Part shown: positions 1 to 64,000 of the stretch, piece by piece
Position numbering within the stretch: position 1 is the first letter of the stretch
Layout of the letters: every line of letters starts with the position of its first letter
Origin: Alloalcanivorax mobilis
GTDB taxonomy: Bacteria; Pseudomonadota; Gammaproteobacteria; Pseudomonadales; Alcanivoracaceae
Reading direction: 5' to 3'
Assembly: GCF_002864685.1 (NCBI RefSeq)
Contig: NZ_NMQZ01000006.1
Span: forward strand, 1-64,000
DNA: 64,000 nt
The notes under the pieces: model-generated
Told to the model about the DNA's origin: nothing
Database searches by the model: none
The model's input: the letters and a program-made list of their open reading frames with translations, nothing else
Translations under genes and position numbers: made by a program

Positions 1-100
1 ACCCAATCACGATCCAGGAAAGTCGCTTCCCGCTAAAGCGCGAAGAACCTTTTTTTTTGCGTGGGCTGGGAGGGGATTGAGAGCGGTGGGGGATCTTGAG

Positions 101-268
101 TTGAACGTTAAAAGTTGAAAGTTGAAAGGAAGAGCGTGTGGAAAGGTCGGGGGTTGGTCGCAAGCAGCCAGGCCCGTAATGGACACCACTGGTATGAACG
201 CGGGCACTGCCGTATCGGTTGGCACGGCCTCATTCGCGTTTTAACTTTTAACTTTTAACTTTTAACTT
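101..268. repeat. Heptad-armed inverted repeat (AAGTTRA family), element A
   Basis: The left arm (101-128) is made of AAGTTGA-like 7-mers and the right arm (239-268) of four tandem AACTTTT units, its complement. The loop holds a GC-rich core beginning CGCGGGCAC that returns in the loops at 10.1 and 28.6 kb. The right arm runs into the marR gene and contains its TAA stop. Bases 1-100 show no gene that I can support. Function unknown. Confidence 0.75.
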
Positions 269-711
269 TGGCCGCCCTGTTCCCGGTCCAGGTTATCGAT
301 CATCCGCCGGGCGGTGGCGAGGAAGGCGTCGATTTCGGTCTGGCTGAGGCCTTTGAGCAGGGTGGCTTTGACTTTTTCCTGGGCGTGTTCGGCTTTTCTC
401 ATCAGTGCGCGGCCCGGCGCGCTGAGGGAGATGATCTGGCTGCGTTTGTCGTCCGGGTGCGGGGCGCGCTGGATCAGGCCCATGCCGTCCAGTTCCTTGA
501 GCACCCGGGTGATCTGCGCTTTGTCGCGGCGGGTGAGGTTGGCCAACTGGTTGGCGGTGCAGTCCGGTTGCGTACGGATCAGGCGCAGCAGACGAACGTG
601 CATGCCGTTAAGTGGCAGGTTGTCGTCGGCGATGGCCGCTTTGGTGCTGAGTTTGAATTGAAACGCGAGTTGCCAGAGAACGTCGCGAATGTCGTTGTCG
701 GGGTGGGCCAC
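262..711 (-). CDS. MarR-family transcriptional regulator
   Basis: A 149-residue winged-helix repressor or activator of the MarR family, which usually binds DNA as a dimer and responds to small ligands. The central part carries the expected helix-turn-helix and wing, with QLANLTRRDKAQITRVLKEL followed by the wing motif DDKRSQ. The frame is open back to a TTG at 741, but I chose the GTG at 711 because AAGGCAGG precedes it at a good distance and because the longer start would lie inside an 11-nt inverted repeat that looks like the operator. It is divergent from the flavin reductase gene at 828, which is its most likely target. The stop codon lies inside a heptad repeat arm. Family call is secure; the target is inferred. 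Confidence 0.88.
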   Translation of the reverse strand: MAHPDNDIRDVLWQLAFQFKLSTKAAIADDNLPLNGMHVRLLRLIRTQPDCTANQLANLTRRDKAQITRVLKELDGMGLIQRAPHPDDKRSQIISLSAPGRALMRKAEHAQEKVKATLLKGLSQTEIDAFLATARRMIDNLDREQGGQS

Positions 712-730
712 GGGTGCCTGCCTTTTGGTT

Positions 731-768
731 GACAATATCAATTAATTGGATTTATGGTTGATATTGTC
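731..768. promoter_or_regulatory. Probable MarR operator in divergent promoter region
   Basis: A perfect 11-nt inverted repeat, GACAATATCAA at 731-741 and its complement at 758-768, separated by 16 AT-rich bases. It sits between marR and the divergent flavin reductase gene, where an autoregulatory MarR site would be expected. The spacing is wider than a typical MarR site, so it may be two half-sites or a site for another regulator. Confidence 0.5.
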
Positions 769-827
769 TACTAAATTTCCGTAAGCAACAAGCCGCGCTC
801 CGGCGAGCGCGCTCGACGAGGTATTCC

Positions 828-1610
828 ATGGCCAGACCGGCTCCCCGAATTCTGCACGTGATCCGCTCGCACGATATCACCCCGCACATGCGGCGGGTGG
901 TGTTGGGCGGTGAGGATCTCAGTAATTTTCCTGAAGATCATGAAAGCGCCAACTTCAAGCTGCTGATTCCCCGCCCGGGACAGGCCCGCATCGCGCTGCC
1001 GCCCTACGGCGACACCCCGGAGCACGACAGACCCATAGTGCGCACTTACACCCTGCGCCATTTTGACAAAGCCCGGGGTGAGATCAGCGTGGATTTCATG
1101 CTCCATGAACCCCACGGCCCCGCCTCGGAATGGGCCGTGAACGCCCGGCCCGGGGATCGCATCGGCTTCGCCGGGCCCGGCGCCCCCAAGTTCGTGGATT
1201 TCGAGGCGGACTGGTTTTTGTTCGCTGGCGACATGTCCGCACTGCCCGCGATCAGCGCCAACATCGAACGTCTGCCGGCCCACGCCAGGGGTTACGCGGT
1301 GCTGGAAATTCTCGACCCGGCGGACCAGCAGGACCTGCCGTTTCCCGAGGGCATCAAAGTAAGCTGGTGCGTCAACCGATCCCCGCAAATTGCCTCGCTG
1401 ACATTGGTGAATGCAGTACTGGCGCAACCCTGGCTGGCCGGATCGCCGGCGGTTTGGGTGGCTGGGGAGAGCGGCTCGGTCCGCGCTGTTCGCCGGTACC
1501 TGAACGAAGAGCATCAGGTTGAGCGCGGACGGCTCTATGCCAGCGGTTATTGGCAGATCGGCCTGACCGAAGACCGGCATCAGATGGAGAAGAGGAAAGA
1601 GAAAAGTTAA
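828..1610 (+). CDS. Siderophore-interacting protein (FAD-dependent ferric-siderophore reductase family)
   Basis: A 260-residue cytoplasmic flavoprotein of the SIP/ViuB family, which uses NAD(P)H to reduce Fe(III)-siderophore and release iron. The FAD-binding barrel carries the family RTYTLR signature near residue 68, followed by the flavin phosphate segment, and the C-terminal NAD(P)H domain ends with VWVAGESGSVRAVRRYL, where the AGE motif is typical. Length fits the family. It starts at an ATG opposite the MarR gene and is followed directly by a 12-nt stem. No siderophore receptor or biosynthesis gene is in the window, so the ferric substrate is unknown. Its stop lies in AAAGTTAA, like those of other genes here that border AAGTTRA repeats. 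Confidence 0.85.
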   Translation: MARPAPRILHVIRSHDITPHMRRVVLGGEDLSNFPEDHESANFKLLIPRPGQARIALPPYGDTPEHDRPIVRTYTLRHFDKARGEISVDFMLHEPHGPASEWAVNARPGDRIGFAGPGAPKFVDFEADWFLFAGDMSALPAISANIERLPAHARGYAVLEILDPADQQDLPFPEGIKVSWCVNRSPQIASLTLVNAVLAQPWLAGSPAVWVAGESGSVRAVRRYLNEEHQVERGRLYASGYWQIGLTEDRHQMEKRKEKS

Positions 1611-1665
1611 GGAACCTCTGAACAACTCCCCGCAGAACCATCAGGGAGCTATATTCAGAGGTTCC
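1611..1665. terminator. Stem-loop just after the siderophore-interacting protein gene
   Basis: Perfect 12-nt inverted repeat, GGAACCTCTGAA at 1611-1622 and its complement at 1654-1665, starting on the base after the stop codon, with a 31-nt loop. There is no U-tract, so intrinsic termination is uncertain. It may be a transcript-end stabiliser or a remnant mobile-element end. Confidence 0.4.
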
Positions 1666-1711
1666 CTAAGCACCAATTGATGCGCGGTGCGCAACGCGCT
1701 ATATTTCGCTC

Positions 1712-1990
1712 ATGATCAAGACGTTCCGCCACAAAGGATTGCAGCGGTTCTTTCTCGGCGGCAGCACGGCGGGAATCCAGCCGCGGCACGCCAAGCGCTT
1801 GCGTATGCAATTAGCGGCGCTGGATACCGCCGTGACGGTTGATGACATGAACATCCCCGGTTTCCACCTGCACTCGCTGAAAGGACGCGAGAAAGGCCGT
1901 TGGTCGGTCCGCGTTAACGGAAACTGGCGGCTGACCTTCGAATTCAGGGATGGCAGCGCCTTCGTGTTGGATTACCAGGACTATCACTGA
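1712..1990 (+). CDS. higB: HigB-like RelE-superfamily toxin
   Basis: A 92-residue type II toxin of the HigB group (RelE fold), a ribosome-dependent mRNA endonuclease. The N-terminus MIKTFRHKGL, the central HSLKGREKGRWSVRVNGNWR and the closing VLDYQDYH are characteristic of HigB proteins encoded before their antitoxin. The stop codon overlaps the ATG of the next gene by one base, giving the usual toxin-first higBA order. A TTGATG/TATATT promoter pair with a 19-bp spacer (1677-1707) lies over a GCGC-rich palindrome that could be the HigA operator. No obvious deletion of key residues. Confidence 0.9.
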   Translation: MIKTFRHKGLQRFFLGGSTAGIQPRHAKRLRMQLAALDTAVTVDDMNIPGFHLHSLKGREKGRWSVRVNGNWRLTFEFRDGSAFVLDYQDYH

Positions 1991-2283
1991 TGAAGATGCA
2001 CAACCCTCCTCATCCCGGCGAGTTCATTCGCGATGTTTATATGACCCCATTCAGGCTGAGCGCGCGCCAGCTCGCGGTCAAATTGGCGGTGTCACCGTCC
2101 ACGCTGTCGCGGGTTCTCAAGGGCAACAGTGGGATCAGCCCGGAAATGGCATTACGGCTATCCAAAGCGCTGGGCAGGACGCCGGAAAGCTGGCTGGCGA
2201 TGCAGGATGCCCATGATCTCTGGGTGGCTCGCCAGGCAGTGAATCTGGACGGCGTGGAACGGATTGATTTCGACGCTGCCTGA
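1990..2283 (+). CDS. higA: HigA-family antitoxin (XRE helix-turn-helix)
   Basis: A 97-residue antitoxin that neutralises HigB and represses the operon. It begins with the typical HigA motif NPPHPGEFIRDVYM, followed by an XRE helix-turn-helix (LAVKLAVSPSTLSRVLKGNS, about residues 25-55) and the ISPEMALRLSKALG helix. Its ATG overlaps the toxin stop by one base, so the genes are probably translationally coupled. It was likely acquired as a unit with higB, since both neighbours are ordinary chromosomal genes. Confidence 0.92.
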   Translation: MKMHNPPHPGEFIRDVYMTPFRLSARQLAVKLAVSPSTLSRVLKGNSGISPEMALRLSKALGRTPESWLAMQDAHDLWVARQAVNLDGVERIDFDAA

Positions 2284-2370
2284 GCGCGGCTTGGGGCATG
2301 GAGCCGCCGGCCGGACCGGCTAAGAGCCGCGGTGGTTATTCAGTTTTCCAGCACGGTCGCTGCTTTTGGC

Positions 2371-2817
2371 TCAGGCGCAGCACTTCTTGAATTTACGGCC
2401 GCTGCCGCAGGGGCAGAGGTCGTTGCGGCCTGGCTTGAGCGGCGTGACGGTGTGCTCGCCGTCCAGGTAGAACCAGCGGTCATATTCGCGCACGAAACGG
2501 GAGCGCTCTTCCAGCACCGCGAAGCCGTTCCCCTCTTTGCAGGTGGCGCGGAAGTGGACCCGACCACTCTCGCCGCTTTCGTCACTTTCCAATACCTCCA
2601 ACGCCAGCCATTGGCCACCGTCGTCCAGGTTCAGCGACGCCGGCCGGGTGTCCGGGTGCCAGCTGGCGAGCAGGTAATCGCCGTGGTTAAGCACGAAGGC
2701 GCTGTAGCGCGAACGCATCAGCGCTTCCGGAGTGGCTGCCGGCTGGCCTTGGTGCAGCGGTTGGCAGCAGCGGGCATAGCCGAAGCCGGATTGGCAAGGG
2801 CAGGGCAGGTTGTCCAT
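2371..2817 (-). CDS. YchJ-family SEC-C zinc-motif protein
   Basis: A 148-residue protein of the UPF0225/YchJ family. Two cysteine clusters frame an NTF2-like domain: CPCQSGFGYARCC near the N-terminus and CPCGSGRKFKKCC at the very end. The second is the SEC-C motif, which binds zinc in SecA and related proteins. The middle holds RSRYSAFVLNHGDYLLASWH, diagnostic of the family. I chose the ATG at 2817 because the family starts just before the first cysteine motif; the frame is open further upstream but without similarity. The molecular role is not established. It is divergent from the acyl-CoA synthetase gene and shares the palindrome-rich spacer. Confidence 0.9.
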   Translation of the reverse strand: MDNLPCPCQSGFGYARCCQPLHQGQPAATPEALMRSRYSAFVLNHGDYLLASWHPDTRPASLNLDDGGQWLALEVLESDESGESGRVHFRATCKEGNGFAVLEERSRFVREYDRWFYLDGEHTVTPLKPGRNDLCPCGSGRKFKKCCA

Positions 2818-2886
2818 GGGCAGGGAGAAGCAGGCCAAAGGGCCGCCATGGTGGCAGATCGCCGGCAATCTGGCAGCACCCGACCG

Positions 2887-2934
2887 GTATGCGACTAAAG
2901 TCGCATACTTAATATTTCGAGCGCTCGCTATATT
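2887..2934. promoter_or_regulatory. Two palindromes between ychJ-like gene and acyl-CoA synthetase gene
   Basis: The first is a perfect 9-bp inverted repeat, GTATGCGAC at 2887-2895 and its complement at 2900-2908, around TAAA. The second centres on CGAGCGCTCG (2918-2927) and extends imperfectly into AATAT/ATATT flanks (2911-2934). They lie about 90-130 bp before the acyl-CoA synthetase start, in the only long untranslated gap of the transporter cluster. The TetR regulator at 9.4 kb is the natural candidate binder, but this is inference. Confidence 0.5.
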
Positions 2935-3019
2935 TTTGGGGTGGCCCAGCTCAAAGAGGCCCGTGCGACAACAATAATGCTCCGGCGACCGGCCGCCGCA
3001 CCGCCGATCGGGATGGTTT

Positions 3020-4654
3020 ATGACCAACAAGTACGAGCAGGATCTGCCCCAGAGCGCCGCCAACCATTCGCCGCTGACACCGCTGGCCTTTTTGCGCCGC
3101 TCCGCCGCCGTGTTCCCGGACAAGATCGCGGTGATCGACGACGACCGACAATTCGATTACCGCACCCTGCTGGCGCGTTGCCGCCAATTGGCCGCCGGCC
3201 TCGGAGGGCTGGGCGTGCAAGACGCCGACACCGTGGCGGTGCTGTGCCCGAACAGCCATGAAATGCTGGAGGCGCACTACGGCGTGGCGATGGCGGGGGC
3301 GGTGTTGAATGCCCTGAACACACGCCTGGATGCCGCCACCCTGGGCTTTATTCTTGAGCATGGCGAAGCGCGCGTGCTGTGTTACGACAGCGAGTACGAA
3401 GCGGTGGTGGAGCAGGCACTGAGCAGTGTCAGCCAGAGGCCCAGGCTGGTGGCCATCGAGCGCGACCATGGCGCCTCCGGCGGGCTGGCGGACATCAGCT
3501 ATGAAGCCCTTCTGCAAGGCGCCGAGGCCAGTGCCGAGCCGCTCTGGCCGGCGGACGAATGGCAGGCGATCACCCTGAACTACACCTCCGGTACCACCGG
3601 CAATCCCAAGGGCGTGGTGTATCACCACCGTGGCGCCTGGCTGGCGGCGATGAGCAACGCCATGGCCTTCGAGATGAGCGCCGACACCGTTTATCTGTGG
3701 ACCCTGCCCATGTTCCATTGCAACGGCTGGGGCTACACCTGGGCGATCACCGCGGTGGGCGGCACCCATGTGTGCCTGCGGCGGATCGACAGCGATCTGA
3801 TCTACCAGCGCATCGAACGCCATGGCGTGACCCATCTGTGCGGCGCGCCGGTGGTGATGAACACCCTGATCAACGACCTCGGTGCCCAGGGCAAAACGCT
3901 CAGCGCGCCGGCGCGTTTTGCCCTGGGCGGCGCGGCGCCGCCCAGCACGGTGATTCGCAAGGCCAGCGAAATCGGCTTCCGCATTACCCACCTGTATGGC
4001 CTCACCGAAACCTACGGGCCCTCCACCCTGTGCGTGCCGCAGGCGAATTGGGCGCACCTGGAAAACGACGCGCTGGCGGAAAAAATGGCCCGCCAGGGGG
4101 TGATCAATTTCGCCATCGATGAGGCCCGCATCGCCGATCCACAAAGTGGCCAGGCGCTGCCCGCCGATGGCATCAGCCTGGGCGAGATACAGCTGCGCGG
4201 TAATACCGTGATGAAAGGCTATTTGAAAAACCCGGAGACCACCGCCGAGGCGTTCGAAGGCGGCTGGTACCACACCGGCGACTTGGCGGTGATGCACCCG
4301 GACGGCTACATCGAGATCAAGGACCGCGCCAAGGACATCATTATTTCCGGCGGCGAGAACATCTCCAGCCTGGAAGTGGAGGAAATTCTCTATCGCCACC
4401 CACGGGTCAGCGAAGCGGCGGTGGTGGCGATGGTCGATGACAAATGGGGCGAGGTGCCCTGTGCGTTCGTACAACTGCGCGATGACGGCCCCGGCGATGA
4501 GCGCGCCCTGATCGAATTTTGTCGCACCCACATGGCGGGCTTCAAAGTGCCCAAGAAAGTGGTGTTCGGCGAGTTGCCAAAAACCGTGACCGGTAAGGTG
4601 CGCAAGAACGTGCTGCGCGACCGGACCGGCCCGACCAACAACACATCATCATAA
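3020..4654 (+). CDS. Acyl-CoA synthetase (AMP-forming carboxylate-CoA ligase)
   Basis: A 544-residue adenylate-forming ligase that activates a carboxylic acid with ATP and CoA. The phosphate-binding loop YTSGTTGNPKGVVYHHRG lies at about residues 188-205, the MFHCNGW motif of fatty-acyl and aryl ligases near 231, the GLTETYG adenine motif near 328, the YHTGDLA motif near 414, and the catalytic lysine in the C-terminal KTVTGKVRKNVL. Together these are a complete active site. The gene is followed after 26 bp by a LIV-type importer, so the imported compound is probably its substrate. The sequence resembles medium-chain and branched or aromatic acyl ligases, but substrate cannot be read from it. 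Confidence 0.9.
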   Translation: MTNKYEQDLPQSAANHSPLTPLAFLRRSAAVFPDKIAVIDDDRQFDYRTLLARCRQLAAGLGGLGVQDADTVAVLCPNSHEMLEAHYGVAMAGAVLNALNTRLDAATLGFILEHGEARVLCYDSEYEAVVEQALSSVSQRPRLVAIERDHGASGGLADISYEALLQGAEASAEPLWPADEWQAITLNYTSGTTGNPKGVVYHHRGAWLAAMSNAMAFEMSADTVYLWTLPMFHCNGWGYTWAITAVGGTHVCLRRIDSDLIYQRIERHGVTHLCGAPVVMNTLINDLGAQGKTLSAPARFALGGAAPPSTVIRKASEIGFRITHLYGLTETYGPSTLCVPQANWAHLENDALAEKMARQGVINFAIDEARIADPQSGQALPADGISLGEIQLRGNTVMKGYLKNPETTAEAFEGGWYHTGDLAVMHPDGYIEIKDRAKDIIISGGENISSLEVEEILYRHPRVSEAAVVAMVDDKWGEVPCAFVQLRDDGPGDERALIEFCRTHMAGFKVPKKVVFGELPKTVTGKVRKNVLRDRTGPTNNTSS

Positions 4655-4680
4655 CAACAGCACACAAAGAGGACTCCGGC

Positions 4681-5907
4681 ATGAAATCGTTCAAGCGAGG
4701 AACACTACTGAGTGCACTGGTCATGGCCGTGGGCATCAGTGCCACGCCATCCTGGGCGGCGGATGAGCCGATCCGCCTGGGCGCCATTCATATTCTCTCC
4801 GGCAGCGCCGCCAATTATGGCAAGTTCGCCCGCCAGGGCATTGACCTGGCCATCGACGAAATCAACGACAGCGGCGGGGTGATGGGGCGCGATCTGGAAC
4901 TGGTGATCGAAGACAGCCAGGGCAAGGCGTCCACCGCCATTCAGGCGGCCCGCAAACTGGTCTACCAGGATCAGGTCAGCGGTTTGCTGGGGCTGGACAG
5001 CTCGGGCGTCGCCCAGGGGCTGGTGCCGATCATGCCGGAGTTGAAAAAGCCGCTGATCATTACCCACGCCGCCACTCCGGACGCCACCGGCAGCCTGTGC
5101 AACGCCTACACCTACCGGATCAGCAATAACGTGGCGCAGAACATGAACGCGCTGGCCTCGGTGGCGGCGGAAACCGGCGCCAAACGCTGGACCACCATCG
5201 GCCCGGATTACGCCTTCGGTCACCAGTCCTGGGAATATTTCGGCAACGCCCTGAAGAAGATCAACCCGGATGTGGAACTGCTCAAGGACACCGCCTTTCC
5301 CCGTTTCGGCGCGGAAGACTTCACCCCGTTTATCAACGGCGTGATGGCGGCCAAACCGGATGGCGTGCTGATTTCGGTGTGGGGCGGCGACCTGGTCAAC
5401 TTCGTCCGCCAGGCCAACAACCTGGGCTTCTTTGAAAAGGACATGCAAATCATCTTCACCGTTGGCGCCGCCACCGAAGTGCTCTCCGCGCTGGGCGAGC
5501 AGATGCCCGAGGGCGTGTGGCTTTCCACCCGCTACTGGTATAAAGCGTTTGATAATGAGCAGAACAAACACTTCGTTGCCGCCTACAAAGACCGCTATGG
5601 CGTGCCGCCCAGCTACAACGCGGAAGGCGCCTACGCCGCCGTGTACGCCTATAAAAAAGCCATCGAGAAAGCAGGCAGCGCCGACGACGGCGACAAAATC
5701 GCGGCGGCACTGGATGGCATGAGCCTGGACGCCCCCAACGGCACCATCACTTTCCGTAAAGGCGACCATCAGGCCCTGGTCGGGCCGAACGTCGGCCGCG
5801 CCGGCGCCATGGACGAGGAAGACGGCATTCGCGACCTGGAAGACCTGCGCCTTTTCGACGGCGAAAAGATCTCGCGCAGCGTGGCGGAAACCGGCTGCAA
5901 GCTGTAA
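4681..5907 (+). CDS. LIV-type ABC transporter substrate-binding protein
   Basis: A 408-residue periplasmic binding protein of the Peripla_BP_6 class, with a signal peptide (MKSFKRGTLLSALVMAVG, cleavage after the Ala-rich PSWA). The start of the mature protein, IRLGAIHILSGSAANYGKFA, is the usual ligand-pocket strand and loop. This class binds branched amino acids, amides, short acids and aromatic acids, so the ligand cannot be read off. RBS AGAGGA precedes the ATG. It heads the transporter genes and follows the acyl-CoA synthetase. A strong stem-loop separates it from the permease genes. Confidence 0.9.
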   Translation: MKSFKRGTLLSALVMAVGISATPSWAADEPIRLGAIHILSGSAANYGKFARQGIDLAIDEINDSGGVMGRDLELVIEDSQGKASTAIQAARKLVYQDQVSGLLGLDSSGVAQGLVPIMPELKKPLIITHAATPDATGSLCNAYTYRISNNVAQNMNALASVAAETGAKRWTTIGPDYAFGHQSWEYFGNALKKINPDVELLKDTAFPRFGAEDFTPFINGVMAAKPDGVLISVWGGDLVNFVRQANNLGFFEKDMQIIFTVGAATEVLSALGEQMPEGVWLSTRYWYKAFDNEQNKHFVAAYKDRYGVPPSYNAEGAYAAVYAYKKAIEKAGSADDGDKIAAALDGMSLDAPNGTITFRKGDHQALVGPNVGRAGAMDEEDGIRDLEDLRLFDGEKISRSVAETGCKL

Positions 5908-5923
5908 CCCGCGCGACACCCAC

Positions 5924-5950
5924 GGCGTTGATGGCACGGCCATCAACGCC
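5924..5950 (+). promoter_or_regulatory. Intergenic RNA stem-loop between binding-protein and permease genes
   Basis: A perfect 11-bp inverted repeat, GGCGTTGATGG at 5924-5934 and its complement at 5940-5950, with a 5-nt loop. No run of T follows, so it is probably not a full terminator. In ABC operons such hairpins often protect the binding-protein mRNA and let it be made in excess over the membrane subunits; that role is inferred here. Confidence 0.6.
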
Positions 5951-5982
5951 TCCGGCTTTCCTGACCAGGTAACGGAGGTGCC

Positions 5983-6852
5983 ATGTCTGGCATCGGCGCG
6001 GCTTTTCTTAACAGCCTCGATATCGGTTTGCTTCTTTTCGTGATCGCGGTGGGCCTGAATATCGTGTTCGGCGTGCTCAACGTGATCAACTTCGCCCACG
6101 GCGCTTTGTATATGCTGGGCGCCTATCTGGCCTACAGCCTGATCAACCTGCTCGGCATGCCGTTCTGGGTGGCGCTGATCGTGGCGCCACTGGTGGTGGC
6201 GGCGGTGGCGGTGCTGATTGATCGCCTGGTGCTGCGCTTTATCTACCAGCGCGACGTGGCCGACAGCCTGCTGCTGACGTTCGCGCTGTTGCTGATTATC
6301 AATGAGTCGGTGCGCTCCCTATGGGGCTCGGGCATCCATGTGGTTGAGCCGCCGGCGCTGCTGCAAGGTACCGTTCATGTGTTCGGCGCCAGCTATCCCA
6401 CCTACAGCCTGTTCGTAATCGTGGTCGGCCTGGTGCTGCTGGCCGGCTTGTGGTTTTTGTTCAACCGCACCCGCGCCGGCAAGATCATGCGCGCCGCCGC
6501 GCTGGATCGGGAGATGGCCGAGGCGTTGTGCATCAATACCAAAAGGGTGGTCACCGGGGTGTTCGCCTTTGGCGCCTGGCTGGCCGCTATCGGCGGCGTG
6601 GTGGCGGCACCGATGCGCGCCATCGACCCCGGCATGGGCGACAAGATCATCATCGAGTCGTTCATCGTGGTGGTGATCGGCGGTCTCGGCAGCTTCCCCG
6701 GGGCCTTGATTGGCGCCCTGGTGCTGGGGCTGATCCACGGCTTCGGCGGCCGTTATCTGCCCGGCATCAACATGTTGTTGCCGTTCGTGGGCATGGCGCT
6801 GATCTTGCTGATCAAGCCCACTGGCATCATGGGCAAGGGGGCCGGGGTATGA
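5983..6852 (+). CDS. LIV-type ABC transporter permease (LivH-like)
   Basis: A 289-residue inner-membrane permease of the branched-chain amino-acid permease family with about eight hydrophobic segments. The family motif NIVFGVLNVINFAHGALYML occurs near residues 27-46 and the cytoplasmic GLGSFPGALIGALVLG loop near residue 230, which contacts the ATPase. RBS ACGGAGG precedes the ATG. The stop overlaps the next start by four bases (ATGA), so the two permeases are translationally coupled. Confidence 0.9.
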   Translation: MSGIGAAFLNSLDIGLLLFVIAVGLNIVFGVLNVINFAHGALYMLGAYLAYSLINLLGMPFWVALIVAPLVVAAVAVLIDRLVLRFIYQRDVADSLLLTFALLLIINESVRSLWGSGIHVVEPPALLQGTVHVFGASYPTYSLFVIVVGLVLLAGLWFLFNRTRAGKIMRAAALDREMAEALCINTKRVVTGVFAFGAWLAAIGGVVAAPMRAIDPGMGDKIIIESFIVVVIGGLGSFPGALIGALVLGLIHGFGGRYLPGINMLLPFVGMALILLIKPTGIMGKGAGV

Positions 6853-7792
6853 AAAACGCAATCCTGATGGCGGTGTTCGTGGTGGTGCTGGCAGGCCTGG
6901 TACTGCTGCCCTGGTTCACGCCGTATTTTTATATTTTTATCGCCACCGAAATTCTCATCATGGGGCTGTTCGCGGCCAGCTTTAATCTGATTTTCGGCTA
7001 CACCGGCATGCTCAGTTTTGGCCATGCCGCCTTCTTCGGCATTGGCAGCTACGCCACCGCCATGCTGTTGCTTCACCTGCAATGGCCACTGGTCTATTGC
7101 CTGATCGCCTCGGTGGTGTTCGGCGCGTTGCTGGCGCTGGTGATCGGCTTTCTCAGCGTGCGCCTCAACGAAGTGTACTTCGCCATGCTCACCCTGGCGT
7201 TTGGCATGATGGTGTTTTCCATTGCCCACCAGTGGCGCTCGGTGACCAACGGCAGCGATGGCATCGCCGGTTTCACGGTGGGTGAATTCGGCCTCGGCCT
7301 GCCGCTCACCCTGGGCAATCCGGCGGTCTATTACCACGTGGTTCTGGTGATCGTGGTATTGGCCTCGGCGTTGCTGTATCTGATCGGCCGCTCCTCGTTC
7401 GGCATGATTCTGCAAGCGATTCGCCAGAACGCGGAGCGGGTGTCTTTCTGTGGCTTGAACGTGCGCGCATACCGGCTGGCCGCCTTTACCATCGGTGGTG
7501 GCTTCGCCGGCCTGGCCGGCGGTTTGATGGCCCCGTTTCTGCGCGTGGCCAGCCCGGAGATGTTGCACTGGTCTACCTCCGCGGAGCCGGTGCTGATGTC
7601 GATTCTCGGCGGCACCGGCTATTTTCTCGGCCCGTTCGTGGGCTCGGCGATCTTTATTCTTCTGGAAACCTGGATCACCAGCATCACCCACGCCTGGATG
7701 CTGGTGCTGGGCATCGTGTTGGCATTGATGGTGATGTTTTTCCGCCGGGGCGTGCTCGGCACCTTTCTCGACTGGTGGCAGGAGCGGCAACG

Positions 7793-7796
<4 letters not shown>
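6849..7796 (+). CDS. LIV-type ABC transporter permease (LivM-like)
   Basis: A 315-residue second permease of the same importer. It contains the LivM signature NLIFGYTGMLSFGHAAFFGI near residues 42-61 and a GGTGYFLGPFVGSAIF coupling segment near residue 255. The start is the ATG overlapping the LivH-like stop; the longer open frame upstream is only read-through of the livH region in another frame. Its own stop overlaps the ATPase start (ATGA). Confidence 0.9.
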
Positions 7797-8580
<784 letters not shown>

Positions 8581-8584
<4 letters not shown>

Positions 8585-9285
8585 TTCTTGAACTGAACGA
8601 CATTCACACCTACTACGGTGAAAGCCAGGCCCTGCAGGGGGTAACGCTGTCGCTCAGCGAAGGCGAAACGGTGTGCCTGCTGGGCCGCAACGGCGCCGGC
8701 AAAAGCACCACCCTGAAGAGCATCATCGGGCTGACCCCGCCGCGCCAGGGCACCGTCACCTGGCGCGGCCAGGACATCACCGGCCAGCCGCCACACCGCA
8801 TCGCCCGCCTGGGCATCGGCTATGTGCCGGAAGACCGCCGCATCTTTCCCGGCCTGAGCGTGCGCGAGAATCTGGAGGTCGCCGAGCGCAAGGGCGTGGA
8901 TGGCGACAAGCGCTGGAGCGTGGCGCGGATCTTCGACGAATACCCGATGCTCGCCGAACTGGCGGACCAGGACGGCAGCACCCTCTCCGGCGGGCAGCAA
9001 CAGATGCTGGCGGTGGCGCGCACGCTGATGATTGAACCGCGCCTGCTGCTGCTGGATGAACCCAACGAGGGCCTGGCGCCGGTGATCGTCAAACAGATCG
9101 GCGCGCTGATCGATGCGCTCGCCGCCACCACCACCATTGTGTTCACCGACCAGAGCGTGCATTTCGCGCTCAAGCACGCCCAGCGCGCCTATATTCTTGA
9201 AAAGGGCGTGGTGGTTCACGAAGCCGGCAGCGCCGAACTGCGCGACGACGTGGCCACCCAACAGCGCTATCTGTCGGTGGCCTGA
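8581..9285 (+). CDS. LIV-type ABC transporter ATPase 2 (LivF-like)
   Basis: A 234-residue ATPase, the partner of the LivG-like subunit. Walker A is GRNGAGKSTT near residue 36, the signature is LSGGQQQMLAVART, and Walker B is LLLLDEPNEGLAP. The EDRRIFPGLSVRENL segment is typical of LivF. It completes a five-gene importer. The next 96 bp hold a possible TTTATACT minus-10 for the downstream tetR gene, so the regulator may have its own promoter. Confidence 0.92.
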
Positions 9286-9381
9286 CGATGCCCGGGCCAG
9301 GGCCGCGTTCACGGTTTATACTGCCCGGCCCGAACGGCGCCCGCCGGCGCCGCCTGCCCACTGCCTGCCCGAACCACGACC

Positions 9382-10092
9382 ATGATTACTGATTACGAGG
9401 CCTTCAAGATCGATCTGCGCCTCTCCAAGGAAGACATCTGCAAGGAGCTGTTCCGCCAGAACCGCGACCACATCCGCATTAAAAAAGAAGCGGTGGCGGT
9501 CAGGAATCTGGCGAAGCTGATCGACTCCACCCTGCGTCTGGCCAACTCCAAGGGCTTTCACGCCATGTCGCTGCGCGACCTGTGCGCCGACTCGGGGCTG
9601 AGCATGGGCGGGCTGTACGCCTACATCAAAAATAAAGGTGACTTGCTCAACCTGATCCAGAGCCATGGTTTCATGCTCACCCGGCGCACCCTGCTCAGCT
9701 ACACCGAACGGGTGCAAGACCCCCGCGAAAAGCTGCTTACGGCTATCCAGGCGCACCTGTATCTCAGTGAGCTGATGCGCGCCTGGTTTTACTTCTCCTA
9801 CATGGAAACCAAAAGTCTTCCCGAAAAAGAGCGCCTTGACGCCATCGCCATCGAACGGGAAGTGGAAGGCATCTTCCGGGACATCATCGACCAGGGCGTC
9901 GCCGCCGGCGTGTTCCGCGACGTCAACGCCCGGCTCACCGCTTCGCTCACCAAAGCCATGTTGCAAGACTGGTACCTCAAGCGCGGCAAATACCGGGAAC
10001 AGAAGGTCTGTGTGAATCAGTACGCGGAGGTGGTGCGGGATGTTCTCGAGGGGTATTTGTTGTCGGAAAAAATTGAAAACGGAGAAAGTTAA
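9382..10092 (+). CDS. TetR-family transcriptional regulator
   Basis: A 236-residue regulator with the TetR helix-turn-helix displaced to about residues 50-100 (LRDLCADSGLSMGGLYAYIK), after an unusually long N-terminal extension rich in charged residues. The C-terminal domain would bind an effector, possibly an acyl-CoA produced by the ligase at 3.0 kb. It is the last gene of the acyl-CoA synthetase and LIV importer cluster and is convergent with the flavin reductase gene. Its final codons and stop lie in the left arm of a heptad inverted repeat. Target operator inferred as the palindromes before the ligase. Confidence 0.85.
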   Translation: MITDYEAFKIDLRLSKEDICKELFRQNRDHIRIKKEAVAVRNLAKLIDSTLRLANSKGFHAMSLRDLCADSGLSMGGLYAYIKNKGDLLNLIQSHGFMLTRRTLLSYTERVQDPREKLLTAIQAHLYLSELMRAWFYFSYMETKSLPEKERLDAIAIEREVEGIFRDIIDQGVAAGVFRDVNARLTASLTKAMLQDWYLKRGKYREQKVCVNQYAEVVRDVLEGYLLSEKIENGES

Positions 10093-10175
10093 AAGTTGAA
10101 AGTTAAAGGCGCGGGCACGGCCGTACCGCCGGCAAGGAAATCACCGCGTTTCAACTTTTAACTTTTAACCTTTCA
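10085..10175. repeat. Heptad-armed inverted repeat (AAGTTRA family), element B
   Basis: Left arm 10085-10108 is AAAGTTA AAAGTTG AAAGTTA, right arm 10149-10175 is the complementary AACTTTT series. The 40-bp loop contains the conserved core CGCGGGCACGGCCGT. It lies between two convergent genes and supplies the stop codon of the tetR gene on one side and of the flavin reductase gene on the other. Confidence 0.8.
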
Positions 10176-10802
10176 CTGGTCTTTTGTCGGACGGCGCATG
10201 AGAAATTTTTCGTTGTCGGTGATGCCGAAGTAATCCGCCGGGCCGCCACCGCGTAGAATCGGTTCGCCGGCGGCGGTGTCGTAGATGCCGTCTTTCAACA
10301 GGTGCTTGGCGATGTGCACGCCGACCACCTCGCCGAATACTACCCAGGTATCCACGTCGTCACCGGCGGCGGTTTTCAGGCGCAGCACCTGGGTCAGCTT
10401 GCACTCGAACGACACCGGCGTCTCCTGAACACGGGGCACGCCGATCACCCTTGAAGGCTCCGGCGTCAGGCCGCTCAGCTCGAATTCGTCCACCTCCGGG
10501 CCGACCATGGCGCAGCTTTGATTCATGCGCTCCGCCAATGCCCGCGTGGCCAGGTTCCAGGCGAATTCACCGGTCTGCTCGATGTTGCGCACGCTGTCCT
10601 TATAGCCCACGCTTGAGAAGCCGATGATCGGCGGGTGGTAGTTGAAGCCGTTAAAAAAACTGTACGGCGCCAGATTTAGCACGCCATCGCGGCTTTGTGA
10701 GGAAATCCAACCAATCGGCCGCGGCGCCACCATGGCGTTGAACGGATCATGAGGCAGGCCATGGCCGTTGGCGGGTTCGTAGAAGTGGGTGTCTGTGGGC
10801 AT
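10173..10802 (-). CDS. Flavin reductase-like protein (FMN-binding split barrel)
   Basis: A 209-residue protein of the flavin-reductase-like family (FMN-binding split barrel), which either supplies reduced flavin to oxygenases or acts as an FMN oxidoreductase. The motif MVAPRPIGWISSQSRDGVLN near residue 24 and LAPYSFFNGFNYHPPIIGFS near residue 44 are typical. It lies downstream of alkB in the same direction, separated by a 145-bp repeat-rich gap. AlkB normally takes electrons from rubredoxin, not flavin, so functional linkage to alkB is not implied. Confidence 0.85.
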   Translation of the reverse strand: MPTDTHFYEPANGHGLPHDPFNAMVAPRPIGWISSQSRDGVLNLAPYSFFNGFNYHPPIIGFSSVGYKDSVRNIEQTGEFAWNLATRALAERMNQSCAMVGPEVDEFELSGLTPEPSRVIGVPRVQETPVSFECKLTQVLRLKTAAGDDVDTWVVFGEVVGVHIAKHLLKDGIYDTAAGEPILRGGGPADYFGITDNEKFLMRRPTKDQ

Positions 10803-10810
10803 TAACGGAT

Positions 10811-10940
10811 GCTACAAGCTTCAGGCCGCAAGCTACAAGCTACAAAAACACCTCCAGAAGGGCCTGGCCCGCTTTGCCGGGCCGCGATCCTTTTCTGGCT
10901 TGCAGCTTGCAGCTTGCAGCTTGCAGCTTGCAGCTTGCAG
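10811..10940. repeat. Heptad-armed inverted repeat (GCTTGCA family), element C
   Basis: The right arm (10898-10939) is exactly six tandem copies of GCTTGCA. The left arm (10811-10845) is five complementary 7-mers such as GCTACAA and GCTTCAG. The loop of about 50 bp contains its own small GC palindrome. It fills the space between the flavin reductase start and the alkB stop. Confidence 0.8.
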
Positions 10941-10947
10941 CGCCGCC

Positions 10948-12147
10948 TCAGGCGGCGACCTTCGGCGGCGCGTCGCCGTGTTGAATGCCGTACTTGCGGA
11001 TCAACGTGTCCCGCTTGGCGGGGTCGAAGTTGATGTTGCGGGCGTCGTTGCCGGCGTGTTCGAGCAGGCGTTTGTCCATGATCCGGTACCATAGCGGCGG
11101 AAAATAGCTGACCAGGAACATGCCGAAGTAACCGTTGGGCAGTTCCGGCAGATTCTCGAAATGGCGCAGGCTCTGGTAGCGCCGGGTCGGGTGGGCGTGG
11201 TGATCGGAGTGGCGCTGCAGGTGGAAGGTGGCCCAGTTTGAGAACATGTGGTTGCTGTTCCAGCTGTGGTAGGGCTGGGTGCGCTCGTAGCGGCCATTGG
11301 CGCGCCTGTGGCGCAGCAGGCCATAGTGCTCGATGTAGTTGGCCGAGGTCAGTTGGAACGCCCCCCAGAACGCGGTGCCGAGAATATAGGGCAGCAGGCC
11401 GATGCCGAACACGGCGAGCACGGTGCCCCAGGCCACGGCGGTGATGATCGCCGGCTGGATGATCTCGTTTTCCAGGGACCACACCGATTTGCCCTGGGCA
11501 TTGAGGCGGTCTTTCTCCAGGCGCCAGGCACGCTTGGCGGCGCCGGGCAGCTCGCGCAGGGCGAATTTCCAGATGCTTTCGCCCATCCGTGACGAAGCGG
11601 GGTCTTCCGGGGTGGCCACGTCCTTGTGGTGGCCCTTGTTGTGTTCAATAAAGAAATGCCCATAGGCGCACGGCGCCAGCACGAACTTGGCCAGCCAGCG
11701 CTCGCCCTTGCCTTTCTTATGGCCCAGCTCATGGCCCAGGTTGATGCCCACGCCGCAGGTGCCGCCAATCAGATAGACCATCGCCAGCACACCGTGCCAG
11801 GGCAGATCCTGGGTGCCCACGAACCAGGCGCCATAGAACCAGGCGCCCCAGATCAGCGGCACCAGCGCGTAGAGAATCCAGCGGTAGTAGGGGTCGTCCT
11901 CAAGCTGCGGCACCACCTCTTCCGGCGGGTTGCTGGTGTCTTCGCCGATCAGCATGTCCAGCACCGGCACGGTCAGATAGTAGAACGCCAGCGGCAGCCA
12001 CAGGGTCAGGGCATTGCCGGTGGCGAAATACAGCGCCGGCCCGGCGAACACAATGGCGGGCACGAACAGCGAGGAAAACCATAGACGCCGTTTACGGTCC
12101 CGATAAACGACCCCGGAGGGGCCGATGAAAACGCCTGCCTTGCTCAT
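10948..12147 (-). CDS. alkB: Alkane 1-monooxygenase AlkB
   Basis: A 399-residue integral-membrane diiron enzyme that hydroxylates the terminal methyl of n-alkanes, using rubredoxin as electron donor. All four family motifs are intact: HELGHKK at 139-145, EHNKGHH at 168-174, NYIEHYG at 270-276 and LQRHSDHHAHP at 310-320. These contain the eight or nine histidines that hold the iron pair. Hydrophobic segments before and between them fit six membrane helices. I chose the ATG at 12147 (MSKAGVF), which is the usual length for the family. No rubredoxin or rubredoxin reductase gene is nearby. A divergent AraC-family regulator probably controls it. Confidence 0.95.
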   Translation of the reverse strand: MSKAGVFIGPSGVVYRDRKRRLWFSSLFVPAIVFAGPALYFATGNALTLWLPLAFYYLTVPVLDMLIGEDTSNPPEEVVPQLEDDPYYRWILYALVPLIWGAWFYGAWFVGTQDLPWHGVLAMVYLIGGTCGVGINLGHELGHKKGKGERWLAKFVLAPCAYGHFFIEHNKGHHKDVATPEDPASSRMGESIWKFALRELPGAAKRAWRLEKDRLNAQGKSVWSLENEIIQPAIITAVAWGTVLAVFGIGLLPYILGTAFWGAFQLTSANYIEHYGLLRHRRANGRYERTQPYHSWNSNHMFSNWATFHLQRHSDHHAHPTRRYQSLRHFENLPELPNGYFGMFLVSYFPPLWYRIMDKRLLEHAGNDARNINFDPAKRDTLIRKYGIQHGDAPPKVAA

Positions 12148-12342
12148 ACACACCTCGGTCGCTGTTTTGCTGTTATGGGCGATGGAAACAGCATGTCTCC
12201 CGCGCCGGCCCGGCGGCACCGTCAAAGGTGGCAATAAATCGTCATAAAGTGACAGGCGCGGAAGCCCGTTTTGGCGCTAAGCTGGCCCTGGTTCCGTCTT
12301 CACCGGCCCGACGTCTTGGGCCACTAACAACAAGAGCCCGCC

Positions 12343-13365
12343 ATGAGCGTCCAGGTTACCGATCGGCTCCGCCCCGCTGTGCATCCGGTTTATTCCCGGC
12401 TGTTGTGCGCCCATTTGCACCAGAAAGGCTTTGAAAACGCAGTGATCTTCAAGGGCACCCGCCTGCACTGGGAGCAACTGCTCGGCGAGCACCGTTACCT
12501 GAGCCTGGAGCAGATGTCGCGGCTGGTGCGGCGCGCCGTGGACCTCACCGGCCAGCCCTGGATCGGCCTGGAGATTGGCGGCGCCACTTCGGTGTCCGCC
12601 CATGGGCCGCTTGGCTACGCGGTGATCTCCGCCCCGGATTTGCGCACCGTGCTGCGCGTGGTCAGCCGCTTTGTCGGCGTGCGCTTTCAACTGGTCAGCG
12701 TGGACTTCGAAGAGAGCGATACCGAATGCCAGCTGACCCTGCGTGAAGAGGTGGATCTGGCGGAAATGCGCGAATTCACCGGTGGCTCGATTCTCGCCAC
12801 CTACTTTCACCTGGTCGACACCGTCACCTCGCGGCGCCTGCGCGACGCCCGCGTCACCCTGCCGTTCCCGGCGCCGCCCTGGGCCAGCGAATACCAGCAA
12901 CGGCTCGGCTGCCCGGTGACGTTCGGCGCCGAGCGCCTCACCATCACGTTGCCGAAAAGCGTGCTCGACACCCCCTGCCTGACCGCCGACCCGACCCTGC
13001 ACCGCAGCGCCGTGCGCGACTGCGAACACCAGCTCAAACAAATCCAGAGCGGCGGCCCGCTCAGCCAGCGCATCGGCGTGATCCTGCTCGACCGCGACGG
13101 CGATTACCCCGGCCTGGAATGGGTCGCCGACCACTTCGCCATGTCGCCGCGCACCCTGATCCGCAAACTGAAAGCCGAAGGCACCAGCTACCAGGAACTG
13201 CTCGACGACGTGCGCCAGGAACTGACCGCCTGGTACCTGCTGGAAACCGCCCTGCCGGTGGAACGCATCGCCGAGCGCCTCGGCTACCAGGACCCCTCCA
13301 ATTTCAGCCGCACCTTCCAGCGCTGGTTCGGCGAAACGCCCCGGCAAATGCGCAACCGGCACTGA
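12343..13365 (+). CDS. AraC-family transcriptional regulator (OruR-like, Arabinose_bd domain)
   Basis: A 340-residue regulator with an N-terminal Arabinose_bd-type ligand domain (about 20-205) and a C-terminal AraC helix-turn-helix pair (about 240-338). The second helix shows the family signature IAERLGYQDPSNFSRTFQRW. This architecture is common beside alkB and fatty-acid genes in hydrocarbon degraders and often senses alkane-derived fatty acids; that is family knowledge, not shown here. It is divergent from alkB across a 195-bp gap, which makes alkB its likely target. I could not pick a convincing direct-repeat operator by eye. Confidence 0.9.
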   Translation: MSVQVTDRLRPAVHPVYSRLLCAHLHQKGFENAVIFKGTRLHWEQLLGEHRYLSLEQMSRLVRRAVDLTGQPWIGLEIGGATSVSAHGPLGYAVISAPDLRTVLRVVSRFVGVRFQLVSVDFEESDTECQLTLREEVDLAEMREFTGGSILATYFHLVDTVTSRRLRDARVTLPFPAPPWASEYQQRLGCPVTFGAERLTITLPKSVLDTPCLTADPTLHRSAVRDCEHQLKQIQSGGPLSQRIGVILLDRDGDYPGLEWVADHFAMSPRTLIRKLKAEGTSYQELLDDVRQELTAWYLLETALPVERIAERLGYQDPSNFSRTFQRWFGETPRQMRNRH

Positions 13366-13417
13366 TGCTGACTCGCGGCTGAATGGCAGGTTTACCCCTG
13401 CCAAGCAACGAAGCCGC

Positions 13418-13503
13418 TGTGGGAGCGGTCCTTGACCGCGAACCGAGCCGAAGGCGAGGCAAGACCTGGCAAGGCCCATTCGCGGTCAAGGACCGCTCCC
13501 ACA
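13418..13503. repeat. REP-like palindrome
   Basis: Perfect 25-nt inverted repeat: TGTGGGAGCGGTCCTTGACC begins the left arm (13418-13442), and the complement occupies 13479-13503, with a 36-bp loop. The TGTGGGAGCGG opening is the sequence type seen in extragenic palindromes of Pseudomonas and relatives. It lies in the 317-bp gene-free stretch 13366-13682. The same stretch also holds a lone copy of the heptad-element loop core (about 13601-13632) and three to four TGTATCC-type heptads (13647-13674). Confidence 0.8.
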
Positions 13504-13646
13504 AAAGACAGTGCCAGCTCCAGGCTCAACCCGACTCCGGCGCAGCCGGACGGTGCTGAACTGTTCCCGCCAATCCGCGAAGAGCCCATGATTAAGGCGT
13601 GAAACGCGGGCACGACCGTGGAGCCGGCAGAGCCCTTGTCCGCCCC

Positions 13647-13674
13647 TGTATCCTTCATCCTGTATCCTGAATCG
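13647..13674. repeat. Single arm of TGTATCC heptads
   Basis: Four successive 7-mers, TGTATCC, TTCATCC, TGTATCC and TGAATCG, end just before the ChaC-like gene stop. No complementary arm is visible nearby. The period of seven matches the other heptad elements in the window, so this may be a solo or decayed arm of a fourth unit family. Confidence 0.5.
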
Positions 13675-13682
13675 CGGCTGAA

Positions 13683-14243
13683 CTACAGCCGCAACAAATA
13701 CGCCTCCAAACCGAACACATGCTCATCCTCGGCGCCCAGCTCACGCAAAGCCGCCGCCAGCTCAAGCAGGTAATCCCGGTTGGCGCCGCTGGGGCCGTGG
13801 CTGGCGGCGATCTGCGCGGCGATGTCCGCGTCCGGCGCGCCGCCCAGAAAGGCCGCGTTGTCCTCGGTGGCGATGTACACCAGGCCCTCTTCGTGGCCGC
13901 CATCCGTGAAGGCCATCGGCGTGGAAAACCGCAAATAACCGTTCTTCTCGCGCACATCCAGATGATCGAACACCGCCGGCGCCACCCGATACGCCATGCC
14001 CGCGCACACCGCGCCCGGGCTCTCGATCAGCGTCAGCACCCGACCCGGCGCTTCCGGCGTGCCCCGGTGATCGTGCGACCCCTGCCAGAACCGCCGTGCC
14101 CACCCGCGAATGCTCGCCGGCCGCCGCTCCAGATAAGGAAAATCCGCCTTGAAGATCAACGAGCCATAGCCGAACAGCCAGACGCTGTCGCGGCCGGAGA
14201 AATCATGGCGGGATTTGTTGAGGGAAGAAGTGTCTAAGGTCAT
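13683..14243 (-). CDS. ChaC-like gamma-glutamylcyclotransferase
   Basis: A 186-residue enzyme of the ChaC family, which cleaves glutathione to 5-oxoproline and Cys-Gly. The substrate-binding loop FGYGSLI is at residues 24-30 and the catalytic glutamate is Glu99 in DVREKNGYLR, both intact. The central RVLTLIESPGAVCAGMAYRV is typical. It stands alone, followed on its 3' side by the repeat-filled gap before the araC gene and divergent from pdxH. Activity on glutathione is inferred from the family. Confidence 0.88.
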   Translation of the reverse strand: MTLDTSSLNKSRHDFSGRDSVWLFGYGSLIFKADFPYLERRPASIRGWARRFWQGSHDHRGTPEAPGRVLTLIESPGAVCAGMAYRVAPAVFDHLDVREKNGYLRFSTPMAFTDGGHEEGLVYIATEDNAAFLGGAPDADIAAQIAASHGPSGANRDYLLELAAALRELGAEDEHVFGLEAYLLRL

Positions 14244-14265
14244 GGTTGGGCAGTTTCAGGGTGGC

Positions 14266-14428
14266 GGCTTCAAGCTGCAAGCGGCAAGCTACAAGTAAGG
14301 ATTGCGCGGCGGCGGACGCCGTGCCGGCGACGACCAGTTCAAAGTTGAAAGTTAAAAGTTCAAAGGTCGTGACCGAGAGGCTCTGCCGCGGCCTGTGGCC
14401 GTCTCGGTTTGCCGCTTGCAGCTTGCAG
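14266..14428. repeat. Composite heptad element D (GCTTGCA arms enclosing AAGTTRA units)
   Basis: Outer left arm 14266-14295 carries CAAGCTR-type 7-mers and outer right arm 14414-14428 carries two GCTTGCA units. Inside lies one AAGTTRA-type arm (14337-14366) without its partner. Two unit families are therefore nested in one spot, between the divergent chaC-like gene and pdxH. Confidence 0.65.
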
Positions 14429-14487
14429 CCCGGAACGCGATTTCCGCTACAATCCCCCACACCAAGAACCAACGGACAAGGGCTCCC

Positions 14488-15117
14488 ATGAAAGACGTAC
14501 GCCAGGAATACCACGCCAAGGGCCTGACCGAAGCGGCCCTGAACAGCGACCCGCTGGAACAGGCGCGGCTCTGGGTGGACGAAGCCATCGACGCCGGCCT
14601 GCCCGTCGCCAATGCCATGACCCTCGCCACCGTCAACGCCGCCGGCCGGCCTTCCAGCCGCGTGGTGCTGCTCAAAGGCATCGAAGACGGCGGCTTCACC
14701 TTCTTTACCCACTACGACAGCCGCAAAGGCGACGACATCGCTGCCAACGCCAACGTCTCCTTCGTCATGTTCTGGCCGGCCCTGGACCGCCAGCTCACCG
14801 TCGCCGGCCGCGCCGAAAAGATTCCTGCCCAACAATCCCGCGACTACTTCGTCTCCCGCCCCCGCGGCAGCCAGCTCAGCGCCGCCATTTCCCCGCAAAG
14901 CCGCCCCGCCAGCCGCGAGCAACTGGAACAGGCAATGGAAAAGCTGGCCGCCGAAATCGCCGAGGGCGAACCGGTGCCGATGCCGGAAAGCTGGGGCGGC
15001 TACCGGATCGTTCCGGAAGAGATTCAGTTCTGGCATGGGCGGCCCAGCCGGTTGCATGACCGGTTTCGATATCGTCGTGAAGGCGGGGGTTGGGAAAGGG
15101 AGCGGCTGGCGCCTTAA
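14488..15117 (+). CDS. pdxH: Pyridoxamine/pyridoxine 5'-phosphate oxidase
   Basis: A 209-residue FMN enzyme that makes pyridoxal 5'-phosphate in the cytoplasm. The FMN-binding SSRVVLLKGIEDGGFTFFTH (about 55-75) and the C-terminal signature FWHGRPSRLHDRFRYRR are complete. The ATG at 14488 gives the usual start MKDVRQEY and length; the open frame upstream runs through a repeat. The gene stands alone between repeat-rich gaps, ordinary for this household enzyme. Confidence 0.95.
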   Translation: MKDVRQEYHAKGLTEAALNSDPLEQARLWVDEAIDAGLPVANAMTLATVNAAGRPSSRVVLLKGIEDGGFTFFTHYDSRKGDDIAANANVSFVMFWPALDRQLTVAGRAEKIPAQQSRDYFVSRPRGSQLSAAISPQSRPASREQLEQAMEKLAAEIAEGEPVPMPESWGGYRIVPEEIQFWHGRPSRLHDRFRYRREGGGWERERLAP

Positions 15118-15223
15118 TCCGTAGTTCTCACAGGCAAGAGGCAGGACTTGATCGAGAGTCGTGTTGTCATGAACGTCAGTGAATTTGAAAGGGCCACACA
15201 CCGTAATCAAGGCGTGCCTTGAG

Positions 15224-15295
15224 CAATAACAAGGGCCAGAAAAAACGCGCCCTTAAGTGTTGGGCTCGCGCTGGCCTGCATGACGTTCGTTAAAC
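15224..15295 (-). other. attC-like recombination site of the RelE/ParD-type cassette
   Basis: Reading the minus strand, a consensus R' box GTTTAAC follows the toxin stop codon directly (15295-15289). A GTTATTG R''-like box closes the site at 15230-15224, and in between GGCCAG and CTGGCC can pair as L boxes. Length of 72 bp is normal for an integron attC. R'' departs from consensus, so the call rests on position and symmetry. Confidence 0.5.
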
Positions 15296-15586
15296 CTACT
15301 TGCGTCGCTTGACGTCACGATAAAAGTTTTCGTGGGATCCTAAGGCCATGAGTTCGAGAACGAGGGCTCCATCATCAAAACTGTATCCAAGCAAAGTCAA
15401 TCGCTTGTTCATTTTGAATCTGTGTACGCGCAAGAATGAAAGATCTCCCTTTTTTTGCTCCCCAAGAGTCGCGTCGGCCATCAAGTCCTTGATGGCCGCG
15501 TCGAGATCTTTTTTCTGATTGGCTTTAAGTTTCTTAACGGCCTTCTTAAAGGTCGGGGTCTGTAAGACTCTGGTGGCTTTAGCCAA
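15296..15586 (-). CDS. RelE/ParE-superfamily toxin
   Basis: A 96-residue type II toxin with RelE fold features: a basic N-terminal helix (TFKKAVKKLKANQKKDLDAA), the strand VHRFKMNKRLTLLGYSFDDG and the C-terminal GSHENFYRDVKRR, resembling YafQ- and RelE-type mRNA interferases. Translation seems to start at a TTG at 15586 that overlaps the end of the antitoxin gene by eight bases. An attC-like site begins right after its stop, so the pair looks like an integron cassette, oriented like the broken integrase gene upstream. Confidence 0.8.
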   Translation of the reverse strand: MAKATRVLQTPTFKKAVKKLKANQKKDLDAAIKDLMADATLGEQKKGDLSFLRVHRFKMNKRLTLLGYSFDDGALVLELMALGSHENFYRDVKRRK

Positions 15587-15800
15587 AATCGTAGACCTCG
15601 AACTTCCCGGCTTCTCGCTCTGCTTTTGGAATTATCGCCTGCTTGACAAACTCATAAGGCAAATCAGGATTGTCTTCCATGATTTCACCTATTCTTGCCC
15701 AGTGATCGATTTGCTTGGGAGGCGTTCGGTTAAGCGCTTTGGCTATAATAGTGGCTTTTTCGATAAGACTCTGGTCTAAGCGTATGCTGTTAGTCGCCAT
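15579..15800 (-). CDS. ParD-like antitoxin (TA_system antitoxin, ribbon-helix-helix type)
   Basis: A 73-residue antitoxin of the ParD-like family (MATNSIRLDQSLIEKATIIA is a ribbon-helix-helix start; RTPPKQIDHWARIGEI follows). It would bind the toxin encoded immediately downstream and repress the operon. A strong RBS, AGGAGGG, precedes the ATG. The promoter and an inverted repeat lie just upstream, inside the end of the truncated integrase frame. The boundary suggests the cassette replaced the rest of the integrase gene. Confidence 0.8.
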   Translation of the reverse strand: MATNSIRLDQSLIEKATIIAKALNRTPPKQIDHWARIGEIMEDNPDLPYEFVKQAIIPKAEREAGKFEVYDFG

Positions 15801-15801
15801 G

Positions 15802-16197
15802 CTAATGCCCTCCTAGAGGTTTTGCCGAATTGTAGCGAAATGCCACAATTGAGGCAAGATACCACAGTGTGCTGCTATCTAAACGCTGGTCCGCTGCCGC
15901 TACAAACGGCCGCTCGCCAAGCGGCGCCTTGATAACATGGCGATAAAGAAAGACGAGCGCGTTCAACGCCTGATTCTGCGTGGCGGCCGCCACGTTCCTC
16001 TTGGTGGCAAGCCAGCTTAAAAAGGCCGAGACCTCCGGCTCCGCCATTTCCGAGGGATGCCGCAATTGATGAAACCGGATGAAATAGCGAATCCAGTACC
16101 AATACGTCTTCTCGGTCCGGGGGCTGTAATGGCGTACACGAATGGCATCACGAAATTGATCACGAAGCCTGGGTTGCCCGTCACGATCCTTGTGCAT
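15802..16197 (-). pseudogene. intI: Truncated integron integrase (IntI core-binding domain only)
   Basis: About 105 residues match the N-terminal part of integron integrases: RDAIRVRHYSPRTEKTYWYW, then FIRFHQLRHPSEM, the EVSAFLSWLA segment and AAATQNQALNALVFLYRHV. After the segment VIKAPLGE the similarity stops and about 30 unrelated residues follow to a stop codon. The whole catalytic domain, including the Arg-His-Arg-Tyr residues, is missing, so the product cannot recombine DNA. The start is taken at the ATG at 16197. Gene cassettes lie on its 5' side reading the other way, the normal integron layout. The break coincides with the promoter of the neighbouring toxin-antitoxin cassette. Confidence 0.88.
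15828..15857 (-). promoter_or_regulatory. Promoter and operator of the ParD/RelE-type toxin-antitoxin pair
   Basis: On the minus strand TTGCCT (15857-15852), 17 bp spacing and TACAAT (15834-15829) form a near-ideal sigma-70 promoter. A 23-bp interrupted palindrome with AATTGT and ACAATT arms (15828-15850) covers the spacer and minus-10, the expected place for antitoxin autorepression. Confidence 0.65.
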
Positions 16198-16410
16198 GGC
16201 CGCTCTCTCTTTTGCTGTCCTTATGGACAGTATCATGGTGATTGGGAAATGAGGAAGTCAAGCGAAGCGGGGACAGATAATCGCCAATGGTTTGTAACCG
16301 GTTGAAATTTCTGATTTTATTATGAGTTATTAAAACTAAACCAAAGTGATAGGACGCTGGCGCGTTCATTGGATATTCGAGCCGGCGGCCTAATACCTGT
16401 TAGGGGTCAA
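16198..16410. other. Likely integron platform spacer with possible attI core
   Basis: The AT-rich gap between the broken integrase and the first cassette gene. GTTAGGG at 16399-16405 resembles the GTTRRRY crossover core and directly precedes the first cassette start, as an attI/cassette junction should. No reliable cassette promoter can be named, although several TATTAT-like boxes occur around 16315-16335. Confidence 0.35.
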
Positions 16411-16962
16411 ATGAACTATCGATTCGTAGTCACCGGCGGCCCAGGCGGCGGTAAAACAACTATTCTTACTGCTCTAGCGGAGCGTGGATACAGTTTTGCG
16501 CCAGAGTCTGCCCGGAGGATAATCAAGGAACGGTTGGCGGCGGGGTTGTCGCCTCGGCCGGAGCCCGTCTCCTTTGCCCATGAGATCCTGAGTACGGATA
16601 TCGAAAAGTATCGGGCCGTAGATACCAGTGTTCGCCCAACGTTCTTTGACCGAGGTATCTTAGACGCGCTGTATATGCTCAATGCGGAGAACGCACTAAA
16701 ACACGATGAAGCTGCTCGATACATTCGCAATTTCCCTTACAACAGAGTTGTTTTTCTTCTACCTCCGTGGGAAGAGATCTATGGCACCGATTCAGAGCGT
16801 GACCAGACATTTGAGCAGGCTGCTGAGGTTTTTGAAATTATGAAAAGGTGGTATCAGAAATGGGGGTATGAAACCTTGGAGGTGCCGCGTAGTAATGTTG
16901 AAGAGCGAGCCTCATTCATTCTGGAAGCTTTAGATAAGCAGCTAACAATCCGCTGCAGTTGA
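16411..16962 (+). CDS. AAA_28-type P-loop ATPase (cassette copy)
   Basis: A 183-residue soluble nucleotide-binding protein. Walker A GGPGGGKTT is at the N-terminus, followed by ESARRIIKERLAAGLSPRP, then FFDRGILDALYML with a Walker-B-like Asp and the FLLPPWEEIYGTDSERDQTF segment. These features match the AAA_28 family, whose members resemble nucleoside or nucleotide kinases, but the substrate is not known. The ATG at 16411 gives a start identical in shape to the paralogue at 25.6 kb; an upstream ATG at 16369 would add 14 residues with no similarity. It is the first cassette after the integrase fragment, is AT-richer than the paralogue, and its 3' end overlaps an attC-like site. Confidence 0.85.
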   Translation: MNYRFVVTGGPGGGKTTILTALAERGYSFAPESARRIIKERLAAGLSPRPEPVSFAHEILSTDIEKYRAVDTSVRPTFFDRGILDALYMLNAENALKHDEAARYIRNFPYNRVVFLLPPWEEIYGTDSERDQTFEQAAEVFEIMKRWYQKWGYETLEVPRSNVEERASFILEALDKQLTIRCS

Positions 16963-17042
16963 CCGCCCAAAGCGCTGCCGCGCTTCGGGTTCCGTTCGCG
17001 GCCTGCGGCCGCTCCGGCGGCAACTGAGCTTCGGCATTATAC
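16940..17042 (+). other. attC-like site after the first cassette
   Basis: Starts inside the ATPase 3' end with an R'-like AGCTAAC and ends with an R''-like ATTATAC before the next gene. In between, GCAGTTGACCGCC can pair with GGCGGCAACTG leaving one unpaired base, the asymmetry expected of integron attC hairpins. A GC-rich internal hairpin fills the loop. Both outer boxes have changes from consensus. Confidence 0.55.
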
Positions 17043-17094
17043 GACCTTTCAGTTTTACACATATTAATTGGCAGCATAGGTGATTGTAAACCTA

Positions 17095-20000
17095 ATGATA
17101 TTTTTTGAGCTTGAACCATCTGATATTTCTAATCTTAGTGATGCTGATCTAAGAGAAATGGTTGCTAGATTGTGTGAAGCGGAATTAATTAGCCAAGAGC
17201 TTCAGCCTTTTTGTGTTCTGTGGGGTGGTGCGCAAGAAGCTGCCGATGGTGGCCTTGATGTTCGAGTTGTTGATGCAGCCCCGTTATCAAATCCAGGCTT
17301 TGTAAGCCGTGATAATACTGGTTATCAAGTAAAGAAAAACAGTATGAGTAAAGCTGCCTGTAAAAAGGAAATGCTTGAAAAAGGAAAAGTAAAAGCTGTT
17401 ATAAGTGATTTGTTAGCTAAAAAAGGCGCTTATGTAATTGTAAGTGGCAGGGATGATTGCTCAGATAAAATGCTGTCTGAACGCATTCTTGGTATGAAGT
17501 CAGCCCTCGAAGATTTACCAAATAGTGATGCTCTTCTTCTCGATTTCTATGGAAGAGATCGACTATGCGCATGGCTGAGGCAGTTTCCTGGCGTTGCCTT
17601 ATGGGTTCGCTCTAGACTGGGGAAGCCTCTAGCTGGATGGGTTCCTTTTGGGAAGTGGACCGCTACCCCGGCAGATCAAGATGATGCGTTTTTATTAGAC
17701 GAGCATCCCTGCGTTATCGATGTAAATTCTCCCCAAACGACACCTGTAGCTATTTCTGATGGAATCAGGCTTGTACGTGAAAGATTACTTAAAGCAGGTT
17801 CAGTAGTTCGAATAACCGGTCTTTCTGGAGTTGGAAAAACACGCTTTGCTCAAGCACTTTTTGAAGATGGTGTATGCGAAAAACCGCTGCCGGAAGCAAA
17901 TGTAATTTATGCAGATCTTGGTGACGATCTATCCCCAACAGCATCTGAGCTTGTTTCATATTTAATAGCTAATGATTTTTCATGCTATGTGGTTCTGGAT
18001 AATTGCCCGCCAGATGTTCATAGGAGACTGCAAAAGCAAGTATCATCAAATCAAGCGAAATTAAGCCTTCTTACTATTGAATATGACATTTCGGATGATC
18101 GCCCAGAAGAAACGGAAGTAATACATATTGAGCCCTCAAGTGAGCAGACTGTTTCCAAGCTTATTCAAAAAAGATTCTCGTCTCTAGGGCGTGTGAACGC
18201 CGATAAAATTGCAGAGTTTTCTGGGGGGAATGCACGTGTTGCTATTGCATTGGCAAGTCGAGTAGATTCAGATGAGACGTTGGCAAAGTTTTCTGATGAA
18301 GAGTTGTTTCAGAGGCTATTTAATCAAAGAAAAGGGGCTGCTGAAAGTTTACTTGAAAGTGCAGAGGTATTATCGCTAGTTTATTCCTTTAACGTAAGCA
18401 CGAAAGATTTCAATAATGAATTATGCGCTCTTTCTAAAATTGGCGGGTTAGAGCGCAACAAGTTAAATCGTAACCATGCAGAGTTACTGCGGAGACAGCT
18501 CTCACAGCAGCGAGGAAATTGGAGAGCAGTTTTGCCGCATGCGTTAGCTAATCGTCTTGCACGAAGAGCACTTCAAAACATCAATCCTGACCAAATTAAT
18601 GCAGAGTTGTTAAGGGGTGATAATTTACGTCTATTCAAATCATGCGCTCACCGATTAGGGTATCTACATGATTTTGAACCAGCTCGTAAACTCGCGTATA
18701 CATGGATGAAGGTTGATGGGCCATTTCACAATATTGCAGTGTGTGATGCTGAGTTACTTACGGCTTTAAGCCATATCGCCCCTGTTTTTCCGGATGCAGT
18801 TTTAGCTGCTATCGACAATGCATCGGAAATCCAAGAATTTTGCTCGCGAAATAATCAGAATTTCTCCGTTATTGTTCGACTACTTAGAAAGATTGCATAT
18901 GATGATCAGTACTTTGATCGCGCAGCTGAACTAATCCTTCGCTTTGCTGAAACAGAAAAATCTGGAGAGAATAACAATAGTATCGCCAGCCAATTGTCGA
19001 GCCTTTTTTCATTGTACCTCTCAGGTACACAAGCTACGCCTATACGAAGGCATTCTTTTGTCAAAAGAATGTTGGGTTCCGGTGATACGAGACAACTAGA
19101 GATTGCACAGGATATTCTTCGGTCTGCTTTTGAGGCTTCTCACTGGACCTCATTTGGAGGTTTTGATTTTGGTGCTCGAAGCAGGGACTATGGATGGGAG
19201 CCGAAAACAAATAAAGAAAAATTGGATTGGTACGTAGGTTTTGCTGAATTATTAGTGCCACTTTTAAATTCTAAAAATGAGCTCAGAGTGAACTGGGCAA
19301 AGGAACTACTGGCAAACCATTTTGTAGGTTTATGGACCTATGCAGGTTGTTTTGACTTTCTTGAAGGTATTGTACGCAAATATGGTGCTGGTGGGCAGTG
19401 GCCAGATATGTGGAGGTCTATTAAACGGACAATCCATTACCATGGAAAGGAGCACACTCCAGAACTATTGAAAAAGATTGAGGAGCTAGAACGCTTAGCT
19501 GCACCGACTGATCCCTATTCTGAAATCGAAGCGTATGCACTGACTAACACATGGGACCAAATAGAGGTGAGAAGTGGAGATTTCACAGAAAATTCAGAAG
19601 AAATTCACCGTAAGATAGAAAAATTAGGGGAGTTAGCTGTATCTGAACCTGAGTATCTTGAAAAATTGGCACCAAAGCTTTGGAAGCAACATATCGATGC
19701 GCTTTGGTCATTCGGCAAGGGGTTAGCTAAAGGTTCATCCGATCAAAGAGCAACCTTTGATAATTTGGTTCAGTTGATGCAAAAGCAAGAATTGCAATTA
19801 GTTCAAACTATCCTCTTTCGCGGATTTATTGCTGGCGTTCATGCAGATAATCCTAGTTTGTCACGGATACTCCAAGAGTCTGTCTTGGTTGTACCTGAGC
19901 TAAAGCCGTATTTCGTTGATATTCTGTCTGCAACGCCGATAGCACCTTGGGGTACAAAAAGGCTCATAGAATTAGCGCTGGCTGGTGAACTGGAAGCTTG

Positions 20001-20919
20001 GCGGTTCCAACAGATAAGTTATGGTCGAACTCATGAACCTATATGTGATGATGATTTATCAAAACTACTTGGAGCAATTAATGATTTGGCTGATGGGATA
20101 TTTGCAACCATTGAAATATTGAGCATGCGATTCTTTACTGATAAGGATAGCAACTATAGTCCTAGCAATGAGATAAGATCAGTTGGAAGGCTCGCTATTT
20201 TGAAACTTCTTTCAATGCACAGGGATGAGATAAATAGGCGGCAGTCTCATGGAATGGACCGAGTTATTGAAGAGTGTTTATCAGAACCCGCTACGGAGAA
20301 TGAAATTCGCGATATTGTTAACTTGCTTTGCGGCGGCGTAGAGACATATCGCTTATATGGCTTCGAATTAGAAAATACCATAGCCTATCTGGTGAAAACC
20401 TATCCTGAATATGTATTGGATAGAGTATTCATCAATAGTGAGAACAGCGAACAACTTATGTATTTGCTTTTCAAAGATAGGGTCAATCGTAGTAGCTCTC
20501 CATTGAATTTAGCTCCAATTGAGCGCATGTTAGATTGGTGTAATGGAAATCAAAATAAGATCCAGAAAGTAGCAGGTGCTGTTTCAGCATATACGTCCTT
20601 AGACAAGAAATCACAGAATCTAGATAATCCAAAGGAAGTAGCTCTTAGTAAACATATCACATCACTTTTAGATGCCGCAGAGGACAAAGTCGCTATAGTT
20701 GAAACTATTTTCTCTAGGACCTTTCCTGGTGCGTGGTCAGGTTCACTTGCCGACATTCTTGAAGTTAGATCGAAGGCGTTCGCAGAGTTATTAAATCACG
20801 ACACGTCTGAGGTGCAAAAGATTGCAAATGATAAGCTTTCTCTTTTATATAAGTCGATTAGAGAGAATAGAGAACGCGAGTCGGACGAATACAACCAGCG
20901 AGAACAGCGATTTGAATAA
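17095..20919 (+). CDS. Large nuclease-STAND NTPase, candidate antiphage defence protein
   Basis: A 1274-residue protein in AT-rich DNA. The first ~180 residues look like a PD-(D/E)xK nuclease: WGGAQEAADGGLDVRVV with Asp51/Asp55, then GYQVKKNS with Gln78-Val-Lys80, the order seen in Mrr/Cap4-like endonucleases. A STAND-type NTPase follows with Walker A GLSGVGKT at 242-249 and a Walker-B-like VVLDN around Asp302. Roughly residues 420-1274 are helical with no catalytic motif visible, fitting a repeat-type sensor. Nuclease plus STAND plus helical sensor is the layout of Avs-type antiviral ATPases, in which a phage protein triggers assembly and DNA cleavage. I chose the ATG at 17095; a GTG at 17080 is possible. 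It is a single-gene cassette between two attC-like sites. Defence role is inferred from architecture and location. Confidence 0.72.
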   Translation: MIFFELEPSDISNLSDADLREMVARLCEAELISQELQPFCVLWGGAQEAADGGLDVRVVDAAPLSNPGFVSRDNTGYQVKKNSMSKAACKKEMLEKGKVKAVISDLLAKKGAYVIVSGRDDCSDKMLSERILGMKSALEDLPNSDALLLDFYGRDRLCAWLRQFPGVALWVRSRLGKPLAGWVPFGKWTATPADQDDAFLLDEHPCVIDVNSPQTTPVAISDGIRLVRERLLKAGSVVRITGLSGVGKTRFAQALFEDGVCEKPLPEANVIYADLGDDLSPTASELVSYLIANDFSCYVVLDNCPPDVHRRLQKQVSSNQAKLSLLTIEYDISDDRPEETEVIHIEPSSEQTVSKLIQKRFSSLGRVNADKIAEFSGGNARVAIALASRVDSDETLAKFSDEELFQRLFNQRKGAAESLLESAEVLSLVYSFNVSTKDFNNELCALSKIGGLERNKLNRNHAELLRRQLSQQRGNWRAVLPHALANRLARRALQNINPDQINAELLRGDNLRLFKSCAHRLGYLHDFEPARKLAYTWMKVDGPFHNIAVCDAELLTALSHIAPVFPDAVLAAIDNASEIQEFCSRNNQNFSVIVRLLRKIAYDDQYFDRAAELILRFAETEKSGENNNSIASQLSSLFSLYLSGTQATPIRRHSFVKRMLGSGDTRQLEIAQDILRSAFEASHWTSFGGFDFGARSRDYGWEPKTNKEKLDWYVGFAELLVPLLNSKNELRVNWAKELLANHFVGLWTYAGCFDFLEGIVRKYGAGGQWPDMWRSIKRTIHYHGKEHTPELLKKIEELERLAAPTDPYSEIEAYALTNTWDQIEVRSGDFTENSEEIHRKIEKLGELAVSEPEYLEKLAPKLWKQHIDALWSFGKGLAKGSSDQRATFDNLVQLMQKQELQLVQTILFRGFIAGVHADNPSLSRILQESVLVVPELKPYFVDILSATPIAPWGTKRLIELALAGELEAWRFQQISYGRTHEPICDDDLSKLLGAINDLADGIFATIEILSMRFFTDKDSNYSPSNEIRSVGRLAILKLLSMHRDEINRRQSHGMDRVIEECLSEPATENEIRDIVNLLCGGVETYRLYGFELENTIAYLVKTYPEYVLDRVFINSENSEQLMYLLFKDRVNRSSSPLNLAPIERMLDWCNGNQNKIQKVAGAVSAYTSLDKKSQNLDNPKEVALSKHITSLLDAAEDKVAIVETIFSRTFPGAWSGSLADILEVRSKAFAELLNHDTSEVQKIANDKLSLLYKSIRENRERESDEYNQREQRFE

Positions 20920-21015
20920 CCGGCCTGCTTGTCTTCCAGTTTCGTATAAAAAGGCGCTGCTATCGGACAAATTTTCCGCTGCGTTTCAAGTTTTCCGCAG
21001 AGCGCGGCGTTAGGC
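20914..21015 (+). other. attC-like site after the STAND gene
   Basis: Begins at the stop codon with GAATAAC and ends with a perfect R'' box GTTAGGC at 21009-21015, preceded by GCGGC that can pair with CCGGCC near the start. Length of 102 bp is normal for attC. The next gene begins 15 bp later, as in cassette arrays. Confidence 0.55.
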
Positions 21016-21030
21016 ATAAAAGCAGAAACG

Positions 21031-21532
21031 ATGAGAATCATTCAAATAGCAAAACGGTCAGCGTCTATTGCTTTCATTTTTCACTGTTTCCTCATTTTGG
21101 CTTTGGTGATACTTGGAGGGATATTCCATCGGGTTCCAACGGCGGTTTTTGGGTTTATTTACGCCGCTGCGCTTGTGGCAGCCTACACAATGCTATTCCA
21201 CCGAACATTTGGCAGGAACAATATTGGGGGGGGGGAAGCGGTTAGTTCTTCTTCACCTGCTTACATCCATTGCCCTCCTTGTCGTTGGTGTCGTCGCAGA
21301 GAAAACAATTCCGTTAATCGGGAGTGCCACAAGTTACGTCTCTTTAATGTTGTTTTATATTCTTACTTCGCCTGGTCTTCCTTTGTCAAAAATTCTGTCA
21401 TATCCAGGAGAACCGGAAATACTTTGGAAAAGTGCAGAATATGCTGTTCTTATTATGGCAACATCTACATGGCTGTATTTTGCGCTGCCACTAGGGCGTC
21501 TGTTTTCAATGCGCCATGAAAGTAATGCCTAA
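21031..21532 (+). pseudogene. Cassette membrane protein, frameshifted at a ten-G run
   Basis: Two overlapping frames together encode one plausible protein of about 166 residues with four hydrophobic helices: ILALVILGGIFHRV and FGFIYAAALVAAYTML in the first frame, LLTSIALLVVGVVAE and YAVLIMATSTWLYFALPLG in the second. They are joined at a run of ten G (21226-21235); removing one G restores a continuous frame ending at 21532. The break could be decay, a sequencing error, or phase variation by slippage. No family recognised. The ATG at 21031 follows an attC-like site by 15 bp, and the stop codon overlaps the R' box of the next one. Confidence 0.65.
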
Positions 21533-21759
21533 CAAAAACATCGACTTCGCGCCTACGGCGCCGAACGCTCGTACGTCGCGCCGGTTACAGCGGGTCAGGT
21601 CTTGCGTTTTGCCTGAATTGCTTCTCATGAAACCTTTTAGAGAAGTGCGTTTGCGGGGCAAAGGGCAGGGCCAGTCCCCCGATGCCTGCACTTGCGGCCT
21701 TCGGCCGCTGGGACGCCAACCCGCTGCGTGGCTTGTCGCCCATGTACTTTGCGTTAGCG
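21527..21759 (+). other. Possible long or composite attC site
   Basis: A perfect R' box GCCTAAC (21527-21533) overlaps the stop of the membrane cassette. The only matching 3' box I can find is GTTAGCG at 21753-21759, which would make a 233-bp site, longer than usual. The interior contains several GC hairpins, so it may be two fused or partly deleted sites. Confidence 0.35.
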
Positions 21760-21813
21760 GGCTTGGCGTGAACCACAGTTGACATATTGCCACGTGTGAA
21801 TTACAGTTATCAT

Positions 21814-22110
21814 ATGATAGAAGTCAGGACGACAGCTAGATTCACGCAGTGGTTTAGATCTCTCAAGGACCGACGGGCAAAGGCTCGGATTCAGGCCAGG
21901 ATTGATCGAGTCGAACTGGGACATTTCGGGGATGTGGCTCCCGTCGGGGAAGGCGTGAGTGAGTTGCGGATCTTCTATGGCCCGGGCTACCGAGTCTATT
22001 TTGTACAGAGAGACGCTGTTGTCGTGATACTTCTATCCGGTGGCGACAAAAGTTCTCAGAAAGCTGATATCGCCAAAGCCAAAGAAATTGCCAGGCAGTT
22101 GGAGGTGTAA
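21814..22110 (+). CDS. HigB/RelE-type toxin (addiction module killer family)
   Basis: A 98-residue toxin of the family encoded with HI1420-like antitoxins. MIEVRTTARFTQWFRSLKD at the start, KARIQARIDRVELGHFGDV in the middle, and the sequence ELRIFYGPGYRVYFVQRD followed by LLSGGDKSSQKADIAKA are diagnostic of the family. The ATG at 21814 matches the family start; an earlier ATG would add nine residues. The antitoxin gene begins five bases after its stop. It probably arrived as an integron cassette. Confidence 0.9.
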   Translation: MIEVRTTARFTQWFRSLKDRRAKARIQARIDRVELGHFGDVAPVGEGVSELRIFYGPGYRVYFVQRDAVVVILLSGGDKSSQKADIAKAKEIARQLEV

Positions 22111-22114
22111 GGCT

Positions 22115-22456
22115 ATGGGTATCAAAACTACGCGCTGGGATTCAGCAGAGCACCTTGAAACAGAAGAGGATATTCAACTGTATCTTGAGGCCTGCATCGA
22201 GGAAGCCGGTGACGATCCTGCATTCATTGTGCGTGCGTTGAGTGTTATCGCGCGCGCCAGGAACATGAGCCAACTCGCACGAGATACAGGACTCACCCGA
22301 GAAGGCTTGTACAAGGCTTTGTCGCCCGAAGGTAACCCTACGTTCAGCACAGTCGCAAAAGTCGCAAAGGCGCTCGGTTTACAGATCACTGTGCAAACTT
22401 CCCGGAAAACACTTTCTGACATTCAATTGCACGCGACCAGCGATGCTGACGCTTGA
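22115..22456 (+). CDS. HI1420-type DNA-binding antitoxin
   Basis: A 113-residue antitoxin with a helix-turn-helix of the HI1420 family (SQLARDTGLTREGLYKALSP followed by GNPTFSTVAKVAKALGLQI, about residues 55-95). It should bind the toxin encoded just upstream and repress the pair. The ATG at 22115 lies five bases after the toxin stop; longer starts run inside the toxin gene. The toxin-first order is typical. The 30 bp after its stop contain GCGTTACGC, a weak R''-like box, so a cassette boundary is possible here. Confidence 0.9.
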   Translation: MGIKTTRWDSAEHLETEEDIQLYLEACIEEAGDDPAFIVRALSVIARARNMSQLARDTGLTREGLYKALSPEGNPTFSTVAKVAKALGLQITVQTSRKTLSDIQLHATSDADA

Positions 22457-22486
22457 ATGCGGGCGTTACGCGTCTAAGGAGTATTG

Positions 22487-22918
22487 ATGCAGTACCGACC
22501 CATGGCCATTGGTGACTACGACGCCATCATTGAACTTTGGGCTCAATCCAAGGGTGTGCGGTTACGGGACGCGGACTCAAGAGCTGGCATCGAAAAGTAC
22601 CTCGCTAGAAACCCCGGATTGAGCTTTGTGGCTGAAAGCGCGGAATGTATCGTTGGAACCATTATGGCGGGACATGATGGCAAACGAGGCTATATCCAGC
22701 ACTTGTCAGTTTCTGACGCTCATCGAAGGCGCGGAATCGGCAGGGAGCTGGTGAAGCTATGTCTGGACGCCTTGAAGGCCGAGGGGATTCTTAAGTCGCA
22801 TTTAATGGTCCTTGTGGAAAACGAGACTGCGCGGTCGTTCTGGGCCAGCCTTGGCTGGGAGGATCGCACGGATATTAAGCTTTATTCGTATATTAATGGC
22901 AGTGGTCAAAACACATAA
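22487..22918 (+). CDS. GNAT-family N-acetyltransferase
   Basis: A 143-residue acetyltransferase. The acetyl-CoA-binding motif A is complete: IQHLSVSDAHRRRGIGRELV near residue 70-89 with the R/Q-x-x-G-x-G/A turn RRRGIG, and the late ARSFWASLGWEDRTDIKLYS is the typical motif B. It resembles small RimI-like enzymes often carried as integron cassettes, but the substrate is unknown. RBS AAGGAG precedes the ATG at 22487; a TTG directly before it is in frame. The stop codon lies in an R'-like ACATAAC box. Confidence 0.85.
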   Translation: MQYRPMAIGDYDAIIELWAQSKGVRLRDADSRAGIEKYLARNPGLSFVAESAECIVGTIMAGHDGKRGYIQHLSVSDAHRRRGIGRELVKLCLDALKAEGILKSHLMVLVENETARSFWASLGWEDRTDIKLYSYINGSGQNT

Positions 22919-22989
22919 CAGGGAAAATCAATGCGCGTTTGTCGGCACTGGACGCTCACCGCACTCGCGCTGGTATTGGCGGCTTTGAA

Positions 22990-23245
22990 TCAGTAATGAT
23001 ACCGCAGCTGCGCAAGGAGCAGTGCGTCACCCGTGACCTTGTAGACCATGCGGTGCTCGTCGTTAATCCGGCGGGACCAGTAACCGGCGAGATAGTGTTT
23101 GAAGGGTTCCGGTTTGCCAACACCTTCGAACGGTTCGCGTTTCGTCTCCTTGATCAGCTTGTTGATGCGGTTCAGGAGGTTCTTGCCGGTTTTCTGCCAG
23201 TACAGCTAATCTTCCCGGGCGTTTTTCGCAGAAGATAAGCCTCAT
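22990..23245 (-). pseudogene. yoeB: yoeB toxin gene, inactivated twice
   Basis: Read on the minus strand this is a YoeB mRNA interferase gene with two lesions. An extra A in the run after codon 7 shifts the frame, and a TAG replaces the conserved tyrosine codon of the EDYLYWQ motif a few codons later. Beyond both, the rest is intact and strongly YoeB-like: INKLIKETKREPFEGVGKPE, then SRRINDEHRMVYKV and the closing LAQLRYHY. The start overlaps the antitoxin stop (ATGA), as in yefM-yoeB operons. The toxin can no longer be made, while the antitoxin frame stays open. Confidence 0.9.
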
Positions 23246-23493
23246 TCACGAAGTTCCTTTTCCTGGCCGCCGCTTTGCTCCAGCTCGGCAACGGACTCCA
23301 GAAGACGGCGGGCATTCTTTGGTGCGCGCAGGAGGTAGGCGGTCTCTTGCAGTGCCTCATAGTCGTCAAGGGAGATCATGACCACGGATTGCGACTTGCT
23401 CCGTGTGATAATCACAGGAGAATGGTCGTCACAGACCTGCTCCATGGTTTTTGCCAGATTGGTTCCGGTGGCTGTGTAGGTGATGGCATCCAT
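23242..23493 (-). CDS. yefM: YefM/Phd-family antitoxin
   Basis: An 83-residue antitoxin of the Phd/YefM family: MDAITYTATGTNLAKTMEQV, the VIITRSKSQSVVMISLDDYEALQETAYLLRAP core and the acidic C-terminal toxin-binding tail. The ATG at 23493 is the family start. A TGTACA core, the known YefM operator hexamer, lies 11-16 bases upstream (23504-23509), so autoregulation is likely. Its toxin partner immediately downstream is a pseudogene; an intact YefM/YoeB pair lies at 27.3 kb. Confidence 0.9.
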   Translation of the reverse strand: MDAITYTATGTNLAKTMEQVCDDHSPVIITRSKSQSVVMISLDDYEALQETAYLLRAPKNARRLLESVAELEQSGGQEKELRE

Positions 23494-23653
23494 CGGAGTA
23501 TCCTGTACAAAATGTTGATCATTTATAGGATGTCGTACCACAAGAGGGTTGGCAATCGGCGGCACAACAACCCTTCCGCCGCTTAGCGGCTAAAAACCGG
23601 CGCGTAAGCTGCCCGCTACACGGCATAGTCTTGTGCCTACCTGGAATCTCCAC

Positions 23654-24097
23654 ATGAGCGACGACAAGACCTTAAGCACCGAAAGAACATTGCCGCACCC
23701 GCCAGAGGCGATATACGGCGCGTTCTCCTCACCTGATTTGCTTGCCTTATGGTGGGGGCCGGAGGGCTTTACGAACACTTTCGAGACCTTTGAGTTCAGG
23801 CCAGGCGGGCGCTGGAAATTTATGATGCATGGGCCTGACGGGAGCGACTACCTCAATGAAAGCCGGTTTGAAGAGCTGGTTCCCGGTGCAAAAGTGGTGA
23901 TCCGGCACGATTGCTTGCCGCACTTTACGCTGACCATTGAGCTGATCCCCGCCGGGGAGGGCACGCATCTGACCTGGAATCAGGTATTTGACGACGCGGA
24001 GACCGCTCGGGCGGTGAAGGCGAGGGCGGGGTCCGCGAACGAGCAGAACCTGGATCGGCTCACGCGTGTGCTGGACGGTGCCGCCGGGGCTGCCTGA
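23654..24097 (+). CDS. SRPBCC (AHSA1/START-like) domain protein
   Basis: A 147-residue ligand-binding protein of the SRPBCC fold. The start STERTLPHPPEAIYGAFSSP, the WWGPEGFTNTFETFEFRPGG turn and WKFMMHGPDG are typical of the AHSA1-like group, and the C-terminal helix is the usual cavity lid. Such proteins bind small hydrophobic ligands; no ligand can be predicted. The ATG at 23654 is chosen because family proteins begin with the charged SDDKT segment. It returns to the GC-rich composition of the host, just outside the cassette region. Confidence 0.85.
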   Translation: MSDDKTLSTERTLPHPPEAIYGAFSSPDLLALWWGPEGFTNTFETFEFRPGGRWKFMMHGPDGSDYLNESRFEELVPGAKVVIRHDCLPHFTLTIELIPAGEGTHLTWNQVFDDAETARAVKARAGSANEQNLDRLTRVLDGAAGAA

Positions 24098-24165
24098 CAA
24101 GGTCGGGTGAAGCTCATTCGACGATGACCGAAATTGACAAGTTTGATTGGCTGGAGGAAAGCTTG

Positions 24166-24867
24166 ATGAAGAGTCTGGGTTTTATCGGCAAGGTTACGTT
24201 GTTGATTGTTGTTGCGCTTTATTCGTTGCCGTCGTTCGCGGCTGACAAGCGGATCGGCATTCTGGTTTACGACAAGGTGTTGAGCAGTGACGTGACGGCG
24301 CCCGCCGAGGTGTTTGGTGTGGCCACGAGAAAGTCGTGGTTCTCGGAGTACGAAGTGTTGCTGATTGGTGTGGACCGGGACAAATCCGTTGTTACCACCG
24401 AGGAGGGCATACGACTGACGGTGGACAAAACCATTTATGACGCCCCCAAACTGGATGCGCTGATTGTGACCAGTTCGTATGTGATGGACACGCTTTTTGA
24501 CAACAAGGATCTAACGAAATTTCTGAAGGCGCAGGCGAGTAAAGTGTCTTGGTTGGCAAGCAATTGCTCCGGCGCCTTTTTGTACGCTCATGCGGGGCTG
24601 TTGGATGGCTATACCGCGACGACGTGGGCGGGTGGTGAGAAGCAGTTGCAGCGCGAGTTCCCGAACATCAATGTGGTCGAGGACCGCAATGTGGTGGTTG
24701 ACCGCAACAGAGTCTCCAGCAATGGCGGGATTCCTTCTTATCAAGGGGCGCTGGTCTTGCTGGCTCTGATGAGCAGTGAACGAAAGGCGAAAGCGGTATT
24801 TGAGACTATCCAGCTTAATCGCCTGATTTCGTGGACGGATGTAACCCGATATTTGCCTGAAAAATAA
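24166..24867 (+). CDS. DJ-1/PfpI-family protein with signal peptide
   Basis: A 233-residue protein of the DJ-1/PfpI (class I amidotransferase-like) superfamily, with a signal peptide (KSLGFIGKVTLLIVVALYS to PSFAA). The nucleophile elbow ASNCSGAFLYAHAGLLDG contains the conserved cysteine, and GKRIGILVYDKV-like and AEVFGVA segments match AraC-type regulators' N-terminal domains, to which these periplasmic proteins are related. A strong GGAGGAAA RBS precedes the ATG at 24166. Function unknown; periplasmic location is inferred from the signal peptide. Confidence 0.82.
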   Translation: MKSLGFIGKVTLLIVVALYSLPSFAADKRIGILVYDKVLSSDVTAPAEVFGVATRKSWFSEYEVLLIGVDRDKSVVTTEEGIRLTVDKTIYDAPKLDALIVTSSYVMDTLFDNKDLTKFLKAQASKVSWLASNCSGAFLYAHAGLLDGYTATTWAGGEKQLQREFPNINVVEDRNVVVDRNRVSSNGGIPSYQGALVLLALMSSERKAKAVFETIQLNRLISWTDVTRYLPEK

Positions 24868-25011
24868 TGGTGGCTCGCAAAAGATTGGTTTGCGGGCGGC
24901 GCCATTCGGCCTCGGATGCTGCGTCTTGCCAAGGCAAGATCTAACCGCCACTGTGCGATACAGTCATCACAGGATCAATACAGGACGTCATCGACTTTTC
25001 AAGGAGGTTCC

Positions 25012-25608
25012 ATGTTGGTTTCCGCACACCAGAAACGTCATGCCGGCACGCTGACCGCAACCTTACTCACGCTGGTGCTGCTGGCCGGTTGCTCGGATTC
25101 GTCTTCGCCGAGCGACGACACGACATCCCGGGAACCCTCACCCACGGCGCCGGCCGACCAGATGCCCGCAGGGGGGCAGGTCTCCGACCGCAAAGACGCC
25201 GCGGAGCCGGTGTCGCCGACCCGGGGCGGGGATGGCTCGGAGATTACATTGAACGCGCTGACGGAGGGCGACATCGGCGAGGCCGGTCTTTCCGGTGAGC
25301 TGGGTTGCCAGTTCACCACGGCGGGCGGGGAGGTTCTGTTGCTGGCCAAGGGCAATGTGGATTCGTCCGATGCGGCACAGGGTGTGGTGAAGGTCGCCGG
25401 TTATGTGGAGCGCGTCGCCGCGCCTGGTGGTTTCGATGGCATGACGGATTCGCCCACCTTCAATGGCAAGGGCAAGACGGTGCGCATTGAGGTCACCGGT
25501 GAGCCCACCGAGGGCGGGGAGTCGCCGCCCAGACCGGCCTCCTTGACCTACGACCGGGCCGATGGTGCGCAGCGTGACTGGCAGGGCGAGTGGCGCTGCG
25601 GGCCGTAG
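25012..25608 (+). CDS. Hypothetical lipoprotein
   Basis: A 198-residue protein with a lipoprotein signal peptide (LLTLVLLAGC lipobox, cysteine about residue 25), then a low-complexity Ser/Pro/Thr/Asp linker and a globular part with two further cysteines (GCQFTT and WRCGP). No family recognised. RBS AAGGAGG is perfectly placed before the ATG at 25012. Four bases separate its stop from the ATPase start, so the two are probably cotranscribed. Confidence 0.75.
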   Translation: MLVSAHQKRHAGTLTATLLTLVLLAGCSDSSSPSDDTTSREPSPTAPADQMPAGGQVSDRKDAAEPVSPTRGGDGSEITLNALTEGDIGEAGLSGELGCQFTTAGGEVLLLAKGNVDSSDAAQGVVKVAGYVERVAAPGGFDGMTDSPTFNGKGKTVRIEVTGEPTEGGESPPRPASLTYDRADGAQRDWQGEWRCGP

Positions 25609-25612
25609 CGCG

Positions 25613-26188
25613 ATGAAGCTGAGGTTCGTGATTACCGGCGGACCCGGCGGTGGCAAGACCACCCTGCTCGATGCTCTGGCGGCGCGCGGCTATCGCGTCA
25701 TGCCGGAAGTGGCCCGGCGTATCATCAAGGGGCGGTTGGCGGCGGGGCTTGCGCCGCGTCCGGACCCTGTCTGCTTTGCGCGCGCCATCCTGAATTCGGA
25801 TATGCAGCAGTATCAGGCCGCGACGGCCCATGACGACATCACCTTCTTCGACCGGGGCGTGCCGGATGCGCTTTACATGCTGGACCTGGAATCCGCGATC
25901 ACGGAGGGAGAGGCCGCCGAATTGATTCAGCGGTTTTCTTACAATGATCGGGTGTTCCTTCTGCCGCCCTGGGAGGCCATCTACGGCACGGATACCGAGC
26001 GCGATCAGACCTTCGAGGAGTCCGTGGCGGTGTTCGAGGGTATCAAGCGCTGGTACTCGCGGTGGGGGTACGACACGGTGGAGGTGCCGCGGGCCGGGGT
26101 GGAAGCGCGGGTTTCGTTCATTCTAAAGGCCCTTGGTCACCCACGCCGAGATTCGGTGAGCATGGTGGCTGCCCCGCGCTCGTATTGA
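25613..26188 (+). CDS. AAA_28-type P-loop ATPase (host-composition copy)
   Basis: A 191-residue paralogue of the cassette ATPase at 16.4 kb with the same landmarks: Walker A GGPGGGKTTL, then RRIIKGRLAAGLAPRPDPV, FFDRGVPDALYMLDLE, and LLPPWEAIYGTDTERDQTF. Identity looks high throughout, except for an extra C-terminal tail of about 15 residues. Base composition is GC-rich, unlike the cassette copy, so the two did not arise by recent local duplication. The substrate of this family is not established. It follows the lipoprotein gene by four bases. Confidence 0.85.
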   Translation: MKLRFVITGGPGGGKTTLLDALAARGYRVMPEVARRIIKGRLAAGLAPRPDPVCFARAILNSDMQQYQAATAHDDITFFDRGVPDALYMLDLESAITEGEAAELIQRFSYNDRVFLLPPWEAIYGTDTERDQTFEESVAVFEGIKRWYSRWGYDTVEVPRAGVEARVSFILKALGHPRRDSVSMVAAPRSY

Positions 26189-26256
26189 CGCACGTTCGGG
26201 GTGGCGTACAACTCGAGCAATTATTGAACATTCAAGAGGTTCGCCGCGACGCCGGT

Positions 26257-26583
26257 TTAACCGATAGCGAGTGATTGAATCTTGTCGTTGCCAGTTTCGA
26301 ACACGTAGCGAAGCACCGCCGGGCTGCCGGGGAAGTTGCCCGACACCCGGGCGCGAACAACAACGCCTGTATCATGCTCTTCCATTTCCAGGGGGTCCGC
26401 CGTATAGCTGTACTTCTTCTTGGCTTCGATAAACCAATCGGTGATCTCGGCGATCCCGTTGTAGGTATGCTTCTCGTCATGAACGGCAGCGTCCGGGGCG
26501 AAGCAACGATCCAGTGAAGCGCTGTCCTTGTCGTTGCTGAGCTGGAAGAAGAGAGCGATGGGCGCCGGGAAATGAATGGCCAT
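26257..26583 (-). CDS. SnoaL/NTF2-like domain protein
   Basis: A 108-residue protein of the NTF2-like/SnoaL fold: FFQLSNDKDSASLDRCFAPD and the HDEKHTYNGIAEITDWFIEA segment are the usual cone-fold helix and strand. Members include ketosteroid isomerase-like enzymes and ligand-binding proteins, so no reaction can be assigned. It is divergent from the HxlR regulator, an arrangement in which HxlR commonly controls the neighbour. Confidence 0.8.
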   Translation of the reverse strand: MAIHFPAPIALFFQLSNDKDSASLDRCFAPDAAVHDEKHTYNGIAEITDWFIEAKKKYSYTADPLEMEEHDTGVVVRARVSGNFPGSPAVLRYVFETGNDKIQSLAIG

Positions 26584-26676
26584 TGGCGGTTCCTGTGGTG
26601 GTGAATGGATGGTCCTGAAGTTTGATCAGGGCGCGTCCATTCATCAAGAACGCACTGCTAAGTAAGTGGGTTACCT

Positions 26677-27006
26677 ATGGGTAAGGGATACACGCCGGAG
26701 ACGGCGGCGGCCGATGTGGCGGCGGCGTTGAAGGTCCTGGAAGGGCGCTGGAAGCTGATTCTTCTTTTTCATCTTTTTGGTGGACAGGTGCGCCGCTATT
26801 CGGAGCTGAAAAAACGCATTCCCGGCATCTCGCAGAAGATGCTGGCGCAACAGTTGCGTGCGCTGGAAGCGGACGGCCTGGTGCGAAGAACGGTCTACCC
26901 GGAAGTGCCGCCCAGGGTGGAATATCAGCTTACCGACTGGGGCCAGGCCCTGTGCCCGGTGTTGGATGGTCTGCTTTCATGGCGCGAGAAGCGGCATTCT
27001 CAATAG
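26677..27006 (+). CDS. HxlR-family transcriptional regulator
   Basis: A 109-residue winged-helix protein of the HxlR family: ALKVLEGRWKLILLFHLFGG, the LKKRIPGISQKMLAQQLRAL recognition region and the VPPRVEYQLTDWGQAL wing. Members act as repressors or activators that often respond to aldehydes, quinones or redox stress. There is no cysteine of the YodB type near the N-terminus. The region before its ATG contains TTACC and GGTAA half-sites (26671-26684) that overlap the start, a plausible autoregulatory site. Divergent from the SnoaL-like gene, its likely target. Confidence 0.88.
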   Translation: MGKGYTPETAAADVAAALKVLEGRWKLILLFHLFGGQVRRYSELKKRIPGISQKMLAQQLRALEADGLVRRTVYPEVPPRVEYQLTDWGQALCPVLDGLLSWREKRHSQ

Positions 27007-27105
27007 TCGGTTGTTTGATCTCCCAAGTGATCCCCTGCGGACAGCGCGATCGCGGGAAAGGCGCGAAACAGTTTTTTTCCTGTGATCAGCTTCAGGTTCA
27101 GCCCG

Positions 27106-27285
27106 CGGGTCTTTTTGCAGCAGCGAGATCACATCGTCGGTCTGGTCCGTTGGCAGGTACAGGTAGGCCATTGTATTGGTGTCCGCGACGTTCACTCTCT
27201 GCCTTCGTTTCTGGCGGCATTGATTCCATCGCGGGCCGTCTGCTTGAGTTGTTGATGACGGCCAAAACGATTACGTTCGCATTGA
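27106..27285 (-). pseudogene. VapBC-type toxin-antitoxin remnant (PIN-domain start and antitoxin tail)
   Basis: On the minus strand a GTG start at 27195 begins VNVADTNTMAYLYLPTDQTD and LLQKDP, the first ~30 residues of a PIN-domain ribonuclease with its first catalytic Asp. After that the frame loses all similarity. Just upstream, a frame ending in TARDGINAARNEGRE and overlapping the GTG looks like the tail of the cognate antitoxin. Both are incomplete, so this is a broken locus. It occupies most of the 333-bp gap between the HxlR gene and the next toxin-antitoxin pair. Confidence 0.6.
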
Positions 27286-27309
27286 CGTACGTACTGGAAA
27301 GCGTACACT
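27282..27309 (+). promoter_or_regulatory. Promoter of the second YefM/YoeB pair
   Basis: TTGACG at 27282-27287, 16 bp spacing, TACACT at 27304-27309, followed 31 bp later by the antitoxin ATG. Repeated GTAC tetramers (27288-27306) across the spacer resemble the short palindromes bound by YefM-type antitoxins. Confidence 0.55.
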
Positions 27310-27339
27310 GTGTCGGCATGAACTTATCAGAGGTGCGTC

Positions 27340-27582
27340 ATGACCGGCATTACCGCAACTGAGGCGCGCAGCAATCTTTACCGGTTGATCGATGAGACCG
27401 CCGAGTCCCATCAGCCTATCGTGATCCTGGGTAAGCGGAACAAGGCGGTCCTGGTGTCCGAGGAGGATTGGTCCGCGATTCAGGAAACACTCTATCTGCT
27501 GTCCGTACCGGGGATGCGGGAGTCAATTCGTGAGGGGATGGATACCCCCGTGGATGAATGCGGCAAGGAGTTGGATTGGTGA
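27340..27582 (+). CDS. yefM: YefM/Phd-family antitoxin
   Basis: An 80-residue antitoxin of the Phd/YefM family. ITATEARSNLYRLIDETAES is the DNA-binding N-terminus, QPIVILGKRNKAVLVSEEDW and LYLLSVPGMRESIREGMDTP the rest. It is only distantly similar to the YefM at 23.3 kb. The stop overlaps the toxin's GTG start (GTGA), so translation is coupled. Confidence 0.92.
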   Translation: MTGITATEARSNLYRLIDETAESHQPIVILGKRNKAVLVSEEDWSAIQETLYLLSVPGMRESIREGMDTPVDECGKELDW

Positions 27583-27842
27583 CATGGAAGTTGGTTTACA
27601 CCAAACAAGCCCAAAAAGACGCAAGGAAGCTGGCTTCAAGCGGCCTCAAGCCGAAAGCCCAGGAATTGCTGACACTGATCGGTGAGGACCCGTTTCGCAG
27701 GCCGCCTCCGTTTGAAACGCTCATCGGTGACCTTTCCGGGGCGTACTCGCGGCGTATCAACATTCAACATCGTCTGGTTTATCAGGTGCTTGAAAACCAA
27801 CGCGTTGTGAAAGTGCTTCGCCTCTGGAGCCATTACGCCTAG
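27579..27842 (+). CDS. yoeB: Txe/YoeB-family toxin
   Basis: An 87-residue ribosome-dependent mRNA interferase of the Txe/YoeB family: TWKLVYTKQAQKDARKLASS, then the PPFETLIGDLSGAYSRRINI active-site region, QHRLVYQV and the C-terminal RLWSHY, with catalytic-type Glu, Arg and His/Tyr positions preserved. The start is a GTG overlapping the antitoxin stop. It is convergent with urtE, nine bases away. Unlike the YoeB at 23 kb this copy looks intact. Confidence 0.92.
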   Translation: MTWKLVYTKQAQKDARKLASSGLKPKAQELLTLIGEDPFRRPPPFETLIGDLSGAYSRRINIQHRLVYQVLENQRVVKVLRLWSHYA

Positions 27843-27851
27843 CCCCTGGCC

Positions 27852-28547
27852 TCAAACCGTCAGATATTTCTTCACCAGGCCGTCATTCAATTCCCCCACG
27901 CCCCCTTCCGCCACCTTGCTGCCCCGGTCGAGAATCGCGAAGCGGTCGGCGACGGCGCGGGCGAAGTGCAGTTTTTGTTCCACCAGCAGAATGGTGAGGC
28001 CCTCTTCCCGGTTCAGGGTTTTGATCACCCGGGCGATCATGTCGACGATGTTGGGCTGGATGCCTTCGGTGGGTTCGTCGAGGATCAGCAGCTTGGGGCC
28101 GAGGGCGAGGGCGCGACCGATGGCCAGTTGTTGTTGCTGGCCGCCGGAGAGGTCGCCGCCACGGCGGTGGCGCATTTCATGGAGCACCGGGAACAGCTCG
28201 TAGATGCGCTCGGGAATTTTACGGCTGCGGTCGGCGCGCGCCTGCAGGCCGGTTTCCAGGTTTTCTTCCACGCTCAGCAGTGGGAAGATTTCCCGGCCCT
28301 GGGGCACGTAGCCGATGCCGGCGCGGGCGCGCTCCTCGGCGGCTTTTTTGCTTAGGTCCTGGTCCTGAAACCCAATCGCGCCGGAGGCCACCGGTAGCAA
28401 CCCCATGATCGATTTCAGCAGGGTGGTCTTACCCACGCCATTGCGCCCCATCACACACAGGCATTCGCCTTCGGGCAGTGCAAGGTCCAGATCCCAGAGG
28501 GTGTGGGATTGGCCGTAGAATTGGTTCAGGCCTTGGATGTTCAGCAT
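27852..28547 (-). CDS. urtE: Urea ABC transporter ATPase UrtE
   Basis: A 231-residue ATPase of the urea importer. Walker A GRNGVGKTTL near residue 36, the signature LSGGQQQQLAIGRAL and Walker B LLILDEPTEGIQPNIV are complete; the GIQPNIVDMIARVI stretch is typical of UrtE rather than LivF. It is the last urt gene. The 105 bp before it contain a heptad inverted repeat that separates it from urtD, so its expression may differ from the rest of the operon. RBS GGAG lies before the ATG. Confidence 0.93.
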   Translation of the reverse strand: MLNIQGLNQFYGQSHTLWDLDLALPEGECLCVMGRNGVGKTTLLKSIMGLLPVASGAIGFQDQDLSKKAAEERARAGIGYVPQGREIFPLLSVEENLETGLQARADRSRKIPERIYELFPVLHEMRHRRGGDLSGGQQQQLAIGRALALGPKLLILDEPTEGIQPNIVDMIARVIKTLNREEGLTILLVEQKLHFARAVADRFAILDRGSKVAEGGVGELNDGLVKKYLTV

Positions 28548-28570
28548 TTTTTTCTCCGTAGGGGGCGGTG

Positions 28571-28664
28571 GAAAGTTAAAAGTTGAAAGTTAAAAGGCGC
28601 GAGCACGGCCGTGCGGTCGGCACGGCTTCTGCCGCGTTTCAACTTTTAACCTTTAACTTTCAAC
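28571..28664. repeat. Heptad-armed inverted repeat (AAGTTRA family), element E
   Basis: Left arm 28571-28596 (AAAGTTA AAAGTTG AAAGTTA type), right arm 28637-28664 (AACTTTT, AACCTTT, AACTTTC). The loop carries the conserved core in the form CGCGAGCACGGCCGTGC. It lies inside the urt operon between urtD and urtE, and the last codons and stop of urtD lie in its right arm. Confidence 0.8.
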
Positions 28665-29519
28665 GTTTTCCCCGAGATAAACCTCAATCACCTTCGCGTC
28701 GTTCTGCACATCCTGCATGCGGCCTTCGGCGAGCACGCTGCCCTGGTGCAGCACGGTGACGGTGTTGGCGATGGAGCGGATGAATTCCATGTCGTGTTCG
28801 ACCACCATTACCGAGTGCTCGCCGGCCAGGGATTGCAGCAGTTCGCCGGTGCGTTCCACTTCCTGGCGGGTCATGCCGGCGATCGGTTCGTCCACCAGCA
28901 GCAGTCGCGGTTTCTGCATCAGCACCATGGCGATCTCCAGCCATTGTTTCTGCCCGTGGGAGAGCGCGCCGGCGGGGCGGTCCCGTTCGGCGAGCAGGCC
29001 CACGGTGTCCAGGGTGCTGGCCATCCAGTCCCGTTGTTCGCCGGTGATCGGGGCGAGCAGGGCCTGCCAGGGGCCTTTCGGGCCGGCCATGGCCAGTTCC
29101 AGGTTTTCCAGGGCGGTATGCTCGGGGAACACGGTGGGTTTTTGAAATTTTCGGCCGATGCCGGCGGTGGCGATGTCGGTTTCGCTGAGGCGGGTCAGGT
29201 CCAGGGTCTGGCCGAAATAACAGGTGCCGTGGTCGGGCCGGGTTTTGCCGGTGATCACGTCCATCATGGTGGACTTGCCGGCGCCGTTGGGGCCGATGAT
29301 GCAGCGCAGCTCGCCGGGTTCGATGTACAGCGTCAGGTCATTGAGCGCTTTGAAGCCGTCGAAGCTGACGGTGATCTCTTCCATGTAGAGAATGTATTTG
29401 CCGCGCGCGTCCAGTTCGCCGGGTTGCACCGGGCGAACCCCGGAACGCAGCGGCGAGAACACCTGGTCGCGGCGGAAGGTGTCGCGCACGGCGTTGGGCA
29501 ACGAATCAGGCCGGCTCAT
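28653..29519 (-). CDS. urtD: Urea ABC transporter ATPase UrtD
   Basis: A 288-residue ATPase of the urea importer. Walker A GPNGAGKSTMMDVI near residue 75, the signature LSHGQKQWLEIAMVL with the UrtD-typical SHGQKQWLEI, and Walker B LLLVDEPIAGMTRQE are intact. The N-terminal extension of about 40 residues is usual for UrtD. The start overlaps the end of urtC by 14 bases. Its final residues are encoded by a heptad repeat arm, giving the same ES-stop ending as the TetR protein at 10.1 kb. Confidence 0.94.
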   Translation of the reverse strand: MSRPDSLPNAVRDTFRRDQVFSPLRSGVRPVQPGELDARGKYILYMEEITVSFDGFKALNDLTLYIEPGELRCIIGPNGAGKSTMMDVITGKTRPDHGTCYFGQTLDLTRLSETDIATAGIGRKFQKPTVFPEHTALENLELAMAGPKGPWQALLAPITGEQRDWMASTLDTVGLLAERDRPAGALSHGQKQWLEIAMVLMQKPRLLLVDEPIAGMTRQEVERTGELLQSLAGEHSVMVVEHDMEFIRSIANTVTVLHQGSVLAEGRMQDVQNDAKVIEVYLGENVES

Positions 29520-30660
29520 GGGGGCTCTCCTTGTTCGTCGTTTGTGGCGCAGTGGGTGGGGTGCGGCGTTTCCGCTTTAAAAGATCGGAAGCCAAGCCCA
29601 CCAGGCCCTGGGGCAGGAACACGGTGACCGCCACGAACAGGCCGCCCAGCGCAAACAGCCAGGCTTCCGGCATCACGCCGGTGAACACGGTTTTGCCGTA
29701 GTTGACCAGAATCGCGCCGATCACCGCGCCATACAGGGTCGCGCGGCCGCCGACGGCGACCCACACCACCAGTTCGATGGAGTTGAGCGGTGAGAATTCA
29801 CCCGGGTTGATGATGCCCACCTGGGGCACGTACAGCGCCCCGGCGATGCCGGCCAAAACGGCACTGAGAGTGAAGATCCACAGCTTGTAGTGTTCGGTGC
29901 GGTAGCCGAGAAAGCGGGCGCGGGATTCGCCGTCGCGTACCGCCAGGGTGACGCGCCCCAAGCGGCTGCCGGTGATCCAGCGGCACAGCACGAAGGCGCC
30001 GGCCAGAGCCAGGGCGGTGGCGATCAGCAGCGCCACCCGGGTGCTGTCCGCCTGCAGCGAGAAACCGAGGATGTCCTTGAAGTCGGTGAGCCCGTTGTTG
30101 CCGCCGAAGCCGAACTCGTTGCGGAAAAACGCCAGCATCAAGGCGTAGGTGAGCGCCTGGGTGATGATCGACAAGTAAACGCCTGTGACCCGCGAGCGAA
30201 ACGCCAGCCAGCCGAACACGAACGCGAGCAGGCCCGGCGCCAGGCCGACCAGCAGCAGGGTCAGGCCGAAGTGGTCGGAGGCCTGCCAATACCAGGGCAG
30301 TTCCTTCCAGTTCAGGAACACCATGAAATCAGGCAGGTTGGGGTTGCCGTAGACGCCGCGATCACCGATCTGGCGCATCAGGTACATGCCCATGGCGTAG
30401 CCGCCCAAAGCGAAGAAGGCGCCGTGGCCGAGGCTGAGAATGCCGCCGAAGCCCCACACCAGATCCAGCGCCAGCGCCAGCAGGGCGTAGCACAGGTACT
30501 TGCCCAGCAGGGTCACGGTGTAGCTGCTCACGTGCAGCGCCGAGTCCACCGGCACCAGCAGGTTAAGCAGCGCCACCAGAATCACGGCGCTGAACAACAC
30601 GCCGATGAACACTTTGGCGGCGCGGTCGGTGAGCGCGGTTTTCAGGTCCGAGTGTCGCAT
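29506..30660 (-). CDS. urtC: Urea ABC transporter permease UrtC
   Basis: A 384-residue membrane permease. The LivM/UrtC motif LDLVWGFGGILSLGHGAFFA (about 64-83) is followed by the UrtC-specific insertion with FLNWKELPWYW, and the GNNGLTDFKDILGF and AVRDGESRARFLGY segments are also diagnostic. About nine hydrophobic segments are visible. The ATG at 30660 overlaps the urtB stop (TAATG-type junction). It couples to UrtD and UrtE for ATP-driven urea import. Confidence 0.94.
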   Translation of the reverse strand: MRHSDLKTALTDRAAKVFIGVLFSAVILVALLNLLVPVDSALHVSSYTVTLLGKYLCYALLALALDLVWGFGGILSLGHGAFFALGGYAMGMYLMRQIGDRGVYGNPNLPDFMVFLNWKELPWYWQASDHFGLTLLLVGLAPGLLAFVFGWLAFRSRVTGVYLSIITQALTYALMLAFFRNEFGFGGNNGLTDFKDILGFSLQADSTRVALLIATALALAGAFVLCRWITGSRLGRVTLAVRDGESRARFLGYRTEHYKLWIFTLSAVLAGIAGALYVPQVGIINPGEFSPLNSIELVVWVAVGGRATLYGAVIGAILVNYGKTVFTGVMPEAWLFALGGLFVAVTVFLPQGLVGLASDLLKRKRRTPPTAPQTTNKESPHEPA

Positions 30661-32252
30661 TACTCCTCCGCTGCCCGGCCGCGCTGCGGAAACAGGCCGC
30701 GCGGTTTGCGTTGAATAAACAGGATGATGAACACCAGGATCACGATCTTGGCGAGCACCGCGCCGGCCATCGGCTCGATCAGCTTGTTGGCGATGCCCAG
30801 GCCGAAGGCGGCGGTGAGTGTGCCCCACAAATTGCCGACGCCGCCGAACACCACCACCATGAACGAATCGATGATGTAGGCCTGGCCCAGGTTGGGCCCC
30901 ACGTTGGTCAGTTGCGCCAGAGCCACGCCAGCAATGCCGGCGATGCCCGAGCCCAGGCCGAAGGTGAGCGCGTTGACCCGCTCGCGGCGGATGCCCAGGC
31001 CACGGGCGGTATTGCGGTTCTGGCTGACGGCGCGCACCTGCAGGCCGAGCCGGGTTTTTTTCAGCACCAGTTGCAGAAGCAGAAACACCGCCAGCGCGAA
31101 GAAGACGATATAGAGCCGGTTGAAGGTGAGCGAAAACACCGGGTTGATTTGCAGCGCGCCGCTCATCCACTCCGGGGTGACCACGGTGCGGTTGAGCGGT
31201 GAGAAGATCAGCCGCACCGCCTGCTGCAGAATCAGGCTGACGCCGAAGGTGGCAAGCAGGGTCTCCAGGGGGCGGCCGTAAAGAAAGCGGATCACCAGCC
31301 GCTCGATCAGCACGCCGGCGAAGCCGGACACCAGAAACGCGGCGGGCACCGCCACCAAGAGCGACCATTCGTGCCCTTGCGGAAAGATCTGTTGCACCAT
31401 GTAGGTGGTGTAGGCGCCGAGCATGATCAGCTCGCCGTGGGCCATGTTGATCACGCCCATCACGCCGAAGGTGATCGCCAGGCCGATGGCGGCGAGCAGC
31501 AGCACCGAACCCAGGCTGAGGCCGAAGAACAAGGTATCGGCCATCTGGTAACGTTCGGCCCGGGCATCAATGCTGGCCAACGCTTTTTGCGCGGCGCGTT
31601 TTTCACTGCTGGCATCGGTTTCAGAAAAACGGTCGCGCAGCACATTGCGCACCGCTGGTTCCAGGCTGCCGGCGACCGCGTCGATGGCGTTCAGGCGCAC
31701 CGCCAACTCGGTGTCCGGGTTGCGCAGCACGGCGATGTTCAGAGCGGTGTCGATGACGCCGCTGACCAGCGGGTTGTCTTCCTCGCGCTGCCGTTCGCGC
31801 AGGGCATCGAGCACCACCGGGTCGTCGTTGCCCACCAGCTGGCTGGCGGCGGCGCGGCGTTCCAGCGGATTGGCGCTGGCCAGCGCCGCCACCGCGCGTA
31901 AATTATGAATCAGCTCGCGAAGGCGGTTGTTGATCACCACCGGGCGCGCGTCGCGGCTGCCCACGGTGCCCAGCGCTTCGCCGCTGATCGGGTCTTTGAG
32001 AACCCAGCCGTCGCCGCCTTTTTCGCCGAGTACGATGCGCTGGTTGGCGCGATCTTCCACCAGTTCGCGACTCTCCAAGGCATCGAGAATCACCGTTGCC
32101 TGGGGGTCGCCGGAGCGGGCGATTTGTTCAATCGCCTGCGCCTTATCGTCAAAACTCCGGCTGCCAAGGCCGGCCACCGCCTCGTGCAGGTCGGCACGGG
32201 CCAGCCCACTGGCACCGATCAGCACCAGTAATAAAATCAGAACCCTGGGCAT
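30660..32252 (-). CDS. urtB: Urea ABC transporter permease UrtB
   Basis: A 530-residue permease. After a signal peptide (RVLILLLVLIGASGLARA) come about 220 periplasmic residues with helical repeats (LHEAVAGLGSRSFDDKAQAI onward), the extra domain that distinguishes UrtB from LivH, and then about eight membrane helices with GVMGVINMAHGELIMLGAYT. Length fits the long UrtB type. It follows urtA after a gap with a terminator-like hairpin and overlaps urtC. Confidence 0.94.
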   Translation of the reverse strand: MPRVLILLLVLIGASGLARADLHEAVAGLGSRSFDDKAQAIEQIARSGDPQATVILDALESRELVEDRANQRIVLGEKGGDGWVLKDPISGEALGTVGSRDARPVVINNRLRELIHNLRAVAALASANPLERRAAASQLVGNDDPVVLDALRERQREEDNPLVSGVIDTALNIAVLRNPDTELAVRLNAIDAVAGSLEPAVRNVLRDRFSETDASSEKRAAQKALASIDARAERYQMADTLFFGLSLGSVLLLAAIGLAITFGVMGVINMAHGELIMLGAYTTYMVQQIFPQGHEWSLLVAVPAAFLVSGFAGVLIERLVIRFLYGRPLETLLATFGVSLILQQAVRLIFSPLNRTVVTPEWMSGALQINPVFSLTFNRLYIVFFALAVFLLLQLVLKKTRLGLQVRAVSQNRNTARGLGIRRERVNALTFGLGSGIAGIAGVALAQLTNVGPNLGQAYIIDSFMVVVFGGVGNLWGTLTAAFGLGIANKLIEPMAGAVLAKIVILVFIILFIQRKPRGLFPQRGRAAEE

Positions 32253-32324
32253 GATGCTTCCTCGCGTTCTTGATGGCGGGGTGAGCCTTCACCCCTGAAA
32301 ACGCCCGGCGGGCATTCTTCAGTG

Positions 32325-32351
32325 AAAAAAACGGGCCGGCGCACCGGCCCG
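32325..32351 (-). terminator. Rho-independent terminator or attenuator after urtA
   Basis: On the minus strand an 8-bp GC stem (CGGGCCGG and CCGGCCCG) with a short TGCG loop is followed by seven T. It lies 23 bp after the urtA stop and before urtB in the same direction, so it probably lets binding protein be made in excess while some transcripts read through. Confidence 0.82.
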
Positions 32352-32373
32352 CGGGGTTGCACGTTGGCGGCGG

Positions 32374-33672
32374 CTATTGAGCCGCCTGTCCGCCACAGGT
32401 CTTGGTTTTGCTGTTGTAGTTGCCGCACATCACCGGTTTGGTCCAGTCCGCGATCAAATCCTTGGAGCCGGGCAGGTAGTCGGACCAGGCATCGCCCTTG
32501 ACCAGGCCATCGGTCTGCCAGACCACGGCGAACTGGCCGTCGTCCTGGATCTCGCCGATCAGCACCGGTTTGGAAAGATGGTGGTTTTTGTTCATCACCG
32601 CGGTGCCGCCGGTGAGGTTGGGGGTTTGCATGCCGATCATGGCGGCGGCGACTTTGTCGGTGTCGGTGGATTTGGCTTTCTCCACCGCTTTCACCCACAT
32701 GTTGAAGCCAATATAAGTGGCTTCCATGGGATCGTTGGTGACGCGCTTGTCATCGCCGATGTACTGATGCCACTGCTCAATGAACTTGTCGTTGGCGTCG
32801 TTGTAGACGCTTTCGAAGTAGTTCCAGGCGGCCAGATGGCCGACCAGAGGCCCGGTGTCGATGCCGGACAGCTCTTGTTCACCCACCGAGAACGCCACCA
32901 CCGGAATGTCCGAGGCGTCCACGCCCTGGTTGGCCAGTTCTTTATAGAACGGCACGTTGGCGTCGCCGTTGATGGTGGACACCACCGCGGTCTTTTTGCC
33001 TTCGCCACCGAACTCCTTGATCCGCGACACGATCGACTGCCAGTCGGACTGCCCGAACGGCGTGTAGTTGATCATGATGTCGTCTTCCTTGATGCCCTTG
33101 GCTTTCAGGTAGGCTTCCAGGATCTTGTTGGTGGTGCGCGGGTACACGTAGTCGGTGCCGGCCAGCACGAAGCGCTTCACGCCCAGGTCGTTAAGCAGAT
33201 AGTCCACCGCCGGGATCGCCTGCTGGTTGGGCGCGGCGCCGGTGTAGAACACGTTCTTGGACGATTCCTCGCCCTCGTACTGAACCGGATAAAACAACAG
33301 GCCGTTCAGTTCTTCGACCACCGGCAGCACCGACTTGCGCGACACCGAGGTCCAGCAGCCGAAGATCACGTCCACCTTGTCCTGGGTAATCAGTTGGCGC
33401 GCTTTCTCGGCGAACAGTGGCCAGTCGGAGGCCGGGTCCACTACCACCGGTTCCAGCTTCTTGCCCATTACGCCGCCCTTGGCGTTTTGCTCCTTGATCA
33501 TCATCAGGACCGTGTCCTTGAGCGTTGATTCGCTGATCGCCATGGTGCCCGACAGCGAATGCAGCACGCCCACCTTGATGGTGTCGGCGGCCAGCGCGGC
33601 GCTACCGTAGAGCAGTGAGCCGCAGGCCAGGCCGGCGGCGGCCAGCCGTTTCAGATTGATTTTCGATTTCAT
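32374..33672 (-). CDS. urtA: Urea-binding protein UrtA
   Basis: A 432-residue periplasmic receptor of the urea importer with signal peptide (SKINLKRLAAAGLACGSLLY to AALAA). The UrtA signature segments IKVGVLHSLSGTMAISESTL, FGCWTSVSRKSVLPVVEELN and LFYPVQYEGEESSKNVFYTG are all present; these line the urea or short-amide pocket in the family. The ATG at 33672 has a GGGGAAA ribosome site. The porin gene lies 38 bp upstream in the same direction, suggesting passage of urea across both membranes by one gene block. Confidence 0.95.
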   Translation of the reverse strand: MKSKINLKRLAAAGLACGSLLYGSAALAADTIKVGVLHSLSGTMAISESTLKDTVLMMIKEQNAKGGVMGKKLEPVVVDPASDWPLFAEKARQLITQDKVDVIFGCWTSVSRKSVLPVVEELNGLLFYPVQYEGEESSKNVFYTGAAPNQQAIPAVDYLLNDLGVKRFVLAGTDYVYPRTTNKILEAYLKAKGIKEDDIMINYTPFGQSDWQSIVSRIKEFGGEGKKTAVVSTINGDANVPFYKELANQGVDASDIPVVAFSVGEQELSGIDTGPLVGHLAAWNYFESVYNDANDKFIEQWHQYIGDDKRVTNDPMEATYIGFNMWVKAVEKAKSTDTDKVAAAMIGMQTPNLTGGTAVMNKNHHLSKPVLIGEIQDDGQFAVVWQTDGLVKGDAWSDYLPGSKDLIADWTKPVMCGNYNSKTKTCGGQAAQ

Positions 33673-33710
33673 CACTTTCCCCTTTGCGTTTCCGTGTGAG
33701 ATCACCGCGG

Positions 33711-34760
33711 TTACATCTGTAACTGCAGACCAAGTACGAAGGTGTTGTTGTCGGTGAAGAGCTCGTCGTCGCGTTGCTGCCAGGCGGCGCTGATGCGCGC
33801 GTTGTGGCCGAGCATGATGTAGTTCAGGTTGAACTCCTTGATGTCCCCTTCGGCGCCGTCGGTGACTTCACCCTTGGTGTAGCGCACCACCGGCTGGAAG
33901 CGGCCTGGGCCGATTTCCTGCGGGAACAGATAGCCGATCAAGGCGAAGTAGCCTTCGCTTTCATCGAGGGTCGGATCGATCGGGTCGGCGAGGCCGCCGA
34001 GGCCGTCGTATTTGTAGTAGGCGCCTTCCACGGTAACGGTGCCGACGCCCAGGTTTTTCTCGAACAGAGCGTCCACGCTGTAGGCGTTGTCGGAGCCCTG
34101 TTGCTGGGTCACCAGGCCAAGGGCGAGAATGTCTTTTTCGCCGTAGTAGGTGCTGGCGTTGTAATAGCCCGGTTCCGGGTCCAGGAAGTTGAAGGTCAGC
34201 CGGCCGCTGAACAGCAGATCGTCATCGTCGTCGGCGGGCACCGGATCGTCGGGGCCTTCGGTGACCGAGAACTGCCATTTCACCTGGCCGCCCTGGTATT
34301 GGCCCCAGTAGGCGACACCGTCGTCGCGGCCGGCGAAGATCGCCGGGTAGGCCTGCACGGAGGGGAAGTTCCAGGTGGTGAGATAATAGGGCCCGGAAAG
34401 ATTGGAACGGTCACTGGGCGGCAGGAAGCGACCGGCCCAGAAATTGACGGTGTCGGAATATTCGAAGCGGGCGATGGCGTCGAGCACCTTCACCTTCTCG
34501 TCCACGTCGTCGTAATCGGTGTTGAAGGTGACGCCGATCTGGTCGGTGATCTGGCCGTTGATGTACAGCCGGATGCTGTCGAGATTGAAGTCGTTGGAAC
34601 GGGAGTCGCCATCCGGTGCGCCGTTCTCCACACTGGTAAAGCTGGTTCTCAGGCCGGCCCCCACCGACAACTTGTCATTGATCTGCACGGCGCCGGCGCT
34701 TGCCGAAGCCCCCAGGGCGGCGAGCAATACGCCGTGTTTCAGTGCTGCTTTGTGGTACAT
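33711..34760 (-). CDS. Outer-membrane porin (OprO/OprP-like)
   Basis: A 349-residue beta-barrel protein with signal peptide (YHKAALKHGVLLAALGASAS, cleavage near AGA) and the alternating strand pattern and closing aromatic/hydrophobic strand (FVLGLQLQM) of outer-membrane porins. LSVGAGLRTSFTSVENGAPD and LYINGQITDQIGVTFNTDYD match the phosphate-selective porin O/P family. Placement between gntR and urtA suggests it lets urea or short amides through the outer membrane; no lysine ladder typical of phosphate selectivity is evident. The start at 34760 follows a G-rich RBS. Confidence 0.85.
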   Translation of the reverse strand: MYHKAALKHGVLLAALGASASAGAVQINDKLSVGAGLRTSFTSVENGAPDGDSRSNDFNLDSIRLYINGQITDQIGVTFNTDYDDVDEKVKVLDAIARFEYSDTVNFWAGRFLPPSDRSNLSGPYYLTTWNFPSVQAYPAIFAGRDDGVAYWGQYQGGQVKWQFSVTEGPDDPVPADDDDDLLFSGRLTFNFLDPEPGYYNASTYYGEKDILALGLVTQQQGSDNAYSVDALFEKNLGVGTVTVEGAYYKYDGLGGLADPIDPTLDESEGYFALIGYLFPQEIGPGRFQPVVRYTKGEVTDGAEGDIKEFNLNYIMLGHNARISAAWQQRDDELFTDNNTFVLGLQLQM

Positions 34761-34828
34761 GGGTTTCCCCCCATCGTCATTGATAAACCGTCGCCTTGCC
34801 GGCGTTTTATGTACTTGCCACTTGTCGT

Positions 34829-35536
34829 TCATACGGCTTCGCCACCCCGCTGGCGTGCTTCGTGCAGCATGTGAAGCGTGATCTTACGGACCTCGTTGCG
34901 GCTGGCGCGGATGTGCGCCTTGAGCATCATTTGCGCCGGCTCGCAGCGGCGGTGCTCAATCGCTTCGAGAATCGCGCCGTGTTCGTCGTAGGTGGCGCCG
35001 ATGCGCATCGGCTTGGTGAAATCCAGGCGGCGGATGATGCGCAGCCGCTCGGTGAGGTCGTGGTGGATGCGTGCCATTTCGCCGTTGCCGGCGGCCTCCA
35101 CCAGCATTTCGTGGAAGCGCTCATCCAGGCCGGACAACGTGGCGCCGTCTTCCAGCCGGGCCGCCGCCGGCACCCGCCAGATGCGGTTGAGGTCGTCGAG
35201 CAGCGGTGCCGGTTCGCTGTGTTCGCACAGGCGGCGTACCGCCGCGCATTCCAGCACCGTGCGCACGTCATAGAGCTCTTCGAAATAGGTGAAATCGAAC
35301 GGTTTCACCTGCCAGCCACTGCGATGCAGCACCTCCACATAGGCTTCCCGTTCCAGGCGGAACAGCGCCTCGCGCACCGGTGTGCGCGACGCGCCCATGC
35401 GTTCGGCGATCTCGTTTTCGCTGAAGCGATCGCCAGGCAGCAGGCGAAAATCGAAAATGTCTTTCTTCAGGTGCTGATAGATGCGGTCCGCCAGGTTCTC
35501 GCCTTTGCGCCCGCCGGTTTGCAAAGAGAGGCTCAT
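34829..35536 (-). CDS. GntR/FCD-family transcriptional regulator
   Basis: A 235-residue regulator with an N-terminal GntR winged helix (RIYQHLKKDIFDFRLLPGDR and ENEIAERMGASRTPVREALF, about 18-80) and a C-terminal FCD effector domain with metal-binding-type histidines (ERFHEMLVEAAGN, HDLTERLRII, DEHGAILEAIEH). Such proteins often sense small carboxylic acids. Its ATG overlaps the urea carboxylase stop (ATGA). It probably controls the operon through the palindrome before atzF; the effector could be urea-derived allophanate, which is speculation. Confidence 0.9.
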   Translation of the reverse strand: MSLSLQTGGRKGENLADRIYQHLKKDIFDFRLLPGDRFSENEIAERMGASRTPVREALFRLEREAYVEVLHRSGWQVKPFDFTYFEELYDVRTVLECAAVRRLCEHSEPAPLLDDLNRIWRVPAAARLEDGATLSGLDERFHEMLVEAAGNGEMARIHHDLTERLRIIRRLDFTKPMRIGATYDEHGAILEAIEHRRCEPAQMMLKAHIRASRNEVRKITLHMLHEARQRGGEAV

Positions 35537-38500
35537 GCCGCGCTCTCCGTGTCGATCACCGCGACCGGGTCGCCGGCGTTGATCACCGCTCCGGGTTTGC
35601 AATGCAGGCCGGTGACGATGCCGGCGACACTGGCGGTGATTTCAAACTCCATTTTCATCGCCTCGACAATCGCCAGGGTCTGGCCGGCCTCGACCACGGC
35701 GCCCTCGGCGACCAGCAGCTTCCACACATTGCCGCTGATTTCGGCGCTGATCAGATGCCCGTCCACGTCGCCAATCTCGACGCGCTCACCCATCAGCGCC
35801 GATTCCACCGCCGCGTCTTCGTTCTGCCAGCGGGCCACTTCCCGATTGAAGGCGGCTTGCTGTTTGTCGCGGAACGCCGCCATCTCCGGTTCGATGTCGG
35901 CGAGGAAGGCGCGGTGTTCGGCGAGGCTGAAGGTTTCTTCGCTGATCTCCACTTGCAGGCGGCCCTCACGGAACGCCTCGCGCATTTCATCGAGCCGCGC
36001 CTCGCCGACCGGGTAATAGCGCACCTGGTCGAAGAATTTCAGTAGCCACGGTTCGCCGGGTTGGAACTGGGGGTTCTTGAGATGCTTGTTCCAGATCGGC
36101 AGGGTGCGGCCGATCAGTTGGTAGCCGCCCGGCGAATCCATGCCGTAGATGCACATATAAACGCCGCCGATGCCCACCGTACCCTCGGCGGTGTAGGTGC
36201 GCGCCGGGTTGTACTTGGAGGTCATCAGGCGGTGGCGGGGGTCCACCGGAACGGCGCACGGCGCGCCCAGATACACGTCGCCCAGGCCGAGCACCATGTA
36301 GCTGGCCTCGAACACGATGTCGCGCACCTGCTCGACGGAGTCCAGGCCGTTGATGCGGCGGATGAATTTCACATTGTTGGGCAGCCAGGGAGCGTCCGCG
36401 CGGATCGTTTCCTGGTAGCGCTGCACCGCGTCCAGCGTGGCGCTGTCCTCGAAGGCCAGCGGCAGGTGCACGACGCGCGAGGTGACCACCATGTTGTCGA
36501 CCGAGCCGATCAATTTCTCGCGCTCCAACAGCGCGTTCACCAATTCGTGCTGGCCGAGCCGGCGCGAGTCGTAGTGAATCTGCAGGCTGCGCACGCCCGG
36601 CGACAATTCGAGAATGCCTGGCAGTGGCGTCGCCTTGAGGTTTTCCATCAGCGCGTGCACGCGGAAGCGCAGGGCCAGATCGAGCACGTTGTCGCCGTAT
36701 TCGATCAAGATGTATTTGTCGCCGGCCTGGCGGTAGGTGATGCGGGGCGTGTCGCCGTCGGCCTGCTGTTCGGCGAGCATGGTATTGGAGGTAAACGCCG
36801 GCGAAGTTAAAGCGCTGTCCGGCGTGGTGATCGCCGGCACCGCCAGGCGCCGCTGGATGCTGGCGTCCTGGGCTTGCTCCAGGGCCAGGGCGTCGGCGAA
36901 GCCGATCGGCGCGAAGCGGATGCTGTCGCCGGGTTTGAGCTGGCCGACTTTCCAAAGCTCCGCTTTGGCGATGGTCACCGGGCAGACAAAACCGCCCAGG
37001 CTGGGGCCGTCCTTGGTGAGAATCACCGGGAAGTCGCCGGTGAAATTGATCGAGCCGATGGCGTATTCGTTGTCGTGCACGTTGGAGGGGTGCAGGCCGG
37101 CTTCGCCGCCGTCGGTGCGGGTCCATTGCGGTTTGGGACCGACCAGCCGAATGCCCAGGCGGTTGGAGTTGTAGTGCACCTGCCAGTCGGCGGCGAAGAA
37201 CGTTTCGATGGCGTCTTCGCTGAAAAAATCCGGCGCGCCGTGGGGGCCGTACAACACTTTGATGTGCCAGTGTTGTGGGTAATCGGGGATCAGAGCGGCA
37301 TCGACGGCGCCGGGTTCGTCCTCGGGTGCCGGAGTCGGGCAGCCGGCCAGTTGCGGCTGGCAGAGCGCGAGCACGTCGCCTTTGCGCAGGGTGCGCCCGC
37401 CGTGGCCGCCGAACTGGCCGAGCACAAAGGTCGATTTGCTGCCGAGGTAGTCGGGTACGTCGATGCCGTTGCGCACCGCCAGATAAGTGCGGCAGCCGTG
37501 ACTCACCTTGCCGGTGATCAGGGTCTGGCCGGCCTTCACCGCCACCGGTTTCCAGAACGCCAGCGGTTCGCCGTCCAGGGTGGCGGCGCAGGGCGCGCCG
37601 GTCAGGGCGATCACGGTGTTGCTATGAAACCGCAGGGCGGGGCCAACAAGAGTGGCTTCCAGGCCGGCGGCGCTGGGATGGTTGCCGACAATGCGGTTGC
37701 CAAGCCGGAAGGCATAGTCGTCCATCGGGCCGGAGGGCGGCACGCCGATGTCCCAGTAGCCGGCGCGGCCCGGGTAGTCCTGCACCGTGGTGTAGGTGCC
37801 GGGCTCGATGATCTCGAAGGCGGTGGGCCGGTACTCGAAGGTCTCCAGATAGCGCGTGGAAACGCGGCCCGCGACAACGTTCTCGTCGATCAGAATACGG
37901 CGCAGGTAATCCAGATTGGTGGCGATGCCAGAGAGCCGCGTGGCGGCCAGGGCGTCCTGCATTTTTTTCAGCGCGGCGGGGCGGTCGTCGCCGTGCACGA
38001 TCACCTTGGCGAGCATCGGGTCATAGTGCGGGCTCACCTGGGTGCCGGTGTCCACCCAGCCGTCCAGGCGGATGTCATCGGGAAAGAAGACCTCGGTGAG
38101 TTCGCCGGGGCTGGGCTGGAATTGCTTCAACGCGTCTTCGGCGTAAATGCGCACTTCGAAGGAGTGACCGCGGCTGATGTAAGTGGCGTCCAGGGGCGGG
38201 CGCTCGCCGCCGGCGAGCATCACCATCCAGCGCACCAGGTCCACATCGAACACCGATTCGGTGACGCCGTGTTCAACCTGCAGCCGGGTGTTCACTTCCA
38301 GGAAATAGAATTCGTCGCGTTCGTCGTCGTAGATGTATTCCACGGTGCCGGCGGAGCGGTACTTCACCGATTCGCCGAGCCGCGCGGCGCTTTCATGCAG
38401 CTTTTCGCGGGTCGCCTGAGGCAGGTTGGGCGCCGGGGTTTCCTCCACCACTTTCTGGTTGCGCCGTTGCAGGGAGCATTCGCGCTCACCCAGTGCCAGG

Positions 38501-39156
38501 ACCTTGCCTTCGCCGTCGCCGAAGATCTGCACTTCGATGTGGCGGGCGCGCGCCACGAACCGTTCAATGAACACGCCGGAATCGGAGAAGAAGCTTTCGC
38601 CCAGTCGTTTCACCGATTCGAAGGCGGCCACCAGTTGCTGTTCGTCGTTGCAACGGGACAAGCCGATGCCGCCGCCGCCGGCGGTGCTTTTCAGCATGAT
38701 CGGGTAGCCGATTTGCCGCGCCGCCCGTTTTGCCTCATCCAGGTCGTTGAGCAAGCCGGTGCCCGGTGCCAGTGGCACGCCGGCCTGCTCGGCCAGGGCG
38801 CGCGCTTCGTGCTTTAAACCAAAGCGGCGCAACTGCGAGGCGGTGGGGCCGATAAAGGCAATGCCGTTGGCTTCGCAGGTGTCCGCGAAATCCGCGTTCT
38901 CCGATAAAAAACCGTAGCCGGGGATGATGCCGTCGGCGCCGGTGTCGCGCGCGGCCTGGAGAATGGCATCGGCGCGCAAATAGCTTTCGGCGGCGGTTTC
39001 GCCGCCCAGAGCCACCGCTTCATCGGCGGCGCGCACATGCTGGCTGTTGCGATCCGCGTTGGAGTACACCGCCACCGAGGCAACGCCCATTTGTTTTAAG
39101 GTGCGGCAGATGCGCACCGCGATCTCGCCCCGGTTAGCGATCAGCACTTTGGCCAT
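35533..39156 (-). CDS. Urea carboxylase
   Basis: A 1207-residue biotin enzyme that converts urea, bicarbonate and ATP to allophanate. The N-terminal ~450 residues are biotin carboxylase (KVLIANRGEIAVRICRTLKQ, KSTAGGGGIGLSRC, LEVNTRLQVEHGVTE). The middle is a fused KipA- and KipI-like carboxyltransferase (YPGRAGYWDIGVPPSGPMDD; then GLGDVYLGAPCAVPVDPRHR and MDSPGGYQLIGRT). The C-terminus is a biotinyl domain with the VEAMKME attachment lysine. Length is standard. I chose the ATG before AKVLIANRG (39156). It follows atzF and overlaps gntR, forming the nickel-free urea amidolyase pathway. Confidence 0.95.
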   Translation of the reverse strand: MAKVLIANRGEIAVRICRTLKQMGVASVAVYSNADRNSQHVRAADEAVALGGETAAESYLRADAILQAARDTGADGIIPGYGFLSENADFADTCEANGIAFIGPTASQLRRFGLKHEARALAEQAGVPLAPGTGLLNDLDEAKRAARQIGYPIMLKSTAGGGGIGLSRCNDEQQLVAAFESVKRLGESFFSDSGVFIERFVARARHIEVQIFGDGEGKVLALGERECSLQRRNQKVVEETPAPNLPQATREKLHESAARLGESVKYRSAGTVEYIYDDERDEFYFLEVNTRLQVEHGVTESVFDVDLVRWMVMLAGGERPPLDATYISRGHSFEVRIYAEDALKQFQPSPGELTEVFFPDDIRLDGWVDTGTQVSPHYDPMLAKVIVHGDDRPAALKKMQDALAATRLSGIATNLDYLRRILIDENVVAGRVSTRYLETFEYRPTAFEIIEPGTYTTVQDYPGRAGYWDIGVPPSGPMDDYAFRLGNRIVGNHPSAAGLEATLVGPALRFHSNTVIALTGAPCAATLDGEPLAFWKPVAVKAGQTLITGKVSHGCRTYLAVRNGIDVPDYLGSKSTFVLGQFGGHGGRTLRKGDVLALCQPQLAGCPTPAPEDEPGAVDAALIPDYPQHWHIKVLYGPHGAPDFFSEDAIETFFAADWQVHYNSNRLGIRLVGPKPQWTRTDGGEAGLHPSNVHDNEYAIGSINFTGDFPVILTKDGPSLGGFVCPVTIAKAELWKVGQLKPGDSIRFAPIGFADALALEQAQDASIQRRLAVPAITTPDSALTSPAFTSNTMLAEQQADGDTPRITYRQAGDKYILIEYGDNVLDLALRFRVHALMENLKATPLPGILELSPGVRSLQIHYDSRRLGQHELVNALLEREKLIGSVDNMVVTSRVVHLPLAFEDSATLDAVQRYQETIRADAPWLPNNVKFIRRINGLDSVEQVRDIVFEASYMVLGLGDVYLGAPCAVPVDPRHRLMTSKYNPARTYTAEGTVGIGGVYMCIYGMDSPGGYQLIGRTLPIWNKHLKNPQFQPGEPWLLKFFDQVRYYPVGEARLDEMREAFREGRLQVEISEETFSLAEHRAFLADIEPEMAAFRDKQQAAFNREVARWQNEDAAVESALMGERVEIGDVDGHLISAEISGNVWKLLVAEGAVVEAGQTLAIVEAMKMEFEITASVAGIVTGLHCKPGAVINAGDPVAVIDTESAA

Positions 39157-39229
39157 GGGTCTCTTGGTCAGTGCGGCAGACTTAAGCATGTTGCGGACCT
39201 CATACAGTTGCTTTTGCTTTTATTGAAAC

Positions 39230-39250
39230 GGGGGCCGCGCCGCGGCCCCC
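39230..39250 (-). promoter_or_regulatory. GC-rich stem-loop between atzF and urea carboxylase genes
   Basis: A near-perfect 10-bp stem (GGGGGCCGCG and its complement), followed on the minus strand by GTTTCAATAAAAG rather than a full U-tract. It could act as a weak terminator or a transcript-processing site between the two genes. Confidence 0.45.
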
Positions 39251-39261
39251 GGTCGGCGCGG

Positions 39262-41067
39262 TCAGGCGCCGGTGTCGGCGTTTTGTTGCTGCTCTTCGCG
39301 CAGTTTCAGAAACGCCTTCCAGCCCCCCAGGGCGGTGATTTCGGTGGCGTCGGCGATCGCCCAGCCTTCGCAGATAAACCCCTTCACCAGGCGCCCATCG
39401 GCGGTTTCCAGGGTGCCGATGCCCAGCGGTGCCGGGATCAGCGCAACGAAGCCGCCGAATTCGCTGAGCGGCAATTTCCACAGTTCAATCGGAATGGCCG
39501 CGCCGGCGCCGCCGGTGTCGCGGATCAGGCCAGGCTTTGGCGGCGTGGTGTTGGCCAGGGCGTAGAGGCGATAGCAGGCGGCGGTGTTGGTGCTTTCCAG
39601 CAGCTCGCCGCCACGCTCGGTGAGCTGATGATTGAGCGGCATGCCGGTGAGGTGGGCACCGACCACGGCGACTGTCACGGTGCCGTCGTCGGCGCTGGCG
39701 GCGGGTTCATCGGCGGGCGTCGGCAAGGGTTGTCCGGTGGCGCCGGCCAGCCATGGCCGGCGGCGTTGCCAGCGGCGGCCGAACTCGGCCAGGGCGGCGT
39801 CGTGCCAGGCCGGGCCGATCAGGGTGATGCCGCAGGGCAGGCCGTCCTCGCGCAATCCGCCGGGCAGGGCCAGCGCGCACTGGTCGAGCAGGTTGACGAA
39901 GTTGGTCCAGGTGCCGAGTTGGCTGTTCAGGGTGATCGGGTCGGCGTTGACCGCCGCGCGGGTATAGATGCCGGGTGTGCTGGGCACCACCAGGGCGTCC
40001 AGCCCGGCCATCAACTGATCCGCTTCGCGGCGCAGATCGGCGAGCTGGTATTGGGCGCGGAAGCCGTCAGCGGCGCTCATCGTCCGGGCCGGCATGATCA
40101 CGTCGCGGATCACCGGCAGCAGGGCGTCGGGCTGGTCGAGCAGTTGTTCCGCCACGGTGTAACGCTCCGCCACCCAGGGGCCCTGATAAAGCAGGGCGGC
40201 GGTGCGGTGGAACACGCCGGCGTCGATCGGCACCAGCTCGGCGATTTCGCCCAGCTCGGTCAGCTGCGCCTGCCAGGCGTTCGCCGCTTGCTGGTCGCCG
40301 AACCAGGGGGTATCGGTGGGCACCCCCAGGCGCGGGCGTGCGGGTAGAGCGCCAGGGCGGTTGGCGGGCGCTTGGCGGGCGTAACCGTCCTGTTCATCGA
40401 AACCGCTGTAGAGCTGGAACACGGTGTCGGCGTCGTCCACGGTGAGCGCGAACACGCTGATGCAATCCAGGGTGCGGCAGGCCGGCACCACGCCGCGGGT
40501 GCTCATGCTGCCCTTGGTGGGCTTCAGCCCGACCAGATTGGTCAACGCCGCCGGCACCCGGCCGGAGCCGGCGGTGTCGGTGCCCAGGGCGAACGGCACC
40601 AGGCCCAGGCTGACCACCGCCGCCGAGCCGGAGCTGGAGCCACCGGTGACGTAGTCCGGGTTGAACGGATTGGGCACTTCGCCGAACGGCGAACGCACGC
40701 CGACCAGCCCGGTGGCGAGCTGATCCAGGTTGGTTTTGCCCACCAGAATGGCGCCGGCATCCAATAGAGCCTGCACCGCCGGCGCGGTCTGTTTGGCGGT
40801 ATAGGTGTAGGCCGGGCAGGCGGCGCTGGTCGGCAGGCTGCCCACATCGATGTTGTCCTTGACCGCGAACGGCACGCCATACAGCGGCAGGGAGTCATCA
40901 CGCAGGCGCTCCGCCTGGGCCAGCAGACTGGATTCGTCGAGCAGGTGAATCCACAGGGCCCGCTCGCTGTCTTGCAGCTGAGCGGAGAGAGCTTTCATGG
41001 CCGATACCGGGGTGTAGTGATGGTCCCGATAGGCCGCGCGCCATTGATCGATGGTCCAGCCAAGCAC
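39262..41067 (-). CDS. atzF: Allophanate hydrolase
   Basis: A 601-residue amidase-signature enzyme that hydrolyses allophanate to two ammonia and two CO2. The catalytic triad region is complete: Lys in FAVKDNIDVGSLPTSAACPA, the GGSSSGSAAVVSLGLV serine loop and FALGTDTAGSGRVPAAL. The C-terminal ~130 residues form the extra decarboxylating domain of AtzF/DUR1 (AVVGAHLTGMPLNHQLTERG, ACYRLYALANTTPPKPGL). I chose the GTG at 41067 with an ACGAGG site before it; an upstream TTG at 41091 would sit inside a large palindrome. It is the first gene of the operon. Confidence 0.94.
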   Translation of the reverse strand: MLGWTIDQWRAAYRDHHYTPVSAMKALSAQLQDSERALWIHLLDESSLLAQAERLRDDSLPLYGVPFAVKDNIDVGSLPTSAACPAYTYTAKQTAPAVQALLDAGAILVGKTNLDQLATGLVGVRSPFGEVPNPFNPDYVTGGSSSGSAAVVSLGLVPFALGTDTAGSGRVPAALTNLVGLKPTKGSMSTRGVVPACRTLDCISVFALTVDDADTVFQLYSGFDEQDGYARQAPANRPGALPARPRLGVPTDTPWFGDQQAANAWQAQLTELGEIAELVPIDAGVFHRTAALLYQGPWVAERYTVAEQLLDQPDALLPVIRDVIMPARTMSAADGFRAQYQLADLRREADQLMAGLDALVVPSTPGIYTRAAVNADPITLNSQLGTWTNFVNLLDQCALALPGGLREDGLPCGITLIGPAWHDAALAEFGRRWQRRRPWLAGATGQPLPTPADEPAASADDGTVTVAVVGAHLTGMPLNHQLTERGGELLESTNTAACYRLYALANTTPPKPGLIRDTGGAGAAIPIELWKLPLSEFGGFVALIPAPLGIGTLETADGRLVKGFICEGWAIADATEITALGGWKAFLKLREEQQQNADTGA

Positions 41068-41071
41068 GTTC

Positions 41072-41101
41072 GCATACCTCGTTGTATACAAGTGGGTATG
41101 C
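41072..41101. promoter_or_regulatory. 30-bp palindromic operator before atzF
   Basis: A near-perfect palindrome: GCATACC and GGTATGC at the ends, TTGTATACAA in the centre (41082-41091), only the two 3-bp spacers unpaired. GntR/FCD regulators bind TTGTATACAA-like sites, and the regulator of that family is encoded two genes downstream. It overlaps the atzF ribosome-binding region, so binding would block transcription or translation start. Confidence 0.72.
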
Positions 41102-41353
41102 GCTGCGGTGCAAAGCGGGTGCCAGCCAGCAGAAAAAATAAAAGAGCAGTAAAATCAAATGGTTATCGATATGAGCGGCAGAGCGAAGGGGAGGCCGCCA
41201 GCGGCCGGCGGTGCGTTTTCTTGGGGCGGCTGCGCCATCGCTGTGCAATGCACGTGCGCACGGTATATGTATTTCTTTATTCTGTATCTCGCCGGCTAAC
41301 TGTCTGATCCTGCGCTGATTTTGCCTTTGGGTTGGCGCCTTTTCAGGGTCGAA
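41102..41353. other. Gene-free divergent region between the urea operon and the TRAP cluster
   Basis: About 440 bp lie between the atzF palindrome and the first TRAP-cluster gene. This first part, somewhat AT-rich, shows no credible gene on either strand. It should hold the atzF promoter. The next part (41354-41544) carries the two LacI-type operator candidates listed separately. Confidence 0.6.
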
Positions 41354-41369
41354 ATTGAAACGATTCAAT
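41354..41369. promoter_or_regulatory. LacI-family operator candidate 1
   Basis: ATTGAA, ACGA, TTCAAT: a 16-bp palindrome of the LacI-family type with the usual central CG. It is the most symmetrical of three related 16-mers in the window; the others are at 41442 and 47458. Confidence 0.65.
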
Positions 41370-41441
41370 AAATAGTTTGACGCGCCGGTTGGCCTAAAAC
41401 TACCTTCTAGAGTTATGGCGTTGGGCTGGCTTGGGTGAGAA

Positions 41442-41457
41442 ATTGAATCGATATAAT
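41442..41457. promoter_or_regulatory. LacI-family operator candidate 2
   Basis: ATTGAATCGATATAAT, 12 of 16 positions as in the site at 41354. It lies 88 bp downstream of it, so the centres are about eight helical turns apart, which would allow looping by a LacI tetramer or dimer pair. It is about 90 bp before the first SDR gene. Confidence 0.6.
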
Positions 41458-41544
41458 TTCAGTGCGCCCGCCATGCCCGCCATTGATGAACAAACGGAAA
41501 AGACCCGCGAACAAGAGACCAACGAATAAGAAAAGGATAAGCCG

Positions 41545-42390
41545 ATGAATGTGCCAGAACGGAAAGTCAGCCCGGCCACGCAGATGTTCCAGGAAGCGAT
41601 TGGCGCGGCCCCCGGCCGTGGCCGCATGGAAGGCCGCCATCTTTTGGTGGTGGGCGCCGGGCAGCGCGACACCGACGACGAAGAAGTGGCGGTGGGCAAT
41701 GGCCGCGCCATTTCACTGCTGGCGGCGCGCGAGGGCGCCCGGGTGGCGTGCGCCGACATCAACCAGCAAAGCGTGCAGGGCACGGTGGACCGGATCACCG
41801 CCGACGGCGGCCAGGCCAGCGCCCTGCAAGTGGATGTGTCCGACCCGCAAGCGATCAGCGCGATGATCGAGCAGGCGCGCGCCGCGCTCGGCCAACTGGA
41901 TGCGCTGGTAGTGAACGTGGGCATCAGCCACGGGCTGCCGCTGGACAAGATCAGCGCGGAAAGCTGGGACAAGGAACACGGCATCAATATCCGCAGCCAC
42001 ATGTTGATTTGTCAGCAGGCGTTGCGGGTGATGGAGCCGGGCTCCTCGATCGTGCTGACCTCGTCGCTGGCCAGCCAGCGACCCACTGGCCGCAACCCCG
42101 CTTACGAGACCTCCAAGGCGGCGCAACTGGCGCTGGGCCGCAGCGTTGCCATGGCCGGCCACGGGCAGGGCATTCGCTGCAACGTGGTGGCGCCGGGCCT
42201 GATCGATACCCCGATGGGCCGCGCCGCCACCGCGCGCCGTGCTGACCGCGCGGTTAACGTGCCGTTTGGCCGCCAGGGCACCGGCTGGGAAGTGGCCTAT
42301 CCGATGCTGTTTCTACTCAGCCATGAATCCAGTTACGTCAACGGCCACACCCTGATGGTCGACGGCGGTCTCGGCAACAGCATTTTTTAA
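41545..42390 (+). CDS. SDR-family dehydrogenase with extended glycine loop
   Basis: A 281-residue short-chain dehydrogenase/reductase. The catalytic residues are Ser in LTSSLASQRP, Tyr and Lys in AYETSKAAQL, all in place; the C-terminal VNGHTLMVDGGL is typical. The nucleotide loop is unusual: GAGQRDTDDEEVAVGNGRAI, with about eight extra residues between the first glycines and GNGRA, and about 30 residues precede it. This variant loop is seen in a subfamily of SDRs, whose substrates I cannot name. It opens the TRAP cluster; RBS AAGGA precedes the ATG. Confidence 0.88.
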   Translation: MNVPERKVSPATQMFQEAIGAAPGRGRMEGRHLLVVGAGQRDTDDEEVAVGNGRAISLLAAREGARVACADINQQSVQGTVDRITADGGQASALQVDVSDPQAISAMIEQARAALGQLDALVVNVGISHGLPLDKISAESWDKEHGINIRSHMLICQQALRVMEPGSSIVLTSSLASQRPTGRNPAYETSKAAQLALGRSVAMAGHGQGIRCNVVAPGLIDTPMGRAATARRADRAVNVPFGRQGTGWEVAYPMLFLLSHESSYVNGHTLMVDGGLGNSIF

Positions 42391-42414
42391 TCCGACACAC
42401 AGGAGAACAACGCC

Positions 42415-42945
42415 ATGGCCAGAATTCCCTATGCGGATGTGGATTCCCTGTCCGATGAGCTGCGCGCCCTGGTGGCCTCACGCCGGCCACTGAACATCTA
42501 TCGCATGCTCGCCCACGGCGGCCCGGCGGCGGAAGGCTTTCTTGCTTTGGGCTCGGCGCTGCTGCGCGAAAACAGCCTGGATACCCAGTGGCGGGAGCTG
42601 GTGATCGTGCGCGTCGGCATTCTTTGCCGCGCGCCTTACGAAGTGCACCAGCACACCCGGTTGGCGCTCAGCGTCGGCATTGAGCAACAAAAAATCGACG
42701 CTCTGTACGACGGCCCCGACGCGGCGGTGTTCAGCGAACAGGAGCGCACCCTGCTGCGCTACACCGACACCGTGGTGCTCAACGTCAAGGCCGGAGAGAC
42801 CGCGTTCCGCGCCATGGAAAAACTGCTCAGCGCCCAGCAACTGGTGGAGCTTCATCTGCTGATCGGCTTTTACATGATGGTGTCGCGTTTTCTGGAGAAC
42901 TTCGAAGTGGATCTGGAAGACAGCGAGCCCGCGCCCTCCGCCTGA
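42415..42945 (+). CDS. Carboxymuconolactone decarboxylase-like protein, copy 1
   Basis: A 176-residue protein of the carboxymuconolactone decarboxylase (AhpD-like) family: WRELVIVRVGILCRAPYEVH with a single cysteine and QHTRLALSVGI, the helix pair that forms the active site, then VELHLLIGFYMMVSRFLENF. With only one Cys in the motif, AhpD-type disulphide chemistry is unlikely and a decarboxylase or lactone-type role is more plausible. The neighbour at 44.1 kb is a clear paralogue. Both lie among TRAP transporter and SDR genes. Confidence 0.88.
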   Translation: MARIPYADVDSLSDELRALVASRRPLNIYRMLAHGGPAAEGFLALGSALLRENSLDTQWRELVIVRVGILCRAPYEVHQHTRLALSVGIEQQKIDALYDGPDAAVFSEQERTLLRYTDTVVLNVKAGETAFRAMEKLLSAQQLVELHLLIGFYMMVSRFLENFEVDLEDSEPAPSA

Positions 42946-42999
42946 TCGGAAGGGCCGGGCGTGCCGTGGCTCCGATAACAACAACTCAGGAGAACAACG

Positions 43000-44100
43000 A
43001 TGATCAACGCAAACGGAAAATCCGTCACCGGCGGGCGCACCCTGGCGATCGCGCTGGGCGTGCTGCTGCTGAGCTGCGTGAGCGCGGCCCAGGCCAGAAC
43101 GCTGTCGTTCGCTATGTCCAGCCCGCCCAGTGAAACTCGGGTCAACCAGGTATGGGAATGGTGGGCCGGGCAAGTCAAAGAGCAATCCGCTGGCTCGCTG
43201 GAAATCAAATACTACTGGCTGCAAAGCCTGGTGAAATTGAAAGACGCCGCCGGCGCGGTGAGTTCGGGCATCGCCGACATCGCCTTTATCTCTCCAGCCC
43301 ACTCGCCGGACAAAATGCCGTTGTGGTATCTGGAGAACACCCGCACCGGCTCCGGCGATCAGTACGTGGTGGCCGAGGCGTTGCGGCGGGTACGTAATGA
43401 GGACGCGCCGCTCAAGGAAGAAGAGAAGCGCAACAACATGAAATACATCGTGCATGTCTCCAACGGCCCGCAGGTGTTTCTCAGCAAGGATCGCCCCTAC
43501 CTGACGCCAGAGGATTTCAAGGGCGACAAGGTGCGCATGCCCGGCACCATGGCCAAGGTGGCGATGCTGGCGGATTGGAATGTCTCGCCGGTAAGCCTGC
43601 CGTTCCCCGACATCTATTCCGCCATGGAGCGCGGCACCGTGGACGGCGCCATGACCTATGTGCCGTTGATCGGCCCGAACAGCCAGAACGAGGTCGGCAA
43701 ATATGTGGTCGAGCCCAACCTGGGGCAAAACTGCAACGTGGTGATGATGAACCTGAACACCTGGAACAGTCTCGACGCCAAGCAGCAGACGCTGATCGAC
43801 GGCCTGCAAGACGAGTTGCTGGTGAAACTGGCCCGCGCCAGCGTGGAAGACGAAGCGCATTACCGGGTGTCGTTGCAGAAAGATCCCAAATACCCGCTTG
43901 AGTTCAGAAAGATCAACGCGCAGCAGCGCGCGGAATGGGCCAAGGGCCTGGCGCTGGGTGCCGACGAAATGGTCAAGCAAATGTCGCGCTGGAGCGATCA
44001 CGCCGCCGCTTTCCACAAGAAATTCCGCGCCGAGATCGACAAGGTCGAGCAGGAAGTGGCGCGCGACGGTTATCCCTGGGACAAGCAGGCCAGCCAGTAA
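43000..44100 (+). CDS. TRAP transporter substrate-binding protein (DctP family)
   Basis: A 366-residue periplasmic binding protein with signal peptide (TLAIALGVLLLSCVSAAQA). The DctP fold is clear from LVKLKDAAGAVSSGIADIAF, the GDKVRMPGTMAKVAMLADWN segment with its ligand-anchoring Arg (as in family structures), and SAMERGTVDGAMTYVPLIG. DctP proteins bind organic acids via that arginine, so a carboxylate ligand is likely but not certain. It is separated from the membrane genes dctQM by a CMD-like gene and an SDR gene. Confidence 0.9.
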   Translation: MINANGKSVTGGRTLAIALGVLLLSCVSAAQARTLSFAMSSPPSETRVNQVWEWWAGQVKEQSAGSLEIKYYWLQSLVKLKDAAGAVSSGIADIAFISPAHSPDKMPLWYLENTRTGSGDQYVVAEALRRVRNEDAPLKEEEKRNNMKYIVHVSNGPQVFLSKDRPYLTPEDFKGDKVRMPGTMAKVAMLADWNVSPVSLPFPDIYSAMERGTVDGAMTYVPLIGPNSQNEVGKYVVEPNLGQNCNVVMMNLNTWNSLDAKQQTLIDGLQDELLVKLARASVEDEAHYRVSLQKDPKYPLEFRKINAQQRAEWAKGLALGADEMVKQMSRWSDHAAAFHKKFRAEIDKVEQEVARDGYPWDKQASQ

Positions 44101-44112
44101 AGGAGCCGCGCC

Positions 44113-44667
44113 ATGGCACGTATCGCCTATTTCGACCTGCGGGATGCCTCGGCACCGCTCAAAGCTTTGGTGAGCACCCGGCCGCCCTTGAATATTTACC
44201 GCATCGCCGCCCACGCCGGGCCCGCCGCCGAGGGCATGCTCGCTCTCGGCTCGGCGCTGCTGCGCGACAACGAGCTTGACGATTGCTGGCGTGAGTTGGC
44301 GATTGTTCGCACCGGCATTCTGTGCGGCAGCGATTACGAGGTGCACCAACACAAACGGCTGGCGGCACGGGTCGGGGTCAGCGAGGCGAAAATCCAGGCG
44401 CTGCACGATGGCCCGGAGGCCGCCGTGTTCGACGCCGACGAGGCCCTGGTGCTGCGCTTTACCGACCAGGTGGTGCTGCGTGGCAAAGCCGGCGATTCGC
44501 TGTTTTACGCCCTGCACGACCGGCTTTCGCCGCGGGCGCTGGTGGAGCTTCAACTGACCATTGGCTATTACATGCTGGTGAGCCGCCTGCTGGAGAACTT
44601 CGAAGTCGACCTGGAAGACAACGAGCCTTCCATGGACAGCTTCCCGCCGGCGCGGCCATCAAACTGA
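44113..44667 (+). CDS. Carboxymuconolactone decarboxylase-like protein, copy 2
   Basis: A 184-residue paralogue of the protein at 42.4 kb. Shared landmarks are PLNIYR, AHAGPAAEGMLALGSALLRD, WRELAIVRTGILCGSDYEVH, and SRLLENFEVDLED near the C-terminus; the last ~12 residues differ. The two copies flank dctP, which suggests duplication within the cluster, or enzymes acting on successive intermediates. RBS AAAGGAG precedes the ATG. Confidence 0.88.
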   Translation: MARIAYFDLRDASAPLKALVSTRPPLNIYRIAAHAGPAAEGMLALGSALLRDNELDDCWRELAIVRTGILCGSDYEVHQHKRLAARVGVSEAKIQALHDGPEAAVFDADEALVLRFTDQVVLRGKAGDSLFYALHDRLSPRALVELQLTIGYYMLVSRLLENFEVDLEDNEPSMDSFPPARPSN

Positions 44668-44703
44668 GTGGGCATCGTCCCTAACGTGGGCATCGTCCCT
44701 AAT
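44668..44703 (+). repeat. Tandem 18-bp duplication in the leader of the second SDR gene
   Basis: GTGGGCATCGTCCCTAAC at 44668-44685 is repeated at 44686-44703 with a single change in the last base. It fills the whole gap between the preceding stop codon and the AAGGA ribosome site. It encodes an in-frame but unconvincing extension, so it is probably untranslated leader. Confidence 0.75.
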
Positions 44704-44715
44704 AAGGAATTCGAA

Positions 44716-45426
44716 ATGACCGCAGTGATTGTGACCGGCGGCTCGCGGGGCATTGGCGCCGCCATTTGCGAGCGCTTCGCCGCCGATGGTTATCAGGTGC
44801 TGGTGCTTGATCCGCTGACGCCAGAGCACCCGCACGCCAGCGAGCACCGGGTTGTGGATGTGGCGGACAGCGTCGCGTTAAGAAAAGAAGTGACCGCGCT
44901 GGGCAACCTCTATCCGGTGACCTGCCTGGTCAACAACGCCGGGGTGGCGCTGCCGGCCGACCTCGAATCCACCACCGATGAGCAGATCAACCGCATCTTC
45001 GCCATCAACCTGCGCGGCAGCATCGCCGCCACCCAGGCGGTGTTGCCGGCGCTGCGCCGCGCCGGGGGTGGCAGCGTGGTGCACATTGGCAGCCGCACCG
45101 CGCTGGGCAAGAAACTGCGCACCGCCTATTCCACCAGCAAGGCCGGGCTGATCGGCATGGCCAGAACCATGGCGCTGGAGCTGGCGGGCGACAACATCAC
45201 CGTTAACTGCGTGGCTCCCGGGCCGATTCGCACCGCCGGCTTTGAAGGCGCCAACCCGGCGGACAGTGACGCGACCCGGGCGATTATCGACGGCGTGCCC
45301 CTGCGCCGCATGGGCGAGCCCGCCGACGTGGCCGACGCGGTGGCGTTCTTCGCCGCCGCCGGCTTCGTGACCGGCCAAGTGCTGTACGTGTGCGGCGGTA
45401 TCACGGTGGGCGCGGCGCCGATGTAA
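44716..45426 (+). CDS. SDR-family dehydrogenase
   Basis: A 236-residue classical short-chain dehydrogenase. TGGSRGIGAAICERF is the cofactor loop near residue 6, NNAGVALPADLES the structural motif, and GSRTALGKKLRTAYSTSKAG contains Ser, Tyr and Lys of the active site. The C-terminus GQVLYVCGGITVGAAPM is typical of FabG-like enzymes. The start at 44716 is fixed by AAGGA just upstream; an in-frame GTG at 44668 would begin in an 18-bp duplication. Likely oxidises or reduces the imported compound or its product. Confidence 0.9.
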   Translation: MTAVIVTGGSRGIGAAICERFAADGYQVLVLDPLTPEHPHASEHRVVDVADSVALRKEVTALGNLYPVTCLVNNAGVALPADLESTTDEQINRIFAINLRGSIAATQAVLPALRRAGGGSVVHIGSRTALGKKLRTAYSTSKAGLIGMARTMALELAGDNITVNCVAPGPIRTAGFEGANPADSDATRAIIDGVPLRRMGEPADVADAVAFFAAAGFVTGQVLYVCGGITVGAAPM

Positions 45427-45490
45427 CGGCCGCCGGCTGGCTTGCGATCAACGCTTGCGACCAATGGCGGCAATCAATAAGGAGCCAATA

Positions 45491-46087
45491 ATGACAACAA
45501 TCGATTCTCCACTGGTGCGTTTCATGGACCGCGTGGATGGCGTGTTTATTTTCGTCGCGCAGCTGTTGCTGGCGGCGATGATGCTGCTCACTTTCGTTTC
45601 CGTGGTGGGCCGGAGTTTTCTGCACAAAACGGTTCCGGATGGCCTGTTGATCAGCGAAATGCTGATGGTCGGCATGGTGTTTTTGCCGCTCGGTTATGTG
45701 CAATCGGTGGGCGCGCATATCGAGGTCACCGTGCTCAGCGACCTGTTCAGCCGGCGGGTGCAGAGCCTGCTGATCTCCATGGGGCTGGTGTTTGGCATCG
45801 TGGTATTCGGGCTGATGGCCTGGCTGGGCTGGCTGAATGCCTATGAATCCTGGCGGACCGGCGGCTATGGCTTCAGCAGCGTGCTTTATATTCCGGAGTG
45901 GCCGGTGAAAATGCTGATCCCCCTGGGGCTGGGCTGGTGGTGTCTGCGCATGCTGATTCAACTGGTGCTGCCCGCCACCCGCCCGGCGGTGGCGCAGACC
46001 GAGGTGCGCCAGGCGCTCGACGAAGTGGACATGGCCGCCGACGCGGATCGCGGCGACGGCGCCCGCCACCGGGAGACGCGCCCATGA
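45491..46087 (+). CDS. TRAP transporter small permease (DctQ family)
   Basis: A 198-residue membrane protein with four hydrophobic segments (AQLLLAAMMLLTFVSVVGRS first) and the DctQ motif PDGLLISEMLMVGMVFLPLG in the second helix region. It is unusually long at the C-terminus, with about 30 charged, probably cytoplasmic residues. RBS AAGGAG precedes the ATG. The stop overlaps the DctM start (ATGA). Confidence 0.9.
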   Translation: MTTIDSPLVRFMDRVDGVFIFVAQLLLAAMMLLTFVSVVGRSFLHKTVPDGLLISEMLMVGMVFLPLGYVQSVGAHIEVTVLSDLFSRRVQSLLISMGLVFGIVVFGLMAWLGWLNAYESWRTGGYGFSSVLYIPEWPVKMLIPLGLGWWCLRMLIQLVLPATRPAVAQTEVRQALDEVDMAADADRGDGARHRETRP

Positions 46088-47424
46088 ACCCGCAAACCAT
46101 TGGTATCGGCGTCACCGTATTGATGCTGGGCATGCTGTTATTGCGCGTGCCGATCGCGATTTCCCTGGTGGCCGCCGGCTATGGCGGCCTGGTGCTGGTG
46201 CTGGCGGCGCGCGGTGGCGACACCCTGATGTTCGAGAACGCCTTCAACGCCGCCAACAGCTTCCTCGGCCAGCTGGCCTATTCCAGTACTGCGGAATACA
46301 CCTTCACTACCATTCCCATGTTTCTGTTAATGGGCTATCTCGCCACCGAAGGCGGTTTTACCCGGGACATCTACGGCACCGCGCGTCTGTGGTTCGCGCG
46401 CGTGCCCGGTGGCCTGGCGGTGGCGTCGTCGGTGGGGTGCGCGTTGTTCGCCGCGATCAGCGGTTCGAGCCTGGCCACCGCCGCGGCGATGGGGCGCATG
46501 GCGGTGCCCGAGATGCTCAACTGGAAATACGACAAGGGCCTGGCCGCTGGCGTGGTGGCGGCGTCGGGCACGCTGGGTTCGCTGATTCCGCCCAGCATCC
46601 TGATGATTCTCTATGCGGTGTTCACCGAACAATCCATCGCCAAGCTGTTCGTCGCCGGCATCATTCCGGGGTTGCTGTCGCTGTTTATGTACGTGGGCAT
46701 GGTGATGCTGCGCTGTAAGCTGAACCCGGCGCTGGCGCCGCCGGTGCCGCAGGTCAGCTTCCGTGAAAAAGTACACTCTCTGAAAGGCACCTGGGGCATG
46801 ATCACCTTGATCGGCGTGATCGTGATTGGCCTTTACACCGGCATGTTCACGCCGTCGGAGGCCGGCGGCATCGGCTCGTTCGGCGCCTTTCTGATCTGCT
46901 TTCTCAGCGGCCGGCTGAACCGCCACAAGACGTCCAATGCGTTCAAGGAGACCCTGAAGAACACCTCCATGCTGTTCGCCGCCATCATCGGCGCTTATAT
47001 GGTGACCACCTTCACGGCGCTGACCGGCATCGCCGGCGATCTGACCACCTGGGCGGCCGGGTTCGAGAATGTGCCGCCGCTGGTGATCCTCGCTTCGTTG
47101 TCGTTGCTGTATGTGTTTCTCGGCACCTTTATGGGTGCCATGGAGATCATGCTGCTGACGCTGCCCATCGTGATCCCGATCATCAAGGGCTTGGAATACG
47201 ACCTGATCTGGTTCGGCATCATCATGATCAAGTACCTGGAAATCGGCCTGGTGACGCCGCCCATCGGCATCAATGTGTTCATCATCAAGGCGGTGGCCGG
47301 CGACAGTATCCGGCTGGGGCAGATCTTTCGTGGTGTCAGCTGGTTCATCGTGATGGACCTGATCACGCTGGCGATTCTGATCCTGTTTCCCGGCCTGGCG
47401 CTGTATCTGCCGTCGTTGATGTAG
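46084..47424 (+). CDS. TRAP transporter large permease (DctM family)
   Basis: A 446-residue permease with about twelve hydrophobic segments. Family landmarks are TIPMFLLMGYLATEGGFTRD, FAAISGSSLATAAAMGRMAV, GVVAASGTLGSLIPPSILMI and LVTPPIGINVFIIKAVAGDS. With DctQ and the DctP at 43 kb it forms a sodium-driven, not ATP-driven, importer. Its substrate is presumably processed by the SDR and CMD-like enzymes of the cluster. Confidence 0.93.
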   Translation: MNPQTIGIGVTVLMLGMLLLRVPIAISLVAAGYGGLVLVLAARGGDTLMFENAFNAANSFLGQLAYSSTAEYTFTTIPMFLLMGYLATEGGFTRDIYGTARLWFARVPGGLAVASSVGCALFAAISGSSLATAAAMGRMAVPEMLNWKYDKGLAAGVVAASGTLGSLIPPSILMILYAVFTEQSIAKLFVAGIIPGLLSLFMYVGMVMLRCKLNPALAPPVPQVSFREKVHSLKGTWGMITLIGVIVIGLYTGMFTPSEAGGIGSFGAFLICFLSGRLNRHKTSNAFKETLKNTSMLFAAIIGAYMVTTFTALTGIAGDLTTWAAGFENVPPLVILASLSLLYVFLGTFMGAMEIMLLTLPIVIPIIKGLEYDLIWFGIIMIKYLEIGLVTPPIGINVFIIKAVAGDSIRLGQIFRGVSWFIVMDLITLAILILFPGLALYLPSLM

Positions 47425-47457
47425 CCGGCCGGGCAGGCGACAAGGCGACAGGGCGTG

Positions 47458-47473
47458 AATGAAACGATATAAT
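47458..47473. promoter_or_regulatory. LacI-family operator candidate 3, before lacI-type gene
   Basis: AATGAAACGATATAAT shares 13 of 16 positions with the site at 41354 and 14 of 16 with that at 41442. It lies 86 bp before the regulator's ATG and just after dctM, fitting autoregulation. Confidence 0.6.
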
Positions 47474-47558
47474 CGCGCCTGATTTTGACCGCTTGCGGGC
47501 ACGTCGGGTGCCCGCGAACGCGTTTTTTGTGATCCCGGCGCGGCACCCTGGAACCCAG

Positions 47559-48578
47559 ATGACGGGATTTACCATCAAGGACGTAGCACGTGAGGCGAAG
47601 GTCTCGGTGGGCAGCGTTTCCCGGGTGTTGAACGGCCTCGCGGTCAGTGAGGCGATGAAAAAAAAGGTCGATGCCGCGGTCGCCAAGTTGGGCTACCAGC
47701 CCAACAGTCTGGCGCGCAGCATGCGCACCCGCTCCACCGGCGCGGTGGGGTTTCTGGTCACCGACATTTCCAACCCTCTTTATGGCGCCACCATCAACGC
47801 GGTGGACGCGCGCCTGCGCGCCAACGGTTTGATGCTGCTGCTGGCCAGTTCCGGCAACCGCTTGCAGACCGAGCTGGACGTGCTGGCGGAATTCAAGCGC
47901 CGCCGCGTGGACGGCCTGCTGATGGCGCCGGGCAGCGACGCCAATGGGCCGATGCTGGAGACCCTGGAGCGTTTTGGCGCGCCAATCGCTTTGATGAGCG
48001 GCGACTTCCCGCGTCGCTTCGCCTCGGTGACCACCGATTACCGCAGCGGCGTGAAGTCCGCCACCCGTTACCTGCTGGATCTGGGCCACCGTCGTATTGC
48101 CTTGCTGACACCGCTGGCGCACCTGTGGCCCGGGCGCGAGCGCATCGCGGGATTCCGCGCGGCCTTTCGGGAAGCGGGGTTGCCGGAGCAAAACGCCCTT
48201 GTCCGGCCGCAAAATCTGGGGCTGGACACCGCCGATGACGTCGCCGACCTGCTCGATGTGGCGCAACCGCCCACCGCGCTGGTGTTGCTGGGCACGCGCA
48301 TTCTGGCCGGCGCCCTGCGTACCCTGCGCGAGCGCCGGCTGCGGATTCCCGCCGACCTGTCGATCATCAGCATCGGCGATACCGAGTGGACCGCGGTCCA
48401 CGAACCGCCGATTACCGCGCTGCGCTGGAGCGCCGACGATGTGGCGGACGCCCTGGTCGGCTTGTTGTTGGCGCAGATCAATGGCGTGGCCGCGGGCGCC
48501 GCGCCGGGGCGTGTCACGGTGCCCACCGAACTGGTGCTGCGCGGCTCCTGTGCCGCCCCGCGTGACCCGGGAGCCTGA
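47559..48578 (+). CDS. LacI-family transcriptional regulator
   Basis: A 339-residue regulator. The LacI helix-turn-helix FTIKDVAREAKVSVGSVSRV plus hinge (YQPNSLARSMRTRSTGAVGF) occupies residues 4-65, and a periplasmic-binding-protein-like effector domain follows (LVTDISNPLYGATINAVDAR; RRRVDGLLMAPG). The ATG at 47559 puts the HTH at the N-terminus as usual. Three related 16-bp operator candidates at 41354, 41442 and 47458 support control of the whole SDR-TRAP cluster. Ligand unknown. Confidence 0.92.
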   Translation: MTGFTIKDVAREAKVSVGSVSRVLNGLAVSEAMKKKVDAAVAKLGYQPNSLARSMRTRSTGAVGFLVTDISNPLYGATINAVDARLRANGLMLLLASSGNRLQTELDVLAEFKRRRVDGLLMAPGSDANGPMLETLERFGAPIALMSGDFPRRFASVTTDYRSGVKSATRYLLDLGHRRIALLTPLAHLWPGRERIAGFRAAFREAGLPEQNALVRPQNLGLDTADDVADLLDVAQPPTALVLLGTRILAGALRTLRERRLRIPADLSIISIGDTEWTAVHEPPITALRWSADDVADALVGLLLAQINGVAAGAAPGRVTVPTELVLRGSCAAPRDPGA

Positions 48579-48644
48579 GAACGCCCTGAAGGCGCGGTGG
48601 GAAGCGGCGCGCACAACAACAAAACACCGCAGAGGAGAGGCCGG

Positions 48645-50084
48645 TTGAGTAGTGAATTAAGCCGCATGATCGAACGCCACGGTGAGCGCTACCGCTGGCT
48701 GGTCACGGCCACCGCCATGGTCGGCTCGCTTTCCATGTCGCTCTCCTCAACCATTATCAACGTGGCCCTGCCGCACATCATGGTCGACTTCCACGTTGGC
48801 CACACCGACGCCCAATGGTTGTCCACCGCGTTTCTGAGCTGCATGACCATGGGCATGCTGATCAACGCCTGGTGCGTCGGCGCGTTCGGCGTCAAATACA
48901 CCTACCGGGGCGCCTTGCTGGTGTTCCTGTTGGCCTCGGCGGCCGGTGGCATCGCGCCCTCATTCGGCTCGCTGATCGCGGTGCGGGCGGTGCAAGGGCT
49001 GACCGCCGGGCTGGTGCAGCCGCTCGCGCTGCTGATCATCTACCGGGTATTTCCCGTCGAGCAGCGCGGCCGCAGCGTTGGCCTTTATGGCATGGGGGTG
49101 ATCCTGGCGCCCACCTTCGGGCCGGTGCTCGGCGGCGTGCTGGTGGATCTGATTCACTGGCGGGCGGTGTTTCTGGTGGTGGTGCCCAGCTCCTTCGTGG
49201 CTTTGTTCATGGGCTCGCGCTTTCTGTTCGATGGCCGTGAAGAGGGCCGGCGCCGGCGTCTGGATCTGCCCGGCGTGATCCTGCTGGTCGGCTGGCTGCC
49301 GACCCTGCTGTGGGCCCTGGCAAGGGGGCCTCACCGTGGCTGGGACGATGGCGCGGTACTGAGCGCCCTGGCCATCGGCGCGTTGGCGGCGGTGCTGTTC
49401 GTGGCCCGGGAATTGACCTGCCGGGACCCGCTGCTGGCGCTGTCGGTATTCCGCCGGCCGGGCTTCAAGGGCGCCTTCGGGCTGGCCATGCTCACCGGCG
49501 GCGGCCTGTTCAGCTCGGTTTATCTGCTGCCGCTGCTGATGCAAACGGTGCTCGATTATTCGCCCACCGAGGCCGGGCTGATGCTGATGCCCGCCGGCCT
49601 GGCCATGGGCCTGATTTATCCGGTGGTGGGCCGGCTGGCGGACCGTTACAGCGTCACCAGCATGGCGTCGGTGGGGCTGGTGGGCTTTTGCCTGGCCGCG
49701 CTGGCGCTGAGTGTGTGCGCCGGTGGCGCCTCGTTCTTCTGGCTGGCGTTCTGGGCGGTGATGACCCGGGTGGCCTGCGCCTTCCTGATGCCGCCGGTGA
49801 TCGTCGCCGCGTTGAGCTTGCTGCGTGAGGATCAGATCAATCAGGGCGCCGGAGTGATCAGTTTTGCCCGCCAATTGGGCGGCGCTTTTGGCATCAATCT
49901 GGTGGCGGTGGTGCTGCAGGAGAACTCCGCTTTGTTCCCGTTCGGTCAGGGCGCCGGGGCCGCCCAGGGCTACCGGGACGCTTTTTTGTTGCTGGCGATG
50001 CTGTTCGCCACCGGGGTGATCCCTCTTTATAACCTGGCCCGGGGCAAGCGGATTCTGGCTGGCGAACCGGTCGTCAAGGCGTGA
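48645..50084 (+). CDS. MFS transporter, DHA2/EmrB-QacA drug-efflux family
   Basis: A 479-residue membrane protein with about fourteen hydrophobic segments. Family markers are LSSTIINVALPHIMVDFHVG in the first helix (motif D1-like), QWLSTAFLSCMTMGMLINAW, and LYGMGVILAPTFGPVLGGVL (motif C of antiporters). It should export drugs or metabolites by proton antiport. The start is a TTG at 48645 preceded by AGGAGAGG; an ATG 21 bases later is the alternative. It follows lacI by 66 bp in the same direction but may be independent of the TRAP cluster. Confidence 0.88.
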   Translation: MSSELSRMIERHGERYRWLVTATAMVGSLSMSLSSTIINVALPHIMVDFHVGHTDAQWLSTAFLSCMTMGMLINAWCVGAFGVKYTYRGALLVFLLASAAGGIAPSFGSLIAVRAVQGLTAGLVQPLALLIIYRVFPVEQRGRSVGLYGMGVILAPTFGPVLGGVLVDLIHWRAVFLVVVPSSFVALFMGSRFLFDGREEGRRRRLDLPGVILLVGWLPTLLWALARGPHRGWDDGAVLSALAIGALAAVLFVARELTCRDPLLALSVFRRPGFKGAFGLAMLTGGGLFSSVYLLPLLMQTVLDYSPTEAGLMLMPAGLAMGLIYPVVGRLADRYSVTSMASVGLVGFCLAALALSVCAGGASFFWLAFWAVMTRVACAFLMPPVIVAALSLLREDQINQGAGVISFARQLGGAFGINLVAVVLQENSALFPFGQGAGAAQGYRDAFLLLAMLFATGVIPLYNLARGKRILAGEPVVKA

Positions 50085-50174
50085 AGAATTGGGCAATTGG
50101 CAAAAGATGTAATAGAGTAACGCCTTTCGCGAATCAGATCGGCCTGTGAGCAGGCGCAAGAATAGGTCATCGTT

Positions 50175-51491
50175 ATGTCCAGCACTACGGTGAAGGCCAC
50201 CCCTTTGAGTTCGATTTTCAAGCCGCTGCTGGCGCCGGCTCTGATTGTCGTATCCCTGGCCTTCTGGTGGGCCAGCCGGCCGTTGCCGGAGCCACCGCCA
50301 ATGCTCGATCAGGCCCTGATGCGCCTGACCGGCAACACCGAATTCCACACCCTGGATGAGACCCCGGAGCCGCTGCCCTGGGAACATTACACGATTGCCC
50401 GTGGCGACGTGCTCGCCAACCTTTGGAACGATCAGTGGCAGCTGCCGCGCGAGACCCTCTATCACCTGCTCGCCAACGCCGAAAAGGGCCAGATGCTGGC
50501 GCGCCTGCGCCCCGGGCAGCACCTGGAATGGCAGGCCGACAGCGAAGGCCGGTTGCTGAACCTGCGCGTCTGGCTTAACGAAGGTGAGGGCTATCAGTGG
50601 CACCTGGATGGCGACGCCATCAGCGGCGGGCCGCTCAACCTGAGCCGCACCCTCCATGAGGTACAGATCGCCGGGCGCATCGACACCAGCCTGGCCGCCG
50701 CCCTGGCCGGCGACCCGTCGCTGGGCGGCAGCGCCGACAGCATCGCGCGGCAGGTGGCGGAACTGCTGCCACTGACCAAGAAAGCCCGCCGTGGCGACCG
50801 TTTCTCGGTGATGGTGCAAGTGGAGCGGCTCGGCGATCACGCCGAAGCCTATTCCGCCAAACTGATGGGCTTTGACTACGAAGGCGCCAAGATCCAGGTG
50901 GCCGCCGCCCGCTTCGACGACGACCGTTTTTATACCCCCAGCGGCGAAAGCCTGCTGCCCAGCTTCTGGCGCTATCCGTTCGAGCAGAGCTACCGGATCA
51001 GCTCCAACTTCAACCCGCGTCGCCTGCATCCGATCACCGGCCGGGTCAGCCCGCATCTGGGCACCGACTTTGCCATGCCGGTGGGATCGCCGGTGGAAGC
51101 GCCCGCCGACGGCGTGGTCAAACAGGTGGTGCACCATGCGCTGGCCGGCAATTACGTGGTGATCGACCACGGCGATGGCTACCAGACCCGTTACCTGCAC
51201 CTGAGCCGCATCAAGGTGCGCCCCGGCGACACCGTCCACCAGGGCCAGGTGTTGGCCTACAGCGGCAACACCGGCCGCAGCACCGGCCCGCACCTGCACT
51301 ACGAACTGCGCATGAACGGCCGCCCGGTCAACGCCATGGCGGTGTCCCTGCCCACCAAGGGCAAACTGCAAAGCGACGAGCTCAAGCGCTTCCAAAGCCG
51401 CTACGCCGGTTACTTCAAACTGGACCGCGACGACCAGCAAGCCGGCACCGCCGTGGCTCAGCAGGGTGGTTCGGATAAGGGTGGGGTTTGA
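50175..51491 (+). CDS. M23-family murein endopeptidase (MepM-like)
   Basis: A 438-residue envelope protein anchored by one N-terminal membrane helix (LLAPALIVVSLAFWWASRPL). An OapA/LysM-like region follows (WEHYTIARGDVLANLWNDQW). The C-terminal LytM zinc peptidase has ligands His294 and Asp298 in PHLGTDFAM and His373/His375 in GPHLHYEL. It should cut peptidoglycan cross-links during growth. Its 3' side is a heptad repeat. A plausible promoter lies at 50095-50125 in the gap after the MFS gene. Confidence 0.92.
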   Translation: MSSTTVKATPLSSIFKPLLAPALIVVSLAFWWASRPLPEPPPMLDQALMRLTGNTEFHTLDETPEPLPWEHYTIARGDVLANLWNDQWQLPRETLYHLLANAEKGQMLARLRPGQHLEWQADSEGRLLNLRVWLNEGEGYQWHLDGDAISGGPLNLSRTLHEVQIAGRIDTSLAAALAGDPSLGGSADSIARQVAELLPLTKKARRGDRFSVMVQVERLGDHAEAYSAKLMGFDYEGAKIQVAAARFDDDRFYTPSGESLLPSFWRYPFEQSYRISSNFNPRRLHPITGRVSPHLGTDFAMPVGSPVEAPADGVVKQVVHHALAGNYVVIDHGDGYQTRYLHLSRIKVRPGDTVHQGQVLAYSGNTGRSTGPHLHYELRMNGRPVNAMAVSLPTKGKLQSDELKRFQSRYAGYFKLDRDDQQAGTAVAQQGGSDKGGV

Positions 51492-51496
51492 GGGTA

Positions 51497-51648
51497 GGCG
51501 TCTGACGCTGGACGCCGGACGCTAAAATCAAAACCCGGGTTTGCCAGCGTTGCGGATTTGCATCGCCGCATTGCGAAGCCGCAACCCGGTTCAGTTAAGG
51601 TGTTTAAAAGCGTCCAGCGTCCAGCGTCCAGCGTCAGGCGCTCAGCGC
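51497..51648. repeat. Heptad-armed inverted repeat (GCGTCCA family), element F
   Basis: Left arm 51497-51523 is GACGCTG, GACGCCG, GACGCTA type; right arm 51610-51644 is three GCGTCCA units plus GCGTCAG and GCGCTCA. The loop includes AAAACCCGG and its partial return. It lies between convergent genes. The same unit family, also with an AAAACCCGG in the loop, recurs at 62.5 kb. Confidence 0.8.
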
Positions 51649-51654
51649 CCCACC

Positions 51655-52566
51655 TCACTGCAACCAAGCCTTAACCGGCACCAACGGCTCCGGTGGTGTC
51701 TCGCCGAGCGCCTGCGCCACCGAGATTTCGTGGGTGCGGCACAGCGCGTCCAGGGGCAGGTCATTGGCATTGCGGCCGAACGGCGTCTCCAGTTCCTCGG
51801 CGAGGCGGTCCAGGCCGAAGAAGGTGTAGGCCACCAGCGCCACGAACAGGGGCGTCGCCCAGCCAATCGCGCCGATTAGCGCCACCGGCAACAAATAGCA
51901 GTACAGATAGGCGGTGCGGTGGGCGAGCAAGGTGTAGGCGAACGGCAGCGGCGTCGAGGCGATGCGCTCGCAGGCGGCCTGAATGCCGGCCAGTGCGGTC
52001 AGCCGTTCGTCGAGGACGCGCACGCCGACGCTGTCCAGTTGTCCGCCGCGGTAAAGCTCCCCAAGCAGCTCGCCGGCCTGATGCAAAAAATCGTCGGCGC
52101 CGTTGCTGCGTGTCAACGCACGCTGCACGGCGGCGTCGCCCGTCACCCGGCGCAGGTCCTCCTCCACCGTCTCATCGCGCAATTGCCCGCGCAGGGCATG
52201 GACGAACCCCAGCAGTAAGCCTAGCAACGCCCGCCGCTGTGCGTTTTCCGCGCCCAGCAGCGTGCCGCTGGCCCGCGCCAGCGCGCGGATCTCATAAACC
52301 ATCTGGCCCCACTGCTTGCGCGCCTCCCACCAACGGTCGTAGGCCGCGTTGTTGCGAAAGCTGAGCAGAATCGACAACACAATGCCCAGCAGCGTCACCG
52401 GCAGCACGGTGTAATGGCTGATGTCCAGGTAGTGAAACTGATTGATCAAAGTCAGCCCGGCGGCGAACAGCGAGGCAGCCAGAATGTGCGGCAGTATCGC
52501 CGGCACCACCGAACCGCGCAGGGCAATCAGCAGGGCCAGGGCGTGGGGGCGGTCTCGAACGATCAT
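51655..52566 (-). CDS. Bestrophin-family (YneE-like) membrane channel protein
   Basis: A 303-residue protein of the bacterial bestrophin family (UPF0187/YneE). It shows MIVRDRPHAL at the start, then LSILLSFRNNAAYDRWWEAR, the family signature, then FVALVAYTFFGLDRLAEELE and PFGRNANDLPLDAL. Bacterial members form pentameric ion channels. The ATG at 52566 (or 52575) is preferred over the long upstream frame, which has no similarity. It is convergent with the M23 peptidase across a heptad element. Confidence 0.88.
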   Translation of the reverse strand: MIVRDRPHALALLIALRGSVVPAILPHILAASLFAAGLTLINQFHYLDISHYTVLPVTLLGIVLSILLSFRNNAAYDRWWEARKQWGQMVYEIRALARASGTLLGAENAQRRALLGLLLGFVHALRGQLRDETVEEDLRRVTGDAAVQRALTRSNGADDFLHQAGELLGELYRGGQLDSVGVRVLDERLTALAGIQAACERIASTPLPFAYTLLAHRTAYLYCYLLPVALIGAIGWATPLFVALVAYTFFGLDRLAEELETPFGRNANDLPLDALCRTHEISVAQALGETPPEPLVPVKAWLQ

Positions 52567-52631
52567 GGCGGGCATCCGGCGGCGGTGGTGACAGGTAACA
52601 GTGTGGATCTCAGACCACGCGGCCACAACGC

Positions 52632-52658
52632 AAAAGGCCCCGCATAAGCGAGGCCTTT
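52632..52658 (-). terminator. Rho-independent terminator of tRNA-Phe
   Basis: On the minus strand AAAGGCC, CGC, loop, GCG, GGCCTTT form a GC-rich stem ending in TTTTG, seven bases after the tRNA 3' end. Position and shape fit a tRNA terminator. Confidence 0.85.
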
Positions 52659-52664
52659 CAGAGA

Positions 52665-52740
52665 TGGTGCCCGGAGACAGAATCGAACTGCCGACACGGG
52701 GATTTTCAATCCCCTGCTCTACCGACTGAGCTATCCGGGC
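52665..52740 (-). tRNA. tRNA-Phe (GAA)
   Basis: A 76-nt tRNA including an encoded CCA. The acceptor stem GCCCGGA pairs with TCCGGGC, the D arm contains AGCTCAGTCGGTAGAGC, and the anticodon stem-loop GGGGATTGAAAATCCCC displays GAA. The T arm carries GTTCGATTC. It stands alone between bestrophin and yggX genes, with its own terminator. Confidence 0.97.
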
Positions 52741-52791
52741 GTTAGGGCGCGTATTAAACCGGCTGTGCGTGGCTCCGTCAAGAGTCGGCGG

Positions 52792-53076
52792 CTATTGGTT
52801 GGCGTCTTTCGTGGGCGGAACATAACCCTCTGCTTTCTCTACGCTTTCGTTGTTTAAAAAGCGATCACGCTGTTCGTCGAGAAAGGCCTTGGCCTTGGGG
52901 TCCATGACGTTGAGATGCTTCTCATTGATCAGCAGGGTCTGGTGGTGCAGCCATTCCTGCCAGGCCTGGCGGGACACGTTGTCGAAGATGTCCTGGCCCT
53001 TGGGGCCGGGGAACGGCGGCTTGTCCAGGCCTTCCAGCTCCTGCTGGTTTTTGCGGCAGAACACGGTGCGGGTCAT
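52792..53076 (-). CDS. yggX: YggX-family Fe(II)-trafficking protein
   Basis: A 94-residue cytoplasmic protein of the YggX family, which protects iron-sulphur proteins from oxidation and may move Fe(II). The N-terminus [20 protein letters not shown] has the conserved cysteine, and [18 protein letters not shown] is diagnostic. It follows mutY with a 36-bp gap, the same adjacency as in enterobacteria and pseudomonads; MutY is an Fe-S enzyme. Confidence 0.96.
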
Positions 53077-53112
53077 GGGTTTCTCCTTGCTGATTCCGGG
53101 GCGGGGCCGTGG

Positions 53113-54174
53113 TTACAGAAGCCCGCGCTGGCGGGGTGAGTCGAGCCGGTCGAGCAGTTTCTTGACCGGGGCGGCCAGGCCCAGTTCGCCGGGGTCGGCG
53201 GGGCTGACCCAGCGGCCGTCGGCATCGTGCAGGTCGCGGCCGGTGCTGTCCACCCGCAGCAGGCGCGGTTGAATGTCCAGGTGAAAGTGACTGAAGGTGT
53301 GGCGGAAGGGCGTCAGGCTTTCCGTGTCTCGCACGCTCAGGCCACGCGCTTGCAGGGCGTGTTGCTCCGGCTCGTCGCCGTCCAGTTGCGGGAAGCACCA
53401 CAGGCCGCCCCAGATGCCGCTGGGCGGGCGTGGCTCCAGCCACACCTGGCCGTCGCGGTTGCGCAGAATCAGCATGCGGGTCTGGCGTACCGGTTTTTGT
53501 TTGGCCGGTTTGCGGCCGGGGTAGTCCTGGGGGTTGCCGTCGGCGCGCGCCTGGCACAGTGTCGCCACCGGGCAGCGCGGGCAATCCGGGCGGCGGGCGC
53601 ACAGCGTGGCGCCGAGGTCCATTACCGCCTGGGTGTAATCCGCCAGCCGCCGGGTGGGGGTGTGCTGTTCGGCCAGTTCCCAGAGCCGCTTTTCCACCGG
53701 TTTCTTGCCCGGCCAGCCGGGCACCGCGTGCAGGCGCGCGAGCACCCGTTTGACGTTGCCGTCCAGAATCGGTGCGCGCACGCCCCGGCTTTGCGCGAGA
53801 ATGGCGCCGGCGGTGGAGCGGCCGATGCCGGGCAGCTCCGCGACTTCCTCGACGGTGGCGGGAAATTCGCCGCCGTGCTCGGCCACCAGTTGCCGCGCCG
53901 CCTTGTGCAGGTTGCGGGCGCGGGCGTAGTAACCGAGGCCGGTCCACAGGTGCAGCACTTGGTCGGTGTCCGCCGCCGCCAGGGCGTGCACGTCGGGGAA
54001 CGCGGCCATGAAACGGTCGAAATAGCCGATCACGGTGCTCACCTGGGTCTGTTGCAGCATGATTTCGGAAACCCAGACGCGGTAAGGCGTGCGCGGGTGC
54101 TGCCAGGGTAAGTCGCTGCGGCCGTGCTGGTCGTACCAGGCCAGCACGGCGTCGCTGAAGGCGGGTTCGCTCAA
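53113..54174 (-). CDS. mutY: A/G-specific adenine glycosylase MutY
   Basis: A 353-residue DNA repair enzyme that removes A mispaired with 8-oxoG. Catalytic Glu in [14 protein letters not shown] (about residue 37) and Asp in [15 protein letters not shown] (about 138) flank the HhH motif [16 protein letters not shown]. The C-terminal NUDIX-like domain recognises 8-oxoG ([11 protein letters not shown]). The [4Fe-4S] loop reads [16 protein letters not shown], with five rather than the usual six residues between the first two cysteines. The start is TTG, overlapping the asmA stop by two bases. yggX follows. Confidence 0.95.
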
Positions 54175-56402
54175 CGGTTAAACAGCCCCTTGAGCTTGTC
54201 GCCCAGTTTTTTGTCGATCTCTTCCTGGGCTCTCTGCTTGGCGGCGTTTTTCAGTACTTCCTCGGTGGTATCGCCTTCCGCGTCGATGCCCAGCTTCTCT
54301 TTCAGCTTGCCCTTGGCGGCGTTGGTGGCGGCCTGCTGGGCGAGCTTTTCAAAGCCCTCGCGGTCCGGGCCACACCATTTCGCCGGGCTGCCGGCCAGAT
54401 TGCCCTGGCAGCGCAGCGGCCAGGTGGCCTGTTGCAGATACTTGCCGCCGCCCAGTTCCGGGCTTTGCATGCCGATGCGCAGATCGAAATCCTGGTTCAG
54501 GGTGTTCACCCAGCCGTTGCCGGAAATGCTGCCTTTCTCCAGTTTGGCGTCCAGGCTGTTGAGGGTGGCGACCTGCTTGTCCAGGCTGGCCTTGGCGTTC
54601 AGATCAATGATCTTGGTGTCCTCGGAGAGCGCCTTGGGCAGCTTGCCGGATTCCTGGTTGGGAATCAGCGCGGCCAGTGCCTGGAAGCGGCCGAGCATGT
54701 CGTTGATGCCGCCGACCAGGGTGTTGTAGAGGTTCAAGCCGCGCACGGTGCCGTCGCTCAGGCCGATGTCCACGTTGCCTTTGGCGGAGCCGACCAGGGC
54801 TTTTTCGCTGTTGCCGCTGGCGTTGAGATTGGCTTTCAGGTTGAGGATGCCCTTGGCCAGATCCTTGTCGCTGGCCAGTTGCGCCAGCGGTTGCAGCTGC
54901 ATGTTGTTGAGCTCACTGGCGACCTGAATACGCGGGGTCTTGGCGGAAGCGTCCAGGCTGCCGCTGGCCTTGAAGCTGCCTTGCAGCGCCTTGCCGCTGG
55001 CCTGGGTCAGTTTCAAGATGCCGTTGCTGGCGTTCACCGCGAACAGCATGTCCTGGGCCTGAATGCCCTGGTAGCTGAGCTGGCCGATGCGCAGTTTGCC
55101 GTCCACCAGCAGCGGGCGCAGGGTGTCCACCGGAATCAGTTCGGCGTCGGAGAGCGCTTCGGTGCCGCCGGTCTTACCGGTGCTGGAGCCGGCGGCGGTG
55201 GCTTCGCCCTTGGGCTCTTCCTTGGCGGCGGCTTGCGGCGGCAGGTAGCCGTCCAGGGCGATCTTGTCCAGCGCCAGGTCGAACACGATTTTGCCGGTGT
55301 CCAGGCTTTGCAATCCGGCGCTGCCGCTCAGGGTGCTCTGGTCCAGGGTGATCTTAAGCGGGTTAACCATGACGCTGTTTTCCGGGCCCGCCAGGGTGGC
55401 GCTCATGGCGATCTTGCTCAGGGCGTTGTCGTCGCTGGTTTCAATCGGTTTCTCGCCGATCGCTTCCAGGGCCTTGTTGGCGTCGAACGGTTCGGTGTTG
55501 AGCTGGCCGGCCACTTTCATCTTGCCGGTCAGCCCGGTGACGGTGGCCTGGCCGGTGGTGCGGGTGCCGGCGGCTTCCAGCACCAGATCGCTGATCGAGG
55601 CGCGATCTTCGTTCAGATTGACCTCCAGGCGTTGCTCGAGATGCACGTCCACCGGGTTGATGGTGACACCGGCGATCTGGGCGTCCAGGGTCATCGGGTT
55701 CAGCTCATAATGGTTGCTGTCCAGGTCGGCGGCCAGGGTGGTGGCCAGATTCAGGTCCATGCGGATATCGCTTTGATCCTGGTAGCGCAGCGACATTTGC
55801 AGCGGGAAGGGTTCATCGAAGCTGACGTCCTGGGCGTTCAGGTTGAAATGCTCAACACGGATGTCGGAGCCGTCGGTGGTGTTGCGATAACGCACCTGGC
55901 CGTTGCTCACCACCACGCTGGGGATGGTGAGCGGAATCTCCATGCTGCCGGAATCCGCCGGTTCTTCGCTGGCGGGTTCTTCCTGGGCGGTTTCGGGGCT
56001 CTTGTCCCGCGGGCCGATCTGTTCCCAGTTGGCGCCGTCGGCGGTCTCTTCCAGGTTCAGCTCAAGGCCGTCCAGTTGCACGCCGTCCATCTGAACCTGG
56101 CCGAACAGCAAAGGCCACACCGAGACGCTGACGCTGGCGGAATCGATGGCGGCGAACAAAGCCTGTTGATTGGCGATGCGCGCTTCGGTGCGGCCCATGC
56201 TCACCCCCAGGGAGGGCCAGAACTGCCAGGCCAGCTCGCCGGGGATTTGCAGGTCCAGGTTGGCCTGTTCGCGGGCTTGCTCGCGGATTTGCGGCTTGAA
56301 ATCGTTGGGGTCGATCACCTGGGTAATGATGAACAGCGCCGCCGCCACCAGGATGATCAGGGCGGCGATGACGATCAAAACAATCTTTATTGCGCGTCTC
56401 AT
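54171..56402 (-). CDS. AsmA-family protein
   Basis: A 743-residue envelope protein of the AsmA family (bridge-like lipid-transfer group involved in outer-membrane lipid homeostasis). A single N-terminal membrane helix ([20 protein letters not shown]) is followed by the AsmA start [20 protein letters not shown] and [17 protein letters not shown]. The rest is beta-strand rich with the C-terminal AsmA_2 domain ([20 protein letters not shown]). Length fits the family. The start at 56402 follows GGAGAG. It overlaps mutY at its 3' end. Confidence 0.92.
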
Positions 56403-56576
56403 ACAGAGCTCTCCTTGCGCCCCGGCCTGTGGGCCGGGATTATATCAACCCGGTAGGCTCATGCGTAATGAGCATGGACAATGGTGACCGGGCGCGGTGA
56501 TCTGGTCAAAACATGCGTTCAGCAGGCAAATAATAAACGGGGCAGAGCGCTGTCCGGCTCTCCGGGGGATGCATCT

Positions 56577-58499
56577 TTGTTAAAAAACGGCAATTTTTTG
56601 CTCCGCCCGATGCTGCTGTGGCTGGCCTGGTTGTGTTGCGCCGGCGTCCACGCGCAAACCGTGGCGCCTTCCTCGGATCAGACCGCGATCACCGTGGCGC
56701 GGTTCATGGACGTGCTGGTGGACCCGGAGGGGAGCTGGGATTTCAACCAGGTGCGCGGCGAGTTCGCCGGCCGGTTCGCGCCCAATGCCGCCGACGAGCC
56801 CAACTTCGGTTTCACCGGCAGCGTGATCTGGCTGCGCTTCACCCTGGATCTTTCCGCGGCGCGCGCGCACAACTGGTATCTGGTGGAACGCTACCCGATT
56901 CTTGACCACATTACGTTGTTTAAACCCGACCAGCGCAATCATTATCAGCGCGTCGAGATGGGCGACACCCTGCCGTTCAGCCACCGGATGATGGACCATC
57001 GGGCGTTCGTGTTTCCGCTCGATACCAGCATAGAGGGGCCGCGCGTCTATTACGTGAAGGTCAGCGGCAAGGGCGCGATCAATCTTTCGCCAATGCTCTA
57101 CAGCGCCGAGGGACTGGTGGAATACACCTATCGGGACACGCTGATCTACGGGGTGTTTTACGGCTGTCTGCTGATCATGGTGGTGTACAACGCGCTGCTG
57201 GCGCTGTCGTTGCGCGAGCCAGTGTACCTCTACTTCGTGGCCTTTCTGGCCGGTATTCTGCTGTTCAATCTCAATATCAACGGTTTCGGGCTGCAGTTCG
57301 TGTGGCCGAATCTACCCAGGTTGAATGAGTACTACTGGTTGGGCATCTATATCTGCACCCCGGCCCTGGCCATGTATTCGCGCCATTTCCTTAGCCTTAA
57401 ACAGCGCTTCGTGCGCTACGATCGCCTGCTGCGGCACTATCTGGCTGCCCTCGGTGTTCTGCTGGTGGTGCAATTGCTGATCCCGCCGCCCTGGTCCTAT
57501 TACCTTTCCACGCTGGTGGTGTTGATCACCGTGCTGTTGTTCAGCTGGTTGGGCTGGATGGTGTGGGCGCGGGGTTATCAGGCGGCGCGCTTGTACGTGG
57601 CCGCCTGGTCGGTGTTCCTGCTGCTGATTTTTATCTTCGTGCTCGGCAACCTGGGCTGGGTGCCCTATGCCACCATCATCACCATGCTGCCGCACATCGG
57701 CGCGCTGTGGGTGGTGGTGATGCTGTCCCTGGCGCTGGGCGACCGAATTCGTTTTCTGGAGCGTGAGCGCAGCCAGTTGTTCATCGAAGCGCGGCAGAAC
57801 CTGGAGCGCCACGTGCGCGAAATCGAGCAGATGAACCGGGATAAATCCACTTTTTTGCAGTATGTCAGCCATGAGCTGAACACGCCGATCAACTGGCTGG
57901 GAGCCGCGCATTCGGCCAATGACGACGGCGCTGAGCGGGATGTCTGGGCTTTGGTGCGCAAGGGCCAGCAACGCCTGATGGGCATGGTCGCCACCTCGTT
58001 GCGTTATTTCGATCTTGCCGACCGGGATGGTTCGCCGCTGCTGGCCCGCTGCTCGCCGCGGCGCCTGCTGGATGACACTCTGGCCGGCGCCAGCGGGGCT
58101 TTGCGCGAGCGCAATCTGACCGTGCATAACCACATCGATGCGGATTTGCAGGTGCGCGCCAACGAGACCGAGTTGCGCGAAGTGCTGGCAATGGCGCTGG
58201 ATAACGCGATCCGTTTCAGTGAGCCCGGTGGCCGCATCGAGCTGACCAGCACCGCCCGTGGCGAGCGCGCCGAAATCCGCGTGCGCGACGATGGCCGCGG
58301 TGCCCACGAAAGCCAGCTGGAAAGCCTGTTCGAACCGTTCTTCGTGGTCGGCTCCCGCCACCATGAAGAGGGCTACGGCCTGTCGCTGGCCATGGCCCGA
58401 GTGATGATCGAACAAACCGGCGGCCGCATCTGGGCGGAAAGCGACGGCCCTGGGAAGGGGTTTATGTTGGTGATTCGGTTGGATGCGGAGGGCGGGTGA
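56577..58499 (+). CDS. Orphan 7TMR-DISM sensor histidine kinase
   Basis: About 640 residues. A signal peptide (PMLLWLAWLCCAGVHA), a periplasmic 7TMR-DISMED2 domain (GSVIWLRFTLDL; NWYLVERYPILDHITLFKPD), seven membrane helices (YGVFYGCLLIMVVYNALLAL onward), a coiled coil, and a kinase core: H-box YVSHELNTPINWL, N-box ALDNAIRF, G boxes DDGRGAHESQLESLFEPFF and EGYGLSLAMARVM. No response regulator is adjacent, so the partner is elsewhere. The start is uncertain: TTG at 56577 gives a good n-region, ATG at 56610 is an alternative, and the frame is open to 56481. Convergent with the GNAT-like gene. Confidence 0.88.
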   Translation: MLKNGNFLLRPMLLWLAWLCCAGVHAQTVAPSSDQTAITVARFMDVLVDPEGSWDFNQVRGEFAGRFAPNAADEPNFGFTGSVIWLRFTLDLSAARAHNWYLVERYPILDHITLFKPDQRNHYQRVEMGDTLPFSHRMMDHRAFVFPLDTSIEGPRVYYVKVSGKGAINLSPMLYSAEGLVEYTYRDTLIYGVFYGCLLIMVVYNALLALSLREPVYLYFVAFLAGILLFNLNINGFGLQFVWPNLPRLNEYYWLGIYICTPALAMYSRHFLSLKQRFVRYDRLLRHYLAALGVLLVVQLLIPPPWSYYLSTLVVLITVLLFSWLGWMVWARGYQAARLYVAAWSVFLLLIFIFVLGNLGWVPYATIITMLPHIGALWVVVMLSLALGDRIRFLERERSQLFIEARQNLERHVREIEQMNRDKSTFLQYVSHELNTPINWLGAAHSANDDGAERDVWALVRKGQQRLMGMVATSLRYFDLADRDGSPLLARCSPRRLLDDTLAGASGALRERNLTVHNHIDADLQVRANETELREVLAMALDNAIRFSEPGGRIELTSTARGERAEIRVRDDGRGAHESQLESLFEPFFVVGSRHHEEGYGLSLAMARVMIEQTGGRIWAESDGPGKGFMLVIRLDAEGG

Positions 58500-58506
58500 G
58501 TCGGGG

Positions 58507-58759
58507 CGTTAAAAGTTAAAAGTTAAAACGCGGGTGCGGCGCGGAGATGACTGATCGGTGGTGGGGCGCGCTTGAGCATTAAAGTGCGCCGCCGCCCACT
58601 TCAGCGCGTTTTCAAACCGTGGATTACCCGGTAGGCCCGTAAGCGAGTTTCCAACTTTGTGGTAGAGGCGGCGCTCGACCGGCGTTCAAACGCGGTGTTG
58701 GCGGTTCCGCGACCGGGCCACCTCCGGCGCGTTACAACTTTTAACTTTCAACCTTCAAC
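58507..58759. repeat. Heptad-armed inverted repeat (AAGTTRA family), element G, long loop
   Basis: Left arm 58507-58530 is AAAAGTT repeated three times; right arm 58734-58759 is AACTTTT, AACTTTC, AACCTTC. The loop of about 200 bp is longer than in the other copies and contains AACGCGG near both ends. The right arm reaches into the last codons of the GNAT-like gene. It fills the 255-bp gap between convergent genes, in which I see no other feature. Confidence 0.75.
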
Positions 58760-59060
58760 TGCTTTTACATTTCTCCGGCAACTCCACCCCATGCCCCAGC
58801 CGCTTCTCAATCAGTCGCAGGAAATCCCGGCCGACGCCGCGGCCGCGGGTGGCGGGGTGGACCACCATCCAGGCGAGTTGATTGCCGTGCAGAAGCGCCA
58901 CGGCGACCGGTTTGCCGTTGAAATGGGCGGCGACCAGGTCGCGGTTTTCGCCCAGGGCGAGCTCCAGCTCGGCGGCGTAATCGGGCTGGTCACGCAGGAC
59001 CTGGGCGAAGGTTTGCGCCAGTTCCGGGCGGCTGGGGTGAAATTCAACGCTGATCGGCAT
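58755..59060 (-). CDS. Short GNAT-like acetyltransferase-fold protein (PanZ-like)
   Basis: A 101-residue protein with the core of a GNAT fold: [20 protein letters not shown] carries the acetyl-CoA-binding R-G-x-G motif, preceded by strands [20 protein letters not shown]. It is shorter than most GNAT enzymes and resembles the PanZ/PanM group, which senses acetyl-CoA to control pantothenate synthesis. That assignment is tentative. Start at the ATG 59060; divergent from hisB. Confidence 0.72.
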
Positions 59061-59094
59061 GGTGTCTCCGCTGGTGAGGGGCTCCGGGGGTACG

Positions 59095-59100
59095 TATAAT
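59095..59100 (+). promoter_or_regulatory. Likely minus-10 box of the his operon
   Basis: A perfect TATAAT 27 bp before the hisB ATG. The matching minus-35 is poor (TGGTGA at 17 bp spacing), so the promoter may be moderate or activator-dependent. No his leader peptide with repeated His codons is visible in the short leader. Confidence 0.5.
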
Positions 59101-59127
59101 AGCGGGCTGCACTTTCGGGAGGTACCG

Positions 59128-59733
59128 ATGAGCGAACGTCGCGCCACAGTTGAGCGCAACACCCTGGAAACCCAGATCCGGGTTTCCGTCAATCTGGATG
59201 GCACCGGAGCCAGCAAGCTGGACACCGGATTGCCGTTTCTGGAGCACATGCTGGACCAGGTAGCCCGCCACGGCCTGATCGACATCGAGGTCAAGGCGGT
59301 GGGGGATCTGCACATCGATGCCCACCACACGGTGGAAGACATCGGCATTACCCTGGGCCAGGCGCTGGCGCGGGCCTGGGGCGACAAGAAAGGCCTGCGC
59401 CGTTATGGTCATGCCTATGTGCCCCTGGACGAGGCGCTCTCAAGGGTGGTGATCGACCTGTCCGGCCGGCCGGGCCTGGAGATGTTCGTGGATTTCACCC
59501 GGGGCATGATCGGCGGCTTCGACGTGGACCTGTTCTTCGAGTTCTTCCAGGGTCTGGTGAACCACTCCATGATCACCGTGCACATCGATAACCTGCGCGG
59601 CAAGGACGCGCACCATCAGGCGGAAACCGTGTTCAAGGCGTTCGGCCGCGCGCTGCGCATGGCGGTGGAACCGGACGCGCGCATGGCCGGGGTGACGCCG
59701 AGCACCAAGGGCACCCTCACGGAAGCCCCCTAG
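59128..59733 (+). CDS. hisB: Imidazoleglycerol-phosphate dehydratase
   Basis: A 201-residue monofunctional HisB (no phosphatase domain), catalysing step six of histidine synthesis. The manganese ligands lie in [34 protein letters not shown], and [20 protein letters not shown] with the [11 protein letters not shown] helix. The GGGAGG ribosome site fixes the ATG at 59128 although the frame is open upstream. It opens a his operon, hisB-hisH-hisA-hisF, in the usual gammaproteobacterial/pseudomonad order. Confidence 0.97.
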
Positions 59734-59804
59734 TCAGTCAGACCCCGGCTGGACGCGCGCGGCCGTGGCCGCGCCTCGCCTGAATCACATTAAGAGGCTC
59801 CGCA

Positions 59805-60446
59805 ATGAGCGAAACCGTCGCCGTGCTCGACTATGGCATGGGCAATCTGCACTCCGCGGGCAAGGCCTTGGAGCGGGTCGCCTCCGGGCAGCGCATTCTG
59901 GTCACCAGCGACCCACAGCAACTGCGCCAGGCCGACCGGGTGGTGTTTCCCGGCGTCGGCGCGATCCGCCATTGCATGAAAGTGATCACCGAGACCGGCC
60001 TGGATCGGGCGATCCTCGATGTGATTGACGCCGGCAAGCCGCTGCTGGGTGTGTGCGTGGGCATGCAGGCGCTGATGGATTTCAGCGAAGAGAACCAGGG
60101 GGTGGATTGCCTGGGCGTGTTTCCCGGCCAGGTGACCTTCTTCGGCGAGCAACACGGCGACACCGGGCAGCGTTTGAAAGTGCCGCACATGGGCTGGAAC
60201 CAGGTGCGCCAGATGCATCCGCACCCGATGTGGGCGGGCATCGCCGACGACAGCCGTTTCTACTTCGTGCACAGCTATTGCGTCACCGGCTTGCCGGATG
60301 AGCAGGTGTCGGGCGGTTGCGAATATGGCATCCAGTTCGCCGCTGCCGCCACCCGCCGCAATGTGTTCGCGGTGCAGTTCCACCCGGAAAAAAGCGCCGA
60401 CGCCGGCCTGCAACTGCTGGAAAATTTCCTGCGCTGGCAGCCCTGA
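59805..60446 (+). CDS. hisH: Imidazole glycerol phosphate synthase, glutaminase subunit
   Basis: A 213-residue class I glutaminase that feeds ammonia to HisF. Nucleophile cysteine in LLGVCVGMQALMDFS, His and Glu in VFAVQFHPEKSADAGLQLLE. The oxyanion region PGVGAIRHCM and the KVPHMGWNQV segment are normal. It lies 71 bp after hisB. Confidence 0.97.
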   Translation: MSETVAVLDYGMGNLHSAGKALERVASGQRILVTSDPQQLRQADRVVFPGVGAIRHCMKVITETGLDRAILDVIDAGKPLLGVCVGMQALMDFSEENQGVDCLGVFPGQVTFFGEQHGDTGQRLKVPHMGWNQVRQMHPHPMWAGIADDSRFYFVHSYCVTGLPDEQVSGGCEYGIQFAAAATRRNVFAVQFHPEKSADAGLQLLENFLRWQP

Positions 60447-60482
60447 ACCAGCGCCCGAACAAACCCATCGAGTGAGAGAACC

Positions 60483-61265
60483 ATGGAACTGATCCCCGCC
60501 ATCGACCTGAAAGACGGCAAATGCGTGCGCCTTAAGCAGGGCCGAATGGACGACGACACGGTATTCTCCGACGATCCGGTGGCGGTGGCCGGCGACTGGG
60601 TGAAAAAAGGCGCTCGCCGCCTGCACCTGGTGGATCTCAACGGCGCCTTCGCCGGTGAGCCGGTCAATGGCGAGATCGTCAACGCCATTGCCCGCGCCCA
60701 CCCGGGGCTGCCGATTCAGATCGGTGGCGGTATCCGCAGCGCCGAGACCATTCAGGCCTACCTGGACGCCGGCGTGCAATGGGTGATCATCGGCACCAAG
60801 GCGGTGCGCGAGCCGGCGTTCGTGAAAGAGATGTGCCAGCGTTTTCCCGGTCATATCATCGTCGGTCTGGACGCCAAAGACGGCAAAGTGGCCACCGACG
60901 GCTGGGCCCAGGTCACCGATGTGGACGTGATCGATCTGGCCCGCCAGTTCGAACACGACGGCGTGGCCGCCATCGTTTACACCGACATCAGCCGTGATGG
61001 CATGCTCCAGGGCGTTAACGTGGAAGCCACCGAGCGGCTCGCCCGCGCGGTCTCGATTCCGGTGATCGCCTCCGGCGGCATCACCGATCTGCAAGACGTG
61101 CGGCAGCTGTGTGAAAGCGATGCCAGCGGCATTACCGGTGCGATTACCGGGCGCGCCATTTACGAGGGCACCCTGGATTTCGAGAAAGGCCAGGCGCTGG
61201 CGGACGAACTGAAAGGCCGTGGCCCGGCGATGTCCGGCACCAGCGGCAGCGGGGTGCGCGAATGA
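60483..61265 (+). CDS. hisA: Phosphoribosylformimino-5-aminoimidazole carboxamide ribotide isomerase
   Basis: A 260-residue TIM-barrel isomerase of histidine synthesis. The catalytic Asp pair is in [14 protein letters not shown] (N-terminus) and [10 protein letters not shown]. The phosphate sites [15 protein letters not shown] and [12 protein letters not shown] are present. A C-terminal tail of about 15 residues ([16 protein letters not shown]) is longer than typical. The stop overlaps hisF by four bases. Confidence 0.97.
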
Positions 61266-62035
61266 CACTGGCGAAACGGATCATCCCCTGCCTCGACGTG
61301 GACGCCGGCCGGGTGGTCAAGGGCGTTCAGTTCGTCGATATCCGCGACGCCGGCGATCCAGTGGAAGTGGCGCGCCGCTATAACGAAGCCGGCGCCGATG
61401 AAATCACCTTTTTGGACATCACCGCCAGTCATCAGGACCGCGACACCACTCTGGATACGGTGGAGCGCATGGCCAGCCAGGTGTTCATCCCGCTCACCGT
61501 GGGCGGCGGCGTGCGCACTTTGCAAGACATCCGCAACCTGCTCAACGCCGGCGCCGATAAGGTGAGCATTAATTCGGCGGCGGTGCGTGACCCGGATTTC
61601 GTGCGCGAGGCCGCCGAGCGGTTTGGCGCGCAATGCATCGTGGTGGCCATCGATGCCAAGAAAGTCAGCGGCGAGAGCGAGCGTAATCGCTGGGAGATTT
61701 TCACCCACGGCGGCCGCAAGCCCACCGGCATCGACGCGGTGGAGTGGGCGCAACGGATGACCGATTACGGCGCCGGCGAGATTCTGCTCACCAGCATGGA
61801 CCGCGACGGTACCAAGAACGGCTTCGACATTGCCCTGACCCGCGCCATCAGCGACGCGGTGCCGGTGCCGGTGATCGCCTCCGGCGGGGTCGGCAATCTG
61901 CAGCATCTGGTGGATGGCGTGATCCAGGGCGGCGCCGACGCGGTGCTGGCGGCGTCGATCTTCCACTTCGCGGAATACACCATCGGCGAGGCCAAGCGGT
62001 TCATGCGGAACGCCGGCATCGAGATGCGGCTTTGA
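61262..62035 (+). CDS. hisF: Imidazole glycerol phosphate synthase, cyclase subunit
   Basis: A 257-residue TIM-barrel cyclase partner of HisH. Asp11 in [17 protein letters not shown] and the second Asp in [15 protein letters not shown] are the catalytic residues; [16 protein letters not shown] and [14 protein letters not shown] bind phosphate. ATGA overlap with hisA ensures coupling. The downstream hisI/hisE genes are not in this operon. Confidence 0.98.
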
Positions 62036-62054
62036 GCCCTGGCAGGCTGCTGTC

Positions 62055-62498
62055 ATGAATCTCTGGATCGACGCCGACGCCTGCCCCGCGGTGATCCGCG
62101 AGGTGCTGTTCCGCGCCGCCACCCGGCGCGGCATCGACACCACCCTGGTGGCCAACCACTTTATTCGCACGCCGCGCTCGCCGCACATTCGCGCGGTGCA
62201 GGTGGCGGCCGGTTTTGATCAGGCCGACGACTACATCGCCGAGCAGGTGCAACCCGGCGATCTGGTGATCACCGGCGACGTTCCGCTCGCCGCCCGGGTG
62301 GTGGACAGCGGTGGCACCGCGCTCAATCCCCGTGGCACCCTCTACGACACCGAAACCATTCGCGAGCACCTTGGCCGCCGCGATTTCATGGAGGAGCTGC
62401 GTTCCACCGGCGTACAGACCGGTGGGCCCGCTTCGCTGAGTAAAAGCGACGTGCAGACTTTCGCCAATGCGTTGGATCGGTTTCTGGCTCGACGCTAG
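62055..62498 (+). CDS. yaiI: YaiI/YqxD-family protein (UPF0178)
   Basis: A 147-residue protein of the UPF0178 family, with a PIN/NYN-like acidic core: IDADACPAVIREVLFRAA, then DDYIAEQVQPGDLVITGDVPLA and ALNPRGTLYDTETI. The conserved aspartates resemble a nuclease site, but activity is not established. It starts 19 bp after hisF and may be cotranscribed. The last residues and stop are encoded in the first heptad of element H. Confidence 0.93.
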   Translation: MNLWIDADACPAVIREVLFRAATRRGIDTTLVANHFIRTPRSPHIRAVQVAAGFDQADDYIAEQVQPGDLVITGDVPLAARVVDSGGTALNPRGTLYDTETIREHLGRRDFMEELRSTGVQTGGPASLSKSDVQTFANALDRFLARR

Positions 62499-62685
62499 GC
62501 GCCGGACGCCGGACGCCGGACGCCGGACGCCGGACGCCAGACGCCAGACGCCAGACGCTAAGTCAAAACCCGGTTCCGCGAGCTTTGCGGCTACGCATCG
62601 CGGATAGGGTGCCCACGCACCGGGCAGACCAGATGTTTTAAGCGTCCGGCGTCCGGCGTCCAGCGTCCAGCGTCCAGCGCGCAGC
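62491..62685. repeat. Heptad-armed inverted repeat (GCGTCCA family), element H
   Basis: The left arm (62491-62560) is ten consecutive 7-mers: GACGCTA, GGCGCCG, four GACGCCG, three GACGCCA and GACGCTA. The right arm (62642-62685) is GCGTCCG and GCGTCCA units. The loop contains AAAACCCGG and a GCGTGGG/CCCACGC-type stretch. It is the longest array in the window, between yaiI and arfB, and includes the yaiI stop codon. Confidence 0.85.
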
Positions 62686-62705
62686 ACCCAAACAAGGATA
62701 ATCCC

Positions 62706-63125
62706 ATGCTCCGACTATCAAACACCGTGACCATCCCCGATGCCGAGATCGAGTGGCAGGCGATTCGCGCTCAGGGGGCGGGCGGGCAGAACGTTAATAA
62801 AGTCGCTTCGGCGATTCATCTGCGTTTCGATATCGCCGCGTCGTCGTTGCCGGATTTCTATAAGGAGCGGCTGCTGGCGTATTCGGATCGGCGCATCACC
62901 GGCGAGGGCGTGGTGGTGATCAAGGCACAGCGCTTCCGCACCCAGGAAAAGAACCTGGACGATGCTCTGGCGCGCCTTAAGGCGCTGATCCAGGACGCCA
63001 CCGTGGTGCACAAATCCCGCACCCCGACCCGCCCCACCAAGGCCGCGAAACGCAGGCGCGTGGACAGCAAGACCAAGCGTGGGGGTATCAAAGCACTAAG
63101 AGGAAAGGTGAAAGGCGATGACTAG
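62706..63125 (+). CDS. arfB: Alternative ribosome-rescue factor ArfB (YaeJ)
   Basis: A 139-residue peptidyl-tRNA hydrolase that rescues stalled ribosomes. The GGQ loop lies in IRAQGAGGQNVNKVASAIHL, and the basic C-terminal tail that enters the empty mRNA channel is visible (RPTKAAKRRRVDSKTKRGG). Both parts match ArfB rather than RF1/RF2. Its stop is overlapped by eight bases by the next gene. Confidence 0.96.
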   Translation: MLRLSNTVTIPDAEIEWQAIRAQGAGGQNVNKVASAIHLRFDIAASSLPDFYKERLLAYSDRRITGEGVVVIKAQRFRTQEKNLDDALARLKALIQDATVVHKSRTPTRPTKAAKRRRVDSKTKRGGIKALRGKVKGDD

Positions 63126-64000
63126 GAGACAGGGACTGTTGGGGGCGTGGCTGATGATGGCGGCGCTCATTTCATCACTGTGGGGCGTGGCCGCCCAGGC
63201 GGCCACCCGGGGGCTGGACGAGAAATGGCATTTCACCGATCAGTCGCCGGCGTACCAGGTGCGGTGGCCGCCACAACGAAGCGGTGAGCTGTGGCGCGTC
63301 GACATCGACTACGCCGGCGGCGGGCTGGCGTTTGAAGGTTACATTGCCGAGCCCCAGAGCGATGAGCCGCTGGCCCAGGAAAACCGCCGTGGCGATTACG
63401 TCTTTTATCATGAAAACGGTAAGCCCCATTTGCAAGGGCAGTACGATGACGAGGGCCTGATTACCGGCATCGAGACGGTTTACCGCCGTGATGGCAGCCG
63501 CGAAGAGCTGCGCCAATATGAGCCGGATGGCTATTACCCGGTGAAGCGTTTCTATGCCGACGGCAGCGTCGAGCTGGAATCGCTGGAGAGCACCGCCGAG
63601 CGCCGGGACCCGATCAAACGTTACCGCCGTGACGGCTCCCTGCTGATGGATTATTTCACCTTGCAGCGCGAGGGTAAGCCGGTGCGGGTGCGGCTCACCT
63701 ATGATGCGCAGGGGCGCGTGACGCAGCGCAAGGAAGAGGCGAACGGCGAGGTGATGACCGAGGCGTATCGCGCCGACGGCAGTTTGAAAGAGCGCAACCG
63801 GCGCGGCCAGGGCGAGTCCTATCGTTCGATCACCCAAGCCTATGATGAGCAGGGCAAATTGAAACATCGCCGCGCGGTGATGATGCCGGATTTTGATTAC
63901 GATGGCCTGCAGGTCCACGTCGACGGCGATACGCGCACCGAGGAGCACTACAAAAACGGCCTCCAGGAGGGGCTGTTCACGGTGCGCCGCGACGGTCAGT
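63118..64000 (+). CDS. Exported YwqK/MORN-like repeat protein, cut by window end
   Basis: The frame opens with ATG at 63118, overlapping arfB by eight bases, and is still open at the last base (294 codons). A signal peptide (LLGAWLMMAALISSLWGVAA, cleavage near AQA) is followed by repeated DG-turn units such as YHENGKPHLQGQYDDEG, YRRDGSREELRQYEPDG and YRADGSLKERNRRG. These resemble the YwqK-type antitoxin/MORN-like repeats found in many exported proteins. No catalytic motif is visible and the function is unknown. The 3' end lies outside the window. Confidence 0.75.
   Translation, partial: MTRRQGLLGAWLMMAALISSLWGVAAQAATRGLDEKWHFTDQSPAYQVRWPPQRSGELWRVDIDYAGGGLAFEGYIAEPQSDEPLAQENRRGDYVFYHENGKPHLQGQYDDEGLITGIETVYRRDGSREELRQYEPDGYYPVKRFYADGSVELESLESTAERRDPIKRYRRDGSLLMDYFTLQREGKPVRVRLTYDAQGRVTQRKEEANGEVMTEAYRADGSLKERNRRGQGESYRSITQAYDEQGKLKHRRAVMMPDFDYDGLQVHVDGDTRTEEHYKNGLQEGLFTVRRDGQ

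Follow-up and report, generated by a model that had tools for sequence, protein, structure and literature searches.

Element H lies towards the right end of the 64-kb window, by which we mean the whole stretch of Alloalcanivorax mobilis DNA analysed here, and fills most of the gap between two genes. The upstream gene (62055–62498, plus strand) encodes a UPF0178 protein which, going by its amino acid sequence, we take to be YaiI-like; orthologues are present in all 13 genomes of the genus. The downstream neighbour (62706–63125, plus strand) is presumably arfB-like, its protein sequence being that of a GGQ-containing, release-factor-like protein.

The left arm of H (62491–62560, plus strand) consists of ten heptads in register: GACGCTA, GGCGCCG, four copies of GACGCCG, three of GACGCCA and a closing GACGCTA. 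These are the runs of four and then three identical units that the initial annotation had picked out. The TAG stop codon of the yaiI-like gene (62496–62498) sits inside the first heptad, the two overlapping in the 62491–62498 region. A core of 83 nt follows (62559–62641), starting with TAAGTCAAAACCCG and ending with ATGTTTTAA, which was placed by its similarity among TTGCGGCTACGCA-type cores (the K2 group). The right arm (62642–62688, minus strand) has a strict part at 62642–62674 and degenerate outer units; as the reverse complement, from outside inwards, the strict part reads GACGCTG twice, GACGCCG twice and GACGC.

At this site 11 of the 13 genus genomes have no heptad element, and their gaps differ in sequence. 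At the corresponding site in genome G005, the left arm changes from GACGCYR units at its outer end to CACGC-type units further in, and the right arm is of CACGC type. The C-terminal residues of the A. mobilis YaiI-like protein deviate from those of relatives that lack H.

Heptad families in the window and across the genus

H shares the window with further heptad elements. Element F (51490–51645) has GACGCYR heptads, as in H, and a core whose start is similar to that of H. The AAAGTTR family is represented by element A (100–269), by pairs at 10085–10173 and 28572–28664 (element E), and by element G (58508–58759), at whose site G004, G006 and G009 have GATNCAG heptads and G003 and G005 have no heptad array. 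Element C (10811–10941) belongs to the CAAGCYR family, and its right arm (10898–10941) is made of six identical GCTTGCA copies, as first described. A composite at 14267–14430 has CAAGCYR arms enclosing an AAAGTTR array. Searching the window against Rfam at the gathering threshold returned a single match, a tRNA.

Are these heptads a product of chance? In 463,019 bases of the A. mobilis genome, 38 arrays with a period of 7 were found, against 6 for eight other periods combined. The three-unit GACGCYR pattern GACGCYRGACGCYRGACGC has 312 plus 286, or 598, matches in the 4.10-Mb genome, these counts overlapping so that one array gives several matches, and its backwards control has 0 matches in all 13 genus genomes. 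Given the excess of period 7 and the 598 matches against none for the control, the heptads of H are not accidental. Elsewhere in the genus, GACGCYRGACGCYRGACGC has 491 matches in G012 and 100 in G005; each of the ten remaining genomes has between 0 and 12. Further families identified were AAAGTTR, CAAGCYR, CAGGATN and CACGCNN. The backwards control of the AAAGTYR pattern also matched in five genomes (in A. mobilis, 84 matches against 89), and this pattern is therefore not direction-specific there.

Elements can also be grouped by their cores, similar cores uniting 28, 23 and 16 elements. A GACGCYR core typically has AAACCC...GGGTTT as its borders and a palindrome inside. The K2 group comprises 15 GACGCYR-armed elements and one CACGC-armed element in A. 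mobilis, with one such pair in G005. Of 152 pairs, 143 have two arms of one heptad family, orthologues from G004 and G009 being counted apart unless their cores were identical. The nine mixed pairs combine AAAGT with CAAGC in eight cases and GACGC with CACGC in one, and the AAAGT/CAAGC pairs inspected (14267–14430 in the window, and L199/L215) are nested composites. Mixed CAAGCYR/AAAGTTR pairs resembling nested composites also occur at loci L197, L217, L222, L223 and L251. Two elements were obtained from each of G010 and G008 by paired-arm searches for GATNCAG and were left out of the analysis, and the three loci obtained from the GACGCYR-rich G012 were left unscored.

Can both arms switch family jointly? 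The same core family is found with GACGCYR or CACGCNN arms, including at the H site (A. mobilis versus G005), and the window-G site has AAAGTTR arms in A. mobilis and GATNCAG arms in three relatives. An activity laying heptads on either side of a palindromic core, for example a templated polymerase, would explain a joint switch, which we nevertheless hold to be very improbable. The five families have a rough common layout, N-A-N-G-N-Y-R, which was spotted post hoc and fits two of them imperfectly. Where the family changes at one site or core, both arms may have been replaced, or the insertions may have been separate events.

Heptad pairs also occur on a 70-kb viral contig in IMG/VR (IMGVR_UViG_3300036851_000385; L284, L286 and L287), which carries at least five GACGCCA arm pairs facing their complement. 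These pairs have a single unit variant in both arms and short cores.

Whole-unit changes within an arm

Runs of one variant had initially been read as recent expansion, unit by unit. Taken alone, the 4+3 grouping in the left arm of H is a weak sign of this, being obtained by simple arithmetic in 2 of 35 possible orders. A larger sample was provided by 54 GACGCYR elements, of which 38 come from A. mobilis (21 from 835,517 bases and 17 through a strict paired pattern) and 16 from G005, where 16 of 19 loci yielded a scorable pair. A pair needed at least four scored units to be included, and a filter for repeated cores removed none. Neighbouring units are identical in 175 of 316 cases, against 138.6 expected from shuffles of unit order within arms and a maximum of 158 in 10,000 shuffles. 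AAAGT arms have a weaker excess (44/96 versus 39.3, P 0.008). Identical units do not clump in CAGGA arms (8/36 versus 9.3) or CAAGC arms (14/31 versus 12.4), and homogeneity within an arm is therefore not general. Single arms may be strikingly regular. That of L180 is made of two-unit blocks (by variable dinucleotide, TG AA TG AA TG AA TA TA), and the left arm of L154 (G005:C6:362231-362375) has 20 identical GACGCTG units in an array of 145 nt, opposite a right arm of CA CA CG.

The closest comparison is that of G004 with G009, whose identity is 95.8% across the stretches examined. It yielded alignments of twelve orthologous elements (11 and the window-G site); for 9 of 20 loci of G004, the G009 sequence compared contained no orthologue. 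Three of the 12 differ by exactly 7 nt, and in the other nine the unit number is unchanged. The difference lies in the right arm in L201/L237, where the unit number of the left arm is constant, and again in the right arm at the window-G site, where the left arms are identical. At this last site the G009 arms match perfectly, both reading TTC-TGC-TAC in the same order, and the G004 right arm is changed and longer. In L198/L250 the difference is in the left arm; the right arm is not comparable, since the sequences diverge after its first 10 nt, near the end of the G004 contig. Orthologous unit differences with a comparable and unchanged opposite arm therefore number only two. As to the clean empty sites expected of a MITE, one element found only in G009 (L219) comes with roughly 50 nt of additional DNA that is not part of the element, so that insertion and deletion look alike there.

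Between A. mobilis and G005, 19 loci were tried, of which 17 did not have both flanks in the A. mobilis sequence compared (three of those had one). In L189/L159, with flanks 86.5 and 87.5% identical, the left arm has 5 versus 2 scored units; the right arm has 3 versus 2, all CG, and here it is a base change in unit four that makes the difference. In L175/L154 the arm lengths change in opposite directions, the left arm being CG TT TT versus 20 TG units (3 versus 20) and the right arm having 7 versus 3 units; the cores of this pair differ, and it is possibly not one insertion.

Whole-unit differences between species are seen in the AAAGT and GATNCAG families as well. As in slippage-type tandem repeats (SSR/VNTR), length thus changes by whole units between relatives, in this case between species. 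The initial annotation had proposed counting units across orthologous loci of several strains; in the species pair G004 and G009, copy number does differ at three of 12 sites but stays the same at nine. Whole-unit expansion in the GACGCYR family is supported by its clumping, by the 7-nt differences and by the 20-unit arm.

Draft assemblies can miscount long arrays. Are the unit counts and runs merely artefacts of assembly? The A. mobilis genome is in 92 contigs, the 20-unit array nears the length of a short read, and one of the compared arms sits at a contig end. However, arrays in the window typically measure 17–59 nt and likely fall inside one read, the clumping and the unit differences concern short arrays, and the flanks align well. 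We regard an origin in assembly as most improbable.

Unit variants and register in partner arms

The initial annotation went further and proposed that the opposite arm keeps complementary variants and that, through templated exchange across the hairpin, the two arms evolve jointly. Neither H nor C bears out the first of these statements. The right arm of H has no complement of GACGCCA, its GACGCTG is absent from the left arm, and only GACGCCG is common to both. The left arm of C (three GCTACAA, GCTTCAG and GCCGCAA) faces a right arm that reverse-complements to GCTGCAA, so that GCTACAA stands opposite GCTGCAA.

Coupling was assessed by swapping right arms among elements and scoring composition, inner register, outer register and best shift, with the addition, for GACGCYR, of pairing with and without G-U. 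The tests covered 54 GACGCYR, 46 AAAGT, 31 CAGGA and 15 CAAGC elements, G004/G009 orthologues in the last three families being counted apart unless their cores were identical. In the 54 GACGCYR elements, the arms agree in inner register at 40 of 157 positions, against 40.05 with swapped arms, and there is no excess in composition (P 0.24), outer register (P 0.23) or best shift (P 0.31). Their arm lengths are uncorrelated (Spearman 0.13, P 0.36). The AAAGT, CAGGA and CAAGC families have no excess agreement between arms on any measure. These comparisons show that unit variants and register are uncoupled between partner arms in four families, and that length is uncoupled in the GACGCYR family. 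Both arms share a heptad family but not unit variants.

What does this mean for an exchange of sequence between arms, by templated repair or strand switching across the hairpin, that would produce concerted evolution? Three observations are in its favour: the common heptad family in most pairs, the perfect match of the two G009 arms at the window-G site, and an inverted core. The 18-nt core of a GATNCAG element (L209/L240) is inverted between G004 and G009, with 14 of 18 matches in the inverted orientation and 7 in the forward one, and 0 of 20,000 shuffles reach 14. This inversion, found at one of the 12 orthologous sites, suggests that the arms can occasionally interact. The sharing of a family, however, is explained as well by the founding of elements as inverted pairs. 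Moreover, variants, register and (in GACGCYR) length are uncoupled, unit gains or losses are not mirrored at any orthologous site where both arms are comparable, and 20 TG units face CA CA CG in one G005 element. At the unit level templated exchange is largely refuted, and it has very little chance of being the correct explanation. The lack of coupling indicates that the complementary arms of a hairpin can retain a common unit family even as their unit numbers and variants diverge independently, a pattern that speaks against concerted evolution by way of the hairpin.

The arms could instead be held by selection for an RNA stem rather than by copying. Each arm would change by slippage, units that break pairing would be removed, and the pentamer and the Y-R dinucleotide would be kept. 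Consistent with such selection, H and L189 fold strongly (z of -9.2 and -9.7, respectively, the former against shuffled sequence), and 369 of 424 units have Y-R as their variable dinucleotide (248/287 in A. mobilis and 121/137 in G005). The units at the array edges point the same way: the position immediately outside the strict array is often occupied by a near-heptad, with a mean of 3.13 of 5 matches, against 2.20 just inside and a background of 1.48. However, variable positions pair, with G-U allowed, in 218 of 314 cases (0.694), no better than with swapped arms (0.703), and selection therefore acts at most on the pentamer. The pentamer is itself already demanded by the definition of an element, and common descent of the units yields the same picture. 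The Y-R bias could accordingly stem from selection or from common descent, and we consider selection for the stem a possible but somewhat doubtful cause.

Genomic position, a proposed explanation and related systems

Among the 54 GACGCYR elements, 36 lie in gaps between codirectional genes, 15 between convergent and 3 between divergent genes, as judged from heuristic ORFs. A stop codon falls between -16 and +19 nt from the array edge in 56 of 66 cases, a count from the same ORF heuristic, made without a control; the elements are usually directly behind a stop codon. This position, the strong folding of two elements and the many similar cores give them a likeness to REP/BIME hairpins at mRNA 3' ends.

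We favour an explanation in which H is one member of a large non-coding palindromic population, each member having two inverted arrays of 7-bp units around a core. Units would be gained and lost by replication slippage inside each arm, aided by the repeats and the hairpin. An element would arise, or be copied, in the form of an inverted pair, which would give its arms a common heptad family, and the arms would then drift apart. The tolerant Y-R dinucleotide next to the fixed pentamer would keep the RNA stem foldable without any matching of the arms, and the transcribed element would act as REP/BIME-type hairpins do at 3' ends or between cistrons. Taken jointly, these propositions (palindromic non-coding elements, uncoupled arms, slippage in each arm, founding as inverted pairs and a REP/BIME-like hairpin) are in our judgement quite likely to be right.

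Might the heptads instead be binding sites for a repeat-reading protein or transposase, with unit number following binding? Several heptad families coexist, and outer ends favour the same phase, the outer pentamers at 108 arm ends being GGCGC in 26, AACGC in 15 and AGCGC in 9 cases. However, no candidate protein was found. No mobilising enzyme emerged either: Y1 transposase (Y1_Tnp) genes occur in all 13 genomes (48 matched loci), and none of the 30 loci read has a GACGC, AAAGT, CAAGC or CAGGA array alongside, the sole heptad matches there being two of CACGC type with 2 units each. Only three of the 30 come from A. mobilis, and the test of a transposase link is therefore weak. We consider binding sites an unlikely basis for the arrays.

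The Alloalcanivorax elements resemble REP, BIME and REPIN sequences (GTAG and CGTC families) in several respects. Both are palindromes, often opposed close together and present in many copies (PMC3733652, PMC3116915), both are found mainly between codirectional or convergent genes, and both involve RNA folding (PMC3733652). The Alloalcanivorax elements consist likewise of short palindromes in inverted pairs with many copies, but their outer arms are tandem heptads, and the Y1 (RAYT) genes at the loci read are not flanked by them.

The closest known system is that of the inverted heptamer pairs in Xanthomonas. The GGGAATC heptamers are 7-nt tandem units, 89–93% intergenic and nearer to the upstream neighbour gene, which form 70 inverted pairs in Xcc and 75 in Xac with lengths that differ between related species (PMC4692102). 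Tandem 7-nt units in inverted pairs at many loci, with length differences between species, are thus common to both genera. In Xanthomonas, however, 83% of repeats keep their place in a second species (PMC4692102), whereas H is found in 2 of 13 species genomes. The unit sequence and the G-quadruplex property also differ, the Alloalcanivorax consensus units having no run of three G. Alloalcanivorax differs further in its several coexisting families, its arms around palindromic cores and the measured independence of those arms. Inverted heptad pairs therefore extend beyond Xanthomonas. Among the matches listed in a literature search, which covered few subscription papers, none deals with heptad-armed elements of Alcanivorax or Alloalcanivorax. 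With many inverted heptad arrays, several families and close species, Alloalcanivorax lends itself to study as a natural experiment in paired tandem arrays.

Tandem heptads of other kinds are described in two further groups. Geobacter metallireducens has tandem heptanucleotides at many loci, in four or five copies and with a proposed regulatory role; like the Alloalcanivorax arrays, one class is mostly paired, but the units differ (PMC2700814). In Beggiatoaceae, TAACTGA heptamers are likewise tandem and intergenic and present at many loci; they are, however, with one exception, direct repeats, and they lie mostly just upstream of start codons (PMC4679880).

The window itself holds a palindrome of another kind. 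At 13418–13503, a 25-nt perfect inverted repeat, TGTGGGAGCGGTCCTTGACCGCGAA, forms a REP-like doublet without heptads.
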